Shown: piece by piece, positions 1 to 64,000 of the stretch
How the letters are laid out: the number at the start of each line of letters is the position of its first letter
Position numbering within the stretch: the first letter of the stretch is position 1
Assembly (NCBI RefSeq): GCF_028285715.1
Contig: NZ_JANQOO010000021.1
Span: 1 to 64,000, forward strand
Source of the DNA: Ulvibacterium sp.
Lineage (GTDB): Bacteria > Bacteroidota > Bacteroidia > Flavobacteriales > Flavobacteriaceae
Length of the DNA: 64,000 nucleotides
Direction: 5' to 3'
Program-made: the position numbers and the translations under genes
The notes under the pieces: generated by a model
What the model was told of the DNA's origin: nothing
Seen by the model: the letters and a program-made list of their open reading frames with translations, nothing else
Databases searched by the model: none

Positions 1-174
1 GTAGATGGATTTGTCCGTATGCACATACACTTTTTCGGGGCTATGCTTCATGGCATAGGACGCCAGTTTCCCCAAGATTTTTTGATTATACGGATTTTCT
101 TGGGTTTGGGAATATCCACATAGTAGGGAAAAACACAATACAAGTATGAGTGATGTATTCTTGAAATTATCCAT
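1..174 (-). CDS. Secreted MG2/macroglobulin-like protein, N-terminal fragment
   Basis: Only the first 58 codons are in the window; the gene runs off the left edge. The ATG at 174 starts a typical signal peptide (MDNFKNTSLILVLCFSLLCG) followed by YSQ. The mature part reads KLASYAMKHSPEKVYVHTDK and then SIY. The pattern EKVYxHTDKxxY is the usual opening of large Bacteroidota proteins with an MG2 (alpha-2-macroglobulin-like) domain, often around 800 residues and sometimes ending in a TonB-receptor-plug segment. The signal peptide is seen directly. The family is inferred from one short motif, so it stays provisional. Confidence 0.6.
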   Translation of the reverse strand, partial: MDNFKNTSLILVLCFSLLCGYSQTQENPYNQKILGKLASYAMKHSPEKVYVHTDKSIY

Positions 175-339
175 GGCGTTTTCCAATCGTGCCGCTGTCA
201 TATATCGAATTATCTTAAAATTCGATTTTAACGTTTCTTCCCCTAAAGTGTTGTTCTAATTTCGGTTACGGGGTTCTTTGTACAAGTTAATCATCTTTTT
301 CCTTCAAAAAAATCTTGGAATAGTTAAGGTTTTAAAAAT

Positions 340-1428
340 TCATTTGTTCGGAAAAAGACTCTTGTCCAGACCCGGTATCAGTTTTAGCGCATTTTTGTAA
401 TATACCTTTTTTAATATTTCATCCGGTAGGTCGAGACCATACATGGACCAAAAGGCATGGTATCTCTTGTAATAGGGAAAGTATTCGTCGTCAGTCTCCA
501 AAACCCGAAAATAGGTAGGAAATTCATTCGGATTCCAGGCATCCTTGCCAAAAAGTATACGGTCTTGGTATTTGGTAAAGAACTTTTTGGCATTCCGCGG
601 TTGTCTTCCCAATTCTTGGATCACAGCTCCTATGCCTACATACATATTGGGCATTTCATCCAAAAGTTCGCCCAATTTGCCCAGATTATTAGCATACCAG
701 CCCATGTGGGCATTTATGAATTTGGTATTGGGATGTTTTTTGAACATACGATGTTGCTCATCTATTATCTGCTGCCAAGGGGCTGGATTGGTATCGGAAC
801 GTTTTCTTCCAGGACGTGTCTTAAGTTCCAACCATCGTTCATTTCTACTGCCCATTGGCGCCCAAAAAGGTTTTGGATCGGCAGCATGTATCAATACTGG
901 GATTCCCAATTCGCCACACTTGGCCCAAATGGCATCCAAATGTGGGTCGTCTATGGCCAATCGATTACCGTTGACATCCCTATTTCTTAGCACAAGGCTC
1001 TTATAGACCTTTAGTCCTTTTGCACCTGCCTTGATATCCTCTTCCAACTGGGCGACCGCATTTTCGGTCCATCCCTGTGCCCCTGCCCCATCGAAGTCCA
1101 CATTGGCGAATACCACAAAACGATTGGGGTAATGCTCCGAAACGTTGTCCAACATACGTTGCAGGCCATCCCCGGAGCCACCACTAAGATTTACCATAAT
1201 GGCCATATTCATTTGATCCATGGGATTCACTAGATTGGACAGATTTTGGGAACCCATACGAAACTGATGGCTATGGACATCTATAAATGGGAATTTCGCT
1301 TTATGGATCTTCGTTTCAGGTACCACTAGCGTAGAAACAGGTTTGTACTCCTCAAAACCCATTTCTTGTGAGATGACCGAGGTATACATAAGAAAAAATA
1401 GGGCGAGGAAAGGCAGTATCTTCTTCAT
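340..1428 (-). CDS. Secreted amidohydrolase (Amidohydro_2 family)
   Basis: This 362-residue protein starts with a signal peptide (about residues 1-20, ending SVIS before QE). The TIM-barrel metal-binding pattern of Amidohydro_2 enzymes is visible: HSH at 52-54 after strand 1, a His at 181 (VLIHAADP), a His at 241 (FINAHMGW) and the terminal Asp at 296 (ILFGKDAW). Relatives hydrolyse or decarboxylate small organic acids, lactones or amides. The substrate cannot be told from sequence. The AAD after His181 and the long 190-220 insert may shape the active site. The gene stands 38 bp downstream of the MocA-like gene on the same strand, so co-transcription is possible but unproven. An exported amidohydrolase suggests periplasmic catabolism. 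Confidence 0.8.
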   Translation of the reverse strand: MKKILPFLALFFLMYTSVISQEMGFEEYKPVSTLVVPETKIHKAKFPFIDVHSHQFRMGSQNLSNLVNPMDQMNMAIMVNLSGGSGDGLQRMLDNVSEHYPNRFVVFANVDFDGAGAQGWTENAVAQLEEDIKAGAKGLKVYKSLVLRNRDVNGNRLAIDDPHLDAIWAKCGELGIPVLIHAADPKPFWAPMGSRNERWLELKTRPGRKRSDTNPAPWQQIIDEQHRMFKKHPNTKFINAHMGWYANNLGKLGELLDEMPNMYVGIGAVIQELGRQPRNAKKFFTKYQDRILFGKDAWNPNEFPTYFRVLETDDEYFPYYKRYHAFWSMYGLDLPDEILKKVYYKNALKLIPGLDKSLFPNK

Positions 1429-1466
1429 GGCTAAAAGTGAATTTAATCCTGATGTATTAAAAGGTA

Positions 1467-2072
1467 TTACATCTTGGTCAATTTTTGATAATCTTCCAAG
1501 GTATCTATATCCAATGTTTTTCCCGATGGGTTCAGCGAAAGGGTATCGTTTTTAAATTTCCGTATAATCTCCTTTGCCCCAACGTCCTTGTTAAGTTGCG
1601 CCAAGTTGGAAAAATAACTTTTGCCAAAAATCGCAGGTACGCCTGCCCCTTTTTCATATTCCGTGGCGACTATTCCCTTGCCCGAATTTTTATAGGTTTG
1701 GATTTTTTGGTCCAAATATTTCGAATCGATTAGTGGCTGATCACAAAGTAAGATTAGAATAGCCTTAGTATTCGGTAGTGAATTTTGAATGAAATCGACT
1801 CCATAGGCAATGGAAGAGCCCAGGCCCAAATCCCAATTTTTATGAAAAACAAACCGTACGTCAGCACTGCTGCTGCATTTTTCCTTGATTTTATCTGCAT
1901 TTGCTCCGAGAACCACAACAACACGTTCAGGGCAAACCTCCGAGGCATTCTTTATAGCATTATCCAATAGGTTTGTCCCGTTCCAGGGCAAGAGCTGCTT
2001 TGGAGTTCCCATTCGGGTCGATGCTCCAGCTGCCAAGATAAGAACGGTAATATTCCCAACGGTCTTCCCCAT
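1467..2072 (-). CDS. MobA/MocA-like nucleotidyltransferase
   Basis: A 201-residue NTP transferase. The nucleotide-binding signature LAAGASTRMGTPKQLLPW lies at residues 13-30, with the catalytic-site DQP further on (LLCDQPLIDSKY). MocA enzymes attach CMP to molybdopterin to make the cytosine-dinucleotide cofactor used by xanthine-dehydrogenase-type hydroxylases; MobA uses GTP. The start overlaps the XdhC stop by one base (TAATG), which implies translational coupling. That pairing is the standard context for molybdo-hydroxylase maturation and favours a MocA-like role over MobA. Base preference cannot be settled by eye. No molybdo-hydroxylase subunits are in the window. Confidence 0.8.
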   Translation of the reverse strand: MGKTVGNITVLILAAGASTRMGTPKQLLPWNGTNLLDNAIKNASEVCPERVVVVLGANADKIKEKCSSSADVRFVFHKNWDLGLGSSIAYGVDFIQNSLPNTKAILILLCDQPLIDSKYLDQKIQTYKNSGKGIVATEYEKGAGVPAIFGKSYFSNLAQLNKDVGAKEIIRKFKNDTLSLNPSGKTLDIDTLEDYQKLTKM

Positions 2073-3082
2073 TAGCTATGAATAGATCCTTCCTTGTTCT
2101 TTAAGCTTATAGGTTTTTTGCCCCGAACTACGGATAATATTTCCGCAAGAATGGCAATGGCTATCTCTTGGGCGGTTTCCGCTCCGATGTCCAGACCGGT
2201 AGGGCCATGTATATTTTCCAAAAAGTTTTCGTCAATTTCTGGAACTCGCTCCATAAGTTCCCCAAGTATTTTCTCCCTTCTTCCCGCAGGACCTAAAAGA
2301 CCTAAATATATGGGACGAGTTGTTTTTAGGGCCAGCAAATATGTTAAATCCTTTACAAAGCTGTGGGTCATGACTACAATAGCCGTCTTGTCATCGATGG
2401 CATGATCGGATAGAGCCCCAGGTTCCATGATGAGTAATTCCTGGGCACCAGGAAAGTCCTTGAGTGATTTTTCCTCCGACGGGGAGGCTAGAATGGTTAC
2501 TTCCCAACCCGTTAATGTGGCATAGGAACATAGCTGTACGGCATCATGTTCGGCGCCAATAATCAACAACTTAAAACAAGGTGCCATTTTTTGTTCAAAT
2601 ACTTGCATTCCCTTGTCTTGGTTTAAGTTAGGTCTTAAGGGTAAAAACGTTTCGCCTAGCTGAAATACGGATCCAAGGGCGGCACTTTCAACATCCTTTT
2701 CCATAAAATAGGACACCATTTTGAAAGTCTTCCGTTTTTTCAGGGTCTGGAAAAACCCAGTAATCAGTTCACCAGATGGGCGAAAAGGTTCAATAAGAAT
2801 ATACAAAATCCCCTCGCAACCCAATCTATATCGGCCATCATAGGTCATAACCTTGGCGATATCCGTTTTAAAAACACTGTCCGATTGCCTAAAAACCTCC
2901 TTCTCTACACAACCACCACTTACCGCTCCGATCATTTTGCCATCTTCCCTGATCAACATGGAAACCCCCGGCCTACGATATGAAGATCCCTTTAAAGCCA
3001 CAACGGTAGCCAATACTGTTTTAACCCCTTGGGCATCCGCGTCAATATGGGCTTCTATAATCTTTTTTAACTCATGTGTCAT
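2072..3082 (-). CDS. XdhC family molybdenum-cofactor chaperone
   Basis: A 336-residue protein with both XdhC halves. The N-terminal XdhC/CoxI domain holds KGSSYRRPGVSMLI (about residues 31-44) and GAVSGGCVEKEV (52-63). The C-terminal Rossmann-like domain begins KLLIIGAEHDAVQL and ends with PTGLDIGAETAQEIAIAILA. XdhC proteins bind sulfurated Mo cofactor and load it into xanthine-dehydrogenase-family enzymes. The usual GG in the Rossmann GxGHxx segment reads GAEHDA here, a mild deviation that keeps the His. It is co-transcribed with the MocA-like gene. The client enzyme must lie elsewhere, because no oxidoreductase subunit is nearby. Family assignment is confident; the client is unknown. Confidence 0.88.
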   Translation of the reverse strand: MTHELKKIIEAHIDADAQGVKTVLATVVALKGSSYRRPGVSMLIREDGKMIGAVSGGCVEKEVFRQSDSVFKTDIAKVMTYDGRYRLGCEGILYILIEPFRPSGELITGFFQTLKKRKTFKMVSYFMEKDVESAALGSVFQLGETFLPLRPNLNQDKGMQVFEQKMAPCFKLLIIGAEHDAVQLCSYATLTGWEVTILASPSEEKSLKDFPGAQELLIMEPGALSDHAIDDKTAIVVMTHSFVKDLTYLLALKTTRPIYLGLLGPAGRREKILGELMERVPEIDENFLENIHGPTGLDIGAETAQEIAIAILAEILSVVRGKKPISLKNKEGSIHS

Positions 3083-3146
3083 TAGGCCTTCAATATATCA
3101 AAAAATAAGGCCAATGGGATTTGGTTTAACAATTTGTTACAGTACT

Positions 3147-5321
3147 TTATCTATTGAACCAATATGTAAATTTTAGGGTAAGGGCCCAGTTTCTGCCTTC
3201 AAAGGGTTGTATAAAATGGTTATTGGTATAGACCAAAAACAAATCCGAAGCCGGACTGTAACGCCACTGGAACCTGGAATTGATGTTCAGATTCCTGGTT
3301 TGTTCATTGTATTGGAACAAATTGGCAAAGAAAATCTTGTTGGTAAACGTAATGTCAATTTCGGAGCCTATTAACCAAAAATCATTGGTAAACCATGGTT
3401 CGGGCAGCGTTATATGATTGTAGTTGAGATTGGCGCTCAAGCTCACATAAGGCTGAAAGCGATATCCCAATTCCGTGGAAAGCCGAATCCTTTCGCCGTC
3501 TGCATAATACCCTCCAACCCTACCCTCAAAGGCATAGGTAAACAAGCTCTGGGGCCGTGAGGCAAACTCCCAGCCAAATGCGTTCCAACGGTGTTTTGTA
3601 CCGGTAGCCAGTTCCTCCAATCCCAGCTGTGTGGGGTCAAAAGGGTCCAATAGCTCAACATAATCGTCCGAAATGAAGAAATTAAGACTGCTCCTGTTGC
3701 GAAAATCGATCAAGTATTCCAAAAAGGTGGTATGATCGGTCTGCTTAAACTGCTCATTGAAAAAATAGATAGCGTTCAATCTTGGACCATGGCTAACGAC
3801 CTTGCCGCGTTTTGGGAAAAAAAGGTGGCCTAGAAAGGAATTGAATTTCACATAGCCCCTTCTTGGAACAAAACCTACCTCCGCCGTGTACTCCTCTCCT
3901 ACCCATTCTTGTTGGATGCGCCAGTTCCATTTTCGGCTTTTGTATTCCAAATGGGCAGCCTGGGTAACGCCATTACCTACTTGTTGGGGGGCAAAGGATT
4001 TCAGAAAAAACGCCTTGCCGTTCCACAGGTTATTGGAAGAGGCCAGATTGTATTCCACTCCCAAATTTCTATTGAATTTTGGGAATTGCGTTCTTAGGGA
4101 ATCGGCCTCATTGGGATAGTTGATGGATTGCTTGTTTACAAACATAAGCCCGATACTAGATCGACTGAATACCTTCCTTTGCAAGGTAACTACACCAAAG
4201 TTCTGACTAGGCAAACCAGTGGCCTCTATCCGGGCCGTTTGCATGTCCATGATTCCAAGCCGCCAATTGTTGTCTAAATTTCCACTTACCCTGGCACCGG
4301 CCCTAATGGGAACGCCCAAGCCTATCCGTCTTGAAAAGAAAGGTCGAATGGTGGGATAGCCAAAATCCGCGAACAAATCACTATTTTCCAAAAAGAATTG
4401 ACGACGTTCCGGGAAGAACAGTTCAAAACGATCTAAATTGGTTATTTGACGATCCACCTCTACTTGGGAGAAATCCGGATTTACCGTTAAATCGAGGTTT
4501 AAGGAAGAAGTAAGACTGAATTTGACATCCCCGCCGATTTTGGTGTCGGTTTCCGTTTCCCCTTCTGCTTCAAAATCCTTTCCAACACTTCCAAGCACAT
4601 AAGGTATGATGGAAAAATTAGTTCTCGGGGCGGGTGGCGGGTTGTCCCATACCAAAGTCCCTGTATAGGCCAAGGAAGCAGTGGGGAATTGTCTGGGAAT
4701 AGGTGTCCAACTCGATTTTTCACTAGACTTCAAATCCAATCGGCTAAAATTGATACCCCATTCGGTCACCCCGTCCTTATAGCGAATGGATTTAAAGGGC
4801 AATGCCATTTCAAAGACCCACTTTTCTTCATCCCTAGTTACTTTTGACACCCATTTGGTATCCCAATTCAAATCCACGCTCCCGCCGGCAAACATGGTAC
4901 CATCCCATTGCGCACCGGCTGCATTGGACCCAAATGAGAATCCAGTCGTTTGATTGTTGAAGGGATCTAGAAAAAGTAAAAAATTATCGTTCTTTCCAAA
5001 CGAAAAGTCGCGCCGCAGGGATTCCACAAAGTTGGTTCCCTTGGTACTATTGTAAAAGGTGGCCAATAAATAAATATTCCGATCGTCATAGGTCATACGG
5101 ATTTCGGATTTTTCATTGGCCATGTCCGTGTCCATCGGCAGGACCATAAAGAAATCCTTGGCTACATCGGTAGTTTGCCAGGCAGCATCATCACCGATGC
5201 CATCAATGGTAATGGGCAGCGTTGTTTTTTTGATGTAATAGCGGTACGACGCGTTCTTTTTTTGTGCGTTGGAAGAGAGCGCAATACAAAGTATTGCAAA
5301 ATACATAAGGAATTTTTGCAT
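3147..5321 (-). CDS. DUF5916 outer-membrane protein with CBM9-like N-terminus
   Basis: 724 residues. A GTG at 5324 would add one codon, but the ATG at 5321 (MQKFLMYFAILCIALSSNAQ) gives a normal signal peptide. Residues about 30-200 resemble a family-9 carbohydrate-binding fold (PITIDGIGDDAAWQ, then DDRNIYLLATFYN). The remainder is rich in alternating aromatic strands and carries the DUF5916 hallmark LFFPERRQFFLEN, ending in an aromatic-rich terminal strand (LTLKFTYWFNR), as expected of an outer-membrane beta-barrel. The biochemical role of this family is not established. The ChbG-like gene lies 19 bp upstream on the same strand, so the two probably form an operon. A glycan-related role is inference. 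Confidence 0.85.
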   Translation of the reverse strand: MQKFLMYFAILCIALSSNAQKKNASYRYYIKKTTLPITIDGIGDDAAWQTTDVAKDFFMVLPMDTDMANEKSEIRMTYDDRNIYLLATFYNSTKGTNFVESLRRDFSFGKNDNFLLFLDPFNNQTTGFSFGSNAAGAQWDGTMFAGGSVDLNWDTKWVSKVTRDEEKWVFEMALPFKSIRYKDGVTEWGINFSRLDLKSSEKSSWTPIPRQFPTASLAYTGTLVWDNPPPAPRTNFSIIPYVLGSVGKDFEAEGETETDTKIGGDVKFSLTSSLNLDLTVNPDFSQVEVDRQITNLDRFELFFPERRQFFLENSDLFADFGYPTIRPFFSRRIGLGVPIRAGARVSGNLDNNWRLGIMDMQTARIEATGLPSQNFGVVTLQRKVFSRSSIGLMFVNKQSINYPNEADSLRTQFPKFNRNLGVEYNLASSNNLWNGKAFFLKSFAPQQVGNGVTQAAHLEYKSRKWNWRIQQEWVGEEYTAEVGFVPRRGYVKFNSFLGHLFFPKRGKVVSHGPRLNAIYFFNEQFKQTDHTTFLEYLIDFRNRSSLNFFISDDYVELLDPFDPTQLGLEELATGTKHRWNAFGWEFASRPQSLFTYAFEGRVGGYYADGERIRLSTELGYRFQPYVSLSANLNYNHITLPEPWFTNDFWLIGSEIDITFTNKIFFANLFQYNEQTRNLNINSRFQWRYSPASDLFLVYTNNHFIQPFEGRNWALTLKFTYWFNR

Positions 5322-5340
5322 CACTAAACTGGTCCGGTAG

Positions 5341-6276
5341 TTATTTTGCCCTGGTAATCTTGTCCCTGATTTCCCGCCATGTTACAAGCACAATATCATT
5401 TTCCTTAATGAGTCTCGTGCATTCATCACTCATAAAAAAATCAAGGTCGGCCTGTCTCCAAGCGGAACCCCACTCCGGATGATCCACGGCTATACCTTGC
5501 ATCTCGGCATCGTCGTAAGCCAAGTGAATCAATAGGCACGTGATTCCAGGTTTAAGGGTTTTTAAAAGTTGGGTGTAATACTGCTTACTCCCCTTTTCAA
5601 AATCCGCAGGTAAAATGCTATGGATATAATCCATAACCACGGTATTATCGTCCATGAGCGTTTTTATGGCAGGATCCTCAGTGGTGTATATTCTAGAATC
5701 CAATAAGACGGGAAGTTGAAATTCCTTACCCAACTTCATATAGCTCACAATGTGTTCGGGAGTACTGGCAGCGGCTCCCATGTGGGTATCCAAATGGGTG
5801 ATATCCAAGCCAGAACTATATGCTCTCTTTATCTGATTTCGCAATTCCAGGGTTACTTCTTCCGGTTGGGCATGGGCGACAAAATCAGGTATTAAAGGGT
5901 AGAAGTAGCCATCTTCCCCGATTAAACTGGTAACCGAATCCTTAGAAGTGATAGGGCCCCATTTGAAATACTTCCATTCACTGGTCAGGGTAAGATGTAC
6001 TCCCAAATCCATTCCGGGATTCTTCTGGGCATACGCCGCAATTTCAGGAAACCAAGGACAAGGCACCATAATGCTGGCCGAGTTTACGGAACCCTTTTCC
6101 AGAGCGCGTATACTGGCCCTATTTTCTGAATGGGCAAGCCCAAGGTCATCTGCATGGATAATCAATAATTTGCTATCTGCCGGATATCCCAGCCTCTCGG
6201 CAATGGTCTTTTCCTGTCCCGAAAGCAATAGCCCTTGGAAAATCCATACCAAAGAAATAAGAATGCGTAAATGCAT
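5341..6276 (-). CDS. ChbG/YdjC-type carbohydrate deacetylase
   Basis: A 311-residue protein with a signal peptide (about 1-20, ending LLLSGQ). The YdjC/ChbG signature is clear: IIHADDLG with His41 and Asp43-44, then DLGVHLTLTSEW, and later DITHLDTHMGA with another probable metal His. These enzymes remove acetyl groups from N-acetylated sugars such as diacetylchitobiose using a divalent metal. Most are cytoplasmic; the leader here places this one outside the inner membrane, so it may act on surface or imported glycans. It precedes the DUF5916 barrel in the same orientation. The true sugar is unknown. Confidence 0.8.
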   Translation of the reverse strand: MHLRILISLVWIFQGLLLSGQEKTIAERLGYPADSKLLIIHADDLGLAHSENRASIRALEKGSVNSASIMVPCPWFPEIAAYAQKNPGMDLGVHLTLTSEWKYFKWGPITSKDSVTSLIGEDGYFYPLIPDFVAHAQPEEVTLELRNQIKRAYSSGLDITHLDTHMGAAASTPEHIVSYMKLGKEFQLPVLLDSRIYTTEDPAIKTLMDDNTVVMDYIHSILPADFEKGSKQYYTQLLKTLKPGITCLLIHLAYDDAEMQGIAVDHPEWGSAWRQADLDFFMSDECTRLIKENDIVLVTWREIRDKITRAK

Positions 6277-6420
6277 AAATCAGGTATTTCAAAATCAAAA
6301 AAATAATCACGAAAGCTACAAAATTCCAAGTTTCCCTCTTTAACAATGTTTAACATATTTTTTTTTAGATCTTATACTTTTCATCCATTTCCCCCGTTCT
6401 GTGTGTTGAACCTAATACAG

Positions 6421-7518
6421 ATGAAAATGAAATCTAACTTCAGATTCCTAGCTCTTTTTTCCATTGCCTTTCTTTTATTCTCCTGCGGTAATGCCGATGA
6501 TGACGTTAACCTTGATCTTAACCTTGGAGACGGGCTTGGTAAGGGAAAACCCGTAGATGAATGTCTAGATCTCGGTGAAAACGATTTGGTCTTATCCATT
6601 CAAGAACAGTTTACCACCCTTCCAGGAAAAGTATCCATATTTTTTAGAGTATCCGATGCCGATAATAATCCGGTTCCCGGACTCACTGCGGACCAATTTA
6701 CCATTTATGAACAAGGACGGAACGATGATTGTTTTAACACCATTTCCACTTCTGAATCTCTGGCGCGAATATCTCCCAATTCGCAAATTTTTACTAATAA
6801 TACACTACTGGTACTGGATTTGAGTAACAGTGTGCTCAGCGGTAGTTTGGAAGAATTGAAATCGGCCAGTATCAGTTTTATCGATAATGTAATGCCGGCC
6901 ACGCCTGAGGATTCCTTTAAAATGGCCATTTACTGGTTTGATGGGGAGAACGAACTTCATTTATTGAATGCACCTACATCTTCCAAACAAGAACTTACCT
7001 TAGCTATCGAAGGAATTACGGAAGATATCAGCAACGACCCTTCTACCGATCTCTACGGTGCCGTAATAAAATCGACCGATATCGCTACAGAACTTTTAAA
7101 CGCAAGTACGTCCGATGGAAAAATAGGGGCCGCTTCTGTTGTTATTTTTACCGATGGTACAGATCAGGCCTCCCGTTTTACAGAGGAAGCAGCCTTGAAA
7201 AAAGTAAATGATGCCAATTCCAATATCTCATTTTTCACTATAGGACTTGGGGGTGAGATCGATACTCAGGTGTTGACCGATATCGGAAAGACCTTTAGCG
7301 TTTTTGCCGGGAACAAAGAGGAATTGGAAACGACGTTTAACGACATTTCCTTTAGGGTATCCCAACGGGCCAATAGCTTCTACCTCTTTGAATATTGTAG
7401 CCCAAAACGTGATGGCAGTGGGGAAAGCAATCTAGCCATACAAGTAAAGGATGGGAGTAGACAAGGTGCAGTGCAGACCAAATTTAGCGCCCAAGGATTT
7501 ACTGGTGGGTGTGAATGA
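6421..7518 (+). CDS. von Willebrand factor A domain lipoprotein
   Basis: 365 residues. The frame stays open upstream to 6346, but the ATG at 6421 gives a classic lipoprotein signal ending FLLFSC (Cys22), followed by an acidic spacer. The vWA domain spans about 125-300. Its metal-ion-dependent adhesion site has DLSNS at 133-137, a downstream Thr region around STDLYG, and FTDGTDQ. A strand-rich segment at about 55-110 (VSIFFRVSDADNNPVPGL) looks like a beta-sandwich. The protein probably sits on the periplasmic or outer face and binds a protein partner through the metal site. It is monocistronic, ending in a strong terminator at 7545. No partner is suggested by neighbours. Confidence 0.82.
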   Translation: MKMKSNFRFLALFSIAFLLFSCGNADDDVNLDLNLGDGLGKGKPVDECLDLGENDLVLSIQEQFTTLPGKVSIFFRVSDADNNPVPGLTADQFTIYEQGRNDDCFNTISTSESLARISPNSQIFTNNTLLVLDLSNSVLSGSLEELKSASISFIDNVMPATPEDSFKMAIYWFDGENELHLLNAPTSSKQELTLAIEGITEDISNDPSTDLYGAVIKSTDIATELLNASTSDGKIGAASVVIFTDGTDQASRFTEEAALKKVNDANSNISFFTIGLGGEIDTQVLTDIGKTFSVFAGNKEELETTFNDISFRVSQRANSFYLFEYCSPKRDGSGESNLAIQVKDGSRQGAVQTKFSAQGFTGGCE

Positions 7519-7544
7519 CCTATAGTACTAAGTTTATACCATTA

Positions 7545-7574
7545 GGGAGAATTCGGTGGATTCTCCCTTTTTTT
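7545..7574 (+). terminator. Rho-independent terminator of the vWA lipoprotein gene
   Basis: A perfect 8-bp stem (GGGAGAAT, 7-base loop, ATTCTCCC) runs straight into seven T residues, 27 bases after the stop codon. It is one of the cleanest intrinsic terminators in the window. Confidence 0.92.
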
Positions 7575-7727
7575 ATGCGTTTTATCGAGAACTGGGGAAA
7601 TGTGTTAGGGTTTTTGGCCCGAATATTGTTATTGAAATAACTAACGACTCCAATTTTATATTGACCACCTACATCCTAAAAACTATGAAGATGTGTAACT
7701 ATGCCCGGTTACAACTGGGCCCAAAGA

Positions 7728-7904
7728 ATGAAAGTCATGGATGTAATCAACGAAATTATTCAAAACAGTGCCATAGGCCCCTTATCCAAGTGGTATAAAA
7801 GCTTGGTCCTTCTATTATTCTCCTCCATTGTGACCACCTTACTCGTAATGATGGTGATTCTGCTCAAATACGGGCCATATATGAACATTCAGTTCGGGTA
7901 CTAA
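7728..7904 (+). CDS. Small single-pass membrane protein (hypothetical)
   Basis: A 58-codon ORF starting MKVMDVINEII, with one strongly hydrophobic segment (LVLLLFSSIVTTLLVMMVIL, residues about 25-44) and a short hydrophilic tail ending QFGY. ATGs at 7701, 7728 and 7737 are in frame; 7728 or 7737 is preferred because the amphipathic N-terminus then directly precedes the membrane segment. The composition (a well-formed hydrophobic helix with a basic flank, SKWYK) argues against chance. No family was recognised. It lies after the vWA terminator and converges on the M14 peptidase gene, eight bases from its stop. Confidence 0.5.
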   Translation: MKVMDVINEIIQNSAIGPLSKWYKSLVLLLFSSIVTTLLVMMVILLKYGPYMNIQFGY

Positions 7905-7912
7905 AGAAGAAA

Positions 7913-9400
7913 TTATCGATAAATCATCCCGTTTTTCCCTTGGAAATAGGAATTTATCGATTTTCCTGCTTTGTCCATTTCTATAAGGAATCCATTGATA
8001 ACGGCGTACACAGTCTTTGTGTCCCTCTCCAAAATAAAAGTAGGATTGATTCCTACTTCCAAATTAAATTGGGGTACCTCATACTTTTCACTGATGATAT
8101 TTACAGGGTATGGGGATTCCAATTGTTCCGGGGCAATTTCTTTCACCCGGATATAGGTATATCCCTGTTTAAGGGCTGTACTAAAATCAAATGCTTCCAA
8201 ATTTTGTAGGCTTCCAAAGACTTCTGGGTACACCTTTCCATCTTTGAGGGTATAGCCGTTGGCATTTAGGGTTTCATAGCCGTAATACGTGGAAAGATCT
8301 CCCAAGTCAAGAATCCGACTGCTATACCAAAAATCAGTATTACCCTGCTTATCCACTTCCAATTGATTGATGCCAATATCGAGTATATAGTCGGTGTCTA
8401 GTAAATTGTAGGTAGCATTTTCAATTTTTAAGTCGAATAACTTACGATCGTTTTCGGGGATTTTGTCATAATCCTCCAACGAAATATCCGTATAACTACC
8501 ATTCGCAATCGTATAGATTGCCGACAAAATGGAAACATAGTTCAGTTTTCGTATCTCTTGCTTTTCAATATCATTGGGATATCCACCTGATTCAATTAAA
8601 ATGGCACTGGTGCCCCATTTCTGGATATTATCCCCAAAAGCCCTCGGTTCAAAATCATCATTGTACTTACCCACTTGCCCAGGAGCATATTTTTGAATGA
8701 TATCGTTCATGAAAGCAATGACTTTCATGGCGTTGCTTCTTACTTCATTGACTTCCTTTTCGTAATTGTAGGCGGGTGCCAAATAGGAAATGGTCGCAGG
8801 TTTCTCCGTGCGCTCGGCGTTGTAATAGGTGCTTTGATCGTGAAGGTTGAAACCGAAATCAGCTTCCAGGCTATCCCGCATTCTTTTCAACGTACTCCCC
8901 TCGGGCGATTGCAATCGCAACGCATCCCTATTAATATCTATACCCAATCGGTTTCTGCGTTGATATACTTCAGCCCCGTCCGGATTCAGCATAGGTAAAA
9001 AGTGAAGCGTTGTATTATCCAAAATTTCCTTTTTTTCAGCTTTAAAATCATCGCTATCCAAGAAGTTTAGAATGTCAAAAATTGCTAGGGTAGCCGTGGG
9101 TTCATTTCCATGCATTTGGGACCAAAGGAAAACACTGATTTCCCCTTTACCAATACTGATAAGATTAAGGTCCCGACCTTCTATGGAGGTGCCTACGGTC
9201 TTAACGGTAAATTTCGGATTCTTCCTATATTCCGTAATAAGAGGTTGGATCTCATGATACTTGATCCTCCTTTTGTCTAGACTCGGTTCTTTATACGCCT
9301 CATAGGTTTCATAGAGCTTGGACGTAATCTCCTTTTCTTGTGAGTACACAGAAAACATTATCAAAAAGAGGAAAAAAAACGGGGAAAATTTAATTTGCAT
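7913..9400 (-). CDS. Secreted M14-family zinc carboxypeptidase
   Basis: 495 residues from the ATG at 9400. The frame is open further upstream, but this start gives a signal peptide (MQIKFSPFFFLFLIMFSVYS). The M14 zinc site is complete: His97 and Glu100 (MHGNEPT) and His187 (NLHDQ). NPDG at 139-142, the IDINRD substrate-binding segment near 154-159 and the catalytic Glu270 (LIESGGYP) are also present. M14 enzymes trim C-terminal residues or cell-wall peptides. A C-terminal region of about 180 residues after the catalytic domain has no family I recognise. The start overlaps the upstream amidase gene by 11 bases, giving a small envelope-hydrolase operon. Confidence 0.88.
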   Translation of the reverse strand: MQIKFSPFFFLFLIMFSVYSQEKEITSKLYETYEAYKEPSLDKRRIKYHEIQPLITEYRKNPKFTVKTVGTSIEGRDLNLISIGKGEISVFLWSQMHGNEPTATLAIFDILNFLDSDDFKAEKKEILDNTTLHFLPMLNPDGAEVYQRRNRLGIDINRDALRLQSPEGSTLKRMRDSLEADFGFNLHDQSTYYNAERTEKPATISYLAPAYNYEKEVNEVRSNAMKVIAFMNDIIQKYAPGQVGKYNDDFEPRAFGDNIQKWGTSAILIESGGYPNDIEKQEIRKLNYVSILSAIYTIANGSYTDISLEDYDKIPENDRKLFDLKIENATYNLLDTDYILDIGINQLEVDKQGNTDFWYSSRILDLGDLSTYYGYETLNANGYTLKDGKVYPEVFGSLQNLEAFDFSTALKQGYTYIRVKEIAPEQLESPYPVNIISEKYEVPQFNLEVGINPTFILERDTKTVYAVINGFLIEMDKAGKSINSYFQGKNGMIYR

Positions 9401-10064
9401 CGCTACTGGGTTTTGTGGGAATAGGTTTAAAATTAAGGTCTTTGGTCGCTTTTCGGACTTTTTCCGTAAAATCTTTGCCGGGATCGGTTTTTTGGGTACG
9501 ATATCCATCATCTTTTTCCAGCCACAGGGGATGTCCCTCAAAAAGCCTGTATTCATAATGTCCGATTACATAATCAATATCATATTTCCCTTTTAAATAT
9601 CGAACCAACCAAATGTTTGATTTTAGTTGCGCCTTGGTTAAAGGCAGGTCTTTGGACCCCCCTATATTTTCTATCCCTATGGCGCAATGGTTAAGTCCTA
9701 TAACGTGCCTGGCCATAGTGGTTTCTGGCATCAAGCGATATATGGTACCATCGCGGTCCACCATGAATTGTGAGGATACATTGAGTCCACTTACCGAGGT
9801 GATGTCCGGTCGCCAATCGGGAAGTGTGGCCTTGTTGAATGCTTCGAAGGATTTTTCAAAAGTAGGGATGACCGTCCAATGCATTACGATCATTTTTGGG
9901 CGTATTATGGGTTCTTCCTGCTCTAAGCCGTAACGATTGGATAGGTATTCCAAGGTCAATGCTTTGCGCTCATCATCAAAAACAATGGGCTTGTCCACAA
10001 TCTCCCTTGAAACCGAACAGGAAGTTAACAAAAGTACAACAAGGATTCCTGACATTAGTCTCAT
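9390..10064 (-). CDS. N-acetylmuramoyl-L-alanine amidase (Amidase_2) lipoprotein
   Basis: A 224-residue lipoprotein (LLLTSC, Cys16). The Amidase_2/PGRP fold is recognised from strand RPKMIVMHWT (His62), the central VGHY-like segment YVIGHYEY (His169) and KTDPGKDF (Asp194), which together supply the zinc ligands. CAIGIEN matches the conserved core strand. Such enzymes cut the bond between muramic acid and the stem peptide, in recycling or division. The lipid anchor puts it in the periplasm. It overlaps the M14 peptidase downstream by 11 bases and follows a 3D-domain lipoprotein gene by 11 bp, so the three genes probably form a cell-wall operon. Confidence 0.88.
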   Translation of the reverse strand: MRLMSGILVVLLLTSCSVSREIVDKPIVFDDERKALTLEYLSNRYGLEQEEPIIRPKMIVMHWTVIPTFEKSFEAFNKATLPDWRPDITSVSGLNVSSQFMVDRDGTIYRLMPETTMARHVIGLNHCAIGIENIGGSKDLPLTKAQLKSNIWLVRYLKGKYDIDYVIGHYEYRLFEGHPLWLEKDDGYRTQKTDPGKDFTEKVRKATKDLNFKPIPTKPSSDAN

Positions 10065-10075
10065 TTTCTTTGAAT

Positions 10076-10540
10076 TTATTCGTTTTTTATACTATCCATT
10101 TTCTCTAGGCCATAGGTAATCCGTACTTTTTGCCTGCCCCATTCCTTGGCCTTTTTATAATCCTCCCCCATATAGATATCGATTCGTTTTTTCCACCTTT
10201 TATGCATTTTATCCATAACATAAAAGGTATCCGCAAAACCCTGAATTTGAACAGGTGTATTGTGTTTTAGACCCATATCCAGTAAATCCCTTGAAATGGC
10301 AATGGCCTTTTTCCCAGGTTCAAGGGTGTCTCCCCAGGCCGTAATGGAAGGGTCGCCTAATGTTTGGGAGGGAAGTGAGTTGTATGCCGTAGCCGTAACT
10401 TCCAAAGGTATCCAATCATACTTTTTCTCCACCGACGGTTGGCTACAGGAATGTAAGATCACGGTAAAAATCCCCAACCATAGTATTTGGGAAGCGCTGT
10501 AGTTGGCAACGGGTCCTTTAATTGATATTTTTAGGGTCAA
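10076..10540 (-). CDS. 3D domain lipoprotein (possible peptidoglycan-acting)
   Basis: A 154-residue protein. The 3D domain is clear: VTATAYNS early, and the triple-Asp signature in FADTFYVMDKMHKRWKKRID, with Asp in DTF, MDK and RID. The fold is shared with MltA-type lytic transglycosylases and resuscitation factors. No ATG is in frame; the only sensible start is the TTG at 10540, because an in-frame TGA lies a few codons upstream. That start gives a hydrophobic segment ending VILHSC, consistent with a lipoprotein. It is first in the run 3D protein, amidase, M14 peptidase. The TTG start is the least certain part. Confidence 0.75.
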   Translation of the reverse strand: MTLKISIKGPVANYSASQILWLGIFTVILHSCSQPSVEKKYDWIPLEVTATAYNSLPSQTLGDPSITAWGDTLEPGKKAIAISRDLLDMGLKHNTPVQIQGFADTFYVMDKMHKRWKKRIDIYMGEDYKKAKEWGRQKVRITYGLEKMDSIKNE

Positions 10541-10781
10541 CTTTTCTCTTTTTCAAGTTTTTTTTCATTTCATTGGGCAAAGGGATAAATTTTTAGGGCT
10601 TTCCTTATAGCAAATTCTTAAGGGAATCGCTTCTTGGATACCGAGTTCCAATTCGGTCACAACTGGCCCATTACTATTTATTAGGGGCCACTTTTTTGTT
10701 CTAGGAATACTATGGATTTAGAAAAACAAAATGGAATATAAGGATACCGAAACTTATGCCAAAATAATTTTTTGCTTTTCG

Positions 10782-10789
10782 TAATTTTG
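10782..10789 (+). promoter_or_regulatory. -7 box (TAATTTTG) just before the DUF2452 gene
   Basis: TAATTTTG matches the Bacteroidota -7 consensus TAnnTTTG. It ends only six bases before the ATG at 10796, so a transcript would start at or within a base or two of the start codon and be leaderless. No convincing -33 TTTG was found at the usual spacing. Confidence 0.45.
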
Positions 10790-10795
10790 ACGTCT

Positions 10796-11197
10796 ATGAA
10801 AAAAGAGAAAAAACCGGACGCCGTAGTTTTTGACGACAAAACCGAGGAGTATCATTCCAAACTATTACCCTATGCCAGTGGGGTCAGTGCGCCTAGAATA
10901 ACACCTCCGGATGTCACAAGTTGGAAAAATACCAATATTGTTACGGCCAACCATCAGTTTAAATCAAGGTATGATTCCATAAAGGAAGCCTATCAAAAAC
11001 TGATGGAACAATACGAGTACAATAATTTGGTATACAATGCCAAATTCAATTTTGAACCCATTACGGGAGAAACCTACTATCTCTATAAAGCAAAGGACGA
11101 AAGTACCTTTTTGTCCCTAATATCCCCGGATGAGTGTAGTTTTAGTCATTTAGGCAGTTTCAGATTGGGGCCGGACAAAATGTGGGAAAAACTATGA
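10796..11197 (+). CDS. DUF2452 domain protein
   Basis: 133 residues from the ATG at 10796 (MKKEKKPDAVVFDDKTEEYH). An upstream ATG at 10772 would place the -7 box inside the coding region, so it is not chosen. The middle (ITPPDVTSWKNTNIVTANHQ, then FKSRYDSIKEAYQKLMEQ) and the end (FLSLISPDECSFSHLGSFRL) match the small conserved family DUF2452, present in Bacteroidota and some other bacteria. Its function is unknown. It has no signal peptide or membrane segment and should be cytoplasmic. The stop overlaps the convergent pirin stop by six bases. Confidence 0.75.
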   Translation: MKKEKKPDAVVFDDKTEEYHSKLLPYASGVSAPRITPPDVTSWKNTNIVTANHQFKSRYDSIKEAYQKLMEQYEYNNLVYNAKFNFEPITGETYYLYKAKDESTFLSLISPDECSFSHLGSFRLGPDKMWEKL

Positions 11198-12067
11198 TCC
11201 TGGAAGAGGTACATAGGTCTTGTCATTAGGCATCATCGGAAAGGTTTTTTGGGCCCAATCGGTTTTTGCCTTTTCAATCCTTTCCTTGTTGGAGGAAACA
11301 AAATTCCAGTAGATATGACGTTCTTCCGGGAAGGGTTCGCCGCCGAACAACAATAGGTGGGTGTTGGGCTTAAGGTTTATTTTACAAGTATCCTCCACTT
11401 TGGAAACTACTATATTGCCTTTAGCTATGGTTTCACCACAGGCCTCGATGCTCCCCTCCACGATACAAATGCCGACCTCGCCCCGTACCTTATCCTTAAT
11501 ATCCAAAAAATAGTTGTCCGTTGTGGTAATTTCAATCATAAATAGCGGGGAATGTACTGGAACTGGGGACTTTTGTCCATACCCTTCTCCAGCTACTAAT
11601 TTGAATGATGCCGAACCTTCCGTCCACTTTGGGATTTCGCTCGGACCAATATGATGGAATTCAGGGTTTGTTTCTTCCAACCCTTTAGGCAGGGCTACCC
11701 AAATCTGATATCCATGGGCCTTGGAAATCTTTCCGTTTCTCAAGTTTTCTGGAGTCCTTTCCGTATGCGAAACGCCTTTACCGGCCACCATCCAATTTAC
11801 CGATCCAGGTTGAATGCGCTGTTGGGTTCCCAAGCTATCCGCATGCATAATTTCACCTTCCAGGAGATAGGTCAAGGTAGAAAGGCCAATATGGGGATGT
11901 TGATCCACATCCATATATTTCTTAGGCCCTACTTGCGTAGGCCCCATATGGTCTATAAAAATGAAAGGTCCTATCATGCGCTTTTTACGAAAGGGAATTA
12001 ATCTACCTACCAGAAAATCCCCGATATCACGACTTCTTTCCTCAATGACCAATCCAATATTTGACAT
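11192..12067 (-). CDS. Pirin family protein
   Basis: A 291-residue bicupin. The N-terminal cupin carries the pirin metal-site residues: HPHIGLST (two His), then IMHADSLG, and WMVAGKGVSHTERTPE with the last His and Glu. The FIFIDHMGP strand typical of pirins precedes them. The C-terminal cupin (GEPFPEERHIYWNFVSSN) is intact. Bacterial pirins include quercetin-dioxygenase-like enzymes and redox-sensing regulators of central metabolism; which applies here is unknown. It sits 14 bp downstream of a D-2-hydroxyacid dehydrogenase gene on the same strand, so the two are likely co-transcribed. Confidence 0.88.
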   Translation of the reverse strand: MSNIGLVIEERSRDIGDFLVGRLIPFRKKRMIGPFIFIDHMGPTQVGPKKYMDVDQHPHIGLSTLTYLLEGEIMHADSLGTQQRIQPGSVNWMVAGKGVSHTERTPENLRNGKISKAHGYQIWVALPKGLEETNPEFHHIGPSEIPKWTEGSASFKLVAGEGYGQKSPVPVHSPLFMIEITTTDNYFLDIKDKVRGEVGICIVEGSIEACGETIAKGNIVVSKVEDTCKINLKPNTHLLLFGGEPFPEERHIYWNFVSSNKERIEKAKTDWAQKTFPMMPNDKTYVPLPGS

Positions 12068-12081
12068 AACTATAGGTGTTT

Positions 12082-13041
12082 TTATGTGACCTGGTATGGG
12101 ATTTTCTCTCCTTTATGCAAGGCAATAATATTCTCGGCGGCATACACCGACATTCGATTCCTGGCCGTAACCGTGGCAGACCCAATATGGGGAGTCACAG
12201 CAACATTTTCCATATCCAACAAAGGGTTAAGGGGATCCATAGGTTCCGGGTCGGTAACATCCAAACCAGCTCCCCATATTTCCATATTCTTTAAGGCCTG
12301 TATTAAATCGGCTTCATTGTGAACGGCACCCCGAGCCGTATTCAAAAAAATTGCACTTGTCTTCATACGCTCAAATGCCCTTCTATTAAACATATTTTTG
12401 GTTTCATCGGTCAAGGCACAATGCACCGAAATTACATCACTCTCCAAGAGTAATTCATCAAAGCTTACCTTTTTGGCATTCAATTCATTTTCGGCTTGTT
12501 GATTTCTAGTCCGATTGCAGTAGAAGACTTTCATTTGATAGGCGCCTTGGCATCGCTTGGCAAATTCCAGACCAATAGTTCCCAAACCGAATATACCCAA
12601 GGTCCTGTTTTTAAGTTCTATGCCCAAATGGGCTTGGGGTCTAAAATGTTGCCATTCCCTTTTGGCGATCGTTTTGTGCATAAAAAACATTTTTCGCGAA
12701 ACCACCAATAATAATCCAAAGGCGATATCGGCCGTGGCATCGGTCATGGCATTGGGTGCATTTGCTATGGGAATGCCGTAATGTATGGCCGCTTCCACAT
12801 CTATATTATCATATCCCACTGCATATTGGGAAATAATTTGTAGATGTTGGTTATCCCGCAAAAAATCCGAATCGATTATGTAATTGCTGGTCGTTAATAG
12901 CGCATCATACTTTTTTGCCTCCGCATTCAATGTATTCTGGGTCATGGGAAGATCCTTAGCCCATTTTACAACTTCCAGACCCGCTTCCTTCATTTGGTCT
13001 ATACCTATATCGGGAATGTTAAGACAAACCAGTACCTTCAT
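12082..13041 (-). CDS. D-2-hydroxyacid dehydrogenase (NAD-dependent)
   Basis: 319 residues from the ATG at 13041 (MKVLVCLNIPDIGIDQ). A longer frame reaching 13188 has no sensible N-terminus and would overlap the divergent promoter. The NAD-binding motif GLGTIGLEFAKR, the arginine motif NTARGAVHNEADL, and the Glu/His pair in DVTDPEPMDP and VTPHIGSAT complete the catalytic triad (Arg, Glu, His). Closest by eye to glyoxylate/hydroxypyruvate reductases. It is followed by pirin. A second, more GhrA-like paralogue is encoded at 21772-22701. Confidence 0.85.
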   Translation of the reverse strand: MKVLVCLNIPDIGIDQMKEAGLEVVKWAKDLPMTQNTLNAEAKKYDALLTTSNYIIDSDFLRDNQHLQIISQYAVGYDNIDVEAAIHYGIPIANAPNAMTDATADIAFGLLLVVSRKMFFMHKTIAKREWQHFRPQAHLGIELKNRTLGIFGLGTIGLEFAKRCQGAYQMKVFYCNRTRNQQAENELNAKKVSFDELLLESDVISVHCALTDETKNMFNRRAFERMKTSAIFLNTARGAVHNEADLIQALKNMEIWGAGLDVTDPEPMDPLNPLLDMENVAVTPHIGSATVTARNRMSVYAAENIIALHKGEKIPYQVT

Positions 13042-13123
13042 AATCACAGACAAATTTCCTACCCACAATTTATAAAATAAGATAGAACTAATTGTTATAT
13101 TCGATTCACTTAATATCGCAAAG

Positions 13124-14452
13124 ATGAAATGGATTAAACGCGCATTGGCATTGATACTTGTACTCCTCGTTATTGGAGTATGGCTCAACTACCCTAAACT
13201 CAATATCATTTCCGGTTACGCCTCTAAAAATATGGCTTCTACATTGGCTATTGCCCAACGTAGCGAAGCTTCCGTTGTCCTCAATGACAACAACGTGCCT
13301 TTGATAAAACTGGCTGATGTTACCGTGGAAGAAAACTCCGCAACAGCTACAGTTTTCGGTCTTATGCCAAGAAAGACCGTTTGCCGGCCCGGACTGGGTT
13401 GTACATTGGTAAATGACGCGTATAACGATGATTTTAACCTGCCTGGACCACGGCGTTCCTTTACCCGGGATACCATCCCTTTCCCATTTGGAAATGGCGC
13501 TGCCAAGGATACATTGTTCCAGGAAGTGGATTACCAGGTTTTGGAACATGCGCTTCACAATGCCTTTGCCAATCCCGATGTACAAAAAACACGCTCCGTA
13601 CTTGTGGTCTACAAAAACCACATCATTGCTGAACGCTACACGGACGGGTTCACAAAGGATACCCCTATTTTGGGATGGTCCATGACCAAGAGCGTTTTGG
13701 CCACTTTATTCGGTATCCTTGAATTTGAGGGTAAAATCGATTTGGGTAAGACCGGGATGGTGAAGGCCTGGGAAAACGATGCACGTAAAGAAATTACGCT
13801 TAACCATTTATTGCGTATGCAAAGTGGACTGGAATGGGACGAAGACTATTCAGGAATCTCGGACGTTACCAAAATGCTCTTTTTAGCTACGGATATGACC
13901 GAGGTGCAGGCCGAAAAGAAAGCCTTGGCGAAACCTACCGAAATTTGGAATTATTCTTCGGGAACATCCAATCTACTTTCCGGAATTCTTAGAGATCAGT
14001 TCAATACCTACCAGGATTACATAAACTTTCCCTATTCGGCTTTGATCGATAGAATCGGAATGCATTCCATGTTAATCGAGACCGATATGGCGGGGAACTT
14101 TGTGGGATCGTCCTATGCCTGGGCCAATACCCGTGATTGGGCCAAATTTGGGTTACTTTACCTAAACAACGGAAATTGGAATGGGGAACAATTGTTCGAT
14201 CAGTCTTGGGTAGATTATGTAACCGAACCCACAGATCTGTCGGATGGTACTTATGGAGGGCATTTTTGGTTGAATGCACATGGCAAATATCCGGATGCTC
14301 CAAAGGACCTGTATTCTGCCAATGGCTATCAAGGTCAGCGTGTCTTTATTATTCCCTCAAAGGATTTGGTCATTGTGAGAACAGGATTGGCCGAAGCCCC
14401 GGAATTTGATTTTAATGGATTTTTGAAGGATGTTCTCCAGGCCATTCCCTAA
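13124..14452 (+). CDS. Membrane-anchored serine hydrolase (class C beta-lactamase fold, NylB-like)
   Basis: 442 residues. One N-terminal membrane segment (residues 6-22, rich in Leu and Val) anchors an extracytoplasmic domain. The nucleophile motif is GWSMTKS, with Ser186 and Lys189 (SxxK). The second motif is WNYSSGTSNL (the Tyr). In place of a KTG box there is GYQGQRVF, as seen in 6-aminohexanoate-dimer hydrolase (NylB)-like enzymes. Residues 25-110 form an extra N-terminal region. The likely activity is hydrolysis of an amide or ester; antibiotic resistance is not implied. The stop overlaps the convergent LbH gene stop by four bases. Confidence 0.8.
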   Translation: MKWIKRALALILVLLVIGVWLNYPKLNIISGYASKNMASTLAIAQRSEASVVLNDNNVPLIKLADVTVEENSATATVFGLMPRKTVCRPGLGCTLVNDAYNDDFNLPGPRRSFTRDTIPFPFGNGAAKDTLFQEVDYQVLEHALHNAFANPDVQKTRSVLVVYKNHIIAERYTDGFTKDTPILGWSMTKSVLATLFGILEFEGKIDLGKTGMVKAWENDARKEITLNHLLRMQSGLEWDEDYSGISDVTKMLFLATDMTEVQAEKKALAKPTEIWNYSSGTSNLLSGILRDQFNTYQDYINFPYSALIDRIGMHSMLIETDMAGNFVGSSYAWANTRDWAKFGLLYLNNGNWNGEQLFDQSWVDYVTEPTDLSDGTYGGHFWLNAHGKYPDAPKDLYSANGYQGQRVFIIPSKDLVIVRTGLAEAPEFDFNGFLKDVLQAIP

Positions 14453-15075
14453 GTAGATGCCTTTAATTGGTCTACATGCTGCAATCTTCCCACTACCGAG
14501 CCCGGGGTCAATAGGGTGCCCGGATTCAATACCGCATTAGCCCCTACCCTACCGTAATCCCCGATTAAGGAACCGAATTTGGTTATTCCAGTGTCCACAA
14601 TGGCATCGTCCAATACTACACGTATAGTCCTATTTTTATATTCATTAAAATGATTGGCCAAAACGGAGCCTGCTTCCAGATTTACATCATTTCCAATAAT
14701 TGAATTTCCCACATAATTTAAATGCGCAATGCGCGACTTGGAAAAAATAATACTTTGTTTTATCTCACAATTGGCCCCAATACCCACATCCGAGCACAGA
14801 TAAACCCCATTTCTAAAATACGAGCCTGCCTTCACCGTACAATCTTTTCCGATAATTGCAGGCTTCTTAAAGGTTACCCCATTTTCAACATAGGCAGATT
14901 TATGGACGGCCACCTCATCGGTGAAGTTGTATTCCTCCTTAGAAAGTGCCCCAAGCATATTCCTAAGTATATCATCTAGTTTTTCAATAATATGCCATGG
15001 GCTTTCGTGCTTTGCAATATGGGGGAATTCCCTATAAAATTGGGGAATGAAAGCGCATATGTCCATTTTATCCAT
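14449..15075 (-). CDS. Left-handed beta-helix sugar-phosphate transferase-like protein
   Basis: 208 residues. Hexapeptide-type turns run from about residue 60 to the end (VHKSAYVENGVTF, KAGSYFRNGVYLCSDVGIGA, IIGNDVNLEAGSVLANHFNE), the left-handed beta-helix of LpxA/GlmU-like transferases. The layout resembles the C-terminal half of UDP-GlcNAc diphosphorylase/GlmU-like proteins, but no N-terminal nucleotidyltransferase domain is attached. The first 50 residues are helical. The donor and acceptor are unknown, and it could be a sugar acetyltransferase. Upstream (15076-15432) holds only noncoding sequence. Confidence 0.75.
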   Translation of the reverse strand: MDKMDICAFIPQFYREFPHIAKHESPWHIIEKLDDILRNMLGALSKEEYNFTDEVAVHKSAYVENGVTFKKPAIIGKDCTVKAGSYFRNGVYLCSDVGIGANCEIKQSIIFSKSRIAHLNYVGNSIIGNDVNLEAGSVLANHFNEYKNRTIRVVLDDAIVDTGITKFGSLIGDYGRVGANAVLNPGTLLTPGSVVGRLQHVDQLKAST

Positions 15076-15252
15076 AAATATAAGGGTCTATTTAAAAGTG
15101 CTTTTACGGGCCATATATCAAAAAGTGCCACTTACACCACAAATCTCCCTCATCACACAACAATAATTTCCAACAGGCAGATGTTGGTCGTATGTTTACA
15201 GTGTAATTAAAAACAAGGAGTTAATTTTTTCATTTTCATATAGTGTTCTCGT

Positions 15253-15286
15253 AAAAGAGCCTTGATCGTAAAGACAGGGCTCTTTT
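15253..15286 (-). terminator. Intrinsic terminator downstream of menB
   Basis: AAAAGAGCC and GGCTCTTTT form a 9-bp stem around a 16-base loop. T-rich tracts lie on both sides, so it could work in either direction. The nearest gene reading into it is menB, whose stop is about 150 bases away. Confidence 0.7.
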
Positions 15287-15360
15287 TAGTTCTCTTCCTA
15301 TCCCAAGGAAACGCTCTCCCATCCGTTCTTTCGTTAAATCTTGAACCTGAAACTTAAATT

Positions 15361-15402
15361 CCAAATCCCAAATCCCAAATATCAAATACCAAATTCCAAA
15401 AC
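15361..15402. repeat. Imperfect heptamer tandem repeat (CCAAATN)
   Basis: Six consecutive 7-base units read CCAAATC, CCAAATC, CCAAATA, TCAAATA, CCAAATT, CCAAAAC, between the terminator and the menB stop. Related but irregular CAAATCACAA-type sequence also occurs at about 19995-20020. No coding or structural role is visible. Confidence 0.7.
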
Positions 15403-15432
15403 CTTAAACTTGAGACCTCAGACCTGAAGCCC

Positions 15433-16275
15433 CTAGGGAATCCAATTGTTTTTTCCAAAGTTGGGTTTTCGTTTCTCCAAAAAGGCATCCCTGCCCTCTT
15501 TGGCCTCATCGGTCATATAGGCGAGTCGTGTCGCTTCCCCGGCAAAGACCTGTTGTCCTACCATGCCGTCGTCCGTAAGGTTCATGGCAAACTTCAACAT
15601 CTTTATGGAAGTGGGAGATTTTTCCAAAATTTCCTGTGCCCATTCATAGGCCGTATCTTCCAATTCCTCATGGGGAACCACCGCATTTACCATACCCATT
15701 TCATAAGCGGCCTGCGCGGTATAGCTGCGGCCCAAAAAGAAAATTTCCCGGGCTTTCTTTTGCCCCACCATTTTGGCCAGATAAGCAGAACCGTAACCCC
15801 CATCAAAACTGGTGACATCTGCATCTGTCTGTTTAAAAAGGGCATGTTCCTTACTGGCCAGGGTAAGATCGCACACCACATGAAGACTATGACCGCCACC
15901 TACGGCCCAACCTGGGACCACGGCAATAACCACTTTGGGCATAAAACGAATCAACCGCTGCACTTCCAAAATATTTAGGCGGTGCATGCCATCATCGCCT
16001 ACATAGCCCTGATGTCCCCTTGCCTTTTGGTCTCCTCCACTACAAAAGGAATAGACCCCATCCTTGGTTGAAGGGCCTTCTGCGGAAAGGAGTACCACCC
16101 CAATGGAAGTATCTTCCTGGGCATCATAAAAGGCTTCATATAGCTCGCTCGTGGTCCTTGGACGAAAGGCATTGCGCACATTGGGACGGTTAAAGGCGAT
16201 ACGTGCCACCCCATCCGATTTCTTATACGTGATATCCTCAAATTCCTTGACTGTTTTCCAGTTAGGTGTTTTCAT
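15433..16275 (-). CDS. menB: 1,4-dihydroxy-2-naphthoyl-CoA synthase
   Basis: A 280-residue crotonase-fold enzyme of menaquinone biosynthesis that closes the naphthoate ring of o-succinylbenzoyl-CoA. The oxyanion-hole segments are FCSGGDQKARG (about 78-87) and PGWAVGGGHSL (121-131). The MenB-specific catalytic loop TDADVTSFDGGYGSAYLAK (150-168) with its Asp is present. The end PNFGKNNWIP is also typical of MenB. Length matches the family. No other men gene is adjacent. A respiratory menaquinone fits a flavobacterium. Confidence 0.95.
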   Translation of the reverse strand: MKTPNWKTVKEFEDITYKKSDGVARIAFNRPNVRNAFRPRTTSELYEAFYDAQEDTSIGVVLLSAEGPSTKDGVYSFCSGGDQKARGHQGYVGDDGMHRLNILEVQRLIRFMPKVVIAVVPGWAVGGGHSLHVVCDLTLASKEHALFKQTDADVTSFDGGYGSAYLAKMVGQKKAREIFFLGRSYTAQAAYEMGMVNAVVPHEELEDTAYEWAQEILEKSPTSIKMLKFAMNLTDDGMVGQQVFAGEATRLAYMTDEAKEGRDAFLEKRKPNFGKNNWIP

Positions 16276-16617
16276 ACTCCGACTTTTTACTACTGCAAAA
16301 TACGGGATTTTTAAGTATCCTAGAAGCTAGGTGGGTCACCATTTGCCAAAGAAAAGCCTTGGGCCAATATGAATACTTACCGATAGCGATTTATTGCTTT
16401 TGTGGTAGTTCTACTGTACTCCACTCAAAATGTTTGGCTTTTTTGCAAAAGCATAACAAAGATATTGGGAATTAGGGCTTTATCCTGTTTACCTTAAGTA
16501 ATCCAAATGATTTCAATCAATTAAGCCATTGATTCAAAAAATTCAATACCATTGGTTTTAGGGAAGTATAAAAACAAACTTTATATTAGAGGTAGGTCTT
16601 AGTACAAACAATCCGTG
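16276..16617. other. Noncoding stretch upstream of menB and the DUF6090 locus
   Basis: I find no supported gene here. A short hairpin (GCTTTT, TTGC, AAAAGC) lies near 16437-16452. The sequence is AT-rich and must contain the divergent promoters of menB (minus) and of the DUF6090 region (plus), but no TAnnTTTG box stood out. Confidence 0.5.
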
Positions 16618-16710
16618 ATGCTAAAATTCTTCCAGGACCGAACGTATAGAAAATGTCTGGCAGACATTTTTAGTGAAGGGGCCAGCCCGAAGCGTTGGAA
16701 TTATAAATAA
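16618..16710 (+). CDS. Possible 30-residue leader ORF before the DUF6090 gene
   Basis: An ATG at 16618 opens a 31-codon frame that begins MLKFF and ends RWNYK, stopping six bases before the DUF6090 start. The downstream protein also begins MLKFF. The frame contains a 21-bp palindrome, described separately. It may be a leader peptide, a decayed copy of a DUF6090 start, or chance. Confidence 0.3.
   Translation: MLKFFQDRTYRKCLADIFSEGASPKRWNYK
16650..16670. repeat. 21-bp palindrome before the DUF6090 gene
   Basis: AAAATGTCTG, one G, then CAGACATTTT: two perfect 10-bp arms around a single base, followed by one T. It could be an operator or an mRNA hairpin. A terminator is unlikely because the T run after the stem is short and it sits in front of a gene. 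Confidence 0.7.
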
Positions 16711-16716
16711 ACAGGT

Positions 16717-17475
16717 ATGTTAAAGTTCTTTAGACACGTTAGAAAACAATTACTTACCGAAAAAAAATTCAGTAAGTATCTGCTCTATGCCATAGGGGAA
16801 ATCGTTTTGGTGGTCATTGGTATTTTAATAGCATTGCAATTAAACAACTACAGTGAGTATAAAAAAGAGCGTGAAAAAGAAATTACACTTTTGGTAAACC
16901 TTTCCAACGAAATAGGATTGGACATTCTACAAATAGATAACAATACCCGACTTTCCCAGGAACGCCTAAGCAGGTTGGATAGTACTTTACAACTATTACA
17001 ACAAACCGATACTATTGACAAATCGAGTTTTATCCTGGAATCCTTCGAGTTTGTTGTGGATCAGTATTTTAAAAGCAATAGCGGAATCTTTGATGAAGCG
17101 GTTTCCTCGGGTAAAATGACTTATGTGCAAAATGAAGGTTTACGACAAAGTATTTTTGACTATTACCGCAACGCCAAGGAAAGTGATACTGACGGCACAA
17201 CCCGGCAAATAACTGATGAATCCATCACCCCTCTTTTTATAGAAACCCTTTTTATGAATCACGAAGGATTTTCATCATTGGGGCTCAATGTCCAAAACAT
17301 TTCCGACTTACAAAGTATCGATTTGGAAGTACTCAAGACCAATAGGGATTTCTGGAAAATGGTGCTGCTAAAGTTTGGTAGTAATCGTGAACAGATGGCA
17401 CGATGGGAACAAATCAGAATACAGGCCCTGGAGGTAAAGGAGGAAATAGGCAAAGAACTGAAGAACCTGGATTAA
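16717..17475 (+). CDS. DUF6090 family membrane protein
   Basis: 252 residues. The N-terminus has the family hallmark: basic helix MLKFFRHVRKQLLTEKKFSK, then YLLYAIGEIVLVVIGILIAL as one membrane segment (about 23-42), then LNNYSEYKKEREKE leading into a long charged, probably coiled-coil region. These proteins are abundant and often multi-copy in Flavobacteriia; their function is unknown. Most of the chain should lie on one side of the inner membrane. A possible leader ORF and a strong palindrome precede the start. Confidence 0.85.
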   Translation: MLKFFRHVRKQLLTEKKFSKYLLYAIGEIVLVVIGILIALQLNNYSEYKKEREKEITLLVNLSNEIGLDILQIDNNTRLSQERLSRLDSTLQLLQQTDTIDKSSFILESFEFVVDQYFKSNSGIFDEAVSSGKMTYVQNEGLRQSIFDYYRNAKESDTDGTTRQITDESITPLFIETLFMNHEGFSSLGLNVQNISDLQSIDLEVLKTNRDFWKMVLLKFGSNREQMARWEQIRIQALEVKEEIGKELKNLD

Positions 17476-17546
17476 GGACTAGCTACTCCCCTAATTTTAG
17501 TTCTTTTTGAAACAAGGGTTTCACCAATTTCCCGTATTTTCATTCT

Positions 17547-18713
17547 ATGACTTACGAAAAGAATCGAGAACATTTTTCTAATCGTTATCCTACGCTAATG
17601 GACTTGGCCGAAAGGGCAAAAAAAAGAGTGCCCCAGGTGGCATGGGCCTATTTGGAAGGGGGTACCGGTGATGAGGAATTACTACAACGGAATCGCAATG
17701 CTTTTCAGCAGATTTCCTTTGTACCGCGCTTTTGTTTGGGTCCTTTAAAAGTAGATATGGAAACCAAGCTATTTGGCAAGACCTATACAGCTCCCATAGG
17801 CATGGCACCTGTAGGATTGACCGGATTGATGTGGCCCAAGGCAGAGCACTATTTGGCGGCTACGGCCAATCGTCTCCAAATCCCGTTTTGCCTTAGCACC
17901 GTAGCCACGGAAACTCCTGAAACTATCGGAAAAGATGTTGGTGATATGGGCTGGTTTCAACTCTACCCACCTAAGGATACACCTTTGCTGCAATCGCTTT
18001 TGCAACGCGCACGAGATACTGGTTTTCATACACTTGTAGTCACCGCGGATGTTCCCATGGCCAGTAGGCGGGAACGTAGTAAACGGGCCGGGCTATCCAT
18101 GCCTCCCAAGATCACGCCCAAAATGTTATGGCAAGGGCTGACCCACCCTAGTTGGACCTATCGTACTTTATTACATGGACTCCCCCGATTACGAACCGTA
18201 GAGCACTATACGAACAACAATGACATGAAATTTGTGAGCGGTTTTGTCGGCAACCGCTTGGGGGGTACCTTGGACTGGGACTATTGCCGGAAATTGAAGG
18301 ATATTTGGAAAGGGCCTATGGTCTTAAAGGGAATTTTGCATCCGAAGGATGCCGAGAAAGCCGTGGAAATAGGTCTAGATGGTATTTACGTATCCAACCA
18401 TGGCGGTCGTCAATTTAATGGTGCCCTAACTGCCTTGGAAGCGCTGCCCCATATCGTAAAGCAGGTACAGGGAAAGGTGCCTATACTCTTTGATAGTGGC
18501 ATCCGTACGGGTCTGGATGCGATGCGCGCCCTGTACCTCGGGGCCGATTTTGTTTTGGTAGGGCGCCCCTTTATATGGGGGGTGGCGGCCTTAGGCAAAT
18601 ACGGAGGGGACCATACCGCCCAAATTTTAATCGACGATCTGCAAAACAATATGGTACAATTGGGTGTAGAAACGATAGCCGAACTCCGAAAATCGCAAAT
18701 TACATTGAGTTAA
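17547..18713 (+). CDS. FMN-dependent alpha-hydroxy-acid dehydrogenase
   Basis: A 388-residue TIM-barrel flavoenzyme of the lactate/glycolate oxidase family. The signature SNHGGRQFNGALTALEALP (about 282-300) holds the active-site His and Arg. GTGDEELLQRNRNAFQQI and APIGMAPVGLTGLM (near 75-90) match the FMN-binding N-terminal strands, and LFDSGIRTGLDAMRALYLGA is the phosphate-binding end. It oxidises an L-2-hydroxy acid such as lactate, using quinone or oxygen as acceptor; which one is not visible. No membrane segment is seen. The stop overlaps the convergent glycosyltransferase stop by four bases (TTAA). Confidence 0.88.
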   Translation: MTYEKNREHFSNRYPTLMDLAERAKKRVPQVAWAYLEGGTGDEELLQRNRNAFQQISFVPRFCLGPLKVDMETKLFGKTYTAPIGMAPVGLTGLMWPKAEHYLAATANRLQIPFCLSTVATETPETIGKDVGDMGWFQLYPPKDTPLLQSLLQRARDTGFHTLVVTADVPMASRRERSKRAGLSMPPKITPKMLWQGLTHPSWTYRTLLHGLPRLRTVEHYTNNNDMKFVSGFVGNRLGGTLDWDYCRKLKDIWKGPMVLKGILHPKDAEKAVEIGLDGIYVSNHGGRQFNGALTALEALPHIVKQVQGKVPILFDSGIRTGLDAMRALYLGADFVLVGRPFIWGVAALGKYGGDHTAQILIDDLQNNMVQLGVETIAELRKSQITLS

Positions 18714-19954
18714 ACCTTATCCCGCTTCGCTTCTATCCATTTGGCCATATATCTGGTACTGTTTAGGGTATGGTGCATTAACAGACTGCCCGTAAAATTG
18801 TTGTTGCGATGTTTTTCCAAGTTCTTTTGGATTTCCAACAAGCGTTCAACTAAACACCGGGCATGTTTCTCTTGGCTATAGAATGTATTTACCAATTCTA
18901 TTCCATTTTCCTGGGCCAGAACCCATTCTGCTTTATGTTGGTAAAGGGAAATGGCCGCTTCCGCCAAATCATTCGTATCCTTCGCTATTTTACCCGGCCA
19001 CATATGGTCCCCCTGCATGCCTTCGGCTCCAATGGGCGTGCTAATACTTGGTGTTCCATTTCGCATGGCGGTGATTAGTTTTCCTTTGGCTCCTGCCCCA
19101 AAACGCAAGGGTGCAAGGACGAGCCGTGCATTCCGTACCACCACATCCATATCCTCAACCCAACCTTCGACCCAGACTCCTTTATTGGGATTGTGCAATT
19201 GCCGTATCTTTTGAGGGAAATAGGCCCCATAAATCTTAAGATTAACTTTTGGAAGTTCCTCTCGGATTAAGGGCCATATCTCTCGTATCGTCCATTTTAG
19301 GGCATCTACGTTCGGTGTATGTTTACCATTTCCGATACAAATGATGTCGTTTCTACTATCGAAATTAGGCCATCTCCGTACTTCTTGGACATCGATAGGT
19401 TTCAGCATAAAGGGTACGTAACACAATAAGTCCGAATCGATATTTAAAACCTCTTCCAACAATTTTATCTCATAATCGGAAATAATCAAGGACAGGTCGC
19501 AGCGATAGATACTGGCTATTTCCCGTTTCGTTACGTCGTCCTGTTTCCACAGGGAAAAAGAGAATTCCTTTGTGGCTTTTAGGCATTTTTCCCGGACATG
19601 GCGGAGGGAATGCAAATCTTCCGTATCTAAAAGACGAAGCGCATTCGGGGCAAAATCCGCTACCCGCCATCCAAACTGTTCCTCTGTTAGGAAACGGTCA
19701 TAGAGAACTATCCCGGGATTCAATTCCTTTACGAAAACATCAAAACTGGAATCATTCAATACTAAGGGAATCGTATGGACCCCTAACGATTCCAAATCCA
19801 TGGAGTAGTCGGTTTGCTTCGCCGTGCTGCCAAATGTAATGTGATAATCATGCCGTAGAAAAAAACGGATAAGCTGAAGCATACGATGGCCTGCAGCGGT
19901 AGTAGTAGGCTCTGGCCATGTGAAGCCAATTATGAGGATTGTTTTACCATTCAC
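18710..19954 (-). CDS. GT-B fold glycosyltransferase
   Basis: 414 residues beginning MNGKTILIIGFTWPEPTTTA, where the first codon is GTG at 19954; an ATG nearby is out of frame. The N-terminal Rossmann half has GHRMLQLIRFFLRHDYHI, and the C-terminal half the family-4-like nucleotide-sugar site: FDSRNDIICIGNGKHTPNVD, then RLVLAPLRFGAGAKGKLITA and GTPSISTPIGAEG. This matches sugar transferases that build surface glycans. Donor and acceptor are unknown. It stands alone, not in a polysaccharide cluster. Confidence 0.8.
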   Translation of the reverse strand: MNGKTILIIGFTWPEPTTTAAGHRMLQLIRFFLRHDYHITFGSTAKQTDYSMDLESLGVHTIPLVLNDSSFDVFVKELNPGIVLYDRFLTEEQFGWRVADFAPNALRLLDTEDLHSLRHVREKCLKATKEFSFSLWKQDDVTKREIASIYRCDLSLIISDYEIKLLEEVLNIDSDLLCYVPFMLKPIDVQEVRRWPNFDSRNDIICIGNGKHTPNVDALKWTIREIWPLIREELPKVNLKIYGAYFPQKIRQLHNPNKGVWVEGWVEDMDVVVRNARLVLAPLRFGAGAKGKLITAMRNGTPSISTPIGAEGMQGDHMWPGKIAKDTNDLAEAAISLYQHKAEWVLAQENGIELVNTFYSQEKHARCLVERLLEIQKNLEKHRNNNFTGSLLMHHTLNSTRYMAKWIEAKRDKV

Positions 19955-20144
19955 GTCCTAGGTCTCAACTTTATAAAGGAATTGGTTAAAAATTCAAATC
20001 ACAAGCACCAAATCACAAACCTGTATTAGGTATTCCTTTTTCCCACTTCGCATTTCTATTTTTGAGAAATCAAAGCAGGCTCCGGTTTGAAATACCTCTA
20101 AGCCTATTTACAACTTAGTACTTCCAAATTTGTATTTTGAAAAG

Positions 20145-21650
20145 TTACATTTTTGCCGCAAATCTCCGGGAAATGCTGGAACGGAGCTTTCGTTCGTAAT
20201 CCTCTTCCAACCACTCTTTGTAATTCTTGGTGTTGTTCATGATGCAATAGGAATATTGGCGAACGCGGTACGCTATTTCTTCCTTAAGTTCTTTAGCTAA
20301 AATTCGGGCATCAAAGACATCCTCCGCATTTTCCACGCATATCTGTGCGTGCTGTTCTATACTTCGCTCCAGGACGGTCTTGGATTTAAGACCCTGGGCA
20401 AATACTTTTTTATACTCTTCCTTAATATCGAATTCGATTTCTTCCGATTTGGAGAATTTGGCTCGAAGTTCCGTTGGCATTTCGTAAACGAACTCGCGTT
20501 CTATTTCCTCATCGTTCTTGATGTTCTCCAAATAAAAATCCGGAAAATGGAAAATCTCCTGCCAATCAATGGGCGCATCCCATGGACCAAAGCGGGCTAT
20601 GTTGTTCCCTAGATCTACTACGGTAAATTCATTTTTACTGGGCAAGATCCGAGAACCCCTACCGATCATCTGAAAATAGAGGGTCAAAGACCGTGTGGCT
20701 CGGTTCAGGATTATAGTATCCACCGTGGGTTCATCAAAACCCGTGGTAAGGATACTGACCGACGTTAATATAGCATTGGGGGTGTTGGAAAACCAATCCA
20801 ATATTTCGCGCCTTTCGGAGGGGCTGTTCTTATTGTCCAAATGGCGAATATCATATCCAGCCTTCTTAAAGGTCTCATAGACATAGCGGGATGTGTTGAT
20901 ACCATTGTTAAAAATCAAGGTCTTGGTTCCCAGTGCAATCTCCTGATAGGCCGTGAGCAACTTCCCTAGCATATTTTGGTTGCTATAGAGCTCATCCGAA
21001 GATTTAACGGTATAGTCGCCACTAATTCCAAGTTTAAGGCTTTGCAGACCCACATCGTAATGATAGAGGTTAGCTCTGGCCAAAAACTTTTTTTCAATTA
21101 AGGAAGCAATGGATTCTCCTACGATCAACTTTTGATAGTGATCTTTCATGGGGAGTTTAATGTTGGAGCTCAAAGGGGTGGCCGTAACTCCAAGAATAGT
21201 AGACTGCTCAAAATATTTGAACAACTTGCGAAAGGAGTTATAGTGCGCTTCATCAATGATGACCAAACCGATATTCTTGATCTCTACTTTTTCTTCCTGT
21301 AGCCTATTGTTCAACGTCTCCACCATGGCCACAAAGCACATGTACTCGTCCTGATCACTAAATTCCTTAACCTCACTATTGATGATTTTATTTTTTACCC
21401 CGAAGCCGGTCAACATCCGTGAAGTTTGGAGACTTAATTCTATACGATGGGTAAGCACCACCACTTTTTTTTGTGAATGGCTGATGTATCTCTTGGCAAT
21501 CTCGGAAAAAACGACGGTCTTTCCGCCCCCTGTAGGGAGCTGGTACAACAGGTTTGACCCTTGTGGCATTTCGCCCAAATACTTAAAAATTGTATTTAGG
21601 TCCTCTCTTTGGTAATCATAAAGTGTTTTCTCCGTAGTTTGGTTTTCCAA
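20145..21650 (-). CDS. SF2 DEAD/DEAH-box helicase
   Basis: 501 residues. Motifs in order: YDYQREDL (Q motif, Gln14), PTGGGKT (Walker A, 39-45), IIDEAHYNS (motif II, DEAH), GVTATPLSS (motif III), TGFDEPTVDT (motif V region) and QMIGRGSRI (motif VI). A C-terminal extension of about 120 residues is charged and helical. The start must be the TTG at 21650: an in-frame TAA lies six codons upstream, and the next ATG would remove the Q motif. It resembles the UvrB/type III-restriction-like group. No nuclease or methylase neighbour is present, so housekeeping DNA or RNA work is more likely than restriction. Confidence 0.85.
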   Translation of the reverse strand: MENQTTEKTLYDYQREDLNTIFKYLGEMPQGSNLLYQLPTGGGKTVVFSEIAKRYISHSQKKVVVLTHRIELSLQTSRMLTGFGVKNKIINSEVKEFSDQDEYMCFVAMVETLNNRLQEEKVEIKNIGLVIIDEAHYNSFRKLFKYFEQSTILGVTATPLSSNIKLPMKDHYQKLIVGESIASLIEKKFLARANLYHYDVGLQSLKLGISGDYTVKSSDELYSNQNMLGKLLTAYQEIALGTKTLIFNNGINTSRYVYETFKKAGYDIRHLDNKNSPSERREILDWFSNTPNAILTSVSILTTGFDEPTVDTIILNRATRSLTLYFQMIGRGSRILPSKNEFTVVDLGNNIARFGPWDAPIDWQEIFHFPDFYLENIKNDEEIEREFVYEMPTELRAKFSKSEEIEFDIKEEYKKVFAQGLKSKTVLERSIEQHAQICVENAEDVFDARILAKELKEEIAYRVRQYSYCIMNNTKNYKEWLEEDYERKLRSSISRRFAAKM

Positions 21651-21716
21651 CGAGGTAAAATCTTAGGGGTTTAGTGTGCTTCTTCCATTGGGAGGATTGC
21701 CATCGGCCCAATTGTG

Positions 21717-21724
21717 CAAAATTA
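21717..21724 (-). promoter_or_regulatory. Candidate -7 box for the helicase gene
   Basis: On the minus strand the sequence reads TAATTTTG, a full match to TAnnTTTG, about 67 bases upstream of the TTG start of the helicase. No matching -33 TTTG was found at the usual distance. Confidence 0.35.
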
Positions 21725-21771
21725 GTAGAATTTTGTCCTTAGATAAAATTTATTCCATGAAATCAAAAGAA

Positions 21772-22701
21772 TTAGTATCCCCTTTCCTTGGATACCAAGT
21801 TCAATAGTGGTTCCCCTGCCCGAAGTCTTCTATAGTTTTCCAGAATTTGTGGAACCACGGATCGGGTATCGGATACACTGGCATAATGTGGTGTCATGTG
21901 TATTTTGGGATGCTCCCAAAAAGGATGGGAAATAGGTAAGGGTTCCTTGTGGTACACATCCAATCCGGCTCCGGATAGATGCCCATTATCCAACATTTCC
22001 AGTAAATCTTCGTCCACCAAATGCCCACCTCTGGCCACATTGATTACGAATGCATCCTTGGGCAATTGTTGGAAAAGGGCTTTATTCAAAATACCAGCGG
22101 TACTCTGGGTCAATGGCAAAAGGCATACCAGCACTTGTGTAGTGCCCAAAAAATCCGGTAATTCACCCTGCCCGACGAATGACTTAACCGTTTCGACCTT
22201 TTTTCGGGAATTGGACCAACCTTGAACCTTGAACCCGAAGCGAACCAGATCTTTGGCCAGGACGATCCCCAACGCCCCCATTCCCAGGATACCTACGGTG
22301 TAGTCCTCTATGCGTTTGTAAGGTAATGGTTTCCAAGTTCGATTTGCCTGGTCTACCTTATAGGTATACAGATTTTTTAAATATGCCAAAATAACACCGA
22401 TAACGTGCTCGGACATATCCTGGGCAAGTACTTGGTCCACTACACGGGTAATGGGCAAGTGCAATGGAGCTTCCTTGTCCTCAAAAATAAAATCTACCCC
22501 GGCACCGGATCCCGAAATGCATTTTAGATTCGGATACGCTCGCAATGTACCTGGGGGATGTTTCCATACCAAGGCCATATCAATGGCTTCCTTGGGATGT
22601 TCTTCCAAATAACTATAAATGGGAACATGGGAAGAGGCGGCGGATAATGCCTCCTTCCATTCGGGAATTTTCCCGTCCTGTCTTATTATCACAATTGCCA
22701 T
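21772..22701 (-). CDS. Glyoxylate/hydroxypyruvate reductase (GhrA-like D-2-hydroxyacid dehydrogenase)
   Basis: 309 residues from the ATG at 22701 (MAIVIIRQDGKIPEW); the frame is open further but that start fits. The NAD(P) motif is GMGALGIVLAKDLVRFGF, the arginine motif INVARGGHLVDEDLLEML, and the Glu/His pair is in DVYHKEPLPISHPFW and MTPHYAS. The early ISGSGAGVDFI and the NSRKK after the Rossmann strand (a place for NADPH phosphate binding) point to the GhrA subgroup, which reduces glyoxylate and hydroxypyruvate. It starts three bases after the DUF6155 stop, so the two genes are one transcript. Confidence 0.85.
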   Translation of the reverse strand: MAIVIIRQDGKIPEWKEALSAASSHVPIYSYLEEHPKEAIDMALVWKHPPGTLRAYPNLKCISGSGAGVDFIFEDKEAPLHLPITRVVDQVLAQDMSEHVIGVILAYLKNLYTYKVDQANRTWKPLPYKRIEDYTVGILGMGALGIVLAKDLVRFGFKVQGWSNSRKKVETVKSFVGQGELPDFLGTTQVLVCLLPLTQSTAGILNKALFQQLPKDAFVINVARGGHLVDEDLLEMLDNGHLSGAGLDVYHKEPLPISHPFWEHPKIHMTPHYASVSDTRSVVPQILENYRRLRAGEPLLNLVSKERGY

Positions 22702-22703
22702 TA

Positions 22704-23213
22704 CTATTCCACTATATCCAAAGTCCGTGAAAAATCTTCGGCATAGGGCCAATGATTGTCCTGAACAGTTTGGTAAATCTTTACTATTCTTTGCTTAAAA
22801 TCGGATATCATTCCATTCAATACCAGAAACTGTATAACCTCCCTGAACGAATTTAGCATGCTTTTGTAAAAGGCATCGGGAACATTTTTTTCCAATTCAA
22901 AGGTTTGGGCCACTTCCAAATTGTACAACATTACATCAGCAACAAGATGAGGTTCCACTCCTAGTTTTATGAAATGTTTAATGAGCTTTTGGGCAACCGA
23001 CCGACGCGCTTTGGGCCGCTTTCGTTTTAAGGGAAAATACTCGTTGGAGATTTTGGCCTTGGCATCTTGTATAAGCTTTTCCTCCTTGGGGTTGAATACA
23101 AAATCATAGTACTCCTTTACTACCGGGAAACGTATATAAAGATCCAGTAACTGTTCCTCCAACTCCTTTTTAGGAAGGTCGGCTATGTACTTCACAAGGG
23201 CTCTTTTGCCCAT
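22704..23213 (-). CDS. DUF6155 family protein
   Basis: 169 residues from the ATG at 23213 (MGKRALVKYIADLPKKELEE). It is helical and basic, with KAKISNEYFPLKRKRPKARR in the middle, a pattern I associate with the small Bacteroidota family DUF6155. No signal peptide, membrane segment or catalytic motif. Function unknown. It is first in a two-gene operon with the GhrA-like reductase, three bases apart. The residue run PLKRKRPKARRSVAQKLIKH could bind nucleic acid, which is only a charge-based guess. Confidence 0.7.
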   Translation of the reverse strand: MGKRALVKYIADLPKKELEEQLLDLYIRFPVVKEYYDFVFNPKEEKLIQDAKAKISNEYFPLKRKRPKARRSVAQKLIKHFIKLGVEPHLVADVMLYNLEVAQTFELEKNVPDAFYKSMLNSFREVIQFLVLNGMISDFKQRIVKIYQTVQDNHWPYAEDFSRTLDIVE

Positions 23214-23231
23214 AAAATAGGGATTTAAAGT

Positions 23232-23263
23232 CAAAAATAGGAGAACTCGGCACAATTAACCAA
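23232..23263 (-). promoter_or_regulatory. Promoter of the DUF6155-reductase operon
   Basis: On the minus strand TATTTTTG (23232-23239) matches the Bacteroidota -7 box. A TTG at 23261-23263 lies 21 bases upstream in the -33 position. The box ends 18 bases before the ATG at 23213. The sigma-factor gene is divergent on the other side. Confidence 0.55.
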
Positions 23264-23387
23264 GATTCGCAAAACAAATCACAAACTTCTCATAAATTCT
23301 GTATAAGAATTCTCTTAGGCCTTTGGAAAAGACGCAATAAAAATGTATAATGATAGCTTGTAGAACATCAAAATCCAAAAGACATAT

Positions 23388-24251
23388 ATGAGGCAGTTAA
23401 AGATTATCAAGCAGGTCACCAATAGAGAATCAAAATCATTGGACAAGTATCTGCAGGATATCAGTAAAATTGATCTGATCAATGCAAATGAAGAAGTAGA
23501 ATTAGCGCAACGCATCCGGGCCGGGGACCAAGCTGCGTTGGAAAAATTGACCAATGCCAATTTGCGGTTCGTGGTATCCGTTGCCAAACAATATCAAAAT
23601 CAGGGACTAAAACTGCCCGACCTGATAAACGAAGGTAACCTTGGCCTTGTTAAAGCGGCCAAACGATTTGATGAAACCCGTGGTTTCAAGTTTATTTCTT
23701 ATGCGGTATGGTGGATCAGGCAGTCTATCCTGCAAGCATTGGCGGAGCAGTCCAGGGTAGTTAGGTTACCCCTAAACAAAATCGGTTCCATTAATAAAAT
23801 CAAAAAGACATTTTCTTATTTGGAACAGGCACATGAACGACCACCTTCTGCAGAGGAAATAGCCAAGGAATTGGAAATGACGGTTACCGAAGTAAAACAA
23901 TCCATGAAAAACTCCGGCAGACATGTTTCCATGGATGCCCCGTTGCGTGAAGGAGAGGATTCCAATTTATACGATGTGCTACGTTCCGGGGAATCTCCAA
24001 GACCTGATAAGATTTTGATGCAGCAATCCCTGAACACGGAAATCAATCGGGCATTGGATACGTTATCGCCTAGAGAGGCCGATGTCGTAAAGTTGTACTA
24101 TGGCATTGGAGACCAACAATCAATGACCTTGGCAGAAATAGGGCAGACTTTTGATCTTACTCGGGAAAGGGTACGTCAAATACGGGAAAAAGCTATTCGC
24201 AAGCTTCGGCATAATTCCAGAAGCAAGCTTCTAAAAGCTTATTTGGGATAA
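23388..24251 (+). CDS. rpoD: Primary sigma-70 factor
   Basis: 287 residues, the short form usual for Bacteroidota, which lack the long region 1.1. Region 1.2 is at 17-45, region 2 ([20 protein letters not shown] to EQSRVVRLP) at about 54-128 with the -10-recognition helix [17 protein letters not shown], region 3 at 130-185, and region 4 at 220-280 with the -35 [23 protein letters not shown]. The [10 protein letters not shown] linker at 181-190 is typical. It directs RNA polymerase to housekeeping promoters. It is monocistronic with its own terminator. Confidence 0.96.
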
Positions 24252-24273
24252 TATCAAAGTACCCTTAAAGAAC

Positions 24274-24306
24274 AAACCCCATAAGTATTAACCTATGGGG
24301 TTTTTT
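24274..24306 (+). terminator. Terminator of rpoD
   Basis: AAACCCCATA and TATGGGGTTT pair around a 10-base loop and lead into six or more T residues, about 23 bases after the rpoD stop. A strong intrinsic terminator. Confidence 0.93.
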
Positions 24307-24326
24307 ACAACTAATACACTAAACAC

Positions 24327-24428
24327 TTAAGAATAACTTAGTTTGTTGATATTGAAATCTCCTAGAATTTCATTTAAATCCTCGATAAAATTCAAATACG
24401 CTGCGTTGTCTGGATTTTGATTTGCCAT
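24327..24428 (-). CDS. Micro-ORF 1, 33 residues, LNEIL family
   Basis: An ORF of 33 codons plus stop. The core YLNFIEDLNEILGDF is acidic and amphipathic, and the tail ends LSYS. It is clearly related to the neighbouring micro-ORF (YLTFLQELNEILSLN). Both are preceded by AACC(C)AAATC a few bases before the ATG, so the similarity spans control region and coding sequence. No signal peptide or membrane segment. Its role is unknown; a short regulatory, signalling or precursor peptide is possible. It lies downstream of rpoD on the opposite strand. Confidence 0.5.
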   Translation of the reverse strand: MANQNPDNAAYLNFIEDLNEILGDFNINKLSYS

Positions 24429-24462
24429 AAGATTTGGTTTTAAATGTGGACTTCATGCGATG

Positions 24463-24561
24463 TTACATATAGTCCAGTTCGGTCAATTCATTTAGACTTA
24501 AAATTTCGTTTAGTTCTTGTAGAAAGGTTAGGTACTCCTCTCCATATGTATCGTAAAGCAT
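24463..24561 (-). CDS. Micro-ORF 2, 32 residues, LNEIL family
   Basis: 32 codons plus stop. The core EEYLTFLQELNEILSLNELT aligns with micro-ORF 1: Y-L-x-F, two or three variable residues, then L-N-E-I-L. Its ATG is preceded by AACCCAAATC, as in the other copy. The pair reads as a tandem duplication, with starts 133 bases apart. A third CCCAAATC followed by ATG occurs at 24599 but opens only eight codons. A candidate promoter lies at 24627-24657. Function unknown. Confidence 0.5.
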   Translation of the reverse strand: MLYDTYGEEYLTFLQELNEILSLNELTELDYM

Positions 24562-24626
24562 GATGATTTGGGTTAAGTTTTTCCGGTAACCACCGGCATA
24601 GATTTGGGCTTTTTCGTTTTATGATA

Positions 24627-24657
24627 TAAACATACTATTAACGTATTTTAAAATCAA
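24627..24657 (-). promoter_or_regulatory. Candidate promoter of the micro-ORF pair
   Basis: On the minus strand TATGTTTA (one mismatch to TAnnTTTG) lies 20 bases after a TTG, the Bacteroidota -7/-33 layout. It is 66 bases upstream of micro-ORF 2. A small hairpin (CCGGT, 4-base loop, ACCGG, 24583-24596) lies in the leader. Confidence 0.4.
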
Positions 24658-24782
24658 TTAATTGTGGTATAAACTCAAATTTTCGTTGTATAACTTGTTA
24701 AACCCGGAGATACAACCATTTTACCCCTTTTTTGACATGAACCGTTCATCGGAATAATTGGTATTTCATCGATGCCTGTTGC

Positions 24783-26015
24783 TCAAAATTTGACCTGGTA
24801 GGCAATCCCTGCAGATACCACCCAAAAAAATCGCCCGGATTCAAAAACCAGTTCTTGGCGTCCCAATCCAAGGTTGGCCCTATATAGGTTGGGGTTCTTC
24901 TTTCCCGAAAACTGATATTCCAATATAGCCTGCTGCGACTCAATGTATAATACGGTTTCCGCTAAAAGTTCATCTCCATCCTGCAATTGTCTCAGTTCTG
25001 GGGAATAGCCCATTCCAATATTGATTCCTAAGAAATTTGATCCATCCTTAAAGTATTTTCGGGCCAAAAGGTTGCCTGAAAATCCACTGCCTTTGTTTAC
25101 ATTGGGTAGAAAATAAGGTCTAATCGAAAAATAATAATTGCCATGATATAGTGCGGCACTAGCCGTAATTATATTGGCCTTTACGTTATCGAAATCCAAA
25201 TAACGCATACCAAGGGAAATTTCCATGTGCTTTGGCCAATTCACAAACAGTTCTGCCCCTACCCTATGATTAGGGAAAATGACAGACTTTGAGATACCAT
25301 AGTTCAAGTATCCGTAGAATTTTTTTGAAAACCTGGGATAGAAGTCCACCTCATATTGCAACCCTTGAATTTCAAAACGGTTGCCATAATTTAAGCGCGG
25401 GATTATCTTTCCCGCCCGTGTTTCCCTTTGATATTCCAAGCTGGTATATAACATGGGTTCATAGACAATGTCAAAAATCTCAAAGGCGTTGGAAATTCCA
25501 AAGGCATTGTTAAAAGCGGTATTTTCCGAAGTCTCTTCCAGTGTTTTTGTTTCTTTTGATGCCATAGGGCTTTCTGATGTAGTACCCTTTAGGGCCTGTT
25601 GTCGCAATGCTTCCAAATCCGAATCCTTGGGAAGATATATCAGAGCTTTATTCGCTAAACCTAAAGCGATATAGTATTCCTGGGCATACAACTCATTTTT
25701 TATGGTCGCCACCCATACCTCCTTGTTTTTACGCTCTACGGATGTAATTTTATTGAATTCCCTTCGGGCGTCATTATATTTTTTGTCCCAACTTAAGGTT
25801 TTGGCCAAGAGGTTTCGTACGTCCGTGTAATTCGGATACTTGGTGAGAATATGGCGTAAAGTATCACGGGCCACGGTTCCATTGCCCCCGAACGCCAAAT
25901 CCCTTGCCGTGAAAAAGGAGGTATCCGGATTACCATTGTAAGCCAAATCCTGACACTGAGATGACAACCCATATAGGCAGGTGATTAAAAAGGCTATGTT
26001 TTTAAGATACTTCAA
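24783..26015 (-). CDS. YaiO-type outer-membrane beta-barrel with TPR domain
   Basis: 410 residues. A signal peptide (KNIAFLITCLYGLSSQCQ) is followed by a TPR-like helical region (about 30-135: NLLAKTLSWDKKYNDARREF, YYIALGLANKALIYLP), a Ser/Thr/Glu-rich linker and a C-terminal barrel of about 240 residues (EYQRETRAGKIIPRLNYGNR) ending in an aromatic terminal strand (GIAYQVKF). This is the YaiO architecture, found next to GT2 polysaccharide synthases. The start is TTG at 26015, overlapping the previous stop as TTGA. As the last gene of the operon it would be the outer-membrane exit for the polymer. Confidence 0.85.
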   Translation of the reverse strand: MKYLKNIAFLITCLYGLSSQCQDLAYNGNPDTSFFTARDLAFGGNGTVARDTLRHILTKYPNYTDVRNLLAKTLSWDKKYNDARREFNKITSVERKNKEVWVATIKNELYAQEYYIALGLANKALIYLPKDSDLEALRQQALKGTTSESPMASKETKTLEETSENTAFNNAFGISNAFEIFDIVYEPMLYTSLEYQRETRAGKIIPRLNYGNRFEIQGLQYEVDFYPRFSKKFYGYLNYGISKSVIFPNHRVGAELFVNWPKHMEISLGMRYLDFDNVKANIITASAALYHGNYYFSIRPYFLPNVNKGSGFSGNLLARKYFKDGSNFLGINIGMGYSPELRQLQDGDELLAETVLYIESQQAILEYQFSGKKNPNLYRANLGLGRQELVFESGRFFWVVSAGIAYQVKF

Positions 26016-28399
26016 TTTTCCGTGAATGTGGTTTCCGCCATGGCATCTTCCTTAACGTTAGTGTCCTTTTCTTCCGTTTCGGATTTCAACTTTTTCCTTG
26101 CCCGCAAAATCTTGTTTTCGATTTCATCGGAAACGATACCGCTCTGTTCTATTCTTTTGGATAGGTCTATCGCTTTTTTATGCTGACCTGACCAAAAGAA
26201 AGTGTCTAGAAGTGCAGCATATCCATCGGCATACTCAGGATATTTCCGAATGGCCTCCTCCAAAATCGCTATGGATTCGGTGTATTTTTTTTGCCAGGCA
26301 TAGATTCGGCCAGTCAAAATTTCAGTGTCCGCATGTCGAGGTATTTCTTTTAAAATATACCTACATAATAATAGAGCCCTGTCCCAATCCTCGTCATGTG
26401 CCAGATTTCGCGCTGTTTCGTAAGCTCGATCAAAATCGTTGCCATTAAAAACACTTTGTATCCAGACCATATCGTGCTTACTAAAATCTGCCTTCAAAGG
26501 CGTAAAAATGGTCCCTTCCTCAGGGATAATCCGATTGTTTCCCATCACATATTTGTTTACGGATTTGAAATATCTAAAGTTGCCCTTTATTTGTTCTTCT
26601 ACGCTATCATCGTCCAATTCCGTTAAGCCTAGGTTTTCATCCAGCGCATATATGGAATTGTCAGTCATGTAATGGGAGCCACTAATGAAATCCTGAATAT
26701 TATGCTTGCCCCTTAAAAGTGGAATCTGTTTTGCGTCATTAAAAGTGTCGGGGTATAAAAGACTTTCTCCAAGCCAAGCCACTTGATCCGGTACTTTGAA
26801 CTTGAATTCCTTCTCCAACAGGGAAACCAGCGAAGGCATTATATCCATATGAGAAGCCAAAGACCTAATTCTTTTTGGGGAATTGATCAAGGGACTGAAA
26901 ATCATTAGGGGAACCCTGTATCTGCTCAGCTCATCTTTTTGTGGCAAATCAGTGAGATTGTGTGTTCCGGTAAGGATAAAAATTGTGTTGGCATACTCCC
27001 GTGTTTTCCTATAATTTTTGATAAAGGCTTCTACGGCTTCATCCGTGTATTTGAGACTTGCAAAAATCTCCTTATGGTTTCGTACCAGTTTGCGTTGCCG
27101 CTTGCCCATGGATGACTCTTTCACTATACGATCTACCCTATCCTCATAGAATTCCCGATTTGGAACAAGGTACGGTGATTTGGTGCTTAAGGTGAAGAAC
27201 ACATCCATTCTTGGGCCATTAAAAGAGTTCGGCAAGGGGGTTCCTTTTTTAAATAGTGCCTTGTCCGGATAGCCTAAGGAAATACCAGCAGCATCTTTCT
27301 CCTGCTGCCTATGTTCATCCCCAAAATTGTTTTTGTCCAATATCCGGTCCACACGTTCCTCATCCAAAAATCGATCAAAATGATCTAGGGCACTATTTCC
27401 CCCATAATTGAACGAAGTGGTGTATCCGTTATCCTTAAGAATCCCAAAGAGGGTATGCCGGTGGACAAAACTGTCCATATGGGTAAACCCAGAATCTCCA
27501 AATGGCAATGAGCCCATTATCGTGGAAAGTGCAGCGGCACTTTCTCCGGTGTTGCTTACGAAATTTTCCCAGACCAAAGCGTTGTTCCGGAGGGAATTCA
27601 GAAAAGGGGTAAATCCCGGATAAAGGGGGTCTAGGTCAACAAAATCGGATCCGAGACCTTCTACGATCAGAAATACGATGTGGGGCTTCTGTTGCTTGAA
27701 ATTGAAATAAGGACTAAGGTCATCCTTTTGTTCATAAGACCTTAATAAGGGATATTCCTCATCCCCTTCATAGGCATTAAATTCAAAAGAGTTTTTAGCC
27801 AAACTGACTATCAAGTGTTGGGCCTTGTTTTCATTTATGGGTTTTTTGTTAGAATTGAGTGTAGCCAAAAAAAGGCTGAAAAGGATTATGGTAAAAGGGT
27901 ACATTTTACCAATGGGCCCATAAACGGATACGAAACGCTTGGCTAAATAGTAGAATGATGCAACGATCAAAGGCAATGTTATTAATAGGGGAATGGAAGA
28001 AAAATGAGAACCGTCCGATCTTAAGGTGGCGTTAATTCCAAATGCCAGTATAGTGTAATTCTGCACATAATACTCGATAAGTAGTCCTTCCAGTACCAGA
28101 AAAGCCAAGAAAACAATCCGGATGGTCTTAAGTCCCAAACCAAACATTCTCCGTTCCAAAAAATTAAATAGGAACGCTGAGCATAAAGCCAAGACCGCTG
28201 TGAACCCAATATGGTGCATTACCAGAAGAAAAAAGCTCTTATTCAAAAAACCGTCCAATGCTCCGGAGAAGTATAGCCGGATGTTCTGGTATAGGGACCA
28301 TACTACCAAACAACTAAAAAAGCTGAAGACCAAAGGAATGAAATCCTTGAGTGTCTTCCCATTTTCCGAAATAGTTGATATGTTTGAATCGTTCTGCAT
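26012..28399 (-). CDS. LtaS/sulfatase-fold phosphoglycol transferase with TPR tail
   Basis: 795 residues from the ATG at 28399; a TTG at 28417 is less likely. About five membrane segments (to about residue 185) precede an alkaline-phosphatase-superfamily domain. Its metal/nucleophile sites are IVFLIVEGLGSDF (about 242-254) and NTGESAAALSTIMGSLP, with Thr284 matching the LtaS catalytic Thr. LTGTHNLTD is a later metal site. The C-terminal 130 residues are TPR repeats (AWQKKYTESIAILEEAIRKY). Relatives move phosphoglycerol or phosphoethanolamine onto glycans. The gene begins one base after the GT2 stop, suggesting it decorates that polymer. The TPR may contact the YaiO TPR. Confidence 0.82.
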   Translation of the reverse strand: MQNDSNISTISENGKTLKDFIPLVFSFFSCLVVWSLYQNIRLYFSGALDGFLNKSFFLLVMHHIGFTAVLALCSAFLFNFLERRMFGLGLKTIRIVFLAFLVLEGLLIEYYVQNYTILAFGINATLRSDGSHFSSIPLLITLPLIVASFYYLAKRFVSVYGPIGKMYPFTIILFSLFLATLNSNKKPINENKAQHLIVSLAKNSFEFNAYEGDEEYPLLRSYEQKDDLSPYFNFKQQKPHIVFLIVEGLGSDFVDLDPLYPGFTPFLNSLRNNALVWENFVSNTGESAAALSTIMGSLPFGDSGFTHMDSFVHRHTLFGILKDNGYTTSFNYGGNSALDHFDRFLDEERVDRILDKNNFGDEHRQQEKDAAGISLGYPDKALFKKGTPLPNSFNGPRMDVFFTLSTKSPYLVPNREFYEDRVDRIVKESSMGKRQRKLVRNHKEIFASLKYTDEAVEAFIKNYRKTREYANTIFILTGTHNLTDLPQKDELSRYRVPLMIFSPLINSPKRIRSLASHMDIMPSLVSLLEKEFKFKVPDQVAWLGESLLYPDTFNDAKQIPLLRGKHNIQDFISGSHYMTDNSIYALDENLGLTELDDDSVEEQIKGNFRYFKSVNKYVMGNNRIIPEEGTIFTPLKADFSKHDMVWIQSVFNGNDFDRAYETARNLAHDEDWDRALLLCRYILKEIPRHADTEILTGRIYAWQKKYTESIAILEEAIRKYPEYADGYAALLDTFFWSGQHKKAIDLSKRIEQSGIVSDEIENKILRARKKLKSETEEKDTNVKEDAMAETTFTEN

Positions 28400-28400
28400 T

Positions 28401-29831
28401 TTAAGAGGCTTTTGCAAATCCCTTACGGACTTGGGACCCCCAGCCCGATTTTACTTTAAACAATTTTTTATAGTTGCCCCGAATAGCGGACCAGACCACT
28501 ATGGGATGAAAAACAAAAGGCTCTATCAGGGCGCACAGCATTAAGGTTAAAATGTCCTTTGTCTTCTTATACTCATTATAAGAGTAAACATCCCATAGAA
28601 TGGCATAGAAAGAAAACATAATGGAAAACATATATACTGTAGCCGTTATAGCCAAGAAAAACTCCCAATTGAGTATGCCCAAATAATAGAATAAAATGAT
28701 GGAGAAGAAGCCGAAGAACTCTAAAATTGGAGCTAGCCACTCGTAAAAAAACCAGTACGGATAACTAAGCATACCCAAACGGCCAAATTTGGGGTTAAAG
28801 AACATATCCTTATGCTTATACAAGGTTTCCAAATTGCCCCGGGCCCAACGATCTCTTTGATTTATCAATATTTTGGTATCCTCCGGTACTTCGGTCCAAC
28901 ACAAAGGATCAGGTATATACTCCACCGTATACGGTTCTTTGCGTTCGTGCATGTAGCGTCGCATTTTAAATACGATTTCCATGTCTTCACCCACAGTATT
29001 GGTGTCGTACCCTCCCACGGCCAAAGCGATTTCACGGTCAAAAAATCCGAAGGCCCCGGAAATAATAAGCAGACTGTCTATACGGCCCCATGCCATACGC
29101 CCCAAAATAAAGGAACGCGTATACTCCAACAATTGGAATTTGGCCAACCAGTTTTTGGGCAACCGGATTTCTTCCAATTGACCGCCTTGGATAATACAGG
29201 AGTTTGCAATCCGGATAACGCCACCAACCGCTATCACTCGCTTTTTCGATCGTTGATAGAAGGATTTTACAACATGTAAAAGCGCATCCGGCAACAATAG
29301 GCAATCCACGTCTATGCAACCCACATATTTGTTGTTGGAGAGTGCCATGCCCGTATTTAACGCGTCGGACTTACCCCCATTCTCCTTATCTATTACCGTG
29401 AGTTTGGAAAATGAGCGATGTTTGGATTTATAAATCCCTCGGATAGGCTTAGAGCGCCAATTGGGGTCTATCTCCTGTTCTATTTTCACGAGGTCGTATG
29501 CAGCTATCATTTTCTCCAAAGTATCGTCCTTGCTGCCGTCATTGACCACCATTACCTCATAGTTTACATAACGAAGCGACAAAAGGGAACGAATATTTTC
29601 CACAATGGTCATGCCTTCATTGTATGCCGGTGCTATAATGGTGATACTTGGCGCCAAAGGCGATGCCATAATCTTGGAAATGTCGCCAAAACTATTTTTG
29701 TTTCTATAATGGATGGAATTCCTTGTAGATAGATAACCCATTGCGGTGAACATGGAGAACAATACCACCGTAAACGTTAGAAATACAATGTTTATGTATT
29801 CAAGGATAATATGTAGTAGTCCACTATCCAT
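28401..29831 (-). CDS. Processive GT2 polysaccharide synthase (PgaC/BcsA-like)
   Basis: 476 residues. One membrane helix at 8-32, a GT2 domain at 60-340, and three or four C-terminal helices. Catalytic features: VVNDGS (Asp98), the DVD at 174-176, GEDMEI (Glu282-Asp283, base) and QRDRW at 325-329, the mark of processive inner-membrane synthases. Such enzymes polymerise one sugar nucleotide while extruding the chain. Poly-GlcNAc is one possibility, but the monomer is not readable from sequence. No PilZ domain is attached. It is co-transcribed with the HEAT protein (5-bp gap) and the LtaS-like transferase (1-bp gap). Confidence 0.88.
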   Translation of the reverse strand: MDSGLLHIILEYINIVFLTFTVVLFSMFTAMGYLSTRNSIHYRNKNSFGDISKIMASPLAPSITIIAPAYNEGMTIVENIRSLLSLRYVNYEVMVVNDGSKDDTLEKMIAAYDLVKIEQEIDPNWRSKPIRGIYKSKHRSFSKLTVIDKENGGKSDALNTGMALSNNKYVGCIDVDCLLLPDALLHVVKSFYQRSKKRVIAVGGVIRIANSCIIQGGQLEEIRLPKNWLAKFQLLEYTRSFILGRMAWGRIDSLLIISGAFGFFDREIALAVGGYDTNTVGEDMEIVFKMRRYMHERKEPYTVEYIPDPLCWTEVPEDTKILINQRDRWARGNLETLYKHKDMFFNPKFGRLGMLSYPYWFFYEWLAPILEFFGFFSIILFYYLGILNWEFFLAITATVYMFSIMFSFYAILWDVYSYNEYKKTKDILTLMLCALIEPFVFHPIVVWSAIRGNYKKLFKVKSGWGSQVRKGFAKAS

Positions 29832-29836
29832 TAAAC

Positions 29837-32416
29837 CTACCCGATTTTTCTTTGAGGGTCGTTTTGAGAGGGATTGGAATCATTGCCATCGCCATACGGT
29901 ACTTCATTTAAAAATGCATGCTCCAATGGGAGGGAGTCCGTTTTATGTTTTATTGTATTCCCTGCTTGCTTCTGACATTCCCTTGCTTCGCGAGACAATC
30001 GTTCCTGCAATTGCCCCAATACCTTTTTTGCTGCATTCCTAATTTTCTGTTCTGGCTCCTCATGGAGTAGTTTTCTCAAGAATCTTACTTCCTTTTCATC
30101 TCCTACCACCAACATTTCCTTCAGTAAAATAATTTTGGAATCCGAATCACAAGTTGTGAACAATTCCTCAAAAACATTGTATTCCACAATATTGTCCTGG
30201 AAGGTGTCCAGTTCCCAATCCACTTCATAAATATCATCTTTACGGGAAAATCTCTTAATGAGTTCCCGCGCCCGTTCTTTGATAAAGTCCATTTTTGATT
30301 GTTCCATAATGTCATTTAATAAGGGTATTTCACGTTGGTCCCCCAATTCTTCTATTAAATCGAGTGATTCGATTACGGAGAGAATTTCATTGCTGTAGTA
30401 GCGGGGTTTAGGAATATGTTGGAGGAGATCCTCTAATTCCTGGAAGGATTCCTTTCCGAAATCGTAAGTTTGGTCTGTATTTGGAACGTCAAGTCCATCC
30501 AATGGCCAATCATAGTACTGTTCTTCTGTGTCATGCCTCTCTTTGTCCTGTGGCGACACCTCCAGAACTTGGTATTGCAATTCTAGATTTCGTATGTATT
30601 TCCAGTTTACTTCACCCAAGGACATTGGCTTTTGAGGATTCGGTTTTTTCGCTATGGATACCATAGTTTCAGTGTTATCGGAGATTTCTGAATGATTTTT
30701 TGTCCTCGATTTTTGTGGTGGGTCTTTATGAGGTAATACGTCCTCATAGTGGACTATGAGGTCCTTGGTTTCCAATGTTCCGTGGTAATCTTCTCCTATG
30801 TCTACTTTGCCCTGCCCAATATCGTTATCAATTACAATGGGCAAAAAATTCAATTCGGACAAATTCCTTTTTTCCCAAATATTCTTCTCTTCTTCCACTT
30901 CAATCCCGTCCACATGGGATGTAACAGCTGTTATTTCTTCAAAATCTACCTGTAGCCGTAACGGGTCTTCAATACGCGTTGTTTCATTGTCCGTAACGTT
31001 GATTCGGAAATCTTGGCTTTGTGGCGGAAGATTTTTTTCCTTAGACTTTGGAGCTACCACAAGAGGCAGAAAATCAAGGTTTACCGATGTTTCTTCTACT
31101 TCTGGAATAGGAATATCGTCCGTAGCAATTTCCTTTTTTTCAGTCATCTCATGCTCCACGGAGAATTCTAGTTTTTCCTCCTTCGTTTCTTCGTCCAAGG
31201 TGATTTGACCGGTTTCCTTTTCATCAAATTCAACCGATCCATTACTGTCAGTGTCCGAAATTGTGCTCGTTTTATCCTGTGTTTCTTGGTTTTCTTGGAC
31301 TATAGGGGCTGTAATCTCGTTTTTCCAATCATGCTTCAATCGGTTATCTATATCTTCCGTAGGCATTATACTTTCCGGTACAATCCTATTTATTACACTA
31401 ATAGCCTTGCTCTTAATGGCAAAGTCGGAATATTTGGCTTCTACGTGTTTTAGGAATTCCATTTCCTCGGTACTCCCCAAAATTGCCATGGCATCCAAAA
31501 TGGAAATTTTAACATCCAAGTTCCCTTTTTGGAAAACCAGTTTAAGTGTATCCATGGCCTCCACGATATGAAACTCCTTGATGCATTGGATAGCTTCCTG
31601 TTTAATTTGATTGTTACGGTGTTTCAGTAATTCTATCAAAGAAGAGCTGGCATCGTTCTGATTGTAAAACTTGATCAACCGTATGGCAAAAAGTACCACA
31701 TCCCTGTTTTTGGAAGTAAGCCAAGCTTTAAAACGGGGCGGTTGATAATCCTCCAAGTTCCGGACGACATTTAATAGTTTTAGCTGTTGCCATTCGGATA
31801 TTCTGTATTTCGTAGTATCCAAAAAATAGTTGAGGCCCTCATGCTTTAAGCTTACCGTAGCTATCTCCGCCTGTTTGCGTATGGTACTTCTTTTGTCATT
31901 GATGAATTTTATAATGAAACTATAGGATTCCGTTACCTGCATCTGGGTGAGTTCCAAAATACCTTTTGAAACGACTTCCCAACGCAAGCTTTTTAATTTG
32001 TGAAAGGCATCCTTATCCAAGTCCAGGTCTTGATATAGTCTGAACAATTTTTTTTTGGTATCTCCGGAAACGTCCCTGCTTAAGTCCAATAGTATTTCCG
32101 ACAGTACCACCCTGTTCAAATTGATCCTTAGCAATTCCCTTACCTCAATTTTAAGGTTTAGATACTTCGTCTTCTCCTCGGTATCCGCATCTTCCTGATG
32201 AAACAGGAATTTGTTTATCATGGGAGAAAGTTCCTTTTTACGTTGTCTTACTCTAGCCGCCTTATCAGTTAGTCTATTTCGAAAAAAGAATATGCCAATA
32301 AAATAGAGTACAGCCAGCCCAACGAACAAAAAGGTTAAATCCCACAAAAGATCCGTATGGATCTTTGGGGCGCTTATCAACGTTATGTTTTGATATGTTA
32401 ACTCTTTGCTAATCAA
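29837..32416 (-). CDS. Membrane-anchored HEAT-repeat protein
   Basis: 859 residues. A single helix near the N-terminus (LLWDLTFLFVGLAVLYFIGI) anchors a long soluble body. HEAT-like helical pairs run at about 80-350 (LTSKNRDVVLFAIRLIKFYN; LIELLKHRNNQIKQEAIQCI) and again near the C-terminus (KIILLKEMLVVGDEKEVRFL). A low-complexity acidic spacer rich in Glu, Thr and Asp lies at about 365-640. The start is TTG at 32416, overlapping the regulator stop as TTGA. It carries no enzyme motif. Between the regulator and the synthase it may be a scaffold or signal-responsive control subunit; that role is inferred from position only. Confidence 0.75.
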   Translation of the reverse strand: MISKELTYQNITLISAPKIHTDLLWDLTFLFVGLAVLYFIGIFFFRNRLTDKAARVRQRKKELSPMINKFLFHQEDADTEEKTKYLNLKIEVRELLRINLNRVVLSEILLDLSRDVSGDTKKKLFRLYQDLDLDKDAFHKLKSLRWEVVSKGILELTQMQVTESYSFIIKFINDKRSTIRKQAEIATVSLKHEGLNYFLDTTKYRISEWQQLKLLNVVRNLEDYQPPRFKAWLTSKNRDVVLFAIRLIKFYNQNDASSSLIELLKHRNNQIKQEAIQCIKEFHIVEAMDTLKLVFQKGNLDVKISILDAMAILGSTEEMEFLKHVEAKYSDFAIKSKAISVINRIVPESIMPTEDIDNRLKHDWKNEITAPIVQENQETQDKTSTISDTDSNGSVEFDEKETGQITLDEETKEEKLEFSVEHEMTEKKEIATDDIPIPEVEETSVNLDFLPLVVAPKSKEKNLPPQSQDFRINVTDNETTRIEDPLRLQVDFEEITAVTSHVDGIEVEEEKNIWEKRNLSELNFLPIVIDNDIGQGKVDIGEDYHGTLETKDLIVHYEDVLPHKDPPQKSRTKNHSEISDNTETMVSIAKKPNPQKPMSLGEVNWKYIRNLELQYQVLEVSPQDKERHDTEEQYYDWPLDGLDVPNTDQTYDFGKESFQELEDLLQHIPKPRYYSNEILSVIESLDLIEELGDQREIPLLNDIMEQSKMDFIKERARELIKRFSRKDDIYEVDWELDTFQDNIVEYNVFEELFTTCDSDSKIILLKEMLVVGDEKEVRFLRKLLHEEPEQKIRNAAKKVLGQLQERLSREARECQKQAGNTIKHKTDSLPLEHAFLNEVPYGDGNDSNPSQNDPQRKIG

Positions 32417-32793
32417 ATTTTTGCATTGTTCAGCTCTCTATTAACCCGTACCATCAATTCGGAAGGGCTCACTGGTTTAGAAATAAAGTCATTAGCTCCC
32501 AATTCAAATGCAGTCAGTACATTTTCCTCGTTTCCGGCAGAGGAAATAATTATAATCGGCGTTTTGGAACCCAGTTCATTACGTACAAAATCTATAAGTT
32601 CCATTCCAGAGAAATAGGGCATCATAATATCACTGACAATTATATCGGGAATCTCCTCCGCCAGGTATTCCTTCACTTCTTTCCCATCTTTACTTAGACT
32701 TACCTCATATCCCCCTTTTTCCAGACGGTACCTAAGTAAAGAGGCCAGGAGATTATCATCTTCTGCCAACAGCAATTTTTTTCCGGCTATCAT
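32413..32793 (-). CDS. Single-domain response regulator
   Basis: A 126-residue stand-alone receiver. Acidic pocket Glu11-Asp12-Asp13, phosphoacceptor Asp55 (IIVSDIMMPYFSGME), Ser85 and Lys106 (FISKPVSP) are all present. No output domain, so it works by protein contact or as a phosphorelay shuttle. It overlaps the kinase stop upstream (ATGA) and the HEAT start downstream (TTGA). In this operon it is the natural link between the kinase/Hpt and the membrane polysaccharide machinery. Confidence 0.9.
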   Translation of the reverse strand: MIAGKKLLLAEDDNLLASLLRYRLEKGGYEVSLSKDGKEVKEYLAEEIPDIIVSDIMMPYFSGMELIDFVRNELGSKTPIIIISSAGNEENVLTAFELGANDFISKPVSPSELMVRVNRELNNAKI

Positions 32794-34553
32794 TTCCCTT
32801 TTCGTTTTATTTCCAGGAAGGCTTGGTCTATATTCAACTCCGTTTTTGAGTATTCGTCCACAAAACAGCTGTAGAGCGATTGTAGTTTTTTTACATCCCC
32901 TTGCGTCTTACAGGCTTCCTGAATTTGGACGATTATGGCATGGAGTTCATGGGACTGCATCATAGCAAGTCCCGCCTTTATCTTATGGGCGGCAAGTCCC
33001 AACTCTTCAAAATCACCATATCTTATATGGGTCTTGGCCGAACCTATAAACTCCAAGGCATTTTGCTTATACAGTTGAATCAACTCCTGTAAAAGGTCTA
33101 CATCACCCATACAATCCTTTAGGATGGGAGCCAGATCTAACCGCTTGGAGTGTTGGTTTCTATTTACCACCGTTTTTTTAAGCGCTTCTGTAAGCTCCAT
33201 ATTTTTACCTCTATTTTTAAGCAAGGTGAACATGAGTTCATCAGGGTTATAAGGTTTTAGAATACAATCGTTGATACCGTATTCCTTGCACTTATTCTTG
33301 TCTCCTAAGGAAAAATCGGCGGTAAGGGCAATAATCGGGATTTCCCGTATGGTCGCATCTTTATTCTGGCGAATTTGCCGGGTCACTTCAAATCCATCCA
33401 TCTCGGGCATTCGCAAGTCCATTAAAATGGCATCCAGTCCCGTTTTTTCAAGAATATCGAGACCATAACGGGCATTCTCCGTAATGAATGTGGTACAACC
33501 CCATGATTTTAGGCGCTCTTCTATCAAACGTTGATTGAGCAAATTATCTTCAAAAACCAGAATCCGCATGCCTTTGATGGATTGTCGTACTTTTTCCTTT
33601 TTAATTTTAGGCTCCTGAGCTTGACCAGCCTTTTTGCCATTACCGAGCCCATAGGGAATATCAAATTTGAACGTTGTACCGACCCCCAAAGTACTGGATA
33701 CCGAAATGTCCCCTCCCAGGTTTTCAATGAGTTGCTTTACTATACTCAAACCTAATCCTGAACCACCGTATTTAAGAAACGTGCTATCCGTAGCTTGCTC
33801 AAATGCATTAAAAATATTGGGCAACTTGCTTTCGGGAATTCCGATGCCCGTGTCCGCAATGGCAAACTCTAAGCGTATTTGGTGTTTAACTTTTTGCTTC
33901 ACTGCAATACGCAATCGAATGCTGCCCTTTTCCACAAATTTTATGGCGTTGCCCAAAAGATTTAAAAGAATTTGAGAAAGTTTTGAGGGGTCACCGACCA
34001 AAATTCCAGGTATATCCGGATCAATTTCCGTTTCCAAAGTCACCTTCTTGTCGGTAATAAGCGTCTTGCACAAGTATGTTACCTCCTTTATTACATTTTG
34101 AAAGTTAAAGTCTATGGTATCAAAATCCTCTAAGCCGGTAGATAACTTGGAGTATTCCAAAAGTTCGTTTATTATTTCCAGCAGCGAGTACGATGCCGAT
34201 TGTATGGCATTGACCTTTTCCAATTGCTTGGAAGTGAGTCCATCTTCCTTTAATAAATCGGTAAACCCGACAATACCATTTAATGGAGTCCGAATTTCGT
34301 GACTCACCTTTGCAATAAGCATGTTTGGGGAGGGACCCAAATTTCCTTTCGAATTCCCGTTCGTGGATTCCTTCTTAACCTTAACAGCTACGGAACCGGG
34401 TTCTCCGAATACTTTTTGTTCCAAATCGTTCTTGAAAGCTTGGAATGATCGTTTTAAATGGGAAGCCTCCGCAGTACTTAGTTCCTCAAATGAAAAGCTA
34501 TTGAGCATGGACTCCATGTTCTCCAAAGAGCAAAGTAGATTTTTGGGATTCAA
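32790..34553 (-). CDS. Cytoplasmic hybrid histidine kinase with receiver and Hpt domains
   Basis: 587 residues. HisKA with His85 (AKVSHEIRTPLNGIVGFTDL), HATPase with N box near 202 (LLGNAIKF) and G boxes DTGIGIP and GGSGLGLSIV, a receiver with Asp379 (AILMDLRMPEMDGFEV), and an Hpt with His523 (AAHKIKAGLA). There is no PAS, membrane helix or other sensor; only about 75 residues precede HisKA, so its signal probably comes from a partner. No ATG opens the frame: TTG at 34553 or the ATG at 34517 (MESMLNSF) are the candidates. It forms a relay His, Asp, His, then the Asp of the downstream regulator. Confidence 0.9.
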   Translation of the reverse strand: MNPKNLLCSLENMESMLNSFSFEELSTAEASHLKRSFQAFKNDLEQKVFGEPGSVAVKVKKESTNGNSKGNLGPSPNMLIAKVSHEIRTPLNGIVGFTDLLKEDGLTSKQLEKVNAIQSASYSLLEIINELLEYSKLSTGLEDFDTIDFNFQNVIKEVTYLCKTLITDKKVTLETEIDPDIPGILVGDPSKLSQILLNLLGNAIKFVEKGSIRLRIAVKQKVKHQIRLEFAIADTGIGIPESKLPNIFNAFEQATDSTFLKYGGSGLGLSIVKQLIENLGGDISVSSTLGVGTTFKFDIPYGLGNGKKAGQAQEPKIKKEKVRQSIKGMRILVFEDNLLNQRLIEERLKSWGCTTFITENARYGLDILEKTGLDAILMDLRMPEMDGFEVTRQIRQNKDATIREIPIIALTADFSLGDKNKCKEYGINDCILKPYNPDELMFTLLKNRGKNMELTEALKKTVVNRNQHSKRLDLAPILKDCMGDVDLLQELIQLYKQNALEFIGSAKTHIRYGDFEELGLAAHKIKAGLAMMQSHELHAIIVQIQEACKTQGDVKKLQSLYSCFVDEYSKTELNIDQAFLEIKRKGK

Positions 34554-35052
34554 TGGTTTTGATTTGGTTATTGAGAAATACAGAGCGAAAAATCCTTCAA
34601 TTATTCTGTATTTTCTTATTTTGTTTTAACAGTCTGATTCTAACTAGGTTAAAACTCACCAATTCACATATCGTACACAATTAAATGTTACCTAGGCTCC
34701 CTATTATGTTGTCAAACAGCTTTATTTGTAGGTCTAAAATTTTCATTGGATATATAATGTGATTTGTCTTTTTGGCCCTGTCCCTTTATTCTCCAATCAA
34801 AGGGAAAAAAATAAGCAATGGAAAGTTTTGAAAACGGCGTTCGCGGAGTATGCCGCTAACTACTTTAGCATTAAGACAGATCTTGGGTTAAATCTTGGGT
34901 TTTACTCCAGTTATTGGTGGAAATGCTCCTAGAAAAGATAAAACCCGGACTAATCCCAAATAAAGCAAAACTGAAAACGTGATTGCCCAATTGCGGGAGG
35001 TAATGTCTTCTAGGTTACGTAGATGTTTCAGAAAACAGCAAAGAAAACGAAG
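34554..35052. other. Noncoding gap between the kinase and thioesterase genes
   Basis: No convincing gene. It contains a 10-base direct repeat (ATCTTGGGTT at 34880-34889 and 34892-34901). The minus-strand promoter of the six-gene operon should be near the right end of the kinase gene, but no TAnnTTTG box was found. Confidence 0.5.
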
Positions 35053-35448
35053 TTAATCTCCTCCCTCCAACCTATCCTTGACGAATTCAATTTTGGTCTT
35101 TCCATGGGGTACGGGTTTTCCCTTTTCATCCAAATTTACCATAATGATATTGTCCACCGTAACTATAGTTTCCCGGGTCATTTTGTTGCGGACTTCGCAA
35201 TTAAGCGTCAAGGAAGATATGCCAAATTTTACAACTTCAATGCCTATTTCTACGATGTCCCCTTGTACCGCGGTACTCATAAAATTGATTTCGGAAATAT
35301 ACTTTGTGACTACCCTTTTATTCTCCAACTGGATAATGCTATATAATGCGGCTTCCTCATCGATCCAGGCCAGTACACGGCCTCCGAACAATGTTTGATT
35401 GGCATTTAGGTCCTCGGGTTTTACCCATTTCCTGGTGTGGAATCTCAT
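35053..35448 (-). CDS. Hotdog-fold acyl-CoA thioesterase
   Basis: A 131-residue YciA/BFIT-like thioesterase. The hotdog segment is NANQTLFGGRVLAWIDEEAA (residues about 14-33), where the Asn-x-x-x-x-x-Gly-Gly and Asp-Glu region forms the active site. INFMSTAVQGDIVEI and VTVDNIIMVNLDEKGKPVP are the following strands. It hydrolyses acyl-CoA to free acid and CoA; chain preference is not visible. It appears monocistronic, flanked by long noncoding regions. Confidence 0.88.
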   Translation of the reverse strand: MRFHTRKWVKPEDLNANQTLFGGRVLAWIDEEAALYSIIQLENKRVVTKYISEINFMSTAVQGDIVEIGIEVVKFGISSLTLNCEVRNKMTRETIVTVDNIIMVNLDEKGKPVPHGKTKIEFVKDRLEGGD

Positions 35449-35762
35449 AGCTCAGCCATTTTTACAGGTGTAAAATTAAGGAAGAAACTACGGCAAAATC
35501 CATAAATTCAATACAATCCCTCTGTTTTTTCAATTTGCAAATCTTGCACCTACTTTATGAGGTTTTTGACGATATGTATCGTCCCAAAATGAACATATCG
35601 CATTAAATACATACCCGGTTTGCCGTGGAAATTGATTTTCAATTTTAACAGATGTGACGAACAACCCATAAAATATGTTAAGCTTAGAATAAACTTTTCT
35701 TAATTGACTTTCTCTTTGGGCCGTAATGAAATACATTTATCCTTCACCTAATCCGCCTTCGC
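35449..35762. other. Divergent intergenic region with an inverted repeat
   Basis: It separates the thioesterase (minus) and a secreted protein (plus). A perfect 8-bp inverted repeat, CGATATGT (35570-35577) and ACATATCG (35593-35600), with 15 bases between, could be a regulator site. A minus-strand frame at 35530-35736 is not convincing as a gene. Confidence 0.45.
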
Positions 35763-36212
35763 ATGACGACAATCGTAAAATTTCTTCTTCTGCTTATCCT
35801 ATCCTTATTTTCATTTATGGGATTGGCCCAAGTTTCTGATGAAAAGGCTATTGAACTGGCTGCAACGGACTATATGGAAAACCATTATCATAACGGTCAA
35901 GTACCCACAAAAAGGGTAGTTCGTTACAAGATGGCGGAGCTGGGGATTGAGAACGATGAAGTTTCCCGAACCCTAAAAGATGGTGGCTATAAAAAATTGG
36001 ACCCTTACTCACAATTGGAAAGTGGGAATAGGGCTGAAAGACCTAACAAGTTTTCGACGGTAACGGTTGAAATCCTTGATATGGATGAAGATATGGCTAG
36101 TATTGGTGTGCGCACCAATATGCCTGATTATTATGACTATATGCATTTGACCAAGACAGATGGTCAATGGGAAATAGTAAATGTGTTATGGGATAACCGA
36201 AGGGTGGAATAA
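35763..36212 (+). CDS. Small secreted protein of unknown function
   Basis: 149 residues with a clear signal peptide (MTTIVKFLLLLILSLFSFMG, cleaved near LAQ). The mature chain has DEKAIELAATDYMENHYHNG and a C-terminal SNTF2/lumazine-binding-like pattern (TVEILDMDEDMASIGVRTNM, then DYYDYMHLTKTDGQWEIVNV and LWDNRR). That ending, a beta strand followed by a W-containing strand and a basic tip, recalls small periplasmic nuclear-transport-factor-2-like proteins. The assignment is tentative. It is six bases upstream of the PSD-like gene, so the two are co-expressed. Confidence 0.7.
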   Translation: MTTIVKFLLLLILSLFSFMGLAQVSDEKAIELAATDYMENHYHNGQVPTKRVVRYKMAELGIENDEVSRTLKDGGYKKLDPYSQLESGNRAERPNKFSTVTVEILDMDEDMASIGVRTNMPDYYDYMHLTKTDGQWEIVNVLWDNRRVE

Positions 36213-36217
36213 AACAA

Positions 36218-37081
36218 ATGGAGGCCGCTACCTACCGAGAAGACGATTATTATTCCGATCCGCATTTTACGATATTTAAGGTTCCGGAATGGCGGGCCAA
36301 ACTATATACCTTTCTTTCGGTGAATGTTTGGGGCGGTATGCCCAGTACCGTACAGCGAAAATTATCTTCCAAATACGCTTCGGTATACGATAAACCTTTT
36401 TCCAAAAATTTCATTAAGACCTATATTCGTATCAATTATTCGGATAAAAATTACCTGGATAAATTTAAACCTCCTTTTGGGAAAAGGGACTTTGAAAGCT
36501 TTCAGGACTTTTTCATCCGCGAGTTTAAGGAACTACCAAAAAATAATGCTCCCTTTGTGTGGCCCTGTGAAGGCCTGTTGTGCGACCAGGGCGAGGTGTC
36601 CCAAATAGAAACGTCACGGGTTAAAAGCGACGTACGATCTATCGCCACAATTTTTGGGACACAGCGTAATGCTATTCCCAGGGAATACACGTTTACCAAC
36701 GTGTTTCTGCACAATAAAAACTATCACCGGATACATGCCCCGGTACATGGTACCATATCCCGCATACAACATATCCCCGGGGATTTAATAGTCCTTCGCC
36801 CCTGGATATACAAACAAAACCCTTCCTTACCGGCCTTTAGGAACGAACGTTACAATGTGGATATCCGGGACGATAAAGGTCGCACTTGGTATTTGTCCAT
36901 AGTCGGAGGTCCCGCCGTACGGACCATAGAACTGGCCCAATCTATAAAAGTGGGTCAATCTATAAAAAAAATGGAGGAAATCGCTTTGTTCTATCTGGGC
37001 TCCACCTGCTGCATGGCTTCCCCTGAAGCCCCAAAGCGACACTCAAAAAACTCCTTTGTGGAAGTGGGGGCAACCTATTAA
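36218..37081 (+). CDS. Phosphatidylserine decarboxylase family protein
   Basis: 287 residues. The pyruvoyl-forming processing site is LGST at 260-263, where self-cleavage before Ser262 would create the cofactor. The decarboxylase His motif is NYHRIHAPVHGTI (His170, His173). These enzymes turn phosphatidylserine into phosphatidylethanolamine; some homologues act on other substrates. The second element, normally a DG in SPADG, reads CEGLLCDQGEV, a deviation suggesting a PSD-related rather than housekeeping copy. No membrane helix is obvious. The stop overlaps the convergent DUF72 stop by four bases. Confidence 0.82.
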   Translation: MEAATYREDDYYSDPHFTIFKVPEWRAKLYTFLSVNVWGGMPSTVQRKLSSKYASVYDKPFSKNFIKTYIRINYSDKNYLDKFKPPFGKRDFESFQDFFIREFKELPKNNAPFVWPCEGLLCDQGEVSQIETSRVKSDVRSIATIFGTQRNAIPREYTFTNVFLHNKNYHRIHAPVHGTISRIQHIPGDLIVLRPWIYKQNPSLPAFRNERYNVDIRDDKGRTWYLSIVGGPAVRTIELAQSIKVGQSIKKMEEIALFYLGSTCCMASPEAPKRHSKNSFVEVGATY

Positions 37082-37974
37082 AAGAGGGTTTTAGGCTGTA
37101 CCAAAGTGGCAGGAACCTTTAAATCCAATGCTAATTTTTTATTGAGTTTTTCGATAAAATATACTGAGAGCAAGGGAGATTCCAATTCCAAATTTTGATG
37201 GACAAAAAAGTGGATGTTCTTTAGGCCTTTTTGTTGCCAATCATACAACCTATCCACCCAATCATCCAACCGGGCATAATCACTTTCATGATTGGCCCCC
37301 ACATAACGGATAAAGGCTTCGTTATTGGTAAGTCGCATGTGCATAATATCCCTTCGTCCAGCGGTATCGACCAGAATATTGGCAATTTGGTTTTCTTCCA
37401 ACAGATGATAGAGTTCCTGTGCCACCTTTTCGTCATTGAACCAGTCCGTATGCCTAAACTCCATGGCCAGGGAGAATTCCTTGGGCCAGTTTTCAACAAA
37501 ACGCACTACCCTATCCCAATCCTTGGGACTAAAATTGTTATGCATTTGCAAAAATAGGGTCCCCAGTTTTTCCTTGAGATTGGCCGTAACATTTAGGTAT
37601 TCCTCCAAAATAGGATAAGCCTGCTCATTAAGCCTGCGCAAATGACTTACATTCTGCACGATTTTGGGAAAGAACTTAAAATCCTCCGGGGTCTTCCCAT
37701 ACCAGCCCTCATAGGTCTTGGCCGGGAAGATGCGGTAAAAGGTCGCATTGAGTTCTATGCAATTAAATTGGGAAGCATAATAGGCCAATTCGTCCTTTGT
37801 GCCTCTGGGATAGAAGTTCTTCAAATCCTGGCGGTTCCATTTGGCACAACCAACTTTTACATGAAAAGGTTCTTTTTCTCCCTTGTATTTTGTTAACAAG
37901 ACCTCCGTACCGGGATGGTCGTGCGGAATGCTAAAATCAATAAGCTCAGGTTGATCTACCTTACCAAATTTCAT
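37078..37974 (-). CDS. DUF72 (YecE-like) protein
   Basis: 298 residues. The TIM-barrel-like DUF72 signature is present: VGCAKWNRQDLKNFYPRGTK, YASQFNCIELNATFYRI, and later EFSLAMEFRHTDWFNDEKVA and HFFVHQNLELES. The family is widespread (E. coli YecE), and its activity is not well established. A cytoplasmic protein with no leader. The DUF72 body starts near residue 38, after a 37-residue N-terminal segment. Confidence 0.85.
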   Translation of the reverse strand: MKFGKVDQPELIDFSIPHDHPGTEVLLTKYKGEKEPFHVKVGCAKWNRQDLKNFYPRGTKDELAYYASQFNCIELNATFYRIFPAKTYEGWYGKTPEDFKFFPKIVQNVSHLRRLNEQAYPILEEYLNVTANLKEKLGTLFLQMHNNFSPKDWDRVVRFVENWPKEFSLAMEFRHTDWFNDEKVAQELYHLLEENQIANILVDTAGRRDIMHMRLTNNEAFIRYVGANHESDYARLDDWVDRLYDWQQKGLKNIHFFVHQNLELESPLLSVYFIEKLNKKLALDLKVPATLVQPKTLF

Positions 37975-38029
37975 AGTGTCTCGTATTAAATTTTGTCGTG
38001 TTTTTGATTGAGAACCAAAAGGCCTACGA

Positions 38030-39385
38030 TTAACTTTTTATATAAACGGTTTTTCTGTTCATGAATTCCCTAATGCCATGTGCCGAAAGCTCCCTACCAT
38101 AACCTGATGTCTTTATCCCTCCGAAAGGTAAGCGGGGATCACTCTTCACCAATTCATTTACAAAAACGGCACCTTCATTGCATTTGGGTATTAACCTCTG
38201 AATCCTATTTCTATCGGAAGTAAATAAAGATATTCCCAATCCAAACTCCGAATCATTGGCCAGGCCTATTGCTTCCTCCTCGGTGTCAAAAATAGTTATT
38301 CCAAGGACCGGACCAAAGGTCTCTTCCTTAAAAACAGGCATGTTCCTCGTCACATCCAGCAATATTGTGGGCTCAAAATAGGTTCCATTGCGCTTTCCCC
38401 CTAAAATTACCTTTGCCCCCATTTTAATAGATCTCTTCATTTGTTTTTCAAGCTCTATAGCCAAATCTTCCCGGGCCAAGACGCCTACAAAGGTATCCTT
38501 GTCCATGGGGTCTCCGCTCTTAAGCTTAGCTACCCTATTTCTAAAACCGTGAATAAATCTCGGCGCAATACCGCTTTGTACTAGGAGGCGCTTGCCAGCA
38601 ATGCAACTCTGCCCTGTGTTTTGAAATCGAGCTTGGATACAGATATCCAATGTCCGTTCCAGTTGGGCATCATCAAAAACGACAAGGGCATTATTGCCAC
38701 CAAGTTCCAGAACGGTTTTCTTTATATGGTATCCGGCTGTAGCGGCCACGGATGCCCCAACCGGCGTACTGCCGGTAAGTGTTACCGCTTTTACAGCGCT
38801 ATTCCCGATGACCGTTTTTACCTGATCATTGGATATGACCAAATTTTGAAAACATCCTTTTAGGAACCCAGCTTTTTCAAAAATTTGTTGAATGGTTTCC
38901 GCGGATTTCATCACATTGGAGGCATGTTTCAGCAGCCCAACATTACCGGCCATCAAATTGGGTGCGGCGAAGCGAAAAACCTGCCAGAAAGGATAGTTCC
39001 AGGGCATAATGGCCAGAACCGGACCCAAGGGTTCATAACGGACAAAACTTTCCTCCGCCTCAGTCTTGATAATTTCATCCTTAAGATGGTTTTCTGCATG
39101 GGTAGCGTAGTATTCACATACCCAGGCACATTTTTCGATTTCAGCAATGGACTGGACAATGGGCTTTCCCATTTCCAATGTGATGATTTCCGCATATTTT
39201 TCTGAATTCTCCATTAAAACCCTACCTGCGGTGCGCATTAATTTGGCGCGTTCGCCAAATGATGTTGTTTTCCACTCTAGAAATGCGCTTTGGGCCCTGG
39301 CAATCCTTTCTCTTAGCCCCGAATCATTCAATTCCTGAAATTCAAAGAGGTTTTCGCCGTTAAATGGGTTAGTGGATGTCTTCAT
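38030..39385 (-). CDS. Succinate-semialdehyde dehydrogenase-like aldehyde dehydrogenase
   Basis: 451 residues from the ATG at 39385 (MKTSTNPFNG); the longer frame starts with GTG and is less likely. NAD site PWNYPFWQVFRFAAPNLMAG, TLTGSTPVGASVA, catalytic Glu227 (VLELGG) and Cys261 (NTGQSCIAGKR) are all intact, and KEETFGPVLGI is the late conserved block. The sequence is closest to the succinate-semialdehyde dehydrogenase branch (NPFNGE opening, QSCIAGKR). It oxidises an aldehyde to the acid with NAD(P)+. It stands alone, with no GABA transaminase nearby, so the physiological substrate is open. Confidence 0.85.
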   Translation of the reverse strand: MKTSTNPFNGENLFEFQELNDSGLRERIARAQSAFLEWKTTSFGERAKLMRTAGRVLMENSEKYAEIITLEMGKPIVQSIAEIEKCAWVCEYYATHAENHLKDEIIKTEAEESFVRYEPLGPVLAIMPWNYPFWQVFRFAAPNLMAGNVGLLKHASNVMKSAETIQQIFEKAGFLKGCFQNLVISNDQVKTVIGNSAVKAVTLTGSTPVGASVAATAGYHIKKTVLELGGNNALVVFDDAQLERTLDICIQARFQNTGQSCIAGKRLLVQSGIAPRFIHGFRNRVAKLKSGDPMDKDTFVGVLAREDLAIELEKQMKRSIKMGAKVILGGKRNGTYFEPTILLDVTRNMPVFKEETFGPVLGITIFDTEEEAIGLANDSEFGLGISLFTSDRNRIQRLIPKCNEGAVFVNELVKSDPRLPFGGIKTSGYGRELSAHGIREFMNRKTVYIKS

Positions 39386-39540
39386 AGATGTTTTTACCGA
39401 TTTAAATTGCACAAAAATCCTTCTCGATAAGATAGAAGTTTATCGGTTCATTTAAAATTATGAATTTTTGGAAGTAAATAAGTCCAATTGGGCCAATAAC
39501 CATGAATACAGGAAATTCACAAATCGCTATCCACCCTGTC

Positions 39541-40674
39541 TTATTCATCAAGTTGTGCCAATTCCTTTAGTAAATTGAAGGACAACTTCGAAATATTGGG
39601 GCTATCGGCCGAATAATTTTTCATTAGGACAACCCCATTGCCCCGGTCTTTGTCGAATGCCAGGTTGGCCCGGTATCCTGCAACCCCTCCCGAATGACCG
39701 ATTACGGTTAATACGGAATCCTGTTGTATTCCAAAGCCCAATCCGTATGCCTGCCCCTCACCTTTTGGGGTCTGGATTGTCTGCATGCGAGATAAATTAT
39801 TTCTTGAAAGTAATTTGACCGAAAGTCCCAGATTGCATAGGATGAATTTAGCCAAATCGTTCGGGGTTGAATAGATGCCCCCGTTGGGGACTTTATAGCC
39901 ACGCCCCATATGCTCCCTTTGTGGTTTTTCCCGGTCTAGTTTACCATCGGGTCCCGTTTCCAAACCTTTGGAAAGCCTAAAAATTTGGTCTTCCGGCACA
40001 ATAAAATAACTATTGTCCATTTGCAGGGGTTCAAATATTTTCTCTTCTATCAACTCCATAAACGGCTTGTCGGCAGCCCTGGAAAGGGCCAACCCCAAAA
40101 TACCGTATCCAATGTTTGAATAACTAAATCTTTCTTCAGGATCATACTGAAAACTTGTATTGGCAATGGATTCCAATACTTTGGCTTCCCATTCGGCTAT
40201 TGGTCCAGCTGCCGCATCTTTTTGTTTTGGCTCCCTTATAAGCCCGGAAGTATGGGCCGCCAAATGTTGAAAAGTGATTCGTCTTGCGTCGGAATACCCA
40301 TCCAGTTTTTTAATTTCGGGAAGATAAAGTTCAACAGGGTCACTTAGGGTAATTGTCCCTTCCTGTACCAACTGCATCATCAAAAATGCGGTAATCGGTT
40401 TTGATATGGAACCTGTTCGATAAATTGTGGTCGTATCCGCTTTAGTTGCTTTGTCCGAATCGGAAACACCAAAGGCTTTGGACCAAATAACTTGGTTATC
40501 TACAACAATAGCCCCGGATATACTTCCATAATTTTCGAGTTCATTGTTGAGTTGATCTTCAAATTTCGCAATGACTGATTCCAAAGTCTCGGTTCGTACG
40601 GTGTTCTCCCTGGTTTGGGAATTACATCCTAGAATCACCAAAACATACCACAGGATAAGTACGCTATTTTTCAT
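39541..40674 (-). CDS. Class C beta-lactamase-like serine hydrolase (lipoprotein)
   Basis: 377 residues. Lipoprotein signal MKNSVLILWYVLVILGC (Cys17). Nucleophile motif RTGSISKPITAFL (Ser89, Lys92, SxxK), second motif YSNIGYGILG (Tyr-Ser-Asn), third GHSGGVAGYRA (His-Ser-Gly). This is the penicillin-binding/esterase fold; family members are DD-peptidases, esterases or peptidases, and resistance should not be assumed. The first of the seven 18-bp elements reads directly into its start (CGATG). Confidence 0.85.
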   Translation of the reverse strand: MKNSVLILWYVLVILGCNSQTRENTVRTETLESVIAKFEDQLNNELENYGSISGAIVVDNQVIWSKAFGVSDSDKATKADTTTIYRTGSISKPITAFLMMQLVQEGTITLSDPVELYLPEIKKLDGYSDARRITFQHLAAHTSGLIREPKQKDAAAGPIAEWEAKVLESIANTSFQYDPEERFSYSNIGYGILGLALSRAADKPFMELIEEKIFEPLQMDNSYFIVPEDQIFRLSKGLETGPDGKLDREKPQREHMGRGYKVPNGGIYSTPNDLAKFILCNLGLSVKLLSRNNLSRMQTIQTPKGEGQAYGLGFGIQQDSVLTVIGHSGGVAGYRANLAFDKDRGNGVVLMKNYSADSPNISKLSFNLLKELAQLDE

Positions 40675-40690
40675 CGTTTACTTGAACTTT
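40673..40690 (-). repeat. 18-bp element, copy 1
   Basis: Reads AAAGTTCAAGTAAACGAT on the minus strand; its last two bases are the first two of the start codon of the serine hydrolase gene. It is the start of the duplicated ~300-bp segment and matches the copies at 44132, 44844, 46309, 46465, 46883 and 47850. Confidence 0.75.
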
Positions 40691-40751
40691 CTTTTCTCAA
40701 AATATAGCGGTCTTAAACGAACCGACAATCAAAAAAAAATTGATTTTCTTG

Positions 40752-40787
40752 CAATTTATACGATAAGGATAGCACTTTATACAATTG
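40752..40787. promoter_or_regulatory. Inverted repeat in duplicate copy 1
   Basis: CAATTTATA at the left and TATACAATTG at the right pair with one bulge around 17 bases. In the second copy (47933-47967) the arms read CAATTTATG and CATACAATT: the A-T pair at the inner end has become G-C on both sides. That compensating change suggests the pairing is maintained, as an operator or RNA hairpin. Confidence 0.5.
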
Positions 40788-40882
40788 TAGACCTCAAATA
40801 CATGATAAGTAGCTAGATTCACATTAAAATAAGAGCCATACCAGCTACACGAATTGTCTTTTCATTAAAAAACGAGTAACCT

Positions 40883-40987
40883 ATGAATCCTCTTGTATCC
40901 TATATCGCAGCCGCAGCCATACTTTTTGCTTTAAGTGTTCTTGTTTTTATTTTGACCGGGCTTATGAAAAGTAGACCTGGCCGGTAA
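40883..40987 (+). CDS. 34-residue membrane peptide (intact copy)
   Basis: An ATG at 40883 opens 34 codons plus stop: a short start MNPLVSYIAAAA, one hydrophobic helix (ILFALSVLVFILTGLM), and a basic tail KSRPGR. The same ORF, with identical length but ATA in place of ATG, recurs at 48066-48170. The preserved reading frame in both copies supports a real small membrane protein. The size and layout recall subunit-type micro-proteins such as KdpF, but no family is claimed. Confidence 0.55.
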   Translation: MNPLVSYIAAAAILFALSVLVFILTGLMKSRPGR

Positions 40988-41017
40988 TTGCCCTACTACC
41001 TTCACGGAAATCATCCC

Positions 41018-41030
41018 GTATTTGAACTTT
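41018..41030 (-). repeat. Partial 18-bp element
   Basis: GTATTTGAACTTT on the plus strand matches 12-13 bases of the element consensus (TATTTGAACTTT). It lies 48 bases beyond the bglX stop, at the edge of the duplicate. Confidence 0.4.
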
Positions 41031-41078
41031 GGGAGCAGTCCCCTAAAGGTCATTTCAGTCACGAACTACAGGATGCCG

Positions 41079-43586
41079 CTACTTTCCGTCACATCCAGGT
41101 TTGGCATCGATATCCGATTCCAAGCGAATATGGCTTAGTCCAATATCTACACCTTCCCCAGCTGTAATGATTAGGGCAGAACTGATCTGGGTCATATCTA
41201 CACCAAGATCGGCAAAGCAACTTAGGCTTATTCGATATTCGTCCCAGTCATTCGCCGCAATGCTGACTTCAAGAAATTGATCGCAAGAGGCATTTTCGCT
41301 GCACATCCCTATTTGGACAAGTGCCTCGCCGGCTTCAAATGATTTCGCTGAGAACGTCAATTCCATGGCGCCATTTGCCTGACGGGACAAATCAATCTGT
41401 GAAGCTGAATTGATCCGCATTTCATCATGGTCAGATTTGGTCCATTTTATCCTCAAAGCATCTTCCTGGGCCTTGTGATCGGTCTTACTAACAATCAACC
41501 CTCCTACGGATGTTGGATAGCTCGCAATTTGTTTATTCAAATCGCCGGAACTCAACCATAATCCCCAAGGTGCAACAGGGATTCCCTTGCTGAAAAACTC
41601 ACCCGTAAATGCAATAGCGCTATTTTCCAACCCTGAATTTTCCGTAAGCTGATCGACGGTTGTATCGTTCTTGTAGGTAAGGCCATACCCTAACTTAAAT
41701 AACGGTTCGGCATCTTTCGAAACTACGGCACTGGATGGCCAAGAGAAAGATAAACGACCTGTAAAATCAAAGGAAGGATCCCTTTGAAACAATAGGTCCG
41801 AAATACCTCCTCCTTCACTACCAGGCAACCATGCTGCGATAAAGGCATCAGAGACGTTGATTTCAGGATTGGTCCATAAAGGTCGGCCCGATAAAAAGAC
41901 GGATACAATGGGAATACCTTTACTTTGAAACTCCGCCAATGTATTCACGTCAAAACCATTGGGAACGAAATCGAGATTTTCACGATCCCCCTGGAACTCC
42001 GCGTAGGGGTCCTCACCATAAATGGCGACCACCACATCGGCTTCCATAGCTATAGCACCATCGGCGGAAAATACGACCTTACCCCCAGCTTTTTGCACCG
42101 CTTCCTGTATACCATCCAGTATGGACTCACCATTGGGAAACTCTTCGTTGGTATGTCCTACCCCTTGCCAGGAAAGCGTCCAACCCCCACTGGCTTTGGA
42201 TATACTTTCTGCTCCATCACCCACTACCAGAATTGTTTTTGAGGCATCCAAGGGTAACACGTTACTGTTGTTCTTAAGTAAAACCATCGACTCTCGAACG
42301 GCTTGGCGTGCTATGGCCCTGTTTTCAGGGAGCCCCAAAAGACTTTCATCCCCGGCATTTTTTCGTGTGCTCGGCGCACCTTTGGTAAATATCCCTGATG
42401 CTATTTTCACGCGCAGGATACGACGCACGGCATCATCTAATCGTGTCATGGGAATAGTACCGTCCTTTACATGCTTCAAGGTGCTTTCATACAAGCCCTT
42501 CCAACTGTCCGGGGCCATAAACATATCGAGACCTGCATTTAGCGACTGCGCACAATCGGTATTCGTACAGCCGGTAACCTGGCCATGACCGTTCCAGTCA
42601 CCTACCACAAAGCCGTTGAAGCCAAGTTGGCCTTTTAAGACATCGGTCAATAAATCCTTGTCGCCGTGAAGTTTTCTACCTTGCCAGCTGGAAAAAGAAG
42701 CCATCACCGTCTGTACGCCTGCGGGAATGGCGGTGTAGTATCCGGCCGCATGTATCTTGTATAAGTCCTCTTCGCTAATACGGGCATCGCCCTGATCGAC
42801 CCCTTTTTCCGTAGCCCCGTCAGCGAGAAAGTGCTTGGCGCTGGATATAACACGGCCGGCCCCCATAAAATCCTCTTCGCCAAAACGGCCCTGTAGCCCG
42901 TAGACAACGCGATCTGCATATGAATGGACTATCTTCGGATCCTCAGAAAATCCTTCATAGCTCCTCCCCCAGCGTACGTCCTGTGGAACCGCCAAAGTTG
43001 GGGCAAAGGTCCAATCATGGCCGGATACCGTAAGCTCATGGGCGGTAACCGCTGCAATTTGTTCGATCAGATCCGGATTGTTCATCGCACCGAGTCCAAT
43101 ATTATGCGGAAAGACAATAGCCCCGCTAAGGTTGGCATGCCCATGTACCGCATCTATGCCCCATATACAGGGAATGGCCACTTCAACACCTTCGTCATCG
43201 ATGGATGCATTGTAATATTTATCGGCCAATTCCAACCAAGCTTTTGTATCTGCATAAGGCAATGGCCCAGGTGCGGAATTTCCGCCGCTCAATACGGCAC
43301 CCAAGCGATATTGCTTCACCTCCTCCGGCGTTACCGAAGCATTGTCCGCCTGGATAACCTGACCTACTTTTTGTTCCAACGTCAGTTTTGGTAAAAGATC
43401 ATCTATTTGCGCTTCTATCGCCGGATCCAAGGGTAGCGGTCTAATGTTGGGCCAATCTTCCGGATGTACAAGATTCGTTGATTTTTCTATTGCCATAGTA
43501 TTCTTTTTTTGCGTACAGCCTAAGACTAGGAGGGACAAAATACAATATAGGGAGACGGGCACGGTAAACGGCTTTACAATACGCAT
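41079..43586 (-). CDS. Glycoside hydrolase family 3 beta-glucosidase/glucanase lipoprotein
   Basis: 835 residues. Lipoprotein leader ending LVLGC (Cys24). The GH3 N-terminal barrel has IDAVHGH (145-150), DVRWGRSYEGFSED (203-216), KHFLADGAT (251-259) and the nucleophile Asp330 in GFVVGDWNG. The second domain starts near 420 with MVLLKNNSNVLPL. An extra C-terminal beta-sandwich of about 200 residues matches the ExoP type exo-1,3/1,4-beta-glucanase tail. It likely cleaves beta-glucans or oligosaccharides at the cell surface. No 18-bp element directly precedes this gene, and its base composition looks like the native genes. Confidence 0.9.
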   Translation of the reverse strand: MRIVKPFTVPVSLYCILSLLVLGCTQKKNTMAIEKSTNLVHPEDWPNIRPLPLDPAIEAQIDDLLPKLTLEQKVGQVIQADNASVTPEEVKQYRLGAVLSGGNSAPGPLPYADTKAWLELADKYYNASIDDEGVEVAIPCIWGIDAVHGHANLSGAIVFPHNIGLGAMNNPDLIEQIAAVTAHELTVSGHDWTFAPTLAVPQDVRWGRSYEGFSEDPKIVHSYADRVVYGLQGRFGEEDFMGAGRVISSAKHFLADGATEKGVDQGDARISEEDLYKIHAAGYYTAIPAGVQTVMASFSSWQGRKLHGDKDLLTDVLKGQLGFNGFVVGDWNGHGQVTGCTNTDCAQSLNAGLDMFMAPDSWKGLYESTLKHVKDGTIPMTRLDDAVRRILRVKIASGIFTKGAPSTRKNAGDESLLGLPENRAIARQAVRESMVLLKNNSNVLPLDASKTILVVGDGAESISKASGGWTLSWQGVGHTNEEFPNGESILDGIQEAVQKAGGKVVFSADGAIAMEADVVVAIYGEDPYAEFQGDRENLDFVPNGFDVNTLAEFQSKGIPIVSVFLSGRPLWTNPEINVSDAFIAAWLPGSEGGGISDLLFQRDPSFDFTGRLSFSWPSSAVVSKDAEPLFKLGYGLTYKNDTTVDQLTENSGLENSAIAFTGEFFSKGIPVAPWGLWLSSGDLNKQIASYPTSVGGLIVSKTDHKAQEDALRIKWTKSDHDEMRINSASQIDLSRQANGAMELTFSAKSFEAGEALVQIGMCSENASCDQFLEVSIAANDWDEYRISLSCFADLGVDMTQISSALIITAGEGVDIGLSHIRLESDIDAKPGCDGK

Positions 43587-43719
43587 ATTACAATTGATGT
43601 TAGTTTAGTTTTATAGTACATAAGGATCCCTTTGAATCCTAAACCGACCTGTAAGTTACATTATTTCTTGTTGTGTTTGGGAATGTCTTTTGCCGTTGTT
43701 TTGTAATGGTGCCTAATTA

Positions 43720-44127
43720 TCATTTTTGATTCTTTTTAGCTTGCTTTCTTAAACGTCTTTTTCGTTCCGCTTTGGTTTCAATATGAAAATTGATTGGAAG
43801 CAAAACGCGGCTCTGGCGGATACGCCATCTTTCAATAGAGGATCTATTTTTGGGACTTGTTTAATATTTCGACGGGCTCATTCTCGAGAAATTCATGCGG
43901 CCCCCTTACCTTAGTATCAACAAATTCTCCACTTTCATTAACTGCAAACCTTGTAAGAACGAGAAGATTGTCGCCTGATTTGTAATTCAAAACTTGGACA
44001 ATACTGTCGTTTTATCGTGATTTGGCTCTCTGTTCTGAATAGTTTGGGATATTAATTCAGCATTCTAACTTCGCAAATGGATTGCAGAAATCAATATTGT
44101 AGCCAAAATAAAATCCTTCGTTATCAC
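43720..44127 (-). pseudogene. Decayed secreted TonB C-terminal-domain protein
   Basis: Fragments in three frames assemble into one known pattern. A GTG at 44127 opens a signal-peptide-like MITKDFILATILISA (GTG read as start), then a stop. In another frame comes LTRFAVNESGEFVDTKVRGP, followed by HEFLENEPVEIL, the core of the TonB C-terminal domain (FxVxxxGxxxDxxVxRGPH). After frameshifts come VPKIDPLLKDG and finally LLPINFHIETK with a basic tail (RKRRLRKQAKK), matching the usual LPINF end. At least two frameshifts and early stops make it non-functional. The 18-bp element at 44132 precedes it. Confidence 0.7.
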
Positions 44128-44131
44128 AGTT

Positions 44132-44149
44132 ATCCTTTTTTTGAACTTT
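44132..44149 (-). repeat. 18-bp element, copy 2
   Basis: Reads AAAGTTCAAAAAAAGGAT on the minus strand (one C changed to G). It lies between the signal-peptidase stop (44158) and the TonB-like pseudogene, whose start is five bases further on. Confidence 0.7.
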
Positions 44150-44157
44150 TCGAAAAG

Positions 44158-44838
44158 TTATTCGATTAAAACGCCTTTCAACGCAGACTTCTCAATTGGC
44201 CCTATGTATCTAGAATCCTCAGATTGATCACGATTATCTCCCATAATAAAAACCTTTCCCAAAGGAATTTTGAATGGACCAAAATTGTCCTTGCTCCAAT
44301 TCTGACCATACATGGCCTTTATAGTTTGGTTCAACTTACTTGCAGCATCAACAACTTTTCGTTTTTTTAAATTTAATTTTTCCGCGACTCTATCATCAAT
44401 AAACTTTGAAATAGTATCTTGGGGCTTCATCCACCAGTAGTCTTCACCGACTTCTCTTCTTATGACATCAAATTTATTAAACTCCTCAATTGAGATTTTA
44501 TACTCATGAGCAAGTGCATATTTATTATCAAAGTTTTTCCCATTAATAAATAAAACCCCATCTTTAATTTCAAGAATATCATTCTCCACCGCAACCAATC
44601 GATGAATTCTATAATGAGAATGGAGACTATCAGGATACTTAAATCTATAACTTACAAAATCCCCAGGTTTTGGGGATATAAGATTGGTTGTTATGACAAT
44701 TTCCCCTTCTTTGATGTTTGGTTCATTCGACCAGGTAGAATTCCTGAAAACAGCTAACAATCCAGAAAAATAAAGCATATGGTAAATGACAAAAATAGAA
44801 CCAATAATTATTAATGTTATCATCTTCCACCTTTTCAT
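44158..44838 (-). CDS. Atypical signal peptidase I (Ser-His dyad)
   Basis: 226 residues. A membrane helix (about 6-30) leads to the serine motif WSNEPNIKEGE, with Ser37 in the S-x-x-P position. The bacterial box E, MGDNRDQSEDSRYIGPI (199-215), is intact. Where leader peptidases carry a catalytic Lys before Arg (IKR) this protein has RIHRLVAVEND, so His79 replaces the Lys, as in the Ser-His ER and archaeal type. A helical insertion (about 105-180) separates the halves. It could cleave a special set of exported proteins or be inactive. AT-rich, with the 18-bp element at its start. Confidence 0.8.
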   Translation of the reverse strand: MKRWKMITLIIIGSIFVIYHMLYFSGLLAVFRNSTWSNEPNIKEGEIVITTNLISPKPGDFVSYRFKYPDSLHSHYRIHRLVAVENDILEIKDGVLFINGKNFDNKYALAHEYKISIEEFNKFDVIRREVGEDYWWMKPQDTISKFIDDRVAEKLNLKKRKVVDAASKLNQTIKAMYGQNWSKDNFGPFKIPLGKVFIMGDNRDQSEDSRYIGPIEKSALKGVLIE

Positions 44839-44843
44839 TTGTC

Positions 44844-44861
44844 ATCGTTTAATTGAACTTT
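44844..44861 (-). repeat. 18-bp element, copy 3
   Basis: Reads AAAGTTCAATTAAACGAT. Its first base is shared with the TAA stop of the DUF1028 gene, and the signal-peptidase ATG follows five bases after it, so almost nothing else lies between the two genes. Confidence 0.78.
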
Positions 44862-46087
44862 TAGCCAGTTATTTTGCGTAACAACATTTCAGCCTCAATA
44901 TTTTCCTTATCCATTTGTAGTGCCAACTCCAGGAACTTGATTGCCTTTTCATTCTCCTTTTCGTAAAAATAGCTTCTTCCAAGCAGGAAATTGAGATAAG
45001 ACGATTCAATTTTATCCGATTTCAGCCGGTGGGCCAATGTTATGACCTCCAATTCCCGTCCAAGATTGCTCAACATATGTAGAGCGGCCTCCCAATCTTT
45101 TGTGGTAAATGTACTTGGATTGATCAATCCCTTCATTTCAGGGTGATCTTTTAAAAAATGGAATGCTGGTAGATACATCGACCAATTCGGATTTTCTGAA
45201 ATCCCTTTCTTGATCCATTTAATAGCACTTTCTTCATCACCCAATGCAATGTTGGCCGAAGCGATTCTCGAATACATCCCGGTCCATCCGTCAAGCATTT
45301 TCTCTGACTCTGACAATTTTTCCAATGCCCTTGAGCGGTTTCCTTCGCTATGTGCATAGAGCGCTTGGTTCAACCTAATCCTTCCATAGTGGAAATCCAG
45401 GAGTGTCCGTAGGTCGTCTATTGGATTGCTGGAATGATCGACACGTAGGTCTATCTGATTGTACCACTCATTGTTGGTGCCTTTTACCACAAGCGCCGCA
45501 GACTGTTTCCCGGAAATCTGTCCTCCCGATGCTTCACCGGCCATAAGGCTTTCCAGGAGTCTTTGTGCAAGTGTTCCGGTGGCGGTTTCAAATGTTTTGG
45601 ACATATTGGTGAGCACGCTGTCTGCCAATTGGTTACCCATTACCACATAGTTCTTTCCCACAATTTGGGAAGCTTTTCCATTCCAAAATTTCAATGATTT
45701 TCCGGTAAAGGCATAAACGTTTCCATCTTTATCCATTCCCGAAACTTGCCGATAGTTTGCGTGCCCGTCTTCGTTCTTGGTGTACAGGATGGCGTCCGTG
45801 ATGGACTTTCCTTCCCTTAACTTTTCGAAGCCTGCCTGCGCATATCTGGGTTCCGTTTCGGCGATTACCGAAAATGCACCCAGTCCCGGTTCTATATAAA
45901 TGGTCGAATTTCCCACATAGATGTTGTTGGTGGCAACAGCAATGCCCCATTCCTGTGCATTTTCATCATACGCCAAAATTGAAAAGGTGGAGTTGATATT
46001 CTTTCCCTTTAACAGGGATTGCAAATTCTGGGAAAATGAAATGATTGAAAAGAAAAAAAGGGCAAGGGTCGTAATAATGGGTCTCAT
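44861..46087 (-). CDS. Secreted DUF1028 (Ntn-hydrolase-like) protein with TPR tail
   Basis: 408 residues with a signal peptide (MRPIITTLALFFFSIISFSQ). The DUF1028 domain (about 30-235) shows FSILAYDENAQEWGIAVATN and PGLGAFSVIAETEPRYAQAG, with GNQLADSVLTNM and GGQISGKQSAALVVK following; the family belongs to the Ntn-hydrolase fold and its substrate is undefined. Residues 240-408 are TPR-like (YAHSEGNRSRALEKLSESEK; DEESAIKWIKKGISENPNWS). No 18-bp element directly precedes it, and its codon use looks native, like bglX. Confidence 0.82.
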   Translation of the reverse strand: MRPIITTLALFFFSIISFSQNLQSLLKGKNINSTFSILAYDENAQEWGIAVATNNIYVGNSTIYIEPGLGAFSVIAETEPRYAQAGFEKLREGKSITDAILYTKNEDGHANYRQVSGMDKDGNVYAFTGKSLKFWNGKASQIVGKNYVVMGNQLADSVLTNMSKTFETATGTLAQRLLESLMAGEASGGQISGKQSAALVVKGTNNEWYNQIDLRVDHSSNPIDDLRTLLDFHYGRIRLNQALYAHSEGNRSRALEKLSESEKMLDGWTGMYSRIASANIALGDEESAIKWIKKGISENPNWSMYLPAFHFLKDHPEMKGLINPSTFTTKDWEAALHMLSNLGRELEVITLAHRLKSDKIESSYLNFLLGRSYFYEKENEKAIKFLELALQMDKENIEAEMLLRKITG

Positions 46088-46184
46088 CGTATTTCGTTTT
46101 GATTGATTAATGGTTAGATGAAAACCACTCTAATTTGTTACATACCCTGAAAACAAATTGCGCCACCTACGGCGAAGAATCCTT

Positions 46185-46310
46185 TTATTGCACTTTAGAA
46201 TACATAGCAAAACCAATTAAAAGGATGATAATCAAAATTGAAAGGACTATCATCAGCTTTTTCTGATCTTTTAAAATCTCTATGACTAAACCCAATATTT
46301 GTTCAAGCAT
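46185..46310 (-). CDS. 41-residue single-pass membrane peptide
   Basis: The ATG at 46310 opens MLEQILGLVIEILKDQKKLM followed by a strong helix (IVLSILIIILLIGFAMY) and SKVQ. The amphipathic first helix, basic KKLM flank and single hydrophobic span form a coherent small membrane protein, too short for automatic calling. The 18-bp element (copy 4) ends at its ATG. It lies next to a second such peptide gene in the same orientation. Confidence 0.55.
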   Translation of the reverse strand: MLEQILGLVIEILKDQKKLMIVLSILIIILLIGFAMYSKVQ

Positions 46311-46326
46311 CGTTTTTTTGAACTTT
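46309..46326 (-). repeat. 18-bp element, copy 4
   Basis: Reads AAAGTTCAAAAAAACGAT. Its first base is part of the TAA stop of the 43-residue peptide gene and its last two bases are in the ATG of the 41-residue peptide gene: it is the entire intergenic space. Confidence 0.8.
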
Positions 46327-46457
46327 TAATTATTAATGAATTTAAGAAAAGTCCATATTAAATAAATGAAAAACCCAAACCCGGCAATGTAGACCAAAAT
46401 CACCAGAAGCAACGATAGTCCGGTCAAGCCCATCATAAATTTCTTTAATTTCTCCAT
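46326..46457 (-). CDS. 43-residue membrane peptide
   Basis: The ATG at 46457 opens MEKLKKFMMGLTG, then a long hydrophobic stretch (LSLLLVILVYIAGFGFFIYL) ending KFINN. Either one long or two short helices. It starts seven bases after an 18-bp element (copy 5) and ends within the next copy (46309). Not recognised as a known family. Being a neighbour of the 41-residue peptide and separated from it only by the element, it may be expressed with it. Confidence 0.5.
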   Translation of the reverse strand: MEKLKKFMMGLTGLSLLLVILVYIAGFGFFIYLIWTFLKFINN

Positions 46458-46464
46458 TTAGATA

Positions 46465-46482
46465 ATCGTTTATTTGAACTTT
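46465..46482 (-). repeat. 18-bp element, copy 5
   Basis: Reads AAAGTTCAAATAAACGAT, the consensus. One base separates it from the stop of the 131-residue protein gene, and seven bases lie before the next ATG. Confidence 0.8.
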
Positions 46483-46483
46483 A

Positions 46484-46879
46484 TTATTTGTTAGGAATAG
46501 AATTTCTATAGGCTGCCCATTTTTTCATATCCTTCTTAAATTTTTCTACATCAAAAAAGTCAGGAGTAAATCCATCTGCTGCCTTTAAGTCAAGTGAGTC
46601 CAAAATGTTACCTATGCATGGGATTGCTAGCTCATTACCACGAACATGCATGACAAAGCCGTCGGACAATTCAGAATCTCCCATGTTAAACTCAATTGAG
46701 AAGAATTCATTTTCCAAAAGACCCCAAGATGGATTCGTAAAATCCACAGTCGGTTCAGCTACTTTAATTTTATCAATTAGTTCGCTTCTGTTGCCAATTG
46801 GTTTAGGTTCAAAATCATCAGGTATTTGTTCTAATGAATCAAAATCTCCCCAATCTTGTACATATAAATCCCAACTCAT
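46484..46879 (-). CDS. 131-residue hypothetical protein
   Basis: No family recognised. The sequence opens MSWDLYVQDWGDFDSLEQIP and is acidic, with alternating strands (FFSIEFNMGDSELSDGFVMH, VRGNELAIPCIGNI) and a C-terminal helix (EKFKKDMKKWAAYRNSI). No leader, membrane helix or catalytic motif. The compact soluble fold would suit a binding or immunity-type protein, but that is speculation. AT-rich. It starts three bases after copy 6 of the 18-bp element. Confidence 0.6.
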   Translation of the reverse strand: MSWDLYVQDWGDFDSLEQIPDDFEPKPIGNRSELIDKIKVAEPTVDFTNPSWGLLENEFFSIEFNMGDSELSDGFVMHVRGNELAIPCIGNILDSLDLKAADGFTPDFFDVEKFKKDMKKWAAYRNSIPNK

Positions 46880-46882
46880 TTA

Positions 46883-46900
46883 ATCGTTTATTCGAACTTT
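46883..46900 (-). repeat. 18-bp element, copy 6
   Basis: Reads AAAGTTCGAATAAACGAT on the minus strand, three bases before the ATG at 46879 and about 25 bases after the stop of the 184-residue gene. Confidence 0.78.
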
Positions 46901-46924
46901 AAAGTTTAGGCCCAAGATTTTTCA

Positions 46925-47479
46925 TTAATCAATTTTGGGAACTTTTCTATAGTTGAAACCATATTCCTTCTGAAGTCTATGGTTCATATAATGGTCTGGG
47001 GGATAAACTGAAACCTTGATTTTGTCATTCTTGGATTTAAGCCACTTGACAAAATCTATGAACTCATCTCCACGGGCTATCGTTTTAAATCTAATTGTTT
47101 CCTGCTTTTCCCCGTAATTGAATATCATCTTGTTGAATGTGGGGCTTTTATTTACGGATATGAATTGTAATTCAATTATGTTTTCATACAGAATCCTTGC
47201 ATTGTCAGGTTTGAAGACATGGTCAACAACTATGAATTGCTCCTTAAATTCAACATCGAATATCCTATTCCTACTGCGGTGGGCAATCCATAGGGAAATG
47301 AAAAGTACCACCATCGCAACACTAATTTGAGCTGCAATATTATTCGTGGTGGCTATAACAGCATAACCTATTCCTATAAACATTAGGGTGGCAACTACCG
47401 TGTCGAAAATTTTGAATCTAGAAGAAGAACGGTATTTATACATTGAATCCTTTTGGGGAGATTTATTGGTGCCAATCAT
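46925..47479 (-). CDS. 184-residue two-helix membrane protein (hypothetical)
   Basis: Residues about 24-60 form two membrane segments (FDTVVATLMFIGIGYAVIAT; IAAQISVAMVVLFISLWIAH) followed by a soluble C-terminal domain of about 125 residues (KEQFIVVDHVFKPDNARILY; TIRFKTIARGDEFIDFVKWL). The C-terminal part resembles a small PH-like domain: strand-rich and ending in a helix with W. No confident family. The start lies 17 bases inside the end of the zinc-ribbon gene, so the two are translationally coupled. Confidence 0.6.
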   Translation of the reverse strand: MIGTNKSPQKDSMYKYRSSSRFKIFDTVVATLMFIGIGYAVIATTNNIAAQISVAMVVLFISLWIAHRSRNRIFDVEFKEQFIVVDHVFKPDNARILYENIIELQFISVNKSPTFNKMIFNYGEKQETIRFKTIARGDEFIDFVKWLKSKNDKIKVSVYPPDHYMNHRLQKEYGFNYRKVPKID

Positions 47480-47819
47480 GAAAACAAAACCTACATTGTT
47501 TAGATTTTGGGGTTCTTGTTAATTTGCCACATTTAGGACAATAATTGAAAACTATTTCATTTCCATTATCCGATAATATTCTTTTGGCCGTATTTTCCCT
47601 AAAAACCTCTATACCCTCTTTAAGTAAAATAAGTATTTCGGGGTCATCCGTTATCCAATTATTTCTCAAAAGCATTTCTCTTCGAGAGTGAGAAAACTCA
47701 GAAACGTTTTCCTTGTCCTGTTTAAACAATGTTGAATAATGCCTCCATGCCTTTTTCTCTTCTAGCGTCATCAAATGAGATGAGTATCGCAATATATAAT
47801 CAACTTCATTCTTATCCAT
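47463..47819 (-). CDS. 118-residue zinc-ribbon protein
   Basis: The N-terminal 75 residues are helical and charged (MDKNEVDYILRYSSHLMTLE; WRHYSTLFKQDKENVSEF). The C-terminus is a zinc ribbon: CPKCGKLTRTPKSKQCRFC, followed by FHDWH, giving Cys-x2-Cys and Cys-x2-Cys about 13 apart with a nearby His. No known family. It is the first gene of a two-gene unit with the 184-residue membrane protein (17-base overlap), 30 bases downstream of the last 18-bp element. Confidence 0.65.
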   Translation of the reverse strand: MDKNEVDYILRYSSHLMTLEEKKAWRHYSTLFKQDKENVSEFSHSRREMLLRNNWITDDPEILILLKEGIEVFRENTAKRILSDNGNEIVFNYCPKCGKLTRTPKSKQCRFCFHDWHQ

Positions 47820-47849
47820 AAAAACTAATAAGTAAAGAATATTGTGAGA

Positions 47850-47868
47850 ATCGTTTTATTTAAACTTT
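47850..47868 (-). repeat. 18-bp element, copy 7 (one-base insertion)
   Basis: Reads AAAGTTTAAATAAAACGAT. It is the right-most copy, 30 bases upstream of the zinc-ribbon gene, and begins the second copy of the duplicated segment. Confidence 0.68.
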
Positions 47869-48065
47869 TGCTTTCTCATCATCCATCAGTTTTAGACGGA
47901 CCAGCGTATCTAAAATAATATTGACTTTCTCGCAATTTATGCGATAAGTACAGCACGTCATACAATTATATTCCTTAAATCCATGATCAGTCGCTAGATT
48001 CTCCTTAAAATAAGAATCACACGCCGCCTGTACGAATTGTCCTTTAATTGTAAAACGAGTAACCT

Positions 48066-48170
48066 ATAAATTCTCTTGTATCTTACATCACGGCTTTAGC
48101 CCTACTTTTTGCCCTAAACGACTTTGTTTTTATTCTGATCGGGCTAATCAAAGATCGACATGGTCAGTAA
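48066..48170 (+). pseudogene. 34-residue membrane peptide, start-codon-lost copy
   Basis: Same length and frame as the ORF at 40883-40987, but its first codon is ATA instead of ATG. The peptide would read INSLVSYITALALLFALNDF and so on, ending DRHGQ. The frame has no internal stop, so either the loss is recent or ATA is used weakly as a start. Probably a dead copy. Confidence 0.55.
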
Positions 48171-48195
48171 ATTCTCCAATGTGAAGGCCTTCCTA

Positions 48196-50541
48196 TCACC
48201 ACCAATTCTTTTTACTGTTATAAATGTATCTATTTTTCTGGTTCTCTTCTAGAATAGATAAGTGCGAAAAAAAAGGTATTAGTTTTTCATAAATTGTATA
48301 ACCATGCGGATGTATCGATTTAACCAACATCATTTTTTCTTTACAATTCATGTATCTCTTGTACCATGTACGGCTTGTATTTTGTTTGTAATCTGCTTTT
48401 GACCTCATTTTTATTTTATTAGCCTCAACAAGTTTTTTTTCTTCCATTAGTTTTTTATAACGACTTGGTTCGATAAACTCCGGATAAGCGTTGCCGTATA
48501 ACTCATGTCCCAACGTATTTACATCCCTCTTTAATTCTTTATAAAAAATATTAAGCCAATTGCGTCCAATATAGTTTTCATTAAAAATTAGTTTCTCATG
48601 TAGAAACGGCATAATACTAAAGACTAAAAACCAAAATCTTTCCTTGCCCCTGTTTTTCCTTAAGATATGGCCTAACTCGTCTTGCTTGAAAAAAGTCTTG
48701 AATCCCAGATTTTCATTAAAAAAAATACCTCTGACATTTTTAAAAAATGTTCCTAAAAGATCCATTGAGTCATCTGCCATATTCTTTAAGCTCTTCTTTT
48801 TTAAAGACTCTAACATACTTTCAAGAATATCTTTATATTTTAAGTTATAATTTACTTGAAAGAAAACAGATCTATCTGGTTCTTTCAACCAACTAAACAC
48901 ACCGTTTATATTATTTAAATCCACAGACGGATTTGATATGAATCTTTCAAAACCAATTGTCAGATTTGAAACGTCTTCCTCCTCTATCGATATTTTGCTT
49001 TTGCCATAACTTTTGCGGAAGCCGGACATAAATAACAAGTCTGTATTAATATTTTTAAACAGAATATTTCTATAAGACAACAAATCTTGATTAATATATT
49101 GAATGAAAAATTCGGCCATTGAAGGATGATAAAACCAATATCTACCCATTATATTACTTAAAAGGCTACCCCTTAACAATTCCAGTTCTTCATTTATTAA
49201 AATCAATTTTTTAGGTGCATCCAAATCTTCATGGATGTAATTGTAACAGTAAGCTATAGATTCTATTCTTTTATTAGAGGAAAGAAATATGGACAACAAC
49301 AGTATTTTTTTGTTGTCATCAAGATTTATGAAGATCTTCTTCAAATAATTATCTGGAAAATCAACATGTTTTAAGAACTCGGTATAATCAAAGTCCTTAT
49401 TATTTTCAAAGTAAGATCTAACAACCTCTGGTGTAAAATTAGCTTTATTTATAAGAGGAGCTAAATCAAATTTGATGTCCGATAAACCCGTATTAAGCTT
49501 AAAGTACCTAAAGAATATGCTCTCTTTTTCTATCTGGCTTAGCATATTGACATCGACGTTGATCCTTTCGATTATTGACTTAATTTCCTTGTCGGAATAA
49601 TTTATGAAAGCTCTGAATATATATTCTCGACTTGTAAAAATGAACTTATGGTTGTTGTCTGATAAATCAAAAATGAATTCTAGTTTTCTATTAATTAAAT
49701 CAGCTCGATTAAAATCCAATTCATACTTTCCGAAAGTGTCGTCAAAAAGGAATATCTGTTTTTTGCTCGTATCATAAAACCTGTCAAAATCATGGATATC
49801 GATGATGTTATAGGGAATAAATTCTTCAAGAAAATGCTTATTGAAAATAATCATTTCAGCGGTAAAAGTCTTTCCAGATTTTGGTGGGCCAGATAACAAA
49901 AGAATATTGTTATTTTCAATTTTTTCTAGGGCGTTATTAAAAATACTTGTGTAAACAAATCTGGTTCTGTTCTTTTCAAATAGATGGACGAAGCTCCTAG
50001 AATTGTTCTCCTCTACTTTGTTTATTATTCTATCGAGCAAAATTTTAAAATCAGCATTTTTAATAATGGCTGGAAATAAAATTTTAATCTCGTCATTGTT
50101 ATCGATACACGATTCAAAATGCCTATAACTGTATATCTTAAACTCTAACTTAAACTGCAGTTCATTATTAAGTACAAAGTTGTTAAAGATTTCAGATAGG
50201 TCATCATGTTGATTCCCGGTGAGACTGATATTGGTTACAAGGCAATAAATATCAGAAACTAGTTTGTTCTTTAAATAGACTTTGTCAAGTTCACTCTTCA
50301 AATCCTGTTTCAGAGAATTGAAATCAAGTTTGGATTTGTGCTTTGATTGAAATATGTATTTTCGGGTTTTTCCATCACTTGAAAAAAAGTTTGTCACCCC
50401 CTCGTAGACAAATTCTCGTCCTTTGTCATTACCCCCTTCCATTGGTTCAATCGATTTGGAAACATCAACCTGTAAACATTTAAAGGACAAAAGTTCAAAT
50501 TGTTGCCAATCCAGGTTTTCTATATTGTATTTGTAGTTCAA
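48196..50541 (-). CDS. Mrr-like nuclease fused to nSTAND3 NTPase (candidate antiphage protein)
   Basis: 781 residues. Residues 9-75 match an Mrr-type PD-(D/E)xK nuclease: Glu15 in WQQFELLSF, Asp39 in GGNDKGREF with Glu43, and Gln65-Lys67 (YIFQSKHKS). Residues about 190-330 form a STAND NTPase close to the nSTAND3 pattern: Walker A GPPKSGKT (218-225), Walker B IFLFDD (263-268), then FIFTSREYIFRA. The last 400 residues are helical, a likely ligand sensor. Such layouts (compare Avs4) cut DNA after phage recognition. The start is TTG at 50541, with an in-frame TAG three codons upstream. AT-rich compared with its neighbours, beside a dead resolvase. Confidence 0.8.
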   Translation of the reverse strand: MNYKYNIENLDWQQFELLSFKCLQVDVSKSIEPMEGGNDKGREFVYEGVTNFFSSDGKTRKYIFQSKHKSKLDFNSLKQDLKSELDKVYLKNKLVSDIYCLVTNISLTGNQHDDLSEIFNNFVLNNELQFKLEFKIYSYRHFESCIDNNDEIKILFPAIIKNADFKILLDRIINKVEENNSRSFVHLFEKNRTRFVYTSIFNNALEKIENNNILLLSGPPKSGKTFTAEMIIFNKHFLEEFIPYNIIDIHDFDRFYDTSKKQIFLFDDTFGKYELDFNRADLINRKLEFIFDLSDNNHKFIFTSREYIFRAFINYSDKEIKSIIERINVDVNMLSQIEKESIFFRYFKLNTGLSDIKFDLAPLINKANFTPEVVRSYFENNKDFDYTEFLKHVDFPDNYLKKIFINLDDNKKILLLSIFLSSNKRIESIAYCYNYIHEDLDAPKKLILINEELELLRGSLLSNIMGRYWFYHPSMAEFFIQYINQDLLSYRNILFKNINTDLLFMSGFRKSYGKSKISIEEEDVSNLTIGFERFISNPSVDLNNINGVFSWLKEPDRSVFFQVNYNLKYKDILESMLESLKKKSLKNMADDSMDLLGTFFKNVRGIFFNENLGFKTFFKQDELGHILRKNRGKERFWFLVFSIMPFLHEKLIFNENYIGRNWLNIFYKELKRDVNTLGHELYGNAYPEFIEPSRYKKLMEEKKLVEANKIKMRSKADYKQNTSRTWYKRYMNCKEKMMLVKSIHPHGYTIYEKLIPFFSHLSILEENQKNRYIYNSKKNWW

Positions 50542-50553
50542 AGTCAGCTATAT

Positions 50554-50766
50554 TTATCGGCTATGTTTACCAGTATATGGTCTAAGTTTCCCAGAAAGCC
50601 CTTGGTGTCTAAGATATTTATAGTACGTAGCTCTAGAAATATCCAATAGTTCACATATTTCAGAAACCGTCGATTTTCCTTCTTTAAAATACTACTTACA
50701 AAGTACAGCTTTTTGGTGATTTTTCTTACTAATTCCTCTAGGAGCACATAAAACTTTTCCCCTTGT
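50554..50766 (-). pseudogene. Serine resolvase/invertase C-terminal remnant
   Basis: One frame reads TRGKVLCAPRGISKKNHQKA, VLCK, stop, then YFKEGKSTVSEICELLDISR and ATYYKYLRHQG. This is the hinge and HTH_7 DNA-binding domain of small serine recombinases (EGKSxxEIxxLLxISRATxYxYL). An in-frame TAG at 50692-50694 stands where a CAG (Gln) would fit, and the catalytic domain with its Ser is missing. It therefore marks an old mobile element. The remnant ends 13 bases before the nSTAND gene start. Confidence 0.75.
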
Positions 50767-50845
50767 TCATAACCCCGTTGAAAACTTCGAAATTTTCCAA
50801 AATTGGGATGCACAATAACCGCTAACTTTATACAAACTTCTCGAC

Positions 50846-51253
50846 ATGAGCGATAGGTCCCATTCTCTTTTAAACATTCGTCCTAACATTCCAAAAGCCA
50901 AAATCACCCTTGAAATGACCGATGCCGAGCGTTTCCAGAACGAAACCTTGCGGCCCATTATCAAGTTCCAAAACCCGCTGCTTTTGGCGGCTTTTGCCAA
51001 TTATATAACAAAACACAAAAATCGTTTCCACGATCTGGTCTTGGAAAAGCGTTTGGAATACCTAGAAAATGCCATCCAAAAGGATATCAAATTCAGGAAT
51101 TCCCTTAAAGGGATGATTATCGGTCAATTTACTTTGGAGGAATACCAAAAGTACATTCAAAATTCCTCGGCATTGAACAAGCGCATGATGGGCATGGTCA
51201 TTGACCGCTTAAAGGACCAGATACAATTTTTTGAGGAGCCTGTCCTAGTCTAA
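50846..51253 (+). CDS. Conserved small Flavobacteriia protein
   Basis: 135 residues, opening MSDRSHSLLNIRPNIPKAKI. A helical soluble protein with RFQNETLRPIIKFQNPLLLA, KHKNRFHDLVLEKRLEYLEN and AIQKDIKFRNSLKGMIIGQF. I know closely similar proteins only by conservation in Flavobacteriia; some databases label them glyoxalase, but the metal ligands of that fold are not visible, so I would not use that name. No leader. The stop overlaps the convergent DUF2461 stop by nine bases. Confidence 0.7.
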   Translation: MSDRSHSLLNIRPNIPKAKITLEMTDAERFQNETLRPIIKFQNPLLLAAFANYITKHKNRFHDLVLEKRLEYLENAIQKDIKFRNSLKGMIIGQFTLEEYQKYIQNSSALNKRMMGMVIDRLKDQIQFFEEPVLV

Positions 51254-51925
51254 AATCGATTCACCGTTGAGATTGGTGGTCAAGATATCGCTCATCAGAT
51301 CAAAATAAGGCCGAATGGCCTTGAACGCGTCATCAACGGTTTTTGAAAAACCATCGGATATCACTTCATCGTCCGAGAAATTGCGGACAAATATGAACTG
51401 TTTCCTTTTTATCAGGTCAATATCCGGGTGTTCCTTATCAAAACCCTTGGGTGCGGTTTTTACACCATCTCCGACAAGATCTCCCCAGATTTTTTTAAAA
51501 TCCGTATCGTTGATGATCTTTCTGAATTCCGAGGCATCGAGTTCAAATTCCTTGCGTATCCGAAACAAATCCTCCTTATTGGGGTCCCAAAAACCGGTTG
51601 CGAGAAAACTTCCGCCAGGTTTTAGCTGTATATAATATCCACCGCGTAAACGTGCACCGGCACGGGAAAAAGAACAGGCAAAATGGGATTTATAGGGACT
51701 CTTATCCTTGGAAAAACGGACATCCCGATAAATTCGGAACATTTTCATTTTGTCTATATCGTCATGCAGCTTAAGATTTTCCATCACCCCGGAGAAAAAG
51801 GTTTTTGCATCCATTTCATGCTGCTTAAACTCCGGTTTGTTTTCAGTAAACCATTCCCTATTGTTATTTTTTTCCAACTTTTTTAGAAAACCCAGGGATT
51901 TCTTGGTAATTGATGGCTGTAACAT
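51245..51925 (-). CDS. DUF2461 domain protein
   Basis: 226 residues. The domain (whole length) has FLKKLEKNNNREWFTENKPE, FRIYRDVRFSKDKSPYKSHF, and GGYYIQLKPGGSFLATGFWD, all standard for DUF2461/TIGR02453. Function is unknown. A soluble cytoplasmic protein. It stands divergent from the cysE gene, with a promoter region of about 95 bases between them. Confidence 0.88.
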   Translation of the reverse strand: MLQPSITKKSLGFLKKLEKNNNREWFTENKPEFKQHEMDAKTFFSGVMENLKLHDDIDKMKMFRIYRDVRFSKDKSPYKSHFACSFSRAGARLRGGYYIQLKPGGSFLATGFWDPNKEDLFRIRKEFELDASEFRKIINDTDFKKIWGDLVGDGVKTAPKGFDKEHPDIDLIKRKQFIFVRNFSDDEVISDGFSKTVDDAFKAIRPYFDLMSDILTTNLNGESILD

Positions 51926-51993
51926 ACGACCTAGCAGTTGTTATTTTAAGCTAAAGTTAACCATTTAGGGGTTACCGCTTTTGAAATATTGGT

Positions 51994-52001
51994 TAATTTT
52001 G
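51994..52001 (+). promoter_or_regulatory. -7 box of the cysE-cysM operon
   Basis: TAATTTTG is a full match to TAnnTTTG and lies 19 bases before the ATG of the serine acetyltransferase, leaving a short leader. No good -33 TTTG was found 19-21 bases upstream. Confidence 0.5.
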
Positions 52002-52020
52002 AACGTATAAGAATTTTCCC

Positions 52021-52812
52021 ATGGATTATCGTCCCATAATTGAAAAAATCAATCTTCATAAAAAACAGCCCAATCTCAGGTATGTTTTAAAGGAAAAGGT
52101 GGAGCAGTTTACCGACCGACTTTTTTACACACTCTTTGATAGTGATACGCCGGTAGCCGAGAATCTGGAATATCTCGAAAAGGAATTCGATGCGATGGTG
52201 AATTTGGCGTGTTGGGAGGTGGACCAACCGTGTAAAATGCTTTGGGACAATTATGTTGTTAAACTACCGGATATATTGGAGCGTCTAAATCTTGATGCCG
52301 AGGCCATTGTGAGTTGTGACCCTGCCACCTTATCCATTGAGGAAGTATATATGGCATATCCCGGGTTTTATGCTATTGCCATCTATCGTTTGGCCCATGA
52401 GCTTTACACCATGGGTTTCCCCTTGGTTCCCCGGTTAATGACCGAATACGCACACCGACGGACCGGTGTGGACATAAATCCCGGTGCTCAAATCGGTAAG
52501 TCTTTCTTTATCGATCACGCCACGGGTGTTGTTATCGGCGAAACCGCTTTGATCATGGACAACGTTAAGATTTATCAGGGGGTTACCCTTGGGGCCTTAT
52601 ATGTAGCCAAGGATTTGCAAAGAACAAAACGTCACCCAACCATTGAGGACAATGTAACCATCTATGCCAATGCCACCATTTTAGGGGGCGACACGGTTAT
52701 TGGGGCACATAGTGTTATTGGCGGTAACGCTTGGTTAACTTCCTCCATTCCTCCGCATTCCACGGTCTTTCACACCCCTGAAATTAAGATCAAAACTTCT
52801 TCCAATGTCTAA
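52021..52812 (+). CDS. cysE: Serine O-acetyltransferase
   Basis: 263 residues. The N-terminal helical domain (about 1-130) is followed by the left-handed beta-helix: AHRRTGVDINPGAQIGKSFF, IDHATGVVIGETALIMDNVK, YQGVTLGALYV, then VIGGNAWLTSSIPPHSTV. The catalytic His/Asp pair lies in DHATG. It makes O-acetylserine from serine and acetyl-CoA. The EpsC-type naming is sometimes used for this length. The stop overlaps the start of the cysteine synthase by eight bases, so the two steps of cysteine synthesis are translated together. Confidence 0.93.
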   Translation: MDYRPIIEKINLHKKQPNLRYVLKEKVEQFTDRLFYTLFDSDTPVAENLEYLEKEFDAMVNLACWEVDQPCKMLWDNYVVKLPDILERLNLDAEAIVSCDPATLSIEEVYMAYPGFYAIAIYRLAHELYTMGFPLVPRLMTEYAHRRTGVDINPGAQIGKSFFIDHATGVVIGETALIMDNVKIYQGVTLGALYVAKDLQRTKRHPTIEDNVTIYANATILGGDTVIGAHSVIGGNAWLTSSIPPHSTVFHTPEIKIKTSSNV

Positions 52813-53689
52813 GAGCATACTGGATTTGATCGGGAATACCCCCCTTGTGGAATCCCGTGTACTGAATCAAAATCCCAATGTGACCCTTTTTTTCAAACTG
52901 GAGGGGCACAATCCGGGCGGTAGTGTAAAGGATCGCGCGGCCTACAATATGATAAAAAGTGGTCTGGAACGGGGTGATATCTCAAAAGAATCCAGATTGA
53001 TAGAGGCAACCAGTGGCAACACGGGTATTGCGCTAGCCATGATTGCAGGAATTTATGGACTTACTATTGAACTTGTGATGCCCGAAAATGCAACCAAGGA
53101 AAGGGTACAGACCATGAGGGCATATGGCGCCAAGGTCACCCTAACCTCTTCTGAGACCGGGATTGAAGGTGCCCGGGATTATGCCGAGGCAAAGGTGAGG
53201 GACGAAGGATTTACCATGGTCAACCAGTTTGCCAATGACGACAATTGGAAGGCCCATTTTAAGACGACCGGACCGGAGATATGGAGAGATACCCAAGGCC
53301 AAATCACCCATTTTATTTCGGCCATGGGGACTACCGGTACTATTATGGGCACTTCTACCTATTTAAAGGAGCAGAACAAGGCCATAGAAATTGTTGGGGT
53401 GCAACCTACTGATAATTCCAGTATTCCTGGTATCCGGAAGTGGCCGGAGGAATACCTCCCCAAGATTTTTGATGCTTCCAAGGTAGATCGGATCATGGAG
53501 GTAAGCCAGGATGAGGCAAAGGCTATGGCAAAGCGCCTGGCCAAGGAAGAGGGTATCTTTTCGGGTATGAGCAGCGGCGGCGCGGCGACGGTAGCCTTGC
53601 GCTTGGCGGAAACCTTGGAAAGCGGAACCTTGGTTTCCATTGTCTGTGACCGGGGCGATCGCTACCTATCCTCGGATTTGTTTGAATAG
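52805..53689 (+). CDS. cysM: Cysteine synthase
   Basis: A 294-residue PLP enzyme that makes cysteine from O-acetylserine and sulfide. The lysine motif is LEGHNPGGSVKDRAAYNMI (Lys42), the substrate loop EATSGNTGIALAM, the PLP-phosphate loop SAMGTTGTIMGT, and SSGGAATVAL near the end. The GSVKDR and ATSGNTG patterns plus length (under 300) favour the CysM branch over CysK. It is directly coupled to cysE. Confidence 0.92.
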   Translation: MSKSILDLIGNTPLVESRVLNQNPNVTLFFKLEGHNPGGSVKDRAAYNMIKSGLERGDISKESRLIEATSGNTGIALAMIAGIYGLTIELVMPENATKERVQTMRAYGAKVTLTSSETGIEGARDYAEAKVRDEGFTMVNQFANDDNWKAHFKTTGPEIWRDTQGQITHFISAMGTTGTIMGTSTYLKEQNKAIEIVGVQPTDNSSIPGIRKWPEEYLPKIFDASKVDRIMEVSQDEAKAMAKRLAKEEGIFSGMSSGGAATVALRLAETLESGTLVSIVCDRGDRYLSSDLFE

Positions 53690-53690
53690 C

Positions 53691-54488
53691 CTATCGCAGT
53701 GCTTCCCCCATCCCTTGTCGAAATGCCTGGAAAGCCTGTAAGTAATTATGTCCTCCCCCCTCTATGGTAACCATTTTTTTTGCGTTGCCCGGAATGGATT
53801 CGTACAATTTTTTTGCAGAATCATAAGGTATTACCGCGTCTTCGGTGCCATGAAAGATAAAAATCGGACAATTTACCTCCCTTAGGTATTCATGGGATGG
53901 AAATCTGTATCGGGAAAGTAGGGATATGGGCAAAAACGGGAAACGATGCTTTCCGAGGTCCAGCGCACTATAAAAAGGGGATTCCAGAACCAAACGGCAG
54001 GGGTTGTTCCTCGCCGCCAATCGAGAGGCAATTCCTGTACCAAAGGAACGCCCGTACACTATGATTTCATTTTCCTCGTAATGCTGTAACGTATACTCAT
54101 AAAACAGCTGGGCATCCTTGTTCAGGGCTTCTTCGCTTAAAGCTCCCGTACTTTTGCCGTATGTTCTATAGTCTACAAAAATGGCATCATACCCCTTATC
54201 GGAAATGCGATTGGCGACATGGTACAAATTGGAAATATTTCCGGAATTGCCATGAAAGTAGAGTACTACCCCTTTTTCACTACTATTTTTAATATGCACC
54301 GCATTTAACTTTGCACCGTCATCAGTCTCCAGAAAAAACTCGTCAAAAGATTGACAAAAATCGTAGGTGTGTTCTGAAGGCATTTTTGTGGGGAAAAAAA
54401 TCAAACGTTCTTGGAAGATGTAGGCCAAAAAAGTCAATCCTAAATAGAGAACGCCCAAAATTATACCGGCTTTCTTAAGTCTACGCAT
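53691..54488 (-). CDS. Membrane-anchored alpha/beta hydrolase A
   Basis: 265 residues. An N-terminal helix (KAGIILGVLYLGLTFLAYIF, residues 6-25) precedes an alpha/beta hydrolase. Nucleophile elbow YGRSFGTG with Ser148, acid in FHGTEDAVIPYDSA, and the final His in EGGGHN. FHGNSGNI supplies the oxyanion hole. It is a bacterial BEM46/DUF1749-like hydrolase. It overlaps the upstream paralogue by eight bases. The substrate is unknown. Confidence 0.85.
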   Translation of the reverse strand: MRRLKKAGIILGVLYLGLTFLAYIFQERLIFFPTKMPSEHTYDFCQSFDEFFLETDDGAKLNAVHIKNSSEKGVVLYFHGNSGNISNLYHVANRISDKGYDAIFVDYRTYGKSTGALSEEALNKDAQLFYEYTLQHYEENEIIVYGRSFGTGIASRLAARNNPCRLVLESPFYSALDLGKHRFPFLPISLLSRYRFPSHEYLREVNCPIFIFHGTEDAVIPYDSAKKLYESIPGNAKKMVTIEGGGHNYLQAFQAFRQGMGEALR

Positions 54489-55350
54489 TTATTCTTTTGG
54501 TTGAATGTCTGAGGTTTATGCTGGAACCTTCCAAATTTACTTCCTTAGGCTTAGTAGTTATAATTTCAGTCAATATTTTATGATAGGATTCAAAAGTGTT
54601 CAAATTTTTATGGCCTCCCCCAATTATGGTGTGCAGCGTGGTTAATTTCGGTTGTATCTTGGAAAGTTTAACGCTCGTTTTATAGGGAATTAACCGATCG
54701 TCCGTCCCATGGATAATATGGATGGGGCATTTTACGTATTTTAACCATTTATTGGTCGGCATGGGGAACTTGATCAATAAGGACAGTGGCATAAAGGGAA
54801 GATAACGTTTGGCCACCTTACTCAGACTGTAATAGGGTGCGTCTAAAATGAGCATTCTGGGGTTGTTCATGGAAGCCAATTTGGCCGCAAATCCAGAGCC
54901 TAAGGACCGTCCATACAGAATAATATATTTCTCATGGACGTTTTCCTTTACCTTATTATAGATAACCTGTAAGTCCCTTTTTATGGCCTTTTGGGTACGG
55001 CGTCCGGTACTTTTGCCGAACCCTCGGTAATCTACCATGAGTACATCATACCCGTGTCTGGTGAAATCAACGGCAAACTTTCCCCACCCCCGAATACTTT
55101 TTGAATTACCTTTAAGATAAAAGACCAGGCCTTTGGGGTTTTTTGCCTTAAAGCGTAATCCATTAATGGTGGCCCCGTCCCTGGTTTCGATATTGTATTC
55201 CTCGGTCTCTTGATTTTCGTAGTGGAACTGAAAATCCTTTGGAAGTTTTTCGGGTTTGAACATTAAATAATCCTGAAGGAAATACAGCAAAATGCTAATG
55301 ACCAGGTATGCTCCAAGAACAAAACATAGAATATATAACCAAAAAGGCAT
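54481..55350 (-). CDS. Membrane-anchored alpha/beta hydrolase B
   Basis: 289 residues. The same layout as its neighbour: an N-terminal helix (LYILCFVLGAYLVISILLYF), GNSKSIRGWG oxyanion region, elbow YGRSLGSG with Ser149, HGTDDRLIPY and IIGGGHKN. The two proteins align end to end, including the -HGT-D-xIPY acid loop and the GGGH nucleophile partner, so they are a tandem duplication. B may be the ancestor of A or the reverse; they are co-transcribed, with a short overlap. Confidence 0.85.
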   Translation of the reverse strand: MPFWLYILCFVLGAYLVISILLYFLQDYLMFKPEKLPKDFQFHYENQETEEYNIETRDGATINGLRFKAKNPKGLVFYLKGNSKSIRGWGKFAVDFTRHGYDVLMVDYRGFGKSTGRRTQKAIKRDLQVIYNKVKENVHEKYIILYGRSLGSGFAAKLASMNNPRMLILDAPYYSLSKVAKRYLPFMPLSLLIKFPMPTNKWLKYVKCPIHIIHGTDDRLIPYKTSVKLSKIQPKLTTLHTIIGGGHKNLNTFESYHKILTEIITTKPKEVNLEGSSINLRHSTKRINA

Positions 55351-55537
55351 ACTATGTGTTTTTCAACAATGTACAAAAAATGCCATAAACCCATTTTACC
55401 AACTCGGTAGGGTCGACACCACAATGGCCCCACTCCATCTCTACTTGAATTTAATCGATACTTAATTATGGGGCCTAATCAGTTCGGTACTTGCCATTTT
55501 TTTTACTTGCTTGATCAGAAAGTCGGTCAAAAGCCAT

Positions 55538-56332
55538 TTAAACGGCATCTTTTACAAATTCCAATTCGTTCAATATAAGACCCGATCCAGGTGCCACATA
55601 GGTAAACTGCACCTCAGAACCCGAGGCTAATGATAAACGTATATCTTCTAGGCTAAGCGCTCCTTTGCCCAATTGGACCAATGCCCCCATCATCATTCTG
55701 ATCTGATAGCGCATAAAACCGGCTCCACTGACGCGAAATGCATAACTGGTTTTAGGGAAGAAGTTGGCCTTGAGCAAGTTATTTGGTCCTATGCCACAAG
55801 AGGTAATGGTACGGACAGTTTTTGTATTTTGCTGTAATCTGGAAGTATATGCTGAAAAATCGTGTGTTCCCACAAATAGCTTGGCTGCCTTCTCCATCAA
55901 TTGAATATCCAAGTGCTCCAAAAAATTAGCCATGAAAGGCGCACAAAAAGGATGGTTTTTTCGTCCAAAGGAAAACAGATACACATACTCCTTGATCTTT
56001 GCATCTTGAATAATGTTGAAGTCGGATTTTGTTTCCTCCAAAGATACGATCCGTATATCCGGTGGCAGATTTTCATTGAAGAGCCTTATAAAATTGTTCT
56101 TATCCTGAATGGGTGACTCCTTGAGGGTTAACGTAAATGCCGCCGACAATGCGGACACCTTGGCATCCGTTCTTCCCGCTCCCAGTATTTTAAATGACAA
56201 ACGGGGAATTATAAATTTCAGCGTTTTGATCAGCATCCCCTCCACGGTCTTTAGGTTGGGTTGTTTTTGCCATCCACTGTATCTAAAACCTAGGAACTGT
56301 ACCTTTACTATATACACAAATTTTTCCTTCAT
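55538..56332 (-). CDS. TruA-family tRNA pseudouridine synthase
   Basis: 264 residues. The catalytic motif GAGRTDAKVSA carries Asp56 (GRTD), and GFRYSGWQKQPNLKTVEGM is the N-terminal conserved block. VGTHDFSAYTSR and FMRYQIRMMMGALVQLGKGA are the later ones. TruA isomerises U38-U40 in tRNA anticodon arms. The body has lost the usual LAYDGT opening (here VKVQFLGFRYSG), so this may be the genome's secondary TruA-like paralogue. It lies between two membrane-protein genes. Confidence 0.82.
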   Translation of the reverse strand: MKEKFVYIVKVQFLGFRYSGWQKQPNLKTVEGMLIKTLKFIIPRLSFKILGAGRTDAKVSALSAAFTLTLKESPIQDKNNFIRLFNENLPPDIRIVSLEETKSDFNIIQDAKIKEYVYLFSFGRKNHPFCAPFMANFLEHLDIQLMEKAAKLFVGTHDFSAYTSRLQQNTKTVRTITSCGIGPNNLLKANFFPKTSYAFRVSGAGFMRYQIRMMMGALVQLGKGALSLEDIRLSLASGSEVQFTYVAPGSGLILNELEFVKDAV

Positions 56333-56422
56333 AATGTATTTGTATCCATGATTTTATACGCTGTACAAACTACTGCTTTTTTTGTATTTTGTAAGGTATT
56401 TAACCGCCAAACCTTTGGAATC

Positions 56423-56860
56423 ATGAGCACCGAATCGCTTGAAAAACCACCCCTATGGTTCTGGATAGTTGGCATAATAGCATTGCTCTGGAACGCAATG
56501 GGGGTTATGGCCTATCTACAACAGGCCTTTATGATTGAAGAGACCCTTATGACACTGTCGGAACCTGAGAGAGTGGTGTTGGAAGCAAGACCGGCCTGGG
56601 CTACTGCCGCCTTTGCCTTAGCCGTATGGGGTGGTTTTTTAGGCTGTATTGCCCTATTGCTTCGAAAAAAATGGGCAAGGCCTATATTATTAATTTCCCT
56701 ATTTGGTATACTTGTACAAATGTTCCATTCTTTTTTTATCGGCAAAAACCTAGAGGTTTATGGACCTGGGGAAATCAGTATGCCCATACTTATTATTTTG
56801 ATTGGTGTGGGCTTGGTAATTTTCGCACGGATTTCCACCAAGAAGCTTTGGCTTAGATGA
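56423..56860 (+). CDS. Four-helix membrane protein (hypothetical)
   Basis: 145 residues from the ATG at 56423 (MSTESLEKPPLWFWIVGI); the frame is open to 56348 but the earlier part has no matching leader. Four hydrophobic segments: WFWIVGIIALLWNAMGVMAY, WATAAFALAVWGGFLGCIAL, PILLISLFGILVQMFHSFFI, ILIILIGVGLVIFARIS. No family recognised with confidence; the pattern is common in Flavobacteriia. Divergent from truA by about 90 bases. Confidence 0.7.
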   Translation: MSTESLEKPPLWFWIVGIIALLWNAMGVMAYLQQAFMIEETLMTLSEPERVVLEARPAWATAAFALAVWGGFLGCIALLLRKKWARPILLISLFGILVQMFHSFFIGKNLEVYGPGEISMPILIILIGVGLVIFARISTKKLWLR

Positions 56861-57084
56861 TGGAATAAGGACTTTTTTTGCCGAATTTTATGTTCCAAAT
56901 AGGATGGAATAGTTGTACATTTGGGAGAAAGCGGAAAAGATTGACGAATTTATGTCATTCATCTTAAGATAGATTTGATATAGTTCCTTTTAGTTCCTAA
57001 CGTTTCCGGTGAAGCAAAAGAATACCACACTTTTTTTACATTTGGCAACATAATTTGCCCTTCATCGAAAATTTGAAATAAACG

Positions 57085-57102
57085 ACAACGAGACCTCGTT
57101 GT
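57085..57102. promoter_or_regulatory. Perfect 8-bp inverted repeat upstream of the 57145 gene
   Basis: ACAACGAG, two bases, CTCGTTGT: eight base pairs around a two-base centre, about 43 bases before the ATG at 57145. A dimeric regulator site is the most natural reading; a small RNA hairpin is also possible. Confidence 0.5.
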
Positions 57103-57144
57103 AGACTTTGAATTACGGTTCCCCGAAACCTTAAAACTAGCATA

Positions 57145-57627
57145 ATGAATTCGATTTCGCGATTGATGTCTTGGAAATTTTGCATATACTTTTCCATTGC
57201 GGTACTTGCTGCGTTGATTGTTTTTAGCTTTTATGGACTTTATACCAATAAATTCTATTTCCTAAAACCGGACAATTATATTTTCCCGTTACTTACCGTG
57301 GCCCATTTTACATTTTTATATGTGCTTTGGTTCAAAATTACCGAGAATGAAATGACGGATCCCCAAATGCGGAATTTGGAATACGCACTTTATATCATTT
57401 TTCTGCTCTATGTCTTTAAGTTCTTGGAGTCCATTTATATTTTGATGAGCTACAATCTGTATGAAAACCATATAATTCCCAAAACATTTCTCCCCATCGG
57501 GGTACTAATCCTCTTCTTGCACCTAATGCTGTTAGGGCTTACCTTATTGGCATTTTATTACCGAAAAATCCTTATAGGTAACTATAGATTTGATGACATT
57601 AACCGACAAATCGATTCTTGGGAATAG
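57145..57627 (+). CDS. Multi-pass membrane protein (hypothetical)
   Basis: 160 residues with four predicted helices: YFSIAVLAALIVFSFYGLY, IFPLLTVAHFTFLYVLWFKI, YALYIIFLLYVFKFLESIYI and LILFLHLMLLGLTLLAFYYR. The C-terminus ends DRQIDSWE-like (NRQIDSWE). No family recognised. A perfect inverted repeat precedes it. It is monocistronic; the next gene is 275 bases on, a gap that holds only a small hairpin (GGCAA, 6-base loop, TTGCC). Confidence 0.65.
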   Translation: MNSISRLMSWKFCIYFSIAVLAALIVFSFYGLYTNKFYFLKPDNYIFPLLTVAHFTFLYVLWFKITENEMTDPQMRNLEYALYIIFLLYVFKFLESIYILMSYNLYENHIIPKTFLPIGVLILFLHLMLLGLTLLAFYYRKILIGNYRFDDINRQIDSWE

Positions 57628-57901
57628 CAACTGAAATGCGCCTAAAATACTATAAAAGACCCTGGACAACTCACCGGCCTTTTCTATTCCAATGCCCCCA
57701 ATAAATGCCTATTGAACAATCTTGGCAAAAAATGTTGCCAACAATTGTAAGGCTCACAAAAAAAATACGGCTATAGGTGAAATGAAGGATTCTCTAAATT
57801 CATAGGTATACTTTATGGGGTCCAAAAAAATGAAAGTACATTTTTGAATTACCCGTGATATCTATGTGATATTTTTTGATTTTTTTCGTATTCAACTAAC
57901 T

Positions 57902-58600
57902 ATGAAACAACTATTGATTATTGAGGATGATCTTGAGATAGTGCAGCTACTCGAGATACATTTGGCAGATTTGAACTATGTTACCTCAAAGGCAGCCGAT
58001 GGTAATTTAGGTTATCAAATGGCATTGGACAATGATTATGACCTAATTTTATTGGACTTGACCTTGCCCGGTATGGATGGTACTGAAATTTGCAAAAAGT
58101 TACGAGCCGAGAAAAGTACGCCCATAATAATGTTGACGGCAAAGTCCGAGGAGATAGACCGGGTGTTGGGACTGGAAATCGGAGCTGACGATTATATTAC
58201 CAAGCCCTTTAGCATACGGGAGCTTTTGGCCAGAATAAAAGCGGTATTGCGTAGGACGGATATGATCCACACGGATAAACAGGATACTTCCACGATTTCC
58301 GCCGAGGGGCTTTTTATCGATATCGATAAACGAAAAGTGCTCTTGAAGGACAAAAAAGTGGAACTGTCCCCAAAGGAATTTGAGTTACTTACCCTAATGG
58401 CTTCCAATCCAGGACGCAATTACACACGAACCGAATTATTGAACATGATATGGGGCTATAATTTTGAGGGCTATGAACATACCGTAAATTCACATATCAA
58501 TCGACTACGTGCCAAGATTGAGTCGGACATGGCCCGCCCGAATTATATCCTGACCACTTGGGGCGTGGGTTATAAATTTAACGAAGACATCGCGGTATGA
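57902..58600 (+). CDS. OmpR-family response regulator
   Basis: 232 residues from the ATG at 57902 (MKQLLIIEDD). Receiver with acidic pocket Glu8-Asp9-Asp10, phosphoacceptor Asp52 (ILLDLTLPGMDG), Thr79 and Lys101 (YITKPFS), then a winged-helix output domain (about 130-230: LSPKEFELLTLMASNPGRNY, RAKIESDMARPNYILTTWGV). It binds DNA to control transcription of unknown genes. The stop overlaps the sensor-kinase start by four bases (ATGA). Confidence 0.92.
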   Translation: MKQLLIIEDDLEIVQLLEIHLADLNYVTSKAADGNLGYQMALDNDYDLILLDLTLPGMDGTEICKKLRAEKSTPIIMLTAKSEEIDRVLGLEIGADDYITKPFSIRELLARIKAVLRRTDMIHTDKQDTSTISAEGLFIDIDKRKVLLKDKKVELSPKEFELLTLMASNPGRNYTRTELLNMIWGYNFEGYEHTVNSHINRLRAKIESDMARPNYILTTWGVGYKFNEDIAV

Positions 58601-60093
58601 GCAATCAGCAAAAGACCCTTACACCAAGGTTGGTAAAGAAGTTGTGGCTTGTATTTGTCTTTCTAATACTTCTAATGGGCGTGTCCTATATTGTTATTAC
58701 AGGATATTTTGCCAACAAATACTATCAAGAGACCACCCAACGTCTGAATGCCGAATTGGCCAATCATGTCATCGAGGAAAAATTTCAAAGTGCTTCGCCA
58801 TTTCTTGAGGACGGTAGCGTCAATAAGGCCCTATTTGGGGATTTGATGCATGATATGATGGCCGTAAACCGCGGAATAGAGGTATATCTTTTAAATAAAA
58901 CTGGGCAGATTTTATATTCCGTTGTGCTAGATCATGGCGACAATGCCCCGGAACAAAGTGTCTCCCTGGCTCCTATTACATCCTTTATACAAAATGACGG
59001 GAAAGACTTTGTATTGGGGGATGATCCCAGAAATCCTGGCGAACAGAAGATTTTTTCCGCGGCTCAATTTAATATTGATGGACGTGAGGGATATATTTAC
59101 ATTGTTCTTGAAGGTGTGGAATTTCAATTGGTAAGCAGTAATCTTTTAGGTCAATATTTCGCTAAATTGGGCATACGTGCAGTAATTTTGACCACTTTTT
59201 TTACCGCCCTTGTAGGACTGTTGAGCATTTGGTTTCTGACCAAAAATCTACGCCTGATTACAGGCACCATTCGAAGGTTTCAAGAAGGAGATCTTGAAGC
59301 AAGGGTCGAAAATCCTGAAAAATCGGATATTGAGGTTTTTGCCAAATCGTTCAATGATATGGCCGATACCATTGTCGGCAATTTGGATAAGATGAAATCC
59401 GTGGATTTGCTACGAAGGGAACTTATTGCCAATGTATCCCATGACCTAAGAACTCCATTAGCCGTTCTAAAGGGTTATATCGAAACACTTCAAATGAAAA
59501 GGGATTCCCTTACGGAAAACGAAAAGCAGGAATATCTTAAGATTACACATGGCAATGTGAACAAGCTTTCCAAACTTATTGACCAACTATTCGAATACTC
59601 CAAACTTGAGGCGGAACAGGTTACCCCGATCAAAGAACCCTTTTCGATAACGGAACTGTCCCATGATCTTATTGCCAAGTTCAAGGTATTGGCCGATCAA
59701 AAGAAAATAGACCTTCATTTGGAAAACCCAAAAGAGAACAGTATGGTCTTTGCCGACGTAAGTTTAGTGGAGAGAGCGTTGCAAAACCTCATTGAAAATG
59801 CCTTGAAATATACCCCGGCCAATGGCAAGGTGACCCTTTCAATACAACGGAAGGATAAAAATGTTGAAATCAATATTACGGATACGGGAAATGGCATACC
59901 GATAAACGAGCAACCTTTTATTTTTGACCGATACAAACAGGTGGTGAACAAGGATACCAAAAAACAAGGTTACGGCCTGGGACTCGCCATTGTAAAAAAG
60001 ATAATGGATTTGCACGATACCACGATAACCGTGTTAAGCAAACCCAGGGAAGGGAGCTCCTTTATTTTTAATTTACCGGCTTATCAGATTTGA
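58597..60093 (+). CDS. HAMP-domain sensor histidine kinase
   Basis: 498 residues. Helix 1 at about 15-36 (VKKLWLVFVFLILLMGVSYI), a periplasmic domain of about 150 residues, helix 2 at about 192-214, a HAMP region (FLTKNLRLITGTIRRFQEGD), HisKA with His282 (NVSHDLRTPLAVLKGYIETL) and an HATPase with DTGNGIP and GYGLGLAIVKKIMDLH. It is the partner of the upstream OmpR regulator, by overlap. The signal sensed by the periplasmic domain is unknown. A terminator follows the stop. Confidence 0.92.
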   Translation: MSNQQKTLTPRLVKKLWLVFVFLILLMGVSYIVITGYFANKYYQETTQRLNAELANHVIEEKFQSASPFLEDGSVNKALFGDLMHDMMAVNRGIEVYLLNKTGQILYSVVLDHGDNAPEQSVSLAPITSFIQNDGKDFVLGDDPRNPGEQKIFSAAQFNIDGREGYIYIVLEGVEFQLVSSNLLGQYFAKLGIRAVILTTFFTALVGLLSIWFLTKNLRLITGTIRRFQEGDLEARVENPEKSDIEVFAKSFNDMADTIVGNLDKMKSVDLLRRELIANVSHDLRTPLAVLKGYIETLQMKRDSLTENEKQEYLKITHGNVNKLSKLIDQLFEYSKLEAEQVTPIKEPFSITELSHDLIAKFKVLADQKKIDLHLENPKENSMVFADVSLVERALQNLIENALKYTPANGKVTLSIQRKDKNVEINITDTGNGIPINEQPFIFDRYKQVVNKDTKKQGYGLGLAIVKKIMDLHDTTITVLSKPREGSSFIFNLPAYQI

Positions 60094-60121
60094 CGGGAAA
60101 ACTGTTGCTATGAAAAGAAGT

Positions 60122-60164
60122 GCCCTAATTGGACTTGTAGTCCGTTGGGGCGTTTTCTTTTTTT
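60122..60164 (+). terminator. Terminator of the kinase gene
   Basis: GCCCTAATTGGAC and GTCCGTTGGGGC form an imperfect 12-bp stem around TTGTA and are followed by TTTTC and seven Ts. It sits about 28 bases after the kinase stop. Confidence 0.75.
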
Positions 60165-60210
60165 AGGGTCAATAAAAGGACCCCGTAATATTCCCTAAGA
60201 AAGGACTTAT

Positions 60211-61680
60211 TTAAAGACCGCTGATAAAACTTCCATACAGATCCTTGAATTGATAGCCCTCCGTAAATCGGTGCTTGCTCAATTTTTTGAAAGCAACGAG
60301 TCCCCAAAGCAACAGCTCTTTAAGAAAATAAACGTCCTTCCCCGGGAAATCCGGTTGGTATTCCCTTATCAATTGATTTAATGCAGGAATACTGTCCAAG
60401 GCGCGTTTGTATTCTTCGTCCGTATAATCGTCCAACAGTTCAAAGCCTTCACCTTCAAAAAACCAGTGTGCCAGATTATCATAAGGAGTCTCTTCGTTCT
60501 TTCGTTCCAATTTATTGATCTTTGGAAAGTATTCCGGGAATAAAGATTTCACCGCATCATCAATAAGTTTTTCCGCAACGGCATCCGCTCCTTCCTGTTC
60601 GCCCTCATATACGAGTTCTATTTTTCCCGTAATGGACGGGATAACTCCCAAGAAATCACTTAGCCTAACATTGGTTTTATCCGCGCCGGATAGCAGGGCT
60701 CGCCGTTCTGCTGTGCTTAACAAATTTTCAAAAGCGGTGATACTGGCCCTGGCACTTACCCCGCTTTTAAAATCCACATATTCACTTTCCCTAGCCTCAA
60801 AACTGATTTGTTCCAACAAATCCTTGGCCAAATCCGGTACGTAAACCAGATTTGTTTGTCGGGCATCCAAATTGGACTCTTGTTCCGTAATTTTACGCGC
60901 CGTTTCTATATCTTCCGGGTAATGCGTCAAAATTTGGGACCCTATCCTATCCTTTAACGGGGTTACTATACTACCCCTGTTGGTATAATCCTCAGGATTT
61001 GCCGTAAACACAAACTGAATATCCAAGGGCAATCGTAATTTGAAGCCCCGTATTTGGATATCCCCTTCTTGAAGGATATTAAAAAGTGAGACCTGGATTC
61101 TAGCTTGTAGATCAGGAAGTTCGTTGATAACAAAAATTGAGCGATTGGCCCTAGGAATCATCCCAAAATGGATGACTCGATCATCGGCATAGGACAACTT
61201 TAAATTAGCCGCCTTTATGGGGTCTACATCACCGATCAAATCCGCTACCGTAACATCAGGGGTAGCTAATTTTTCGTAAAACCGATCATTCCTGTGCAAC
61301 CATGAAATAGGAGTGGCATCCCCAAGTTCTGCAATGCGTTGTTTGGCATAACGGGATATTGGGTTAAACGGGTCATCATTGATTTCGGAACCTTCCACAA
61401 TGGGAATCCATTCGTCCAAAAGGTTTACCATGAGTCTGGCCAGTCTCGTCTTGGCCTGCCCCCGCAACCCTAACAAGTTGATATTGTGTCTGGATAGGAT
61501 AGCCCTTTCCAACTCTGGTATTACCGAGTTCTCATAGCCCCATACCCCGGTAAACGTTTCTTCCCCTGTTTTGATTTTTTCACGCAAATTGTCGCGCAAT
61601 TCATCTTTAATACTTTTTCCTTGGTACCCTGCCTTTTTGAGTTCGCCAAGTGTAGTGGTCTCTTTATAATTCAATTTCAT
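60211..61680 (-). CDS. Magnesium chelatase-I/MoxR-type AAA+ ATPase
   Basis: 489 residues. Walker A LLGLRGQAKTR (69-79), Walker B-like region FVINELPDLQARIQVSLFN, sensor and pore loops IRGFKLRLPLDIQFVFTANP and NRGSIVTPLKDRIGS. The C-terminal half is helical and acidic. These ATPases work with a vWA protein, which here is the upstream gene (15-bp gap). Their usual role is remodelling or activating another protein, sometimes by inserting a metal. The identity of the client is not shown. Confidence 0.87.
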   Translation of the reverse strand: MKLNYKETTTLGELKKAGYQGKSIKDELRDNLREKIKTGEETFTGVWGYENSVIPELERAILSRHNINLLGLRGQAKTRLARLMVNLLDEWIPIVEGSEINDDPFNPISRYAKQRIAELGDATPISWLHRNDRFYEKLATPDVTVADLIGDVDPIKAANLKLSYADDRVIHFGMIPRANRSIFVINELPDLQARIQVSLFNILQEGDIQIRGFKLRLPLDIQFVFTANPEDYTNRGSIVTPLKDRIGSQILTHYPEDIETARKITEQESNLDARQTNLVYVPDLAKDLLEQISFEARESEYVDFKSGVSARASITAFENLLSTAERRALLSGADKTNVRLSDFLGVIPSITGKIELVYEGEQEGADAVAEKLIDDAVKSLFPEYFPKINKLERKNEETPYDNLAHWFFEGEGFELLDDYTDEEYKRALDSIPALNQLIREYQPDFPGKDVYFLKELLLWGLVAFKKLSKHRFTEGYQFKDLYGSFISGL

Positions 61681-61695
61681 AGATTTTTCCTGCTT

Positions 61696-62868
61696 TTAAC
61701 CTTTTAATCTTTTGCGTCGGTTCGACTCATAATCCTCGAAAATCATTTCGCCCAATCCCTTTAATCCTGTAAAAAACGCCTTCCCCTTGTTCGCCTCCGT
61801 GAAATGACGCACGAATCGCATAAGATAGGGATCCTGGGCAATCATAAATGTCGTAATGGGAATATGTAGTTTTCTTGCCTGCCTGGCCATATTGTAGCAT
61901 TTCTCCACAATGTAATCGTCCAAACCTACGCTGTTTTTATAATATGTCCCATCCGGCAACCGTAAACAACTGGGTTTACCATCGGTAATCATAAAGATTT
62001 GTTTATTGGTATTCCGCTTTCTACGGAGCATGTCCATAGCCAATTGTAGACCTGCAACGGTATTGGTATGATAGGGCCCTACTTTTAAATAGGGTAAATC
62101 CTTTATCGGAATGGGCCAGGCATCATTTCCAAAAACGAGTATGTCCAAGGTGTCTTTTGGGTACCTTGTGGTAATCAATTCCGCTAGGGCCATGGCCACC
62201 TTTTTTGCGGGTGTGATGCGATCTTCGCCATACAAAATCATACTATGGCTAATATCTATCATGAGTACCGTGCTCATTTGCGCCTTATAATGGGTATCCT
62301 CCACCACTAGGTCTTCCTCGCTGAGGGAAAAATTGCCGATACCATGATTTATCTGGGCATTTTTTAGGCTCTCGGTCATTGAAATATGTTCCAGCGCATC
62401 GCCATAGCGGTATTCCCTGAAATCCCCGGTATGTTCGTCCCCTCGGCCGGAAGAACCCGTTTTGTGACTACCGGCGCCCCTTCTTTTAAGTTTACCAAAA
62501 ATCTGGTCTAGAGCTCTACGTCGGATGATCCGTTCCATCTTCGCAGTAATGGAAATGGTACCGTTTCCATTGCCATCTTCTCCATCTTGTCCATCTTCCC
62601 CGTCATTGGACTGCCCGTCCCCATCTTCAAATTCTTCACGGATATATCCCTTGGCCTTTAGATCTTCAATAAAATCGTCAATGGTGTAGTTCTCGTCGGT
62701 AAGTTCGTATTCCTTATCCAATTCACGTAACCAATCGATTGCCTCGTCAAAATCCCCCGAGGTGTGTGTAATAAGTTCTTGGAAAATATCAAAGAGTTTT
62801 TCAAAGGGAGTCTGTTCCGGAGCTTCGTAGGGAACAAAGCGAAAACCTTTTCTTGTCATCATAGCCAT
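61696..62868 (-). CDS. vWA-domain partner of the MoxR-type ATPase
   Basis: 390 residues. The N-terminal 80 residues are helical, residues 82-103 form a Gly/Asp/Gln-rich spacer, and the vWA domain spans about 195-370. Its metal site is DISHS (205-209), with FMITDGKPS downstream. RGAGSHKTGSSGRGDEHTGD at 130-149 is a flexible basic-acidic link. BchD/CobT-like in layout. The ATPase gene follows 15 bases on. A MoxR-vWA pair usually serves one enzyme or complex; no candidate is adjacent. Confidence 0.87.
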   Translation of the reverse strand: MAMMTRKGFRFVPYEAPEQTPFEKLFDIFQELITHTSGDFDEAIDWLRELDKEYELTDENYTIDDFIEDLKAKGYIREEFEDGDGQSNDGEDGQDGEDGNGNGTISITAKMERIIRRRALDQIFGKLKRRGAGSHKTGSSGRGDEHTGDFREYRYGDALEHISMTESLKNAQINHGIGNFSLSEEDLVVEDTHYKAQMSTVLMIDISHSMILYGEDRITPAKKVAMALAELITTRYPKDTLDILVFGNDAWPIPIKDLPYLKVGPYHTNTVAGLQLAMDMLRRKRNTNKQIFMITDGKPSCLRLPDGTYYKNSVGLDDYIVEKCYNMARQARKLHIPITTFMIAQDPYLMRFVRHFTEANKGKAFFTGLKGLGEMIFEDYESNRRKRLKG

Positions 62869-63009
62869 TATATAAAATTAACACATTTGGCAGAATCCAT
62901 TCCGGTTTTAAAGAAAACTTAACTTTATGGGGTTCAAACCCCGGTGCATGTCCCAACTCAAAGAAATGGCTCATGTTCATTGGTAGCACTGGTAATTCTT
63001 TCAAAAAAA

Positions 63010-63816
63010 ATGGATCAAAAACAATTTTATGGTTTTTTGAACACCCCTCCGCTTTGGCAGAATGTACAATTTGGTATACAACAGTTTACTTTTCCCAAAA
63101 TAGACCTGAACCATTTTTCGACGCAACCCATTCCCAAAAGAATACGATTAGGACATCAGATGGAACATGTTTTTAAACAATTCATGGCACATTCCGATTC
63201 CTACGAAATCCTGTTGCACGGGGTACCCGTCAAAAGGGGCAACCGAACTATAGGGGAAATCGACTTTATCCTAATGGAAGTTCAAATCCAAAAGTTGATC
63301 CATGTAGAACTCACCTATAAATTCTACCTTATTGACCCGGAAATATCCGAACCCATACATCGTTTAATAGGCCCCAATAGAAGGGATATGTTTTTTACCA
63401 AAATAGAAAAAATAAAGGACCAGCAATTCCCCTTGCTACATTCCCATGAAGGAATAATTGCTTTGTCCGGTAAGGCCATCGATTCCAAAAAAATTGAACA
63501 TCAGGTATGCTTCAAGGCACAGTTGTTTGCCCCGTATCGAAATACAGAAGTCCATATTAGGCCATTAAATCAGGGATGCATTTTTGGGTACTGGCTTCGC
63601 TTCGATGATTTCAATACCAAAGATTTTTGGTCCAATACCTACTATATTCCTTTTAAGTCCGAGTGGGTCGTGGTACCACACAAAGACGTCCCATGGTCAT
63701 CGCACCATCAAATCCTAATGGAACTCAATCTTGGCATGCTCAGCAAAAACGCTCCTATGGTCTGGATGAAAAAACCTAACGGCCAATTTGACAAGTTCTT
63801 CGTAGTATGGTGGTAA
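63010..63816 (+). CDS. DUF1853 family protein
   Basis: 268 residues from the ATG at 63010 (MDQKQFYGFLNTPPLWQN); an earlier in-frame ATG at 62944 looks like leader sequence. DUF1853 features: RLGHQMEHVFKQFMAHSD, GEIDFILMEVQIQKLIHVEL and YKFYLIDPEISEPIHRLIGP. The E-x-D plus ExK-like pattern (GEIDFI then HVELTYKF) recalls a PD-(D/E)xK nuclease fold, but this is not established for the family. Function unknown. Confidence 0.75.
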   Translation: MDQKQFYGFLNTPPLWQNVQFGIQQFTFPKIDLNHFSTQPIPKRIRLGHQMEHVFKQFMAHSDSYEILLHGVPVKRGNRTIGEIDFILMEVQIQKLIHVELTYKFYLIDPEISEPIHRLIGPNRRDMFFTKIEKIKDQQFPLLHSHEGIIALSGKAIDSKKIEHQVCFKAQLFAPYRNTEVHIRPLNQGCIFGYWLRFDDFNTKDFWSNTYYIPFKSEWVVVPHKDVPWSSHHQILMELNLGMLSKNAPMVWMKKPNGQFDKFFVVWW

Positions 63817-63907
63817 AAAGCCGCCTAAATTGAACCTACCTCTTCTACAAAGGTAACTTCTTTAGACGGCCCTTGAAAACCCAAAAATCAGCAACCAAGA
63901 TTTTCAG

Positions 63908-64000
63908 TTATTCAAACTCATAACTGGCCCTTACCACTTGTGTCAAACGAAAATAGCCATGGGCGTAATTATCCGGATTGGTCAGATTTATGCAGTTTCC
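63908..64000 (-). CDS. C-terminal end of an unidentified gene, truncated by the window
   Basis: Only 30 residues are visible: GNCINLTNPDNYAHGYFRLT followed by QVVRASYEFE and the stop. The pattern NLTNPxNYxxGYFxL resembles the end of DUF4249 outer-membrane lipoproteins, which cluster with TonB-dependent receptors, but it is too short to be sure. Confidence 0.4.
   Translation of the reverse strand, partial: GNCINLTNPDNYAHGYFRLTQVVRASYEFE

Follow-up and report, generated by a model that had tools for sequence, protein, structure and literature searches.

The window, a 64,000-nucleotide stretch from Ulvibacterium sp., carries a minus-strand block in which diverse genes are separated by copies of an 18-bp element, termed the site; its features are given below from the 5′ end of the block, with the evidence for each in brackets.

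50566..50763, minus: relic of an array-associated small serine recombinase gene; C-terminal part with an in-frame TAG, N-terminal part missing
48196..50541, minus: large nSTAND3 NTPase gene, TTG start as listed (PF20720, E 1.4e-30; PADLOC PDC-S73, E 3.4e-28)
47912..48170, minus: diverged second copy of cassette X, a direct repeat of 40731-40987 (repeat search, 78-81% identity)
47850..47868, minus: degenerate site AAAGTTTAAATAAAACGAT with a 1-bp insertion (read from the sequence; missed by the PWM scan)
46925..47819, minus: segment with two small genes, 118 aa (47463-47819) and 184 aa (46925-47479) (ORFs)
46883..46900, minus: site (mismatch search and PWM)
46484..46879, minus: 131-aa gene (MSWDLY...), one cassette (93% identity over 400/400 bp to a cassette of genome G001)
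46465..46482, minus: site, consensus (mismatch search)
46326..46457, minus: 43-aa gene, one inter-site segment (ORF)
46309..46326, minus: site (mismatch search)
46185..46310, minus: 41-aa gene, one cassette (91% identity over 112/112 bp to a cassette of G174, where the neighbours differ)
46179..46196, minus: site (PWM, 19.6 bits)
44861..46087, minus: DUF1028 + TPR gene between two sites (PF06267, E 6e-49)
44844..44861, minus: site (mismatch search)
44158..44838, minus: signal peptidase gene (Peptidase_S26) between two sites (PF10502, E 4.6e-23)
44132..44149, minus: site (mismatch search)
41079..43586, minus: bglX-type GH3 gene between two sites, candidate cassette (PF00933/PF01915)
41013..41030, minus: site (PWM, 20.2 bits)
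40691..41012, minus: cassette X, 322 bp, array strand without a long ORF
40673..40690, minus: last site (mismatch search)
39541..40674, minus: PF00144 serine hydrolase gene starting at the last site (E 4.4e-65)

The repeated site and its place between genes

The 18-bp repeat is a real element. All seven copies named by the sequence-only reading are present on the minus strand, six with 0-2 mismatches and the one at 47850-47868 with a 1-base insertion; what had been described as a partial trace at 41018 is indeed a site, although its proper extent in the PWM scan is 41013-41030, and the site at 46179-46196, overlooked before, emerged from the same scan. With a PWM built without the window sequence, 8 sites exceed 18 bits, whereas 10 sequences simulated with a first-order Markov model averaged 0.1 such sites; a search allowing up to 3 mismatches returned 8 matches where 0.29 were expected, a count reached by none of 100 shuffles; one of these 8, at 57069 (3 mismatches, 11.1 bits), is probably a chance match. 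The proposed search of the whole genome (5.0 Mb) found the element clustered rather than evenly spread, with 6 of the 7 matches at up to 2 mismatches lying in the window block; at up to 3 mismatches there are 29 matches, compared with 18 for the reversed pattern. Rfam returned no RNA element at gathering thresholds in 39000-52000.

The tight packing first noticed at these gene junctions extends to many arrays. Of the 276 sites for which a downstream ORF start was located, 100 provide its ATG (site positions 17-19), and in 140 of 537 cases the stop codon of an upstream ORF begins at site positions -2 to 18; the stop of the 41-aa gene in the window likewise falls within the next site. The statement that the bglX and DUF1028 genes lack the element is refuted, the latter gene sitting between the sites at 46179 and 44844, and bglX lying 50 bp from the site at 41013 and about 550 bp from that at 44132. 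A stretch similar to bglX sits, as judged by eye, beyond the array of G001.

The window units have counterparts elsewhere: the G001 copy of the 131-aa cassette has different neighbours on both sides, the DUF1028 + TPR gene matches an inter-site stretch of G217 (69% over 1124 bp), and cassette X matches a G259 cassette (78%) and part of a G002 segment (80%). The two small genes of 46925..47819 had no Pfam match below E 0.01. The nSTAND3 NTPase gene, downstream of the recombinase relic and ahead of the first site, is possibly array cargo, and the serine hydrolase gene is either the last cassette or a chromosomal neighbour. The relic itself is recognised by the A1 profile (E 1.0e-19 at 50590-50766) and by tblastn, in which 50575-50763 matched the G382 recombinase with 79% identity across 63 residues and a different query extended the match to 50566; its position and strand match those of the recombinases in relatives.

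Arrays and their cargo in relatives

Two genomes of the same genus carry arrays marked by the element, which also marks arrays in part of the Flavobacteriaceae; the arrays of relatives are longer than that of the window. Cassettes are common to different genera, where they have different neighbours, and their homology stops at the 18-mer, a comparison that supports the earlier suggestion of cassette-like capture with the 18-mer as joint. A set of 624 sites was reduced to 581 by identical context. Inter-site segments were drawn from 33 regions and from 71 of the 80 recombinase loci, the other nine contigs being already represented; after 15 of these 460 segments were dropped for a res-like end or a position on the minus strand of recombinase loci, 445 were kept, among which 25 have an antisense longest ORF and 35 lack any ORF of 50 codons. 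The cargo is mixed: 100 ORFs, scanned from 176 found, match 40 Pfam families, 18 of the 25 families listed having a single member, and many ORFs have no assigned function. Gain or loss of a single cassette (A-B-C versus A-C) was seen in none of 277 segment triples, drawn from one genome per species, and an apparent duplicated cassette in locus L187 is a 110-bp shared stretch.

The recombinase loci are mostly from Flavobacteriaceae, and the arrays were found in this family and in two MAGs (L208, L252) whose names go no further than Bacteroidetes or Bacteroidia. An exact match occurs in 13 of 296 order-level genomes; 7 of these 13 lie outside the family with one match each, and spread of arrays through the order was rejected on that ground. 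Viral spread was likewise rejected, the 16 viral stretches having one exact match each and no arrays.

A serine recombinase clade linked to the arrays

The enzyme linked to the arrays is a serine recombinase (PF00239, E 1.3e-43, one protein scanned), with R7, S9, R67 and R70, which we take to be the catalytic residues, invariant in the 7 sequences of A1. Its nearest solved structures by sequence are the DNA invertases 4m6f and 3uj3, with 2gm4 and 1gdt also among the nearest, and it is 46.9% identical to a plasmid protein annotated tnpR. Small serine recombinases typically act on a core site of about 26-28 bp, beside which an 18-bp core is short. In relatives the recombinase gene heads the array at its 5′ end, on the same strand. 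With the strand of the recombinase taken as plus, the sites around 80 recombinase loci number 287 downstream on the plus strand, 0 downstream on the minus strand, 2 upstream on the plus strand and 45 upstream on the minus strand; in the 71 loci outside the stretches used for PWM training the corresponding counts are 248, 0, 0 and 42. At least one downstream plus-strand site is present in 60 of the 80 loci, and the reversed PWM gave a total of 1 match across all 80.

A tree of proteins of at least 170 residues without stops, which took in 84 of 100 loci (the 80 recombinase loci and 20 further homologues), places all 49 members with a downstream site within one branch of 65 (support 99/97), compared with 0 of the 19 members outside it. 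Two sub-clades are distinguished by the presence or absence of a C-terminal Cys-rich extension. Among the 16 branch members with no downstream site, 5 have less than 2 kb of sequence and 11 about 10 kb; L197 is one of these 11, the next site on its G174 contig lying about 16 kb downstream. The 20 further homologues, 18 at 41-54% identity and two identical copies at 67%, served as a control and had no site within 12 kb or the sequence available. No other repeated site was found beside distant recombinases, the sole apparent one, at L269, being a repeat inside a large gene. At genome level, a recombinase above 300 bits is present in 9 of the 15 genomes that have at least six matches but in 4 of the 382 remaining ones (Fisher p 5e-12). 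Of 10 recombinase-like ORFs, 8 lie upstream of the array, with a fragment inside the G122 array and another at the far end in G348. Sites occur without an intact recombinase of the clade in G000, G001, G002, G122, G370, G166, G179, G305, G290, G226, G396 and G186, with distant recombinases only in G290 and with fragments or relics in G000, G122, G226, G396 and G186.

An attI-like first site followed by variable cassettes is apparent from alignment in two sets of loci, L186-L189 and L176/L181/L182/L196, which provide a clear junction for two Muricauda/Flagellimonas subgroups. In the Flagellimonas-type set, L187, L188 and L189 align with L186 for 923-939 bp at 94.6-96.2% identity; the alignments stop 0, 1 and 7 bp beyond the first site, where the sequences diverge. 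L181, L182 and L196 are 83-92% identical to L176, again up to 0-6 bp past a site, here 632 bp downstream of the gene, and differ thereafter. Within the site, positions 1-9 vary with the upstream cassette and positions 15-16 with the downstream cassette, which points to a crossover inside the site; position 15 is also partly linked to the upstream cassette, which blurs the mapping of the cut, presumably located between positions 9 and 15. A serine recombinase would be expected to leave a 2-nt 3′ overhang. Res-like sites and pairs below the identity or length limits were excluded from the crossover and start/stop analyses.

About 107 bp before the recombinase gene, most modules carry a palindrome that resembles the cassette sites; of the 45 upstream minus-strand sites, 36 lie at -105 to -111, 7 at -25, 1 at -60 and 1 at -6340. 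Further similar half-sites or repeats are visible by eye nearer the gene. The left border of the module is mixed: ungapped identity is mostly 0.2-0.5 outside the palindrome in 14 loci, and six attI-type pair alignments continue 60-105 bp beyond it. In a search for a counterpart of the Pc promoter of integron platforms, a loose promoter pattern occurred in the 150 bp following the recombinase at 9 of 64 loci, compared with 17 of 1280 random windows, and this search established no general promoter adjoining the first site.

Proposed cassette capture and its alternatives

With the 18-mer as cassette joint and arrays starting beside a serine recombinase, these observations point to a gene-collecting system that resembles integrons but relies on an unrelated enzyme, and the window block is very probably a decayed array of mobile gene cassettes run by such a recombinase. 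The 3′ end of each cassette would hold the larger left portion of a site (AAAGTTCAA...) and the 5′ end the short right portion (SGAT), so that cassettes joined head to tail have complete sites between them. The recombinase is proposed to cut, at a presumed position within them, and to join the 18-bp sites; cassettes would be excised, probably as circles, and inserted either at an attI-like site, the first one behind the recombinase gene, or at any array site. The upstream palindrome and half-sites resemble a Tn3-type res region and may serve control or synapsis. The system may be active at present; with its recombinase broken, the window copy has probably lost its mobility.

As the sequence-only reading also offered, the 18-mer might instead be an expression signal, a context for translation initiation or operon expression that was carried along as the genes spread, no site-specific recombination being involved. 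This would explain the sites that supply an ATG or hold the preceding gene's stop, and the site does double as a start context; however, antisense and non-coding segments are bounded by sites, on which ground a pure translation-start context was rejected, cassette homology ends at the sites, and downstream of the recombinase clade the sites lie on one strand only, leaving this explanation very unlikely. Somewhat less improbable, yet still poorly favoured, is that the sites serve another, unlinked enzyme or homologous recombination, the serine recombinase being a passenger or the resolver of its own module: some arrays lack an intact recombinase and the res-like region before the gene might act for its own module only, whereas a passenger would sit anywhere, against which stand the one-sided placement of sites in the 71 loci outside PWM training and the resemblance of the upstream palindrome to cassette sites. 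For homologous recombination, 18 bp is probably too short for a RecA-type process.

Two known array types invite comparison with the proposed capture system. Integrons have a recombinase at one end, an attI site and co-oriented diverse cassettes, many with no assigned function, CALINs being arrays without the enzyme, and attC sites combine a GTTRRRY core with an imperfect hairpin. The layout here is alike, including the attI-like first site, the many cassettes of unassigned function and, as in CALINs, arrays without an intact enzyme; a true integron or CALIN with IntI and an unusually short attC is nonetheless a most improbable identity, rejected since no IntI tyrosine integrase exceeds the TIGR02249 cut-off in the 15 array genomes. 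The linked enzyme is instead a serine recombinase, co-oriented with the cassettes, in arrays of Flavobacteriaceae and the two MAGs; conservation essentially ends at 18-19 bp, the flanks having no clear conservation, and GTTCAAA breaks the GTTRRRY motif, which fits the earlier remarks that the element does not match the attC core and leaves no room for an attC hairpin. The rAID also has small genes running in one direction, with conserved motifs between them, next to a recombinase; as described in PMC12247911, this is a predicted tyrosine recombinase, accompanied by predicted immunity genes, and the hosts are Bacteroidales. Membership in that group has a very small probability and was rejected on the linked PF00239 enzyme, which sets the arrays apart by family; the mostly Flavobacteriaceae loci also differ, as may the mixed cargo of the sampled ORFs.

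To our knowledge, integrons are the main bacterial system that collects single genes as cassettes, and no description of the present system was found in the open-access literature searched. It is likely that the Flavobacteriaceae hold an independently evolved integron-like capture system, with a serine recombinase clade, 18-bp double-stranded sites and attI-like entry by the enzyme. If so, it would be a second, unrelated solution, serine recombinase plus 18-bp site, and cassette capture would have evolved more than once; it would also explain the runs of small unrelated genes in these bacteria and could yield a compact site for genetic tools, the sites, arrays and recombinases being defined well enough for testing in a laboratory host. 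Among serine recombinase systems, the Tn3/gamma-delta resolvases share the resolvase family PF00239 and possibly the repeats upstream of the gene, a Tn3-type res having three sub-sites between site I and the resolvase gene, whereas the enzyme here is linked to gene-cassette arrays; the Hin/Gin DNA invertases share the nearest solved structures and a short, imperfectly palindromic site, whereas the array sites are many direct repeats rather than an inverted pair.

Sites and cassettes in the window and its relatives

The 18-mer copies named in the sequence-only reading are present in the window, with some amendments: a site at 46179-46196 had been overlooked, the eighth trace near 41018, given as partial, is a site at 41013-41030, and DUF1028, said to lack the element, lies between sites. 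Scoring with a position weight matrix built without the window identified eight sites above 18 bits there, where simulated sequence averaged 0.1, and six of the seven whole-genome matches at up to two mismatches fall inside the window block. Arrays marked by the 18-mer were found in two same-genus genomes, the longest in genome G001 (27 same-strand sites with at most three mismatches, from 4731 in stretch L060 to 8412 in L061), where a 135-aa MSDRSH gene adjoins the array as it does that of the window. Within the family the site is patchy, with at least six matches to a degenerate pattern in 15 of 397 genomes. Across 263 de-duplicated sites, 18-19 positions are conserved, partly through selection because the profiled sites were picked with at most three mismatches, and a weak A/T preference is seen outside.

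The longest open reading frame of 445 inter-site segments is co-oriented in 385 and antisense in 25, with no frame of 50 codons in 35. These segments form 398 families, 38 with more than one member, 34 of which span at least two source genomes or loci. Window cassettes carrying a 131-aa gene (400/400 bp, 93%) and a 41-aa gene (112/112 bp, 91%) are each shared with a relative beside different neighbours, and one antisense gene recurs as a cassette in two G001 arrays (4987-5340 in L061; 7532-7885 in L062); no single-unit gain or loss was seen among 277 segment triples. Scanning of 100 of the 176 cassette ORFs at named loci against Pfam (E 1e-5) matched 40 families, 18 of the 25 listed having one member each; those listed include serine hydrolases (4), Fic, thioredoxin-like, MFS, methyltransferase, ParE and RES.

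A serine recombinase upstream of co-oriented sites

All-against-all comparison of ORFs in regions around the arrays yielded a serine recombinase as the top cluster (10 ORFs, 8 genomes), eight of the ten being co-oriented with, and upstream of, an array. A profile of seven such sequences had matches at E 1e-30 in 25 of the 397 family genomes, and in 13 of these the score exceeded 300 bits. In a wider scan of one genome per species (84,980 species), the best 80 of 522 confirmed stretches were used, the majority named as Flavobacteriaceae. Around these 80 loci, 287 downstream sites lie on the recombinase strand and none on the other (248 and none at the 71 loci without overlap with matrix training), and 20 of the 80 lack a downstream site on the recombinase strand; upstream, two sites share the strand and 45 oppose it, 36 of the latter at -105 to -111 and seven at -25. 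One branch of the recombinase tree, midpoint-rooted as a drawing aid only, holds all 49 members with a downstream site and 16 without; no site was found at the 19 members outside it, nor at 20 further homologues. No description of serine-recombinase cassette arrays was recognised among the papers listed by searches of an open-access library.

The alignment of seven array-associated recombinases separates loci L102, L108, L130 and L141 from L114, L115 and L137, and one sub-clade is extended at its C-terminus by residues in a CxxC...C..H pattern, an extension that the other lacks. Genome G374 encodes two identical copies of a relative (L284 and L285; 67% identity) lacking both the upstream palindrome and downstream sites, perhaps on another mobile element. 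Site-rich genome G290 (19 matches) has only distant recombinases (41-45% identity); its array enzyme may be lost or unassembled.

Module borders and crossover position

The recombinase modules of loci L187, L188 and L189 match that of L186 at 94.6-96.2% identity; the match stops 0-7 bp beyond the last base of a site beginning 67 bp after the gene, and divergent DNA follows. Likewise, L181, L182 and L196 align with L176 at 83-92%, with similarity lost 0-6 bp beyond a site that lies 632 bp downstream of the gene. The left-border result is mixed: away from the upstream palindrome, most ungapped identity values across 14 loci are 0.2-0.5, and alignments of the more distant pairs L176/L178 and L176/L184 end at or near the palindrome, but local alignments of the six closer pairs extend 60-105 bp beyond it.

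Per-position site agreement was compared with shuffles for cassettes sharing one body only. Where this was the upstream body, positions 1, 3, 4, 6, 7, 9, 10 and 11 exceeded shuffles, 15 more weakly; where it was the downstream body, positions 15 and 16 did. Stop codons confound positions 10-11, and on removal of those cases 11 and 15 retain upstream linkage and 10 does not. Upstream linkage of the left positions, with downstream linkage of 15 and 16, points to a cut between positions about 9 and 15, with no finer placing.

State of the window copy

Upstream of the window array, as placed in relatives, lies a recombinase remnant:

50566-50763, minus strand, recombinase relic, C-terminal part with an in-frame stop

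An intact enzyme is also absent from several other arrays. The window array itself appears decayed: the site at 47850 contains an insertion, and at the two ends of the array lie diverged copies of a single cassette. This bracketing pair (40691-41012 and 47912-48170; 250-320 bp) has no long open reading frame on the array strand, and a TATATTTTG stretch at the cassette's 3' end, judged by eye, may be a promoter. Adjoining the relic is an nSTAND3 NTPase gene (48196-50541, minus strand), matched by PADLOC to candidate defence family PDC-S73, which may be array cargo.
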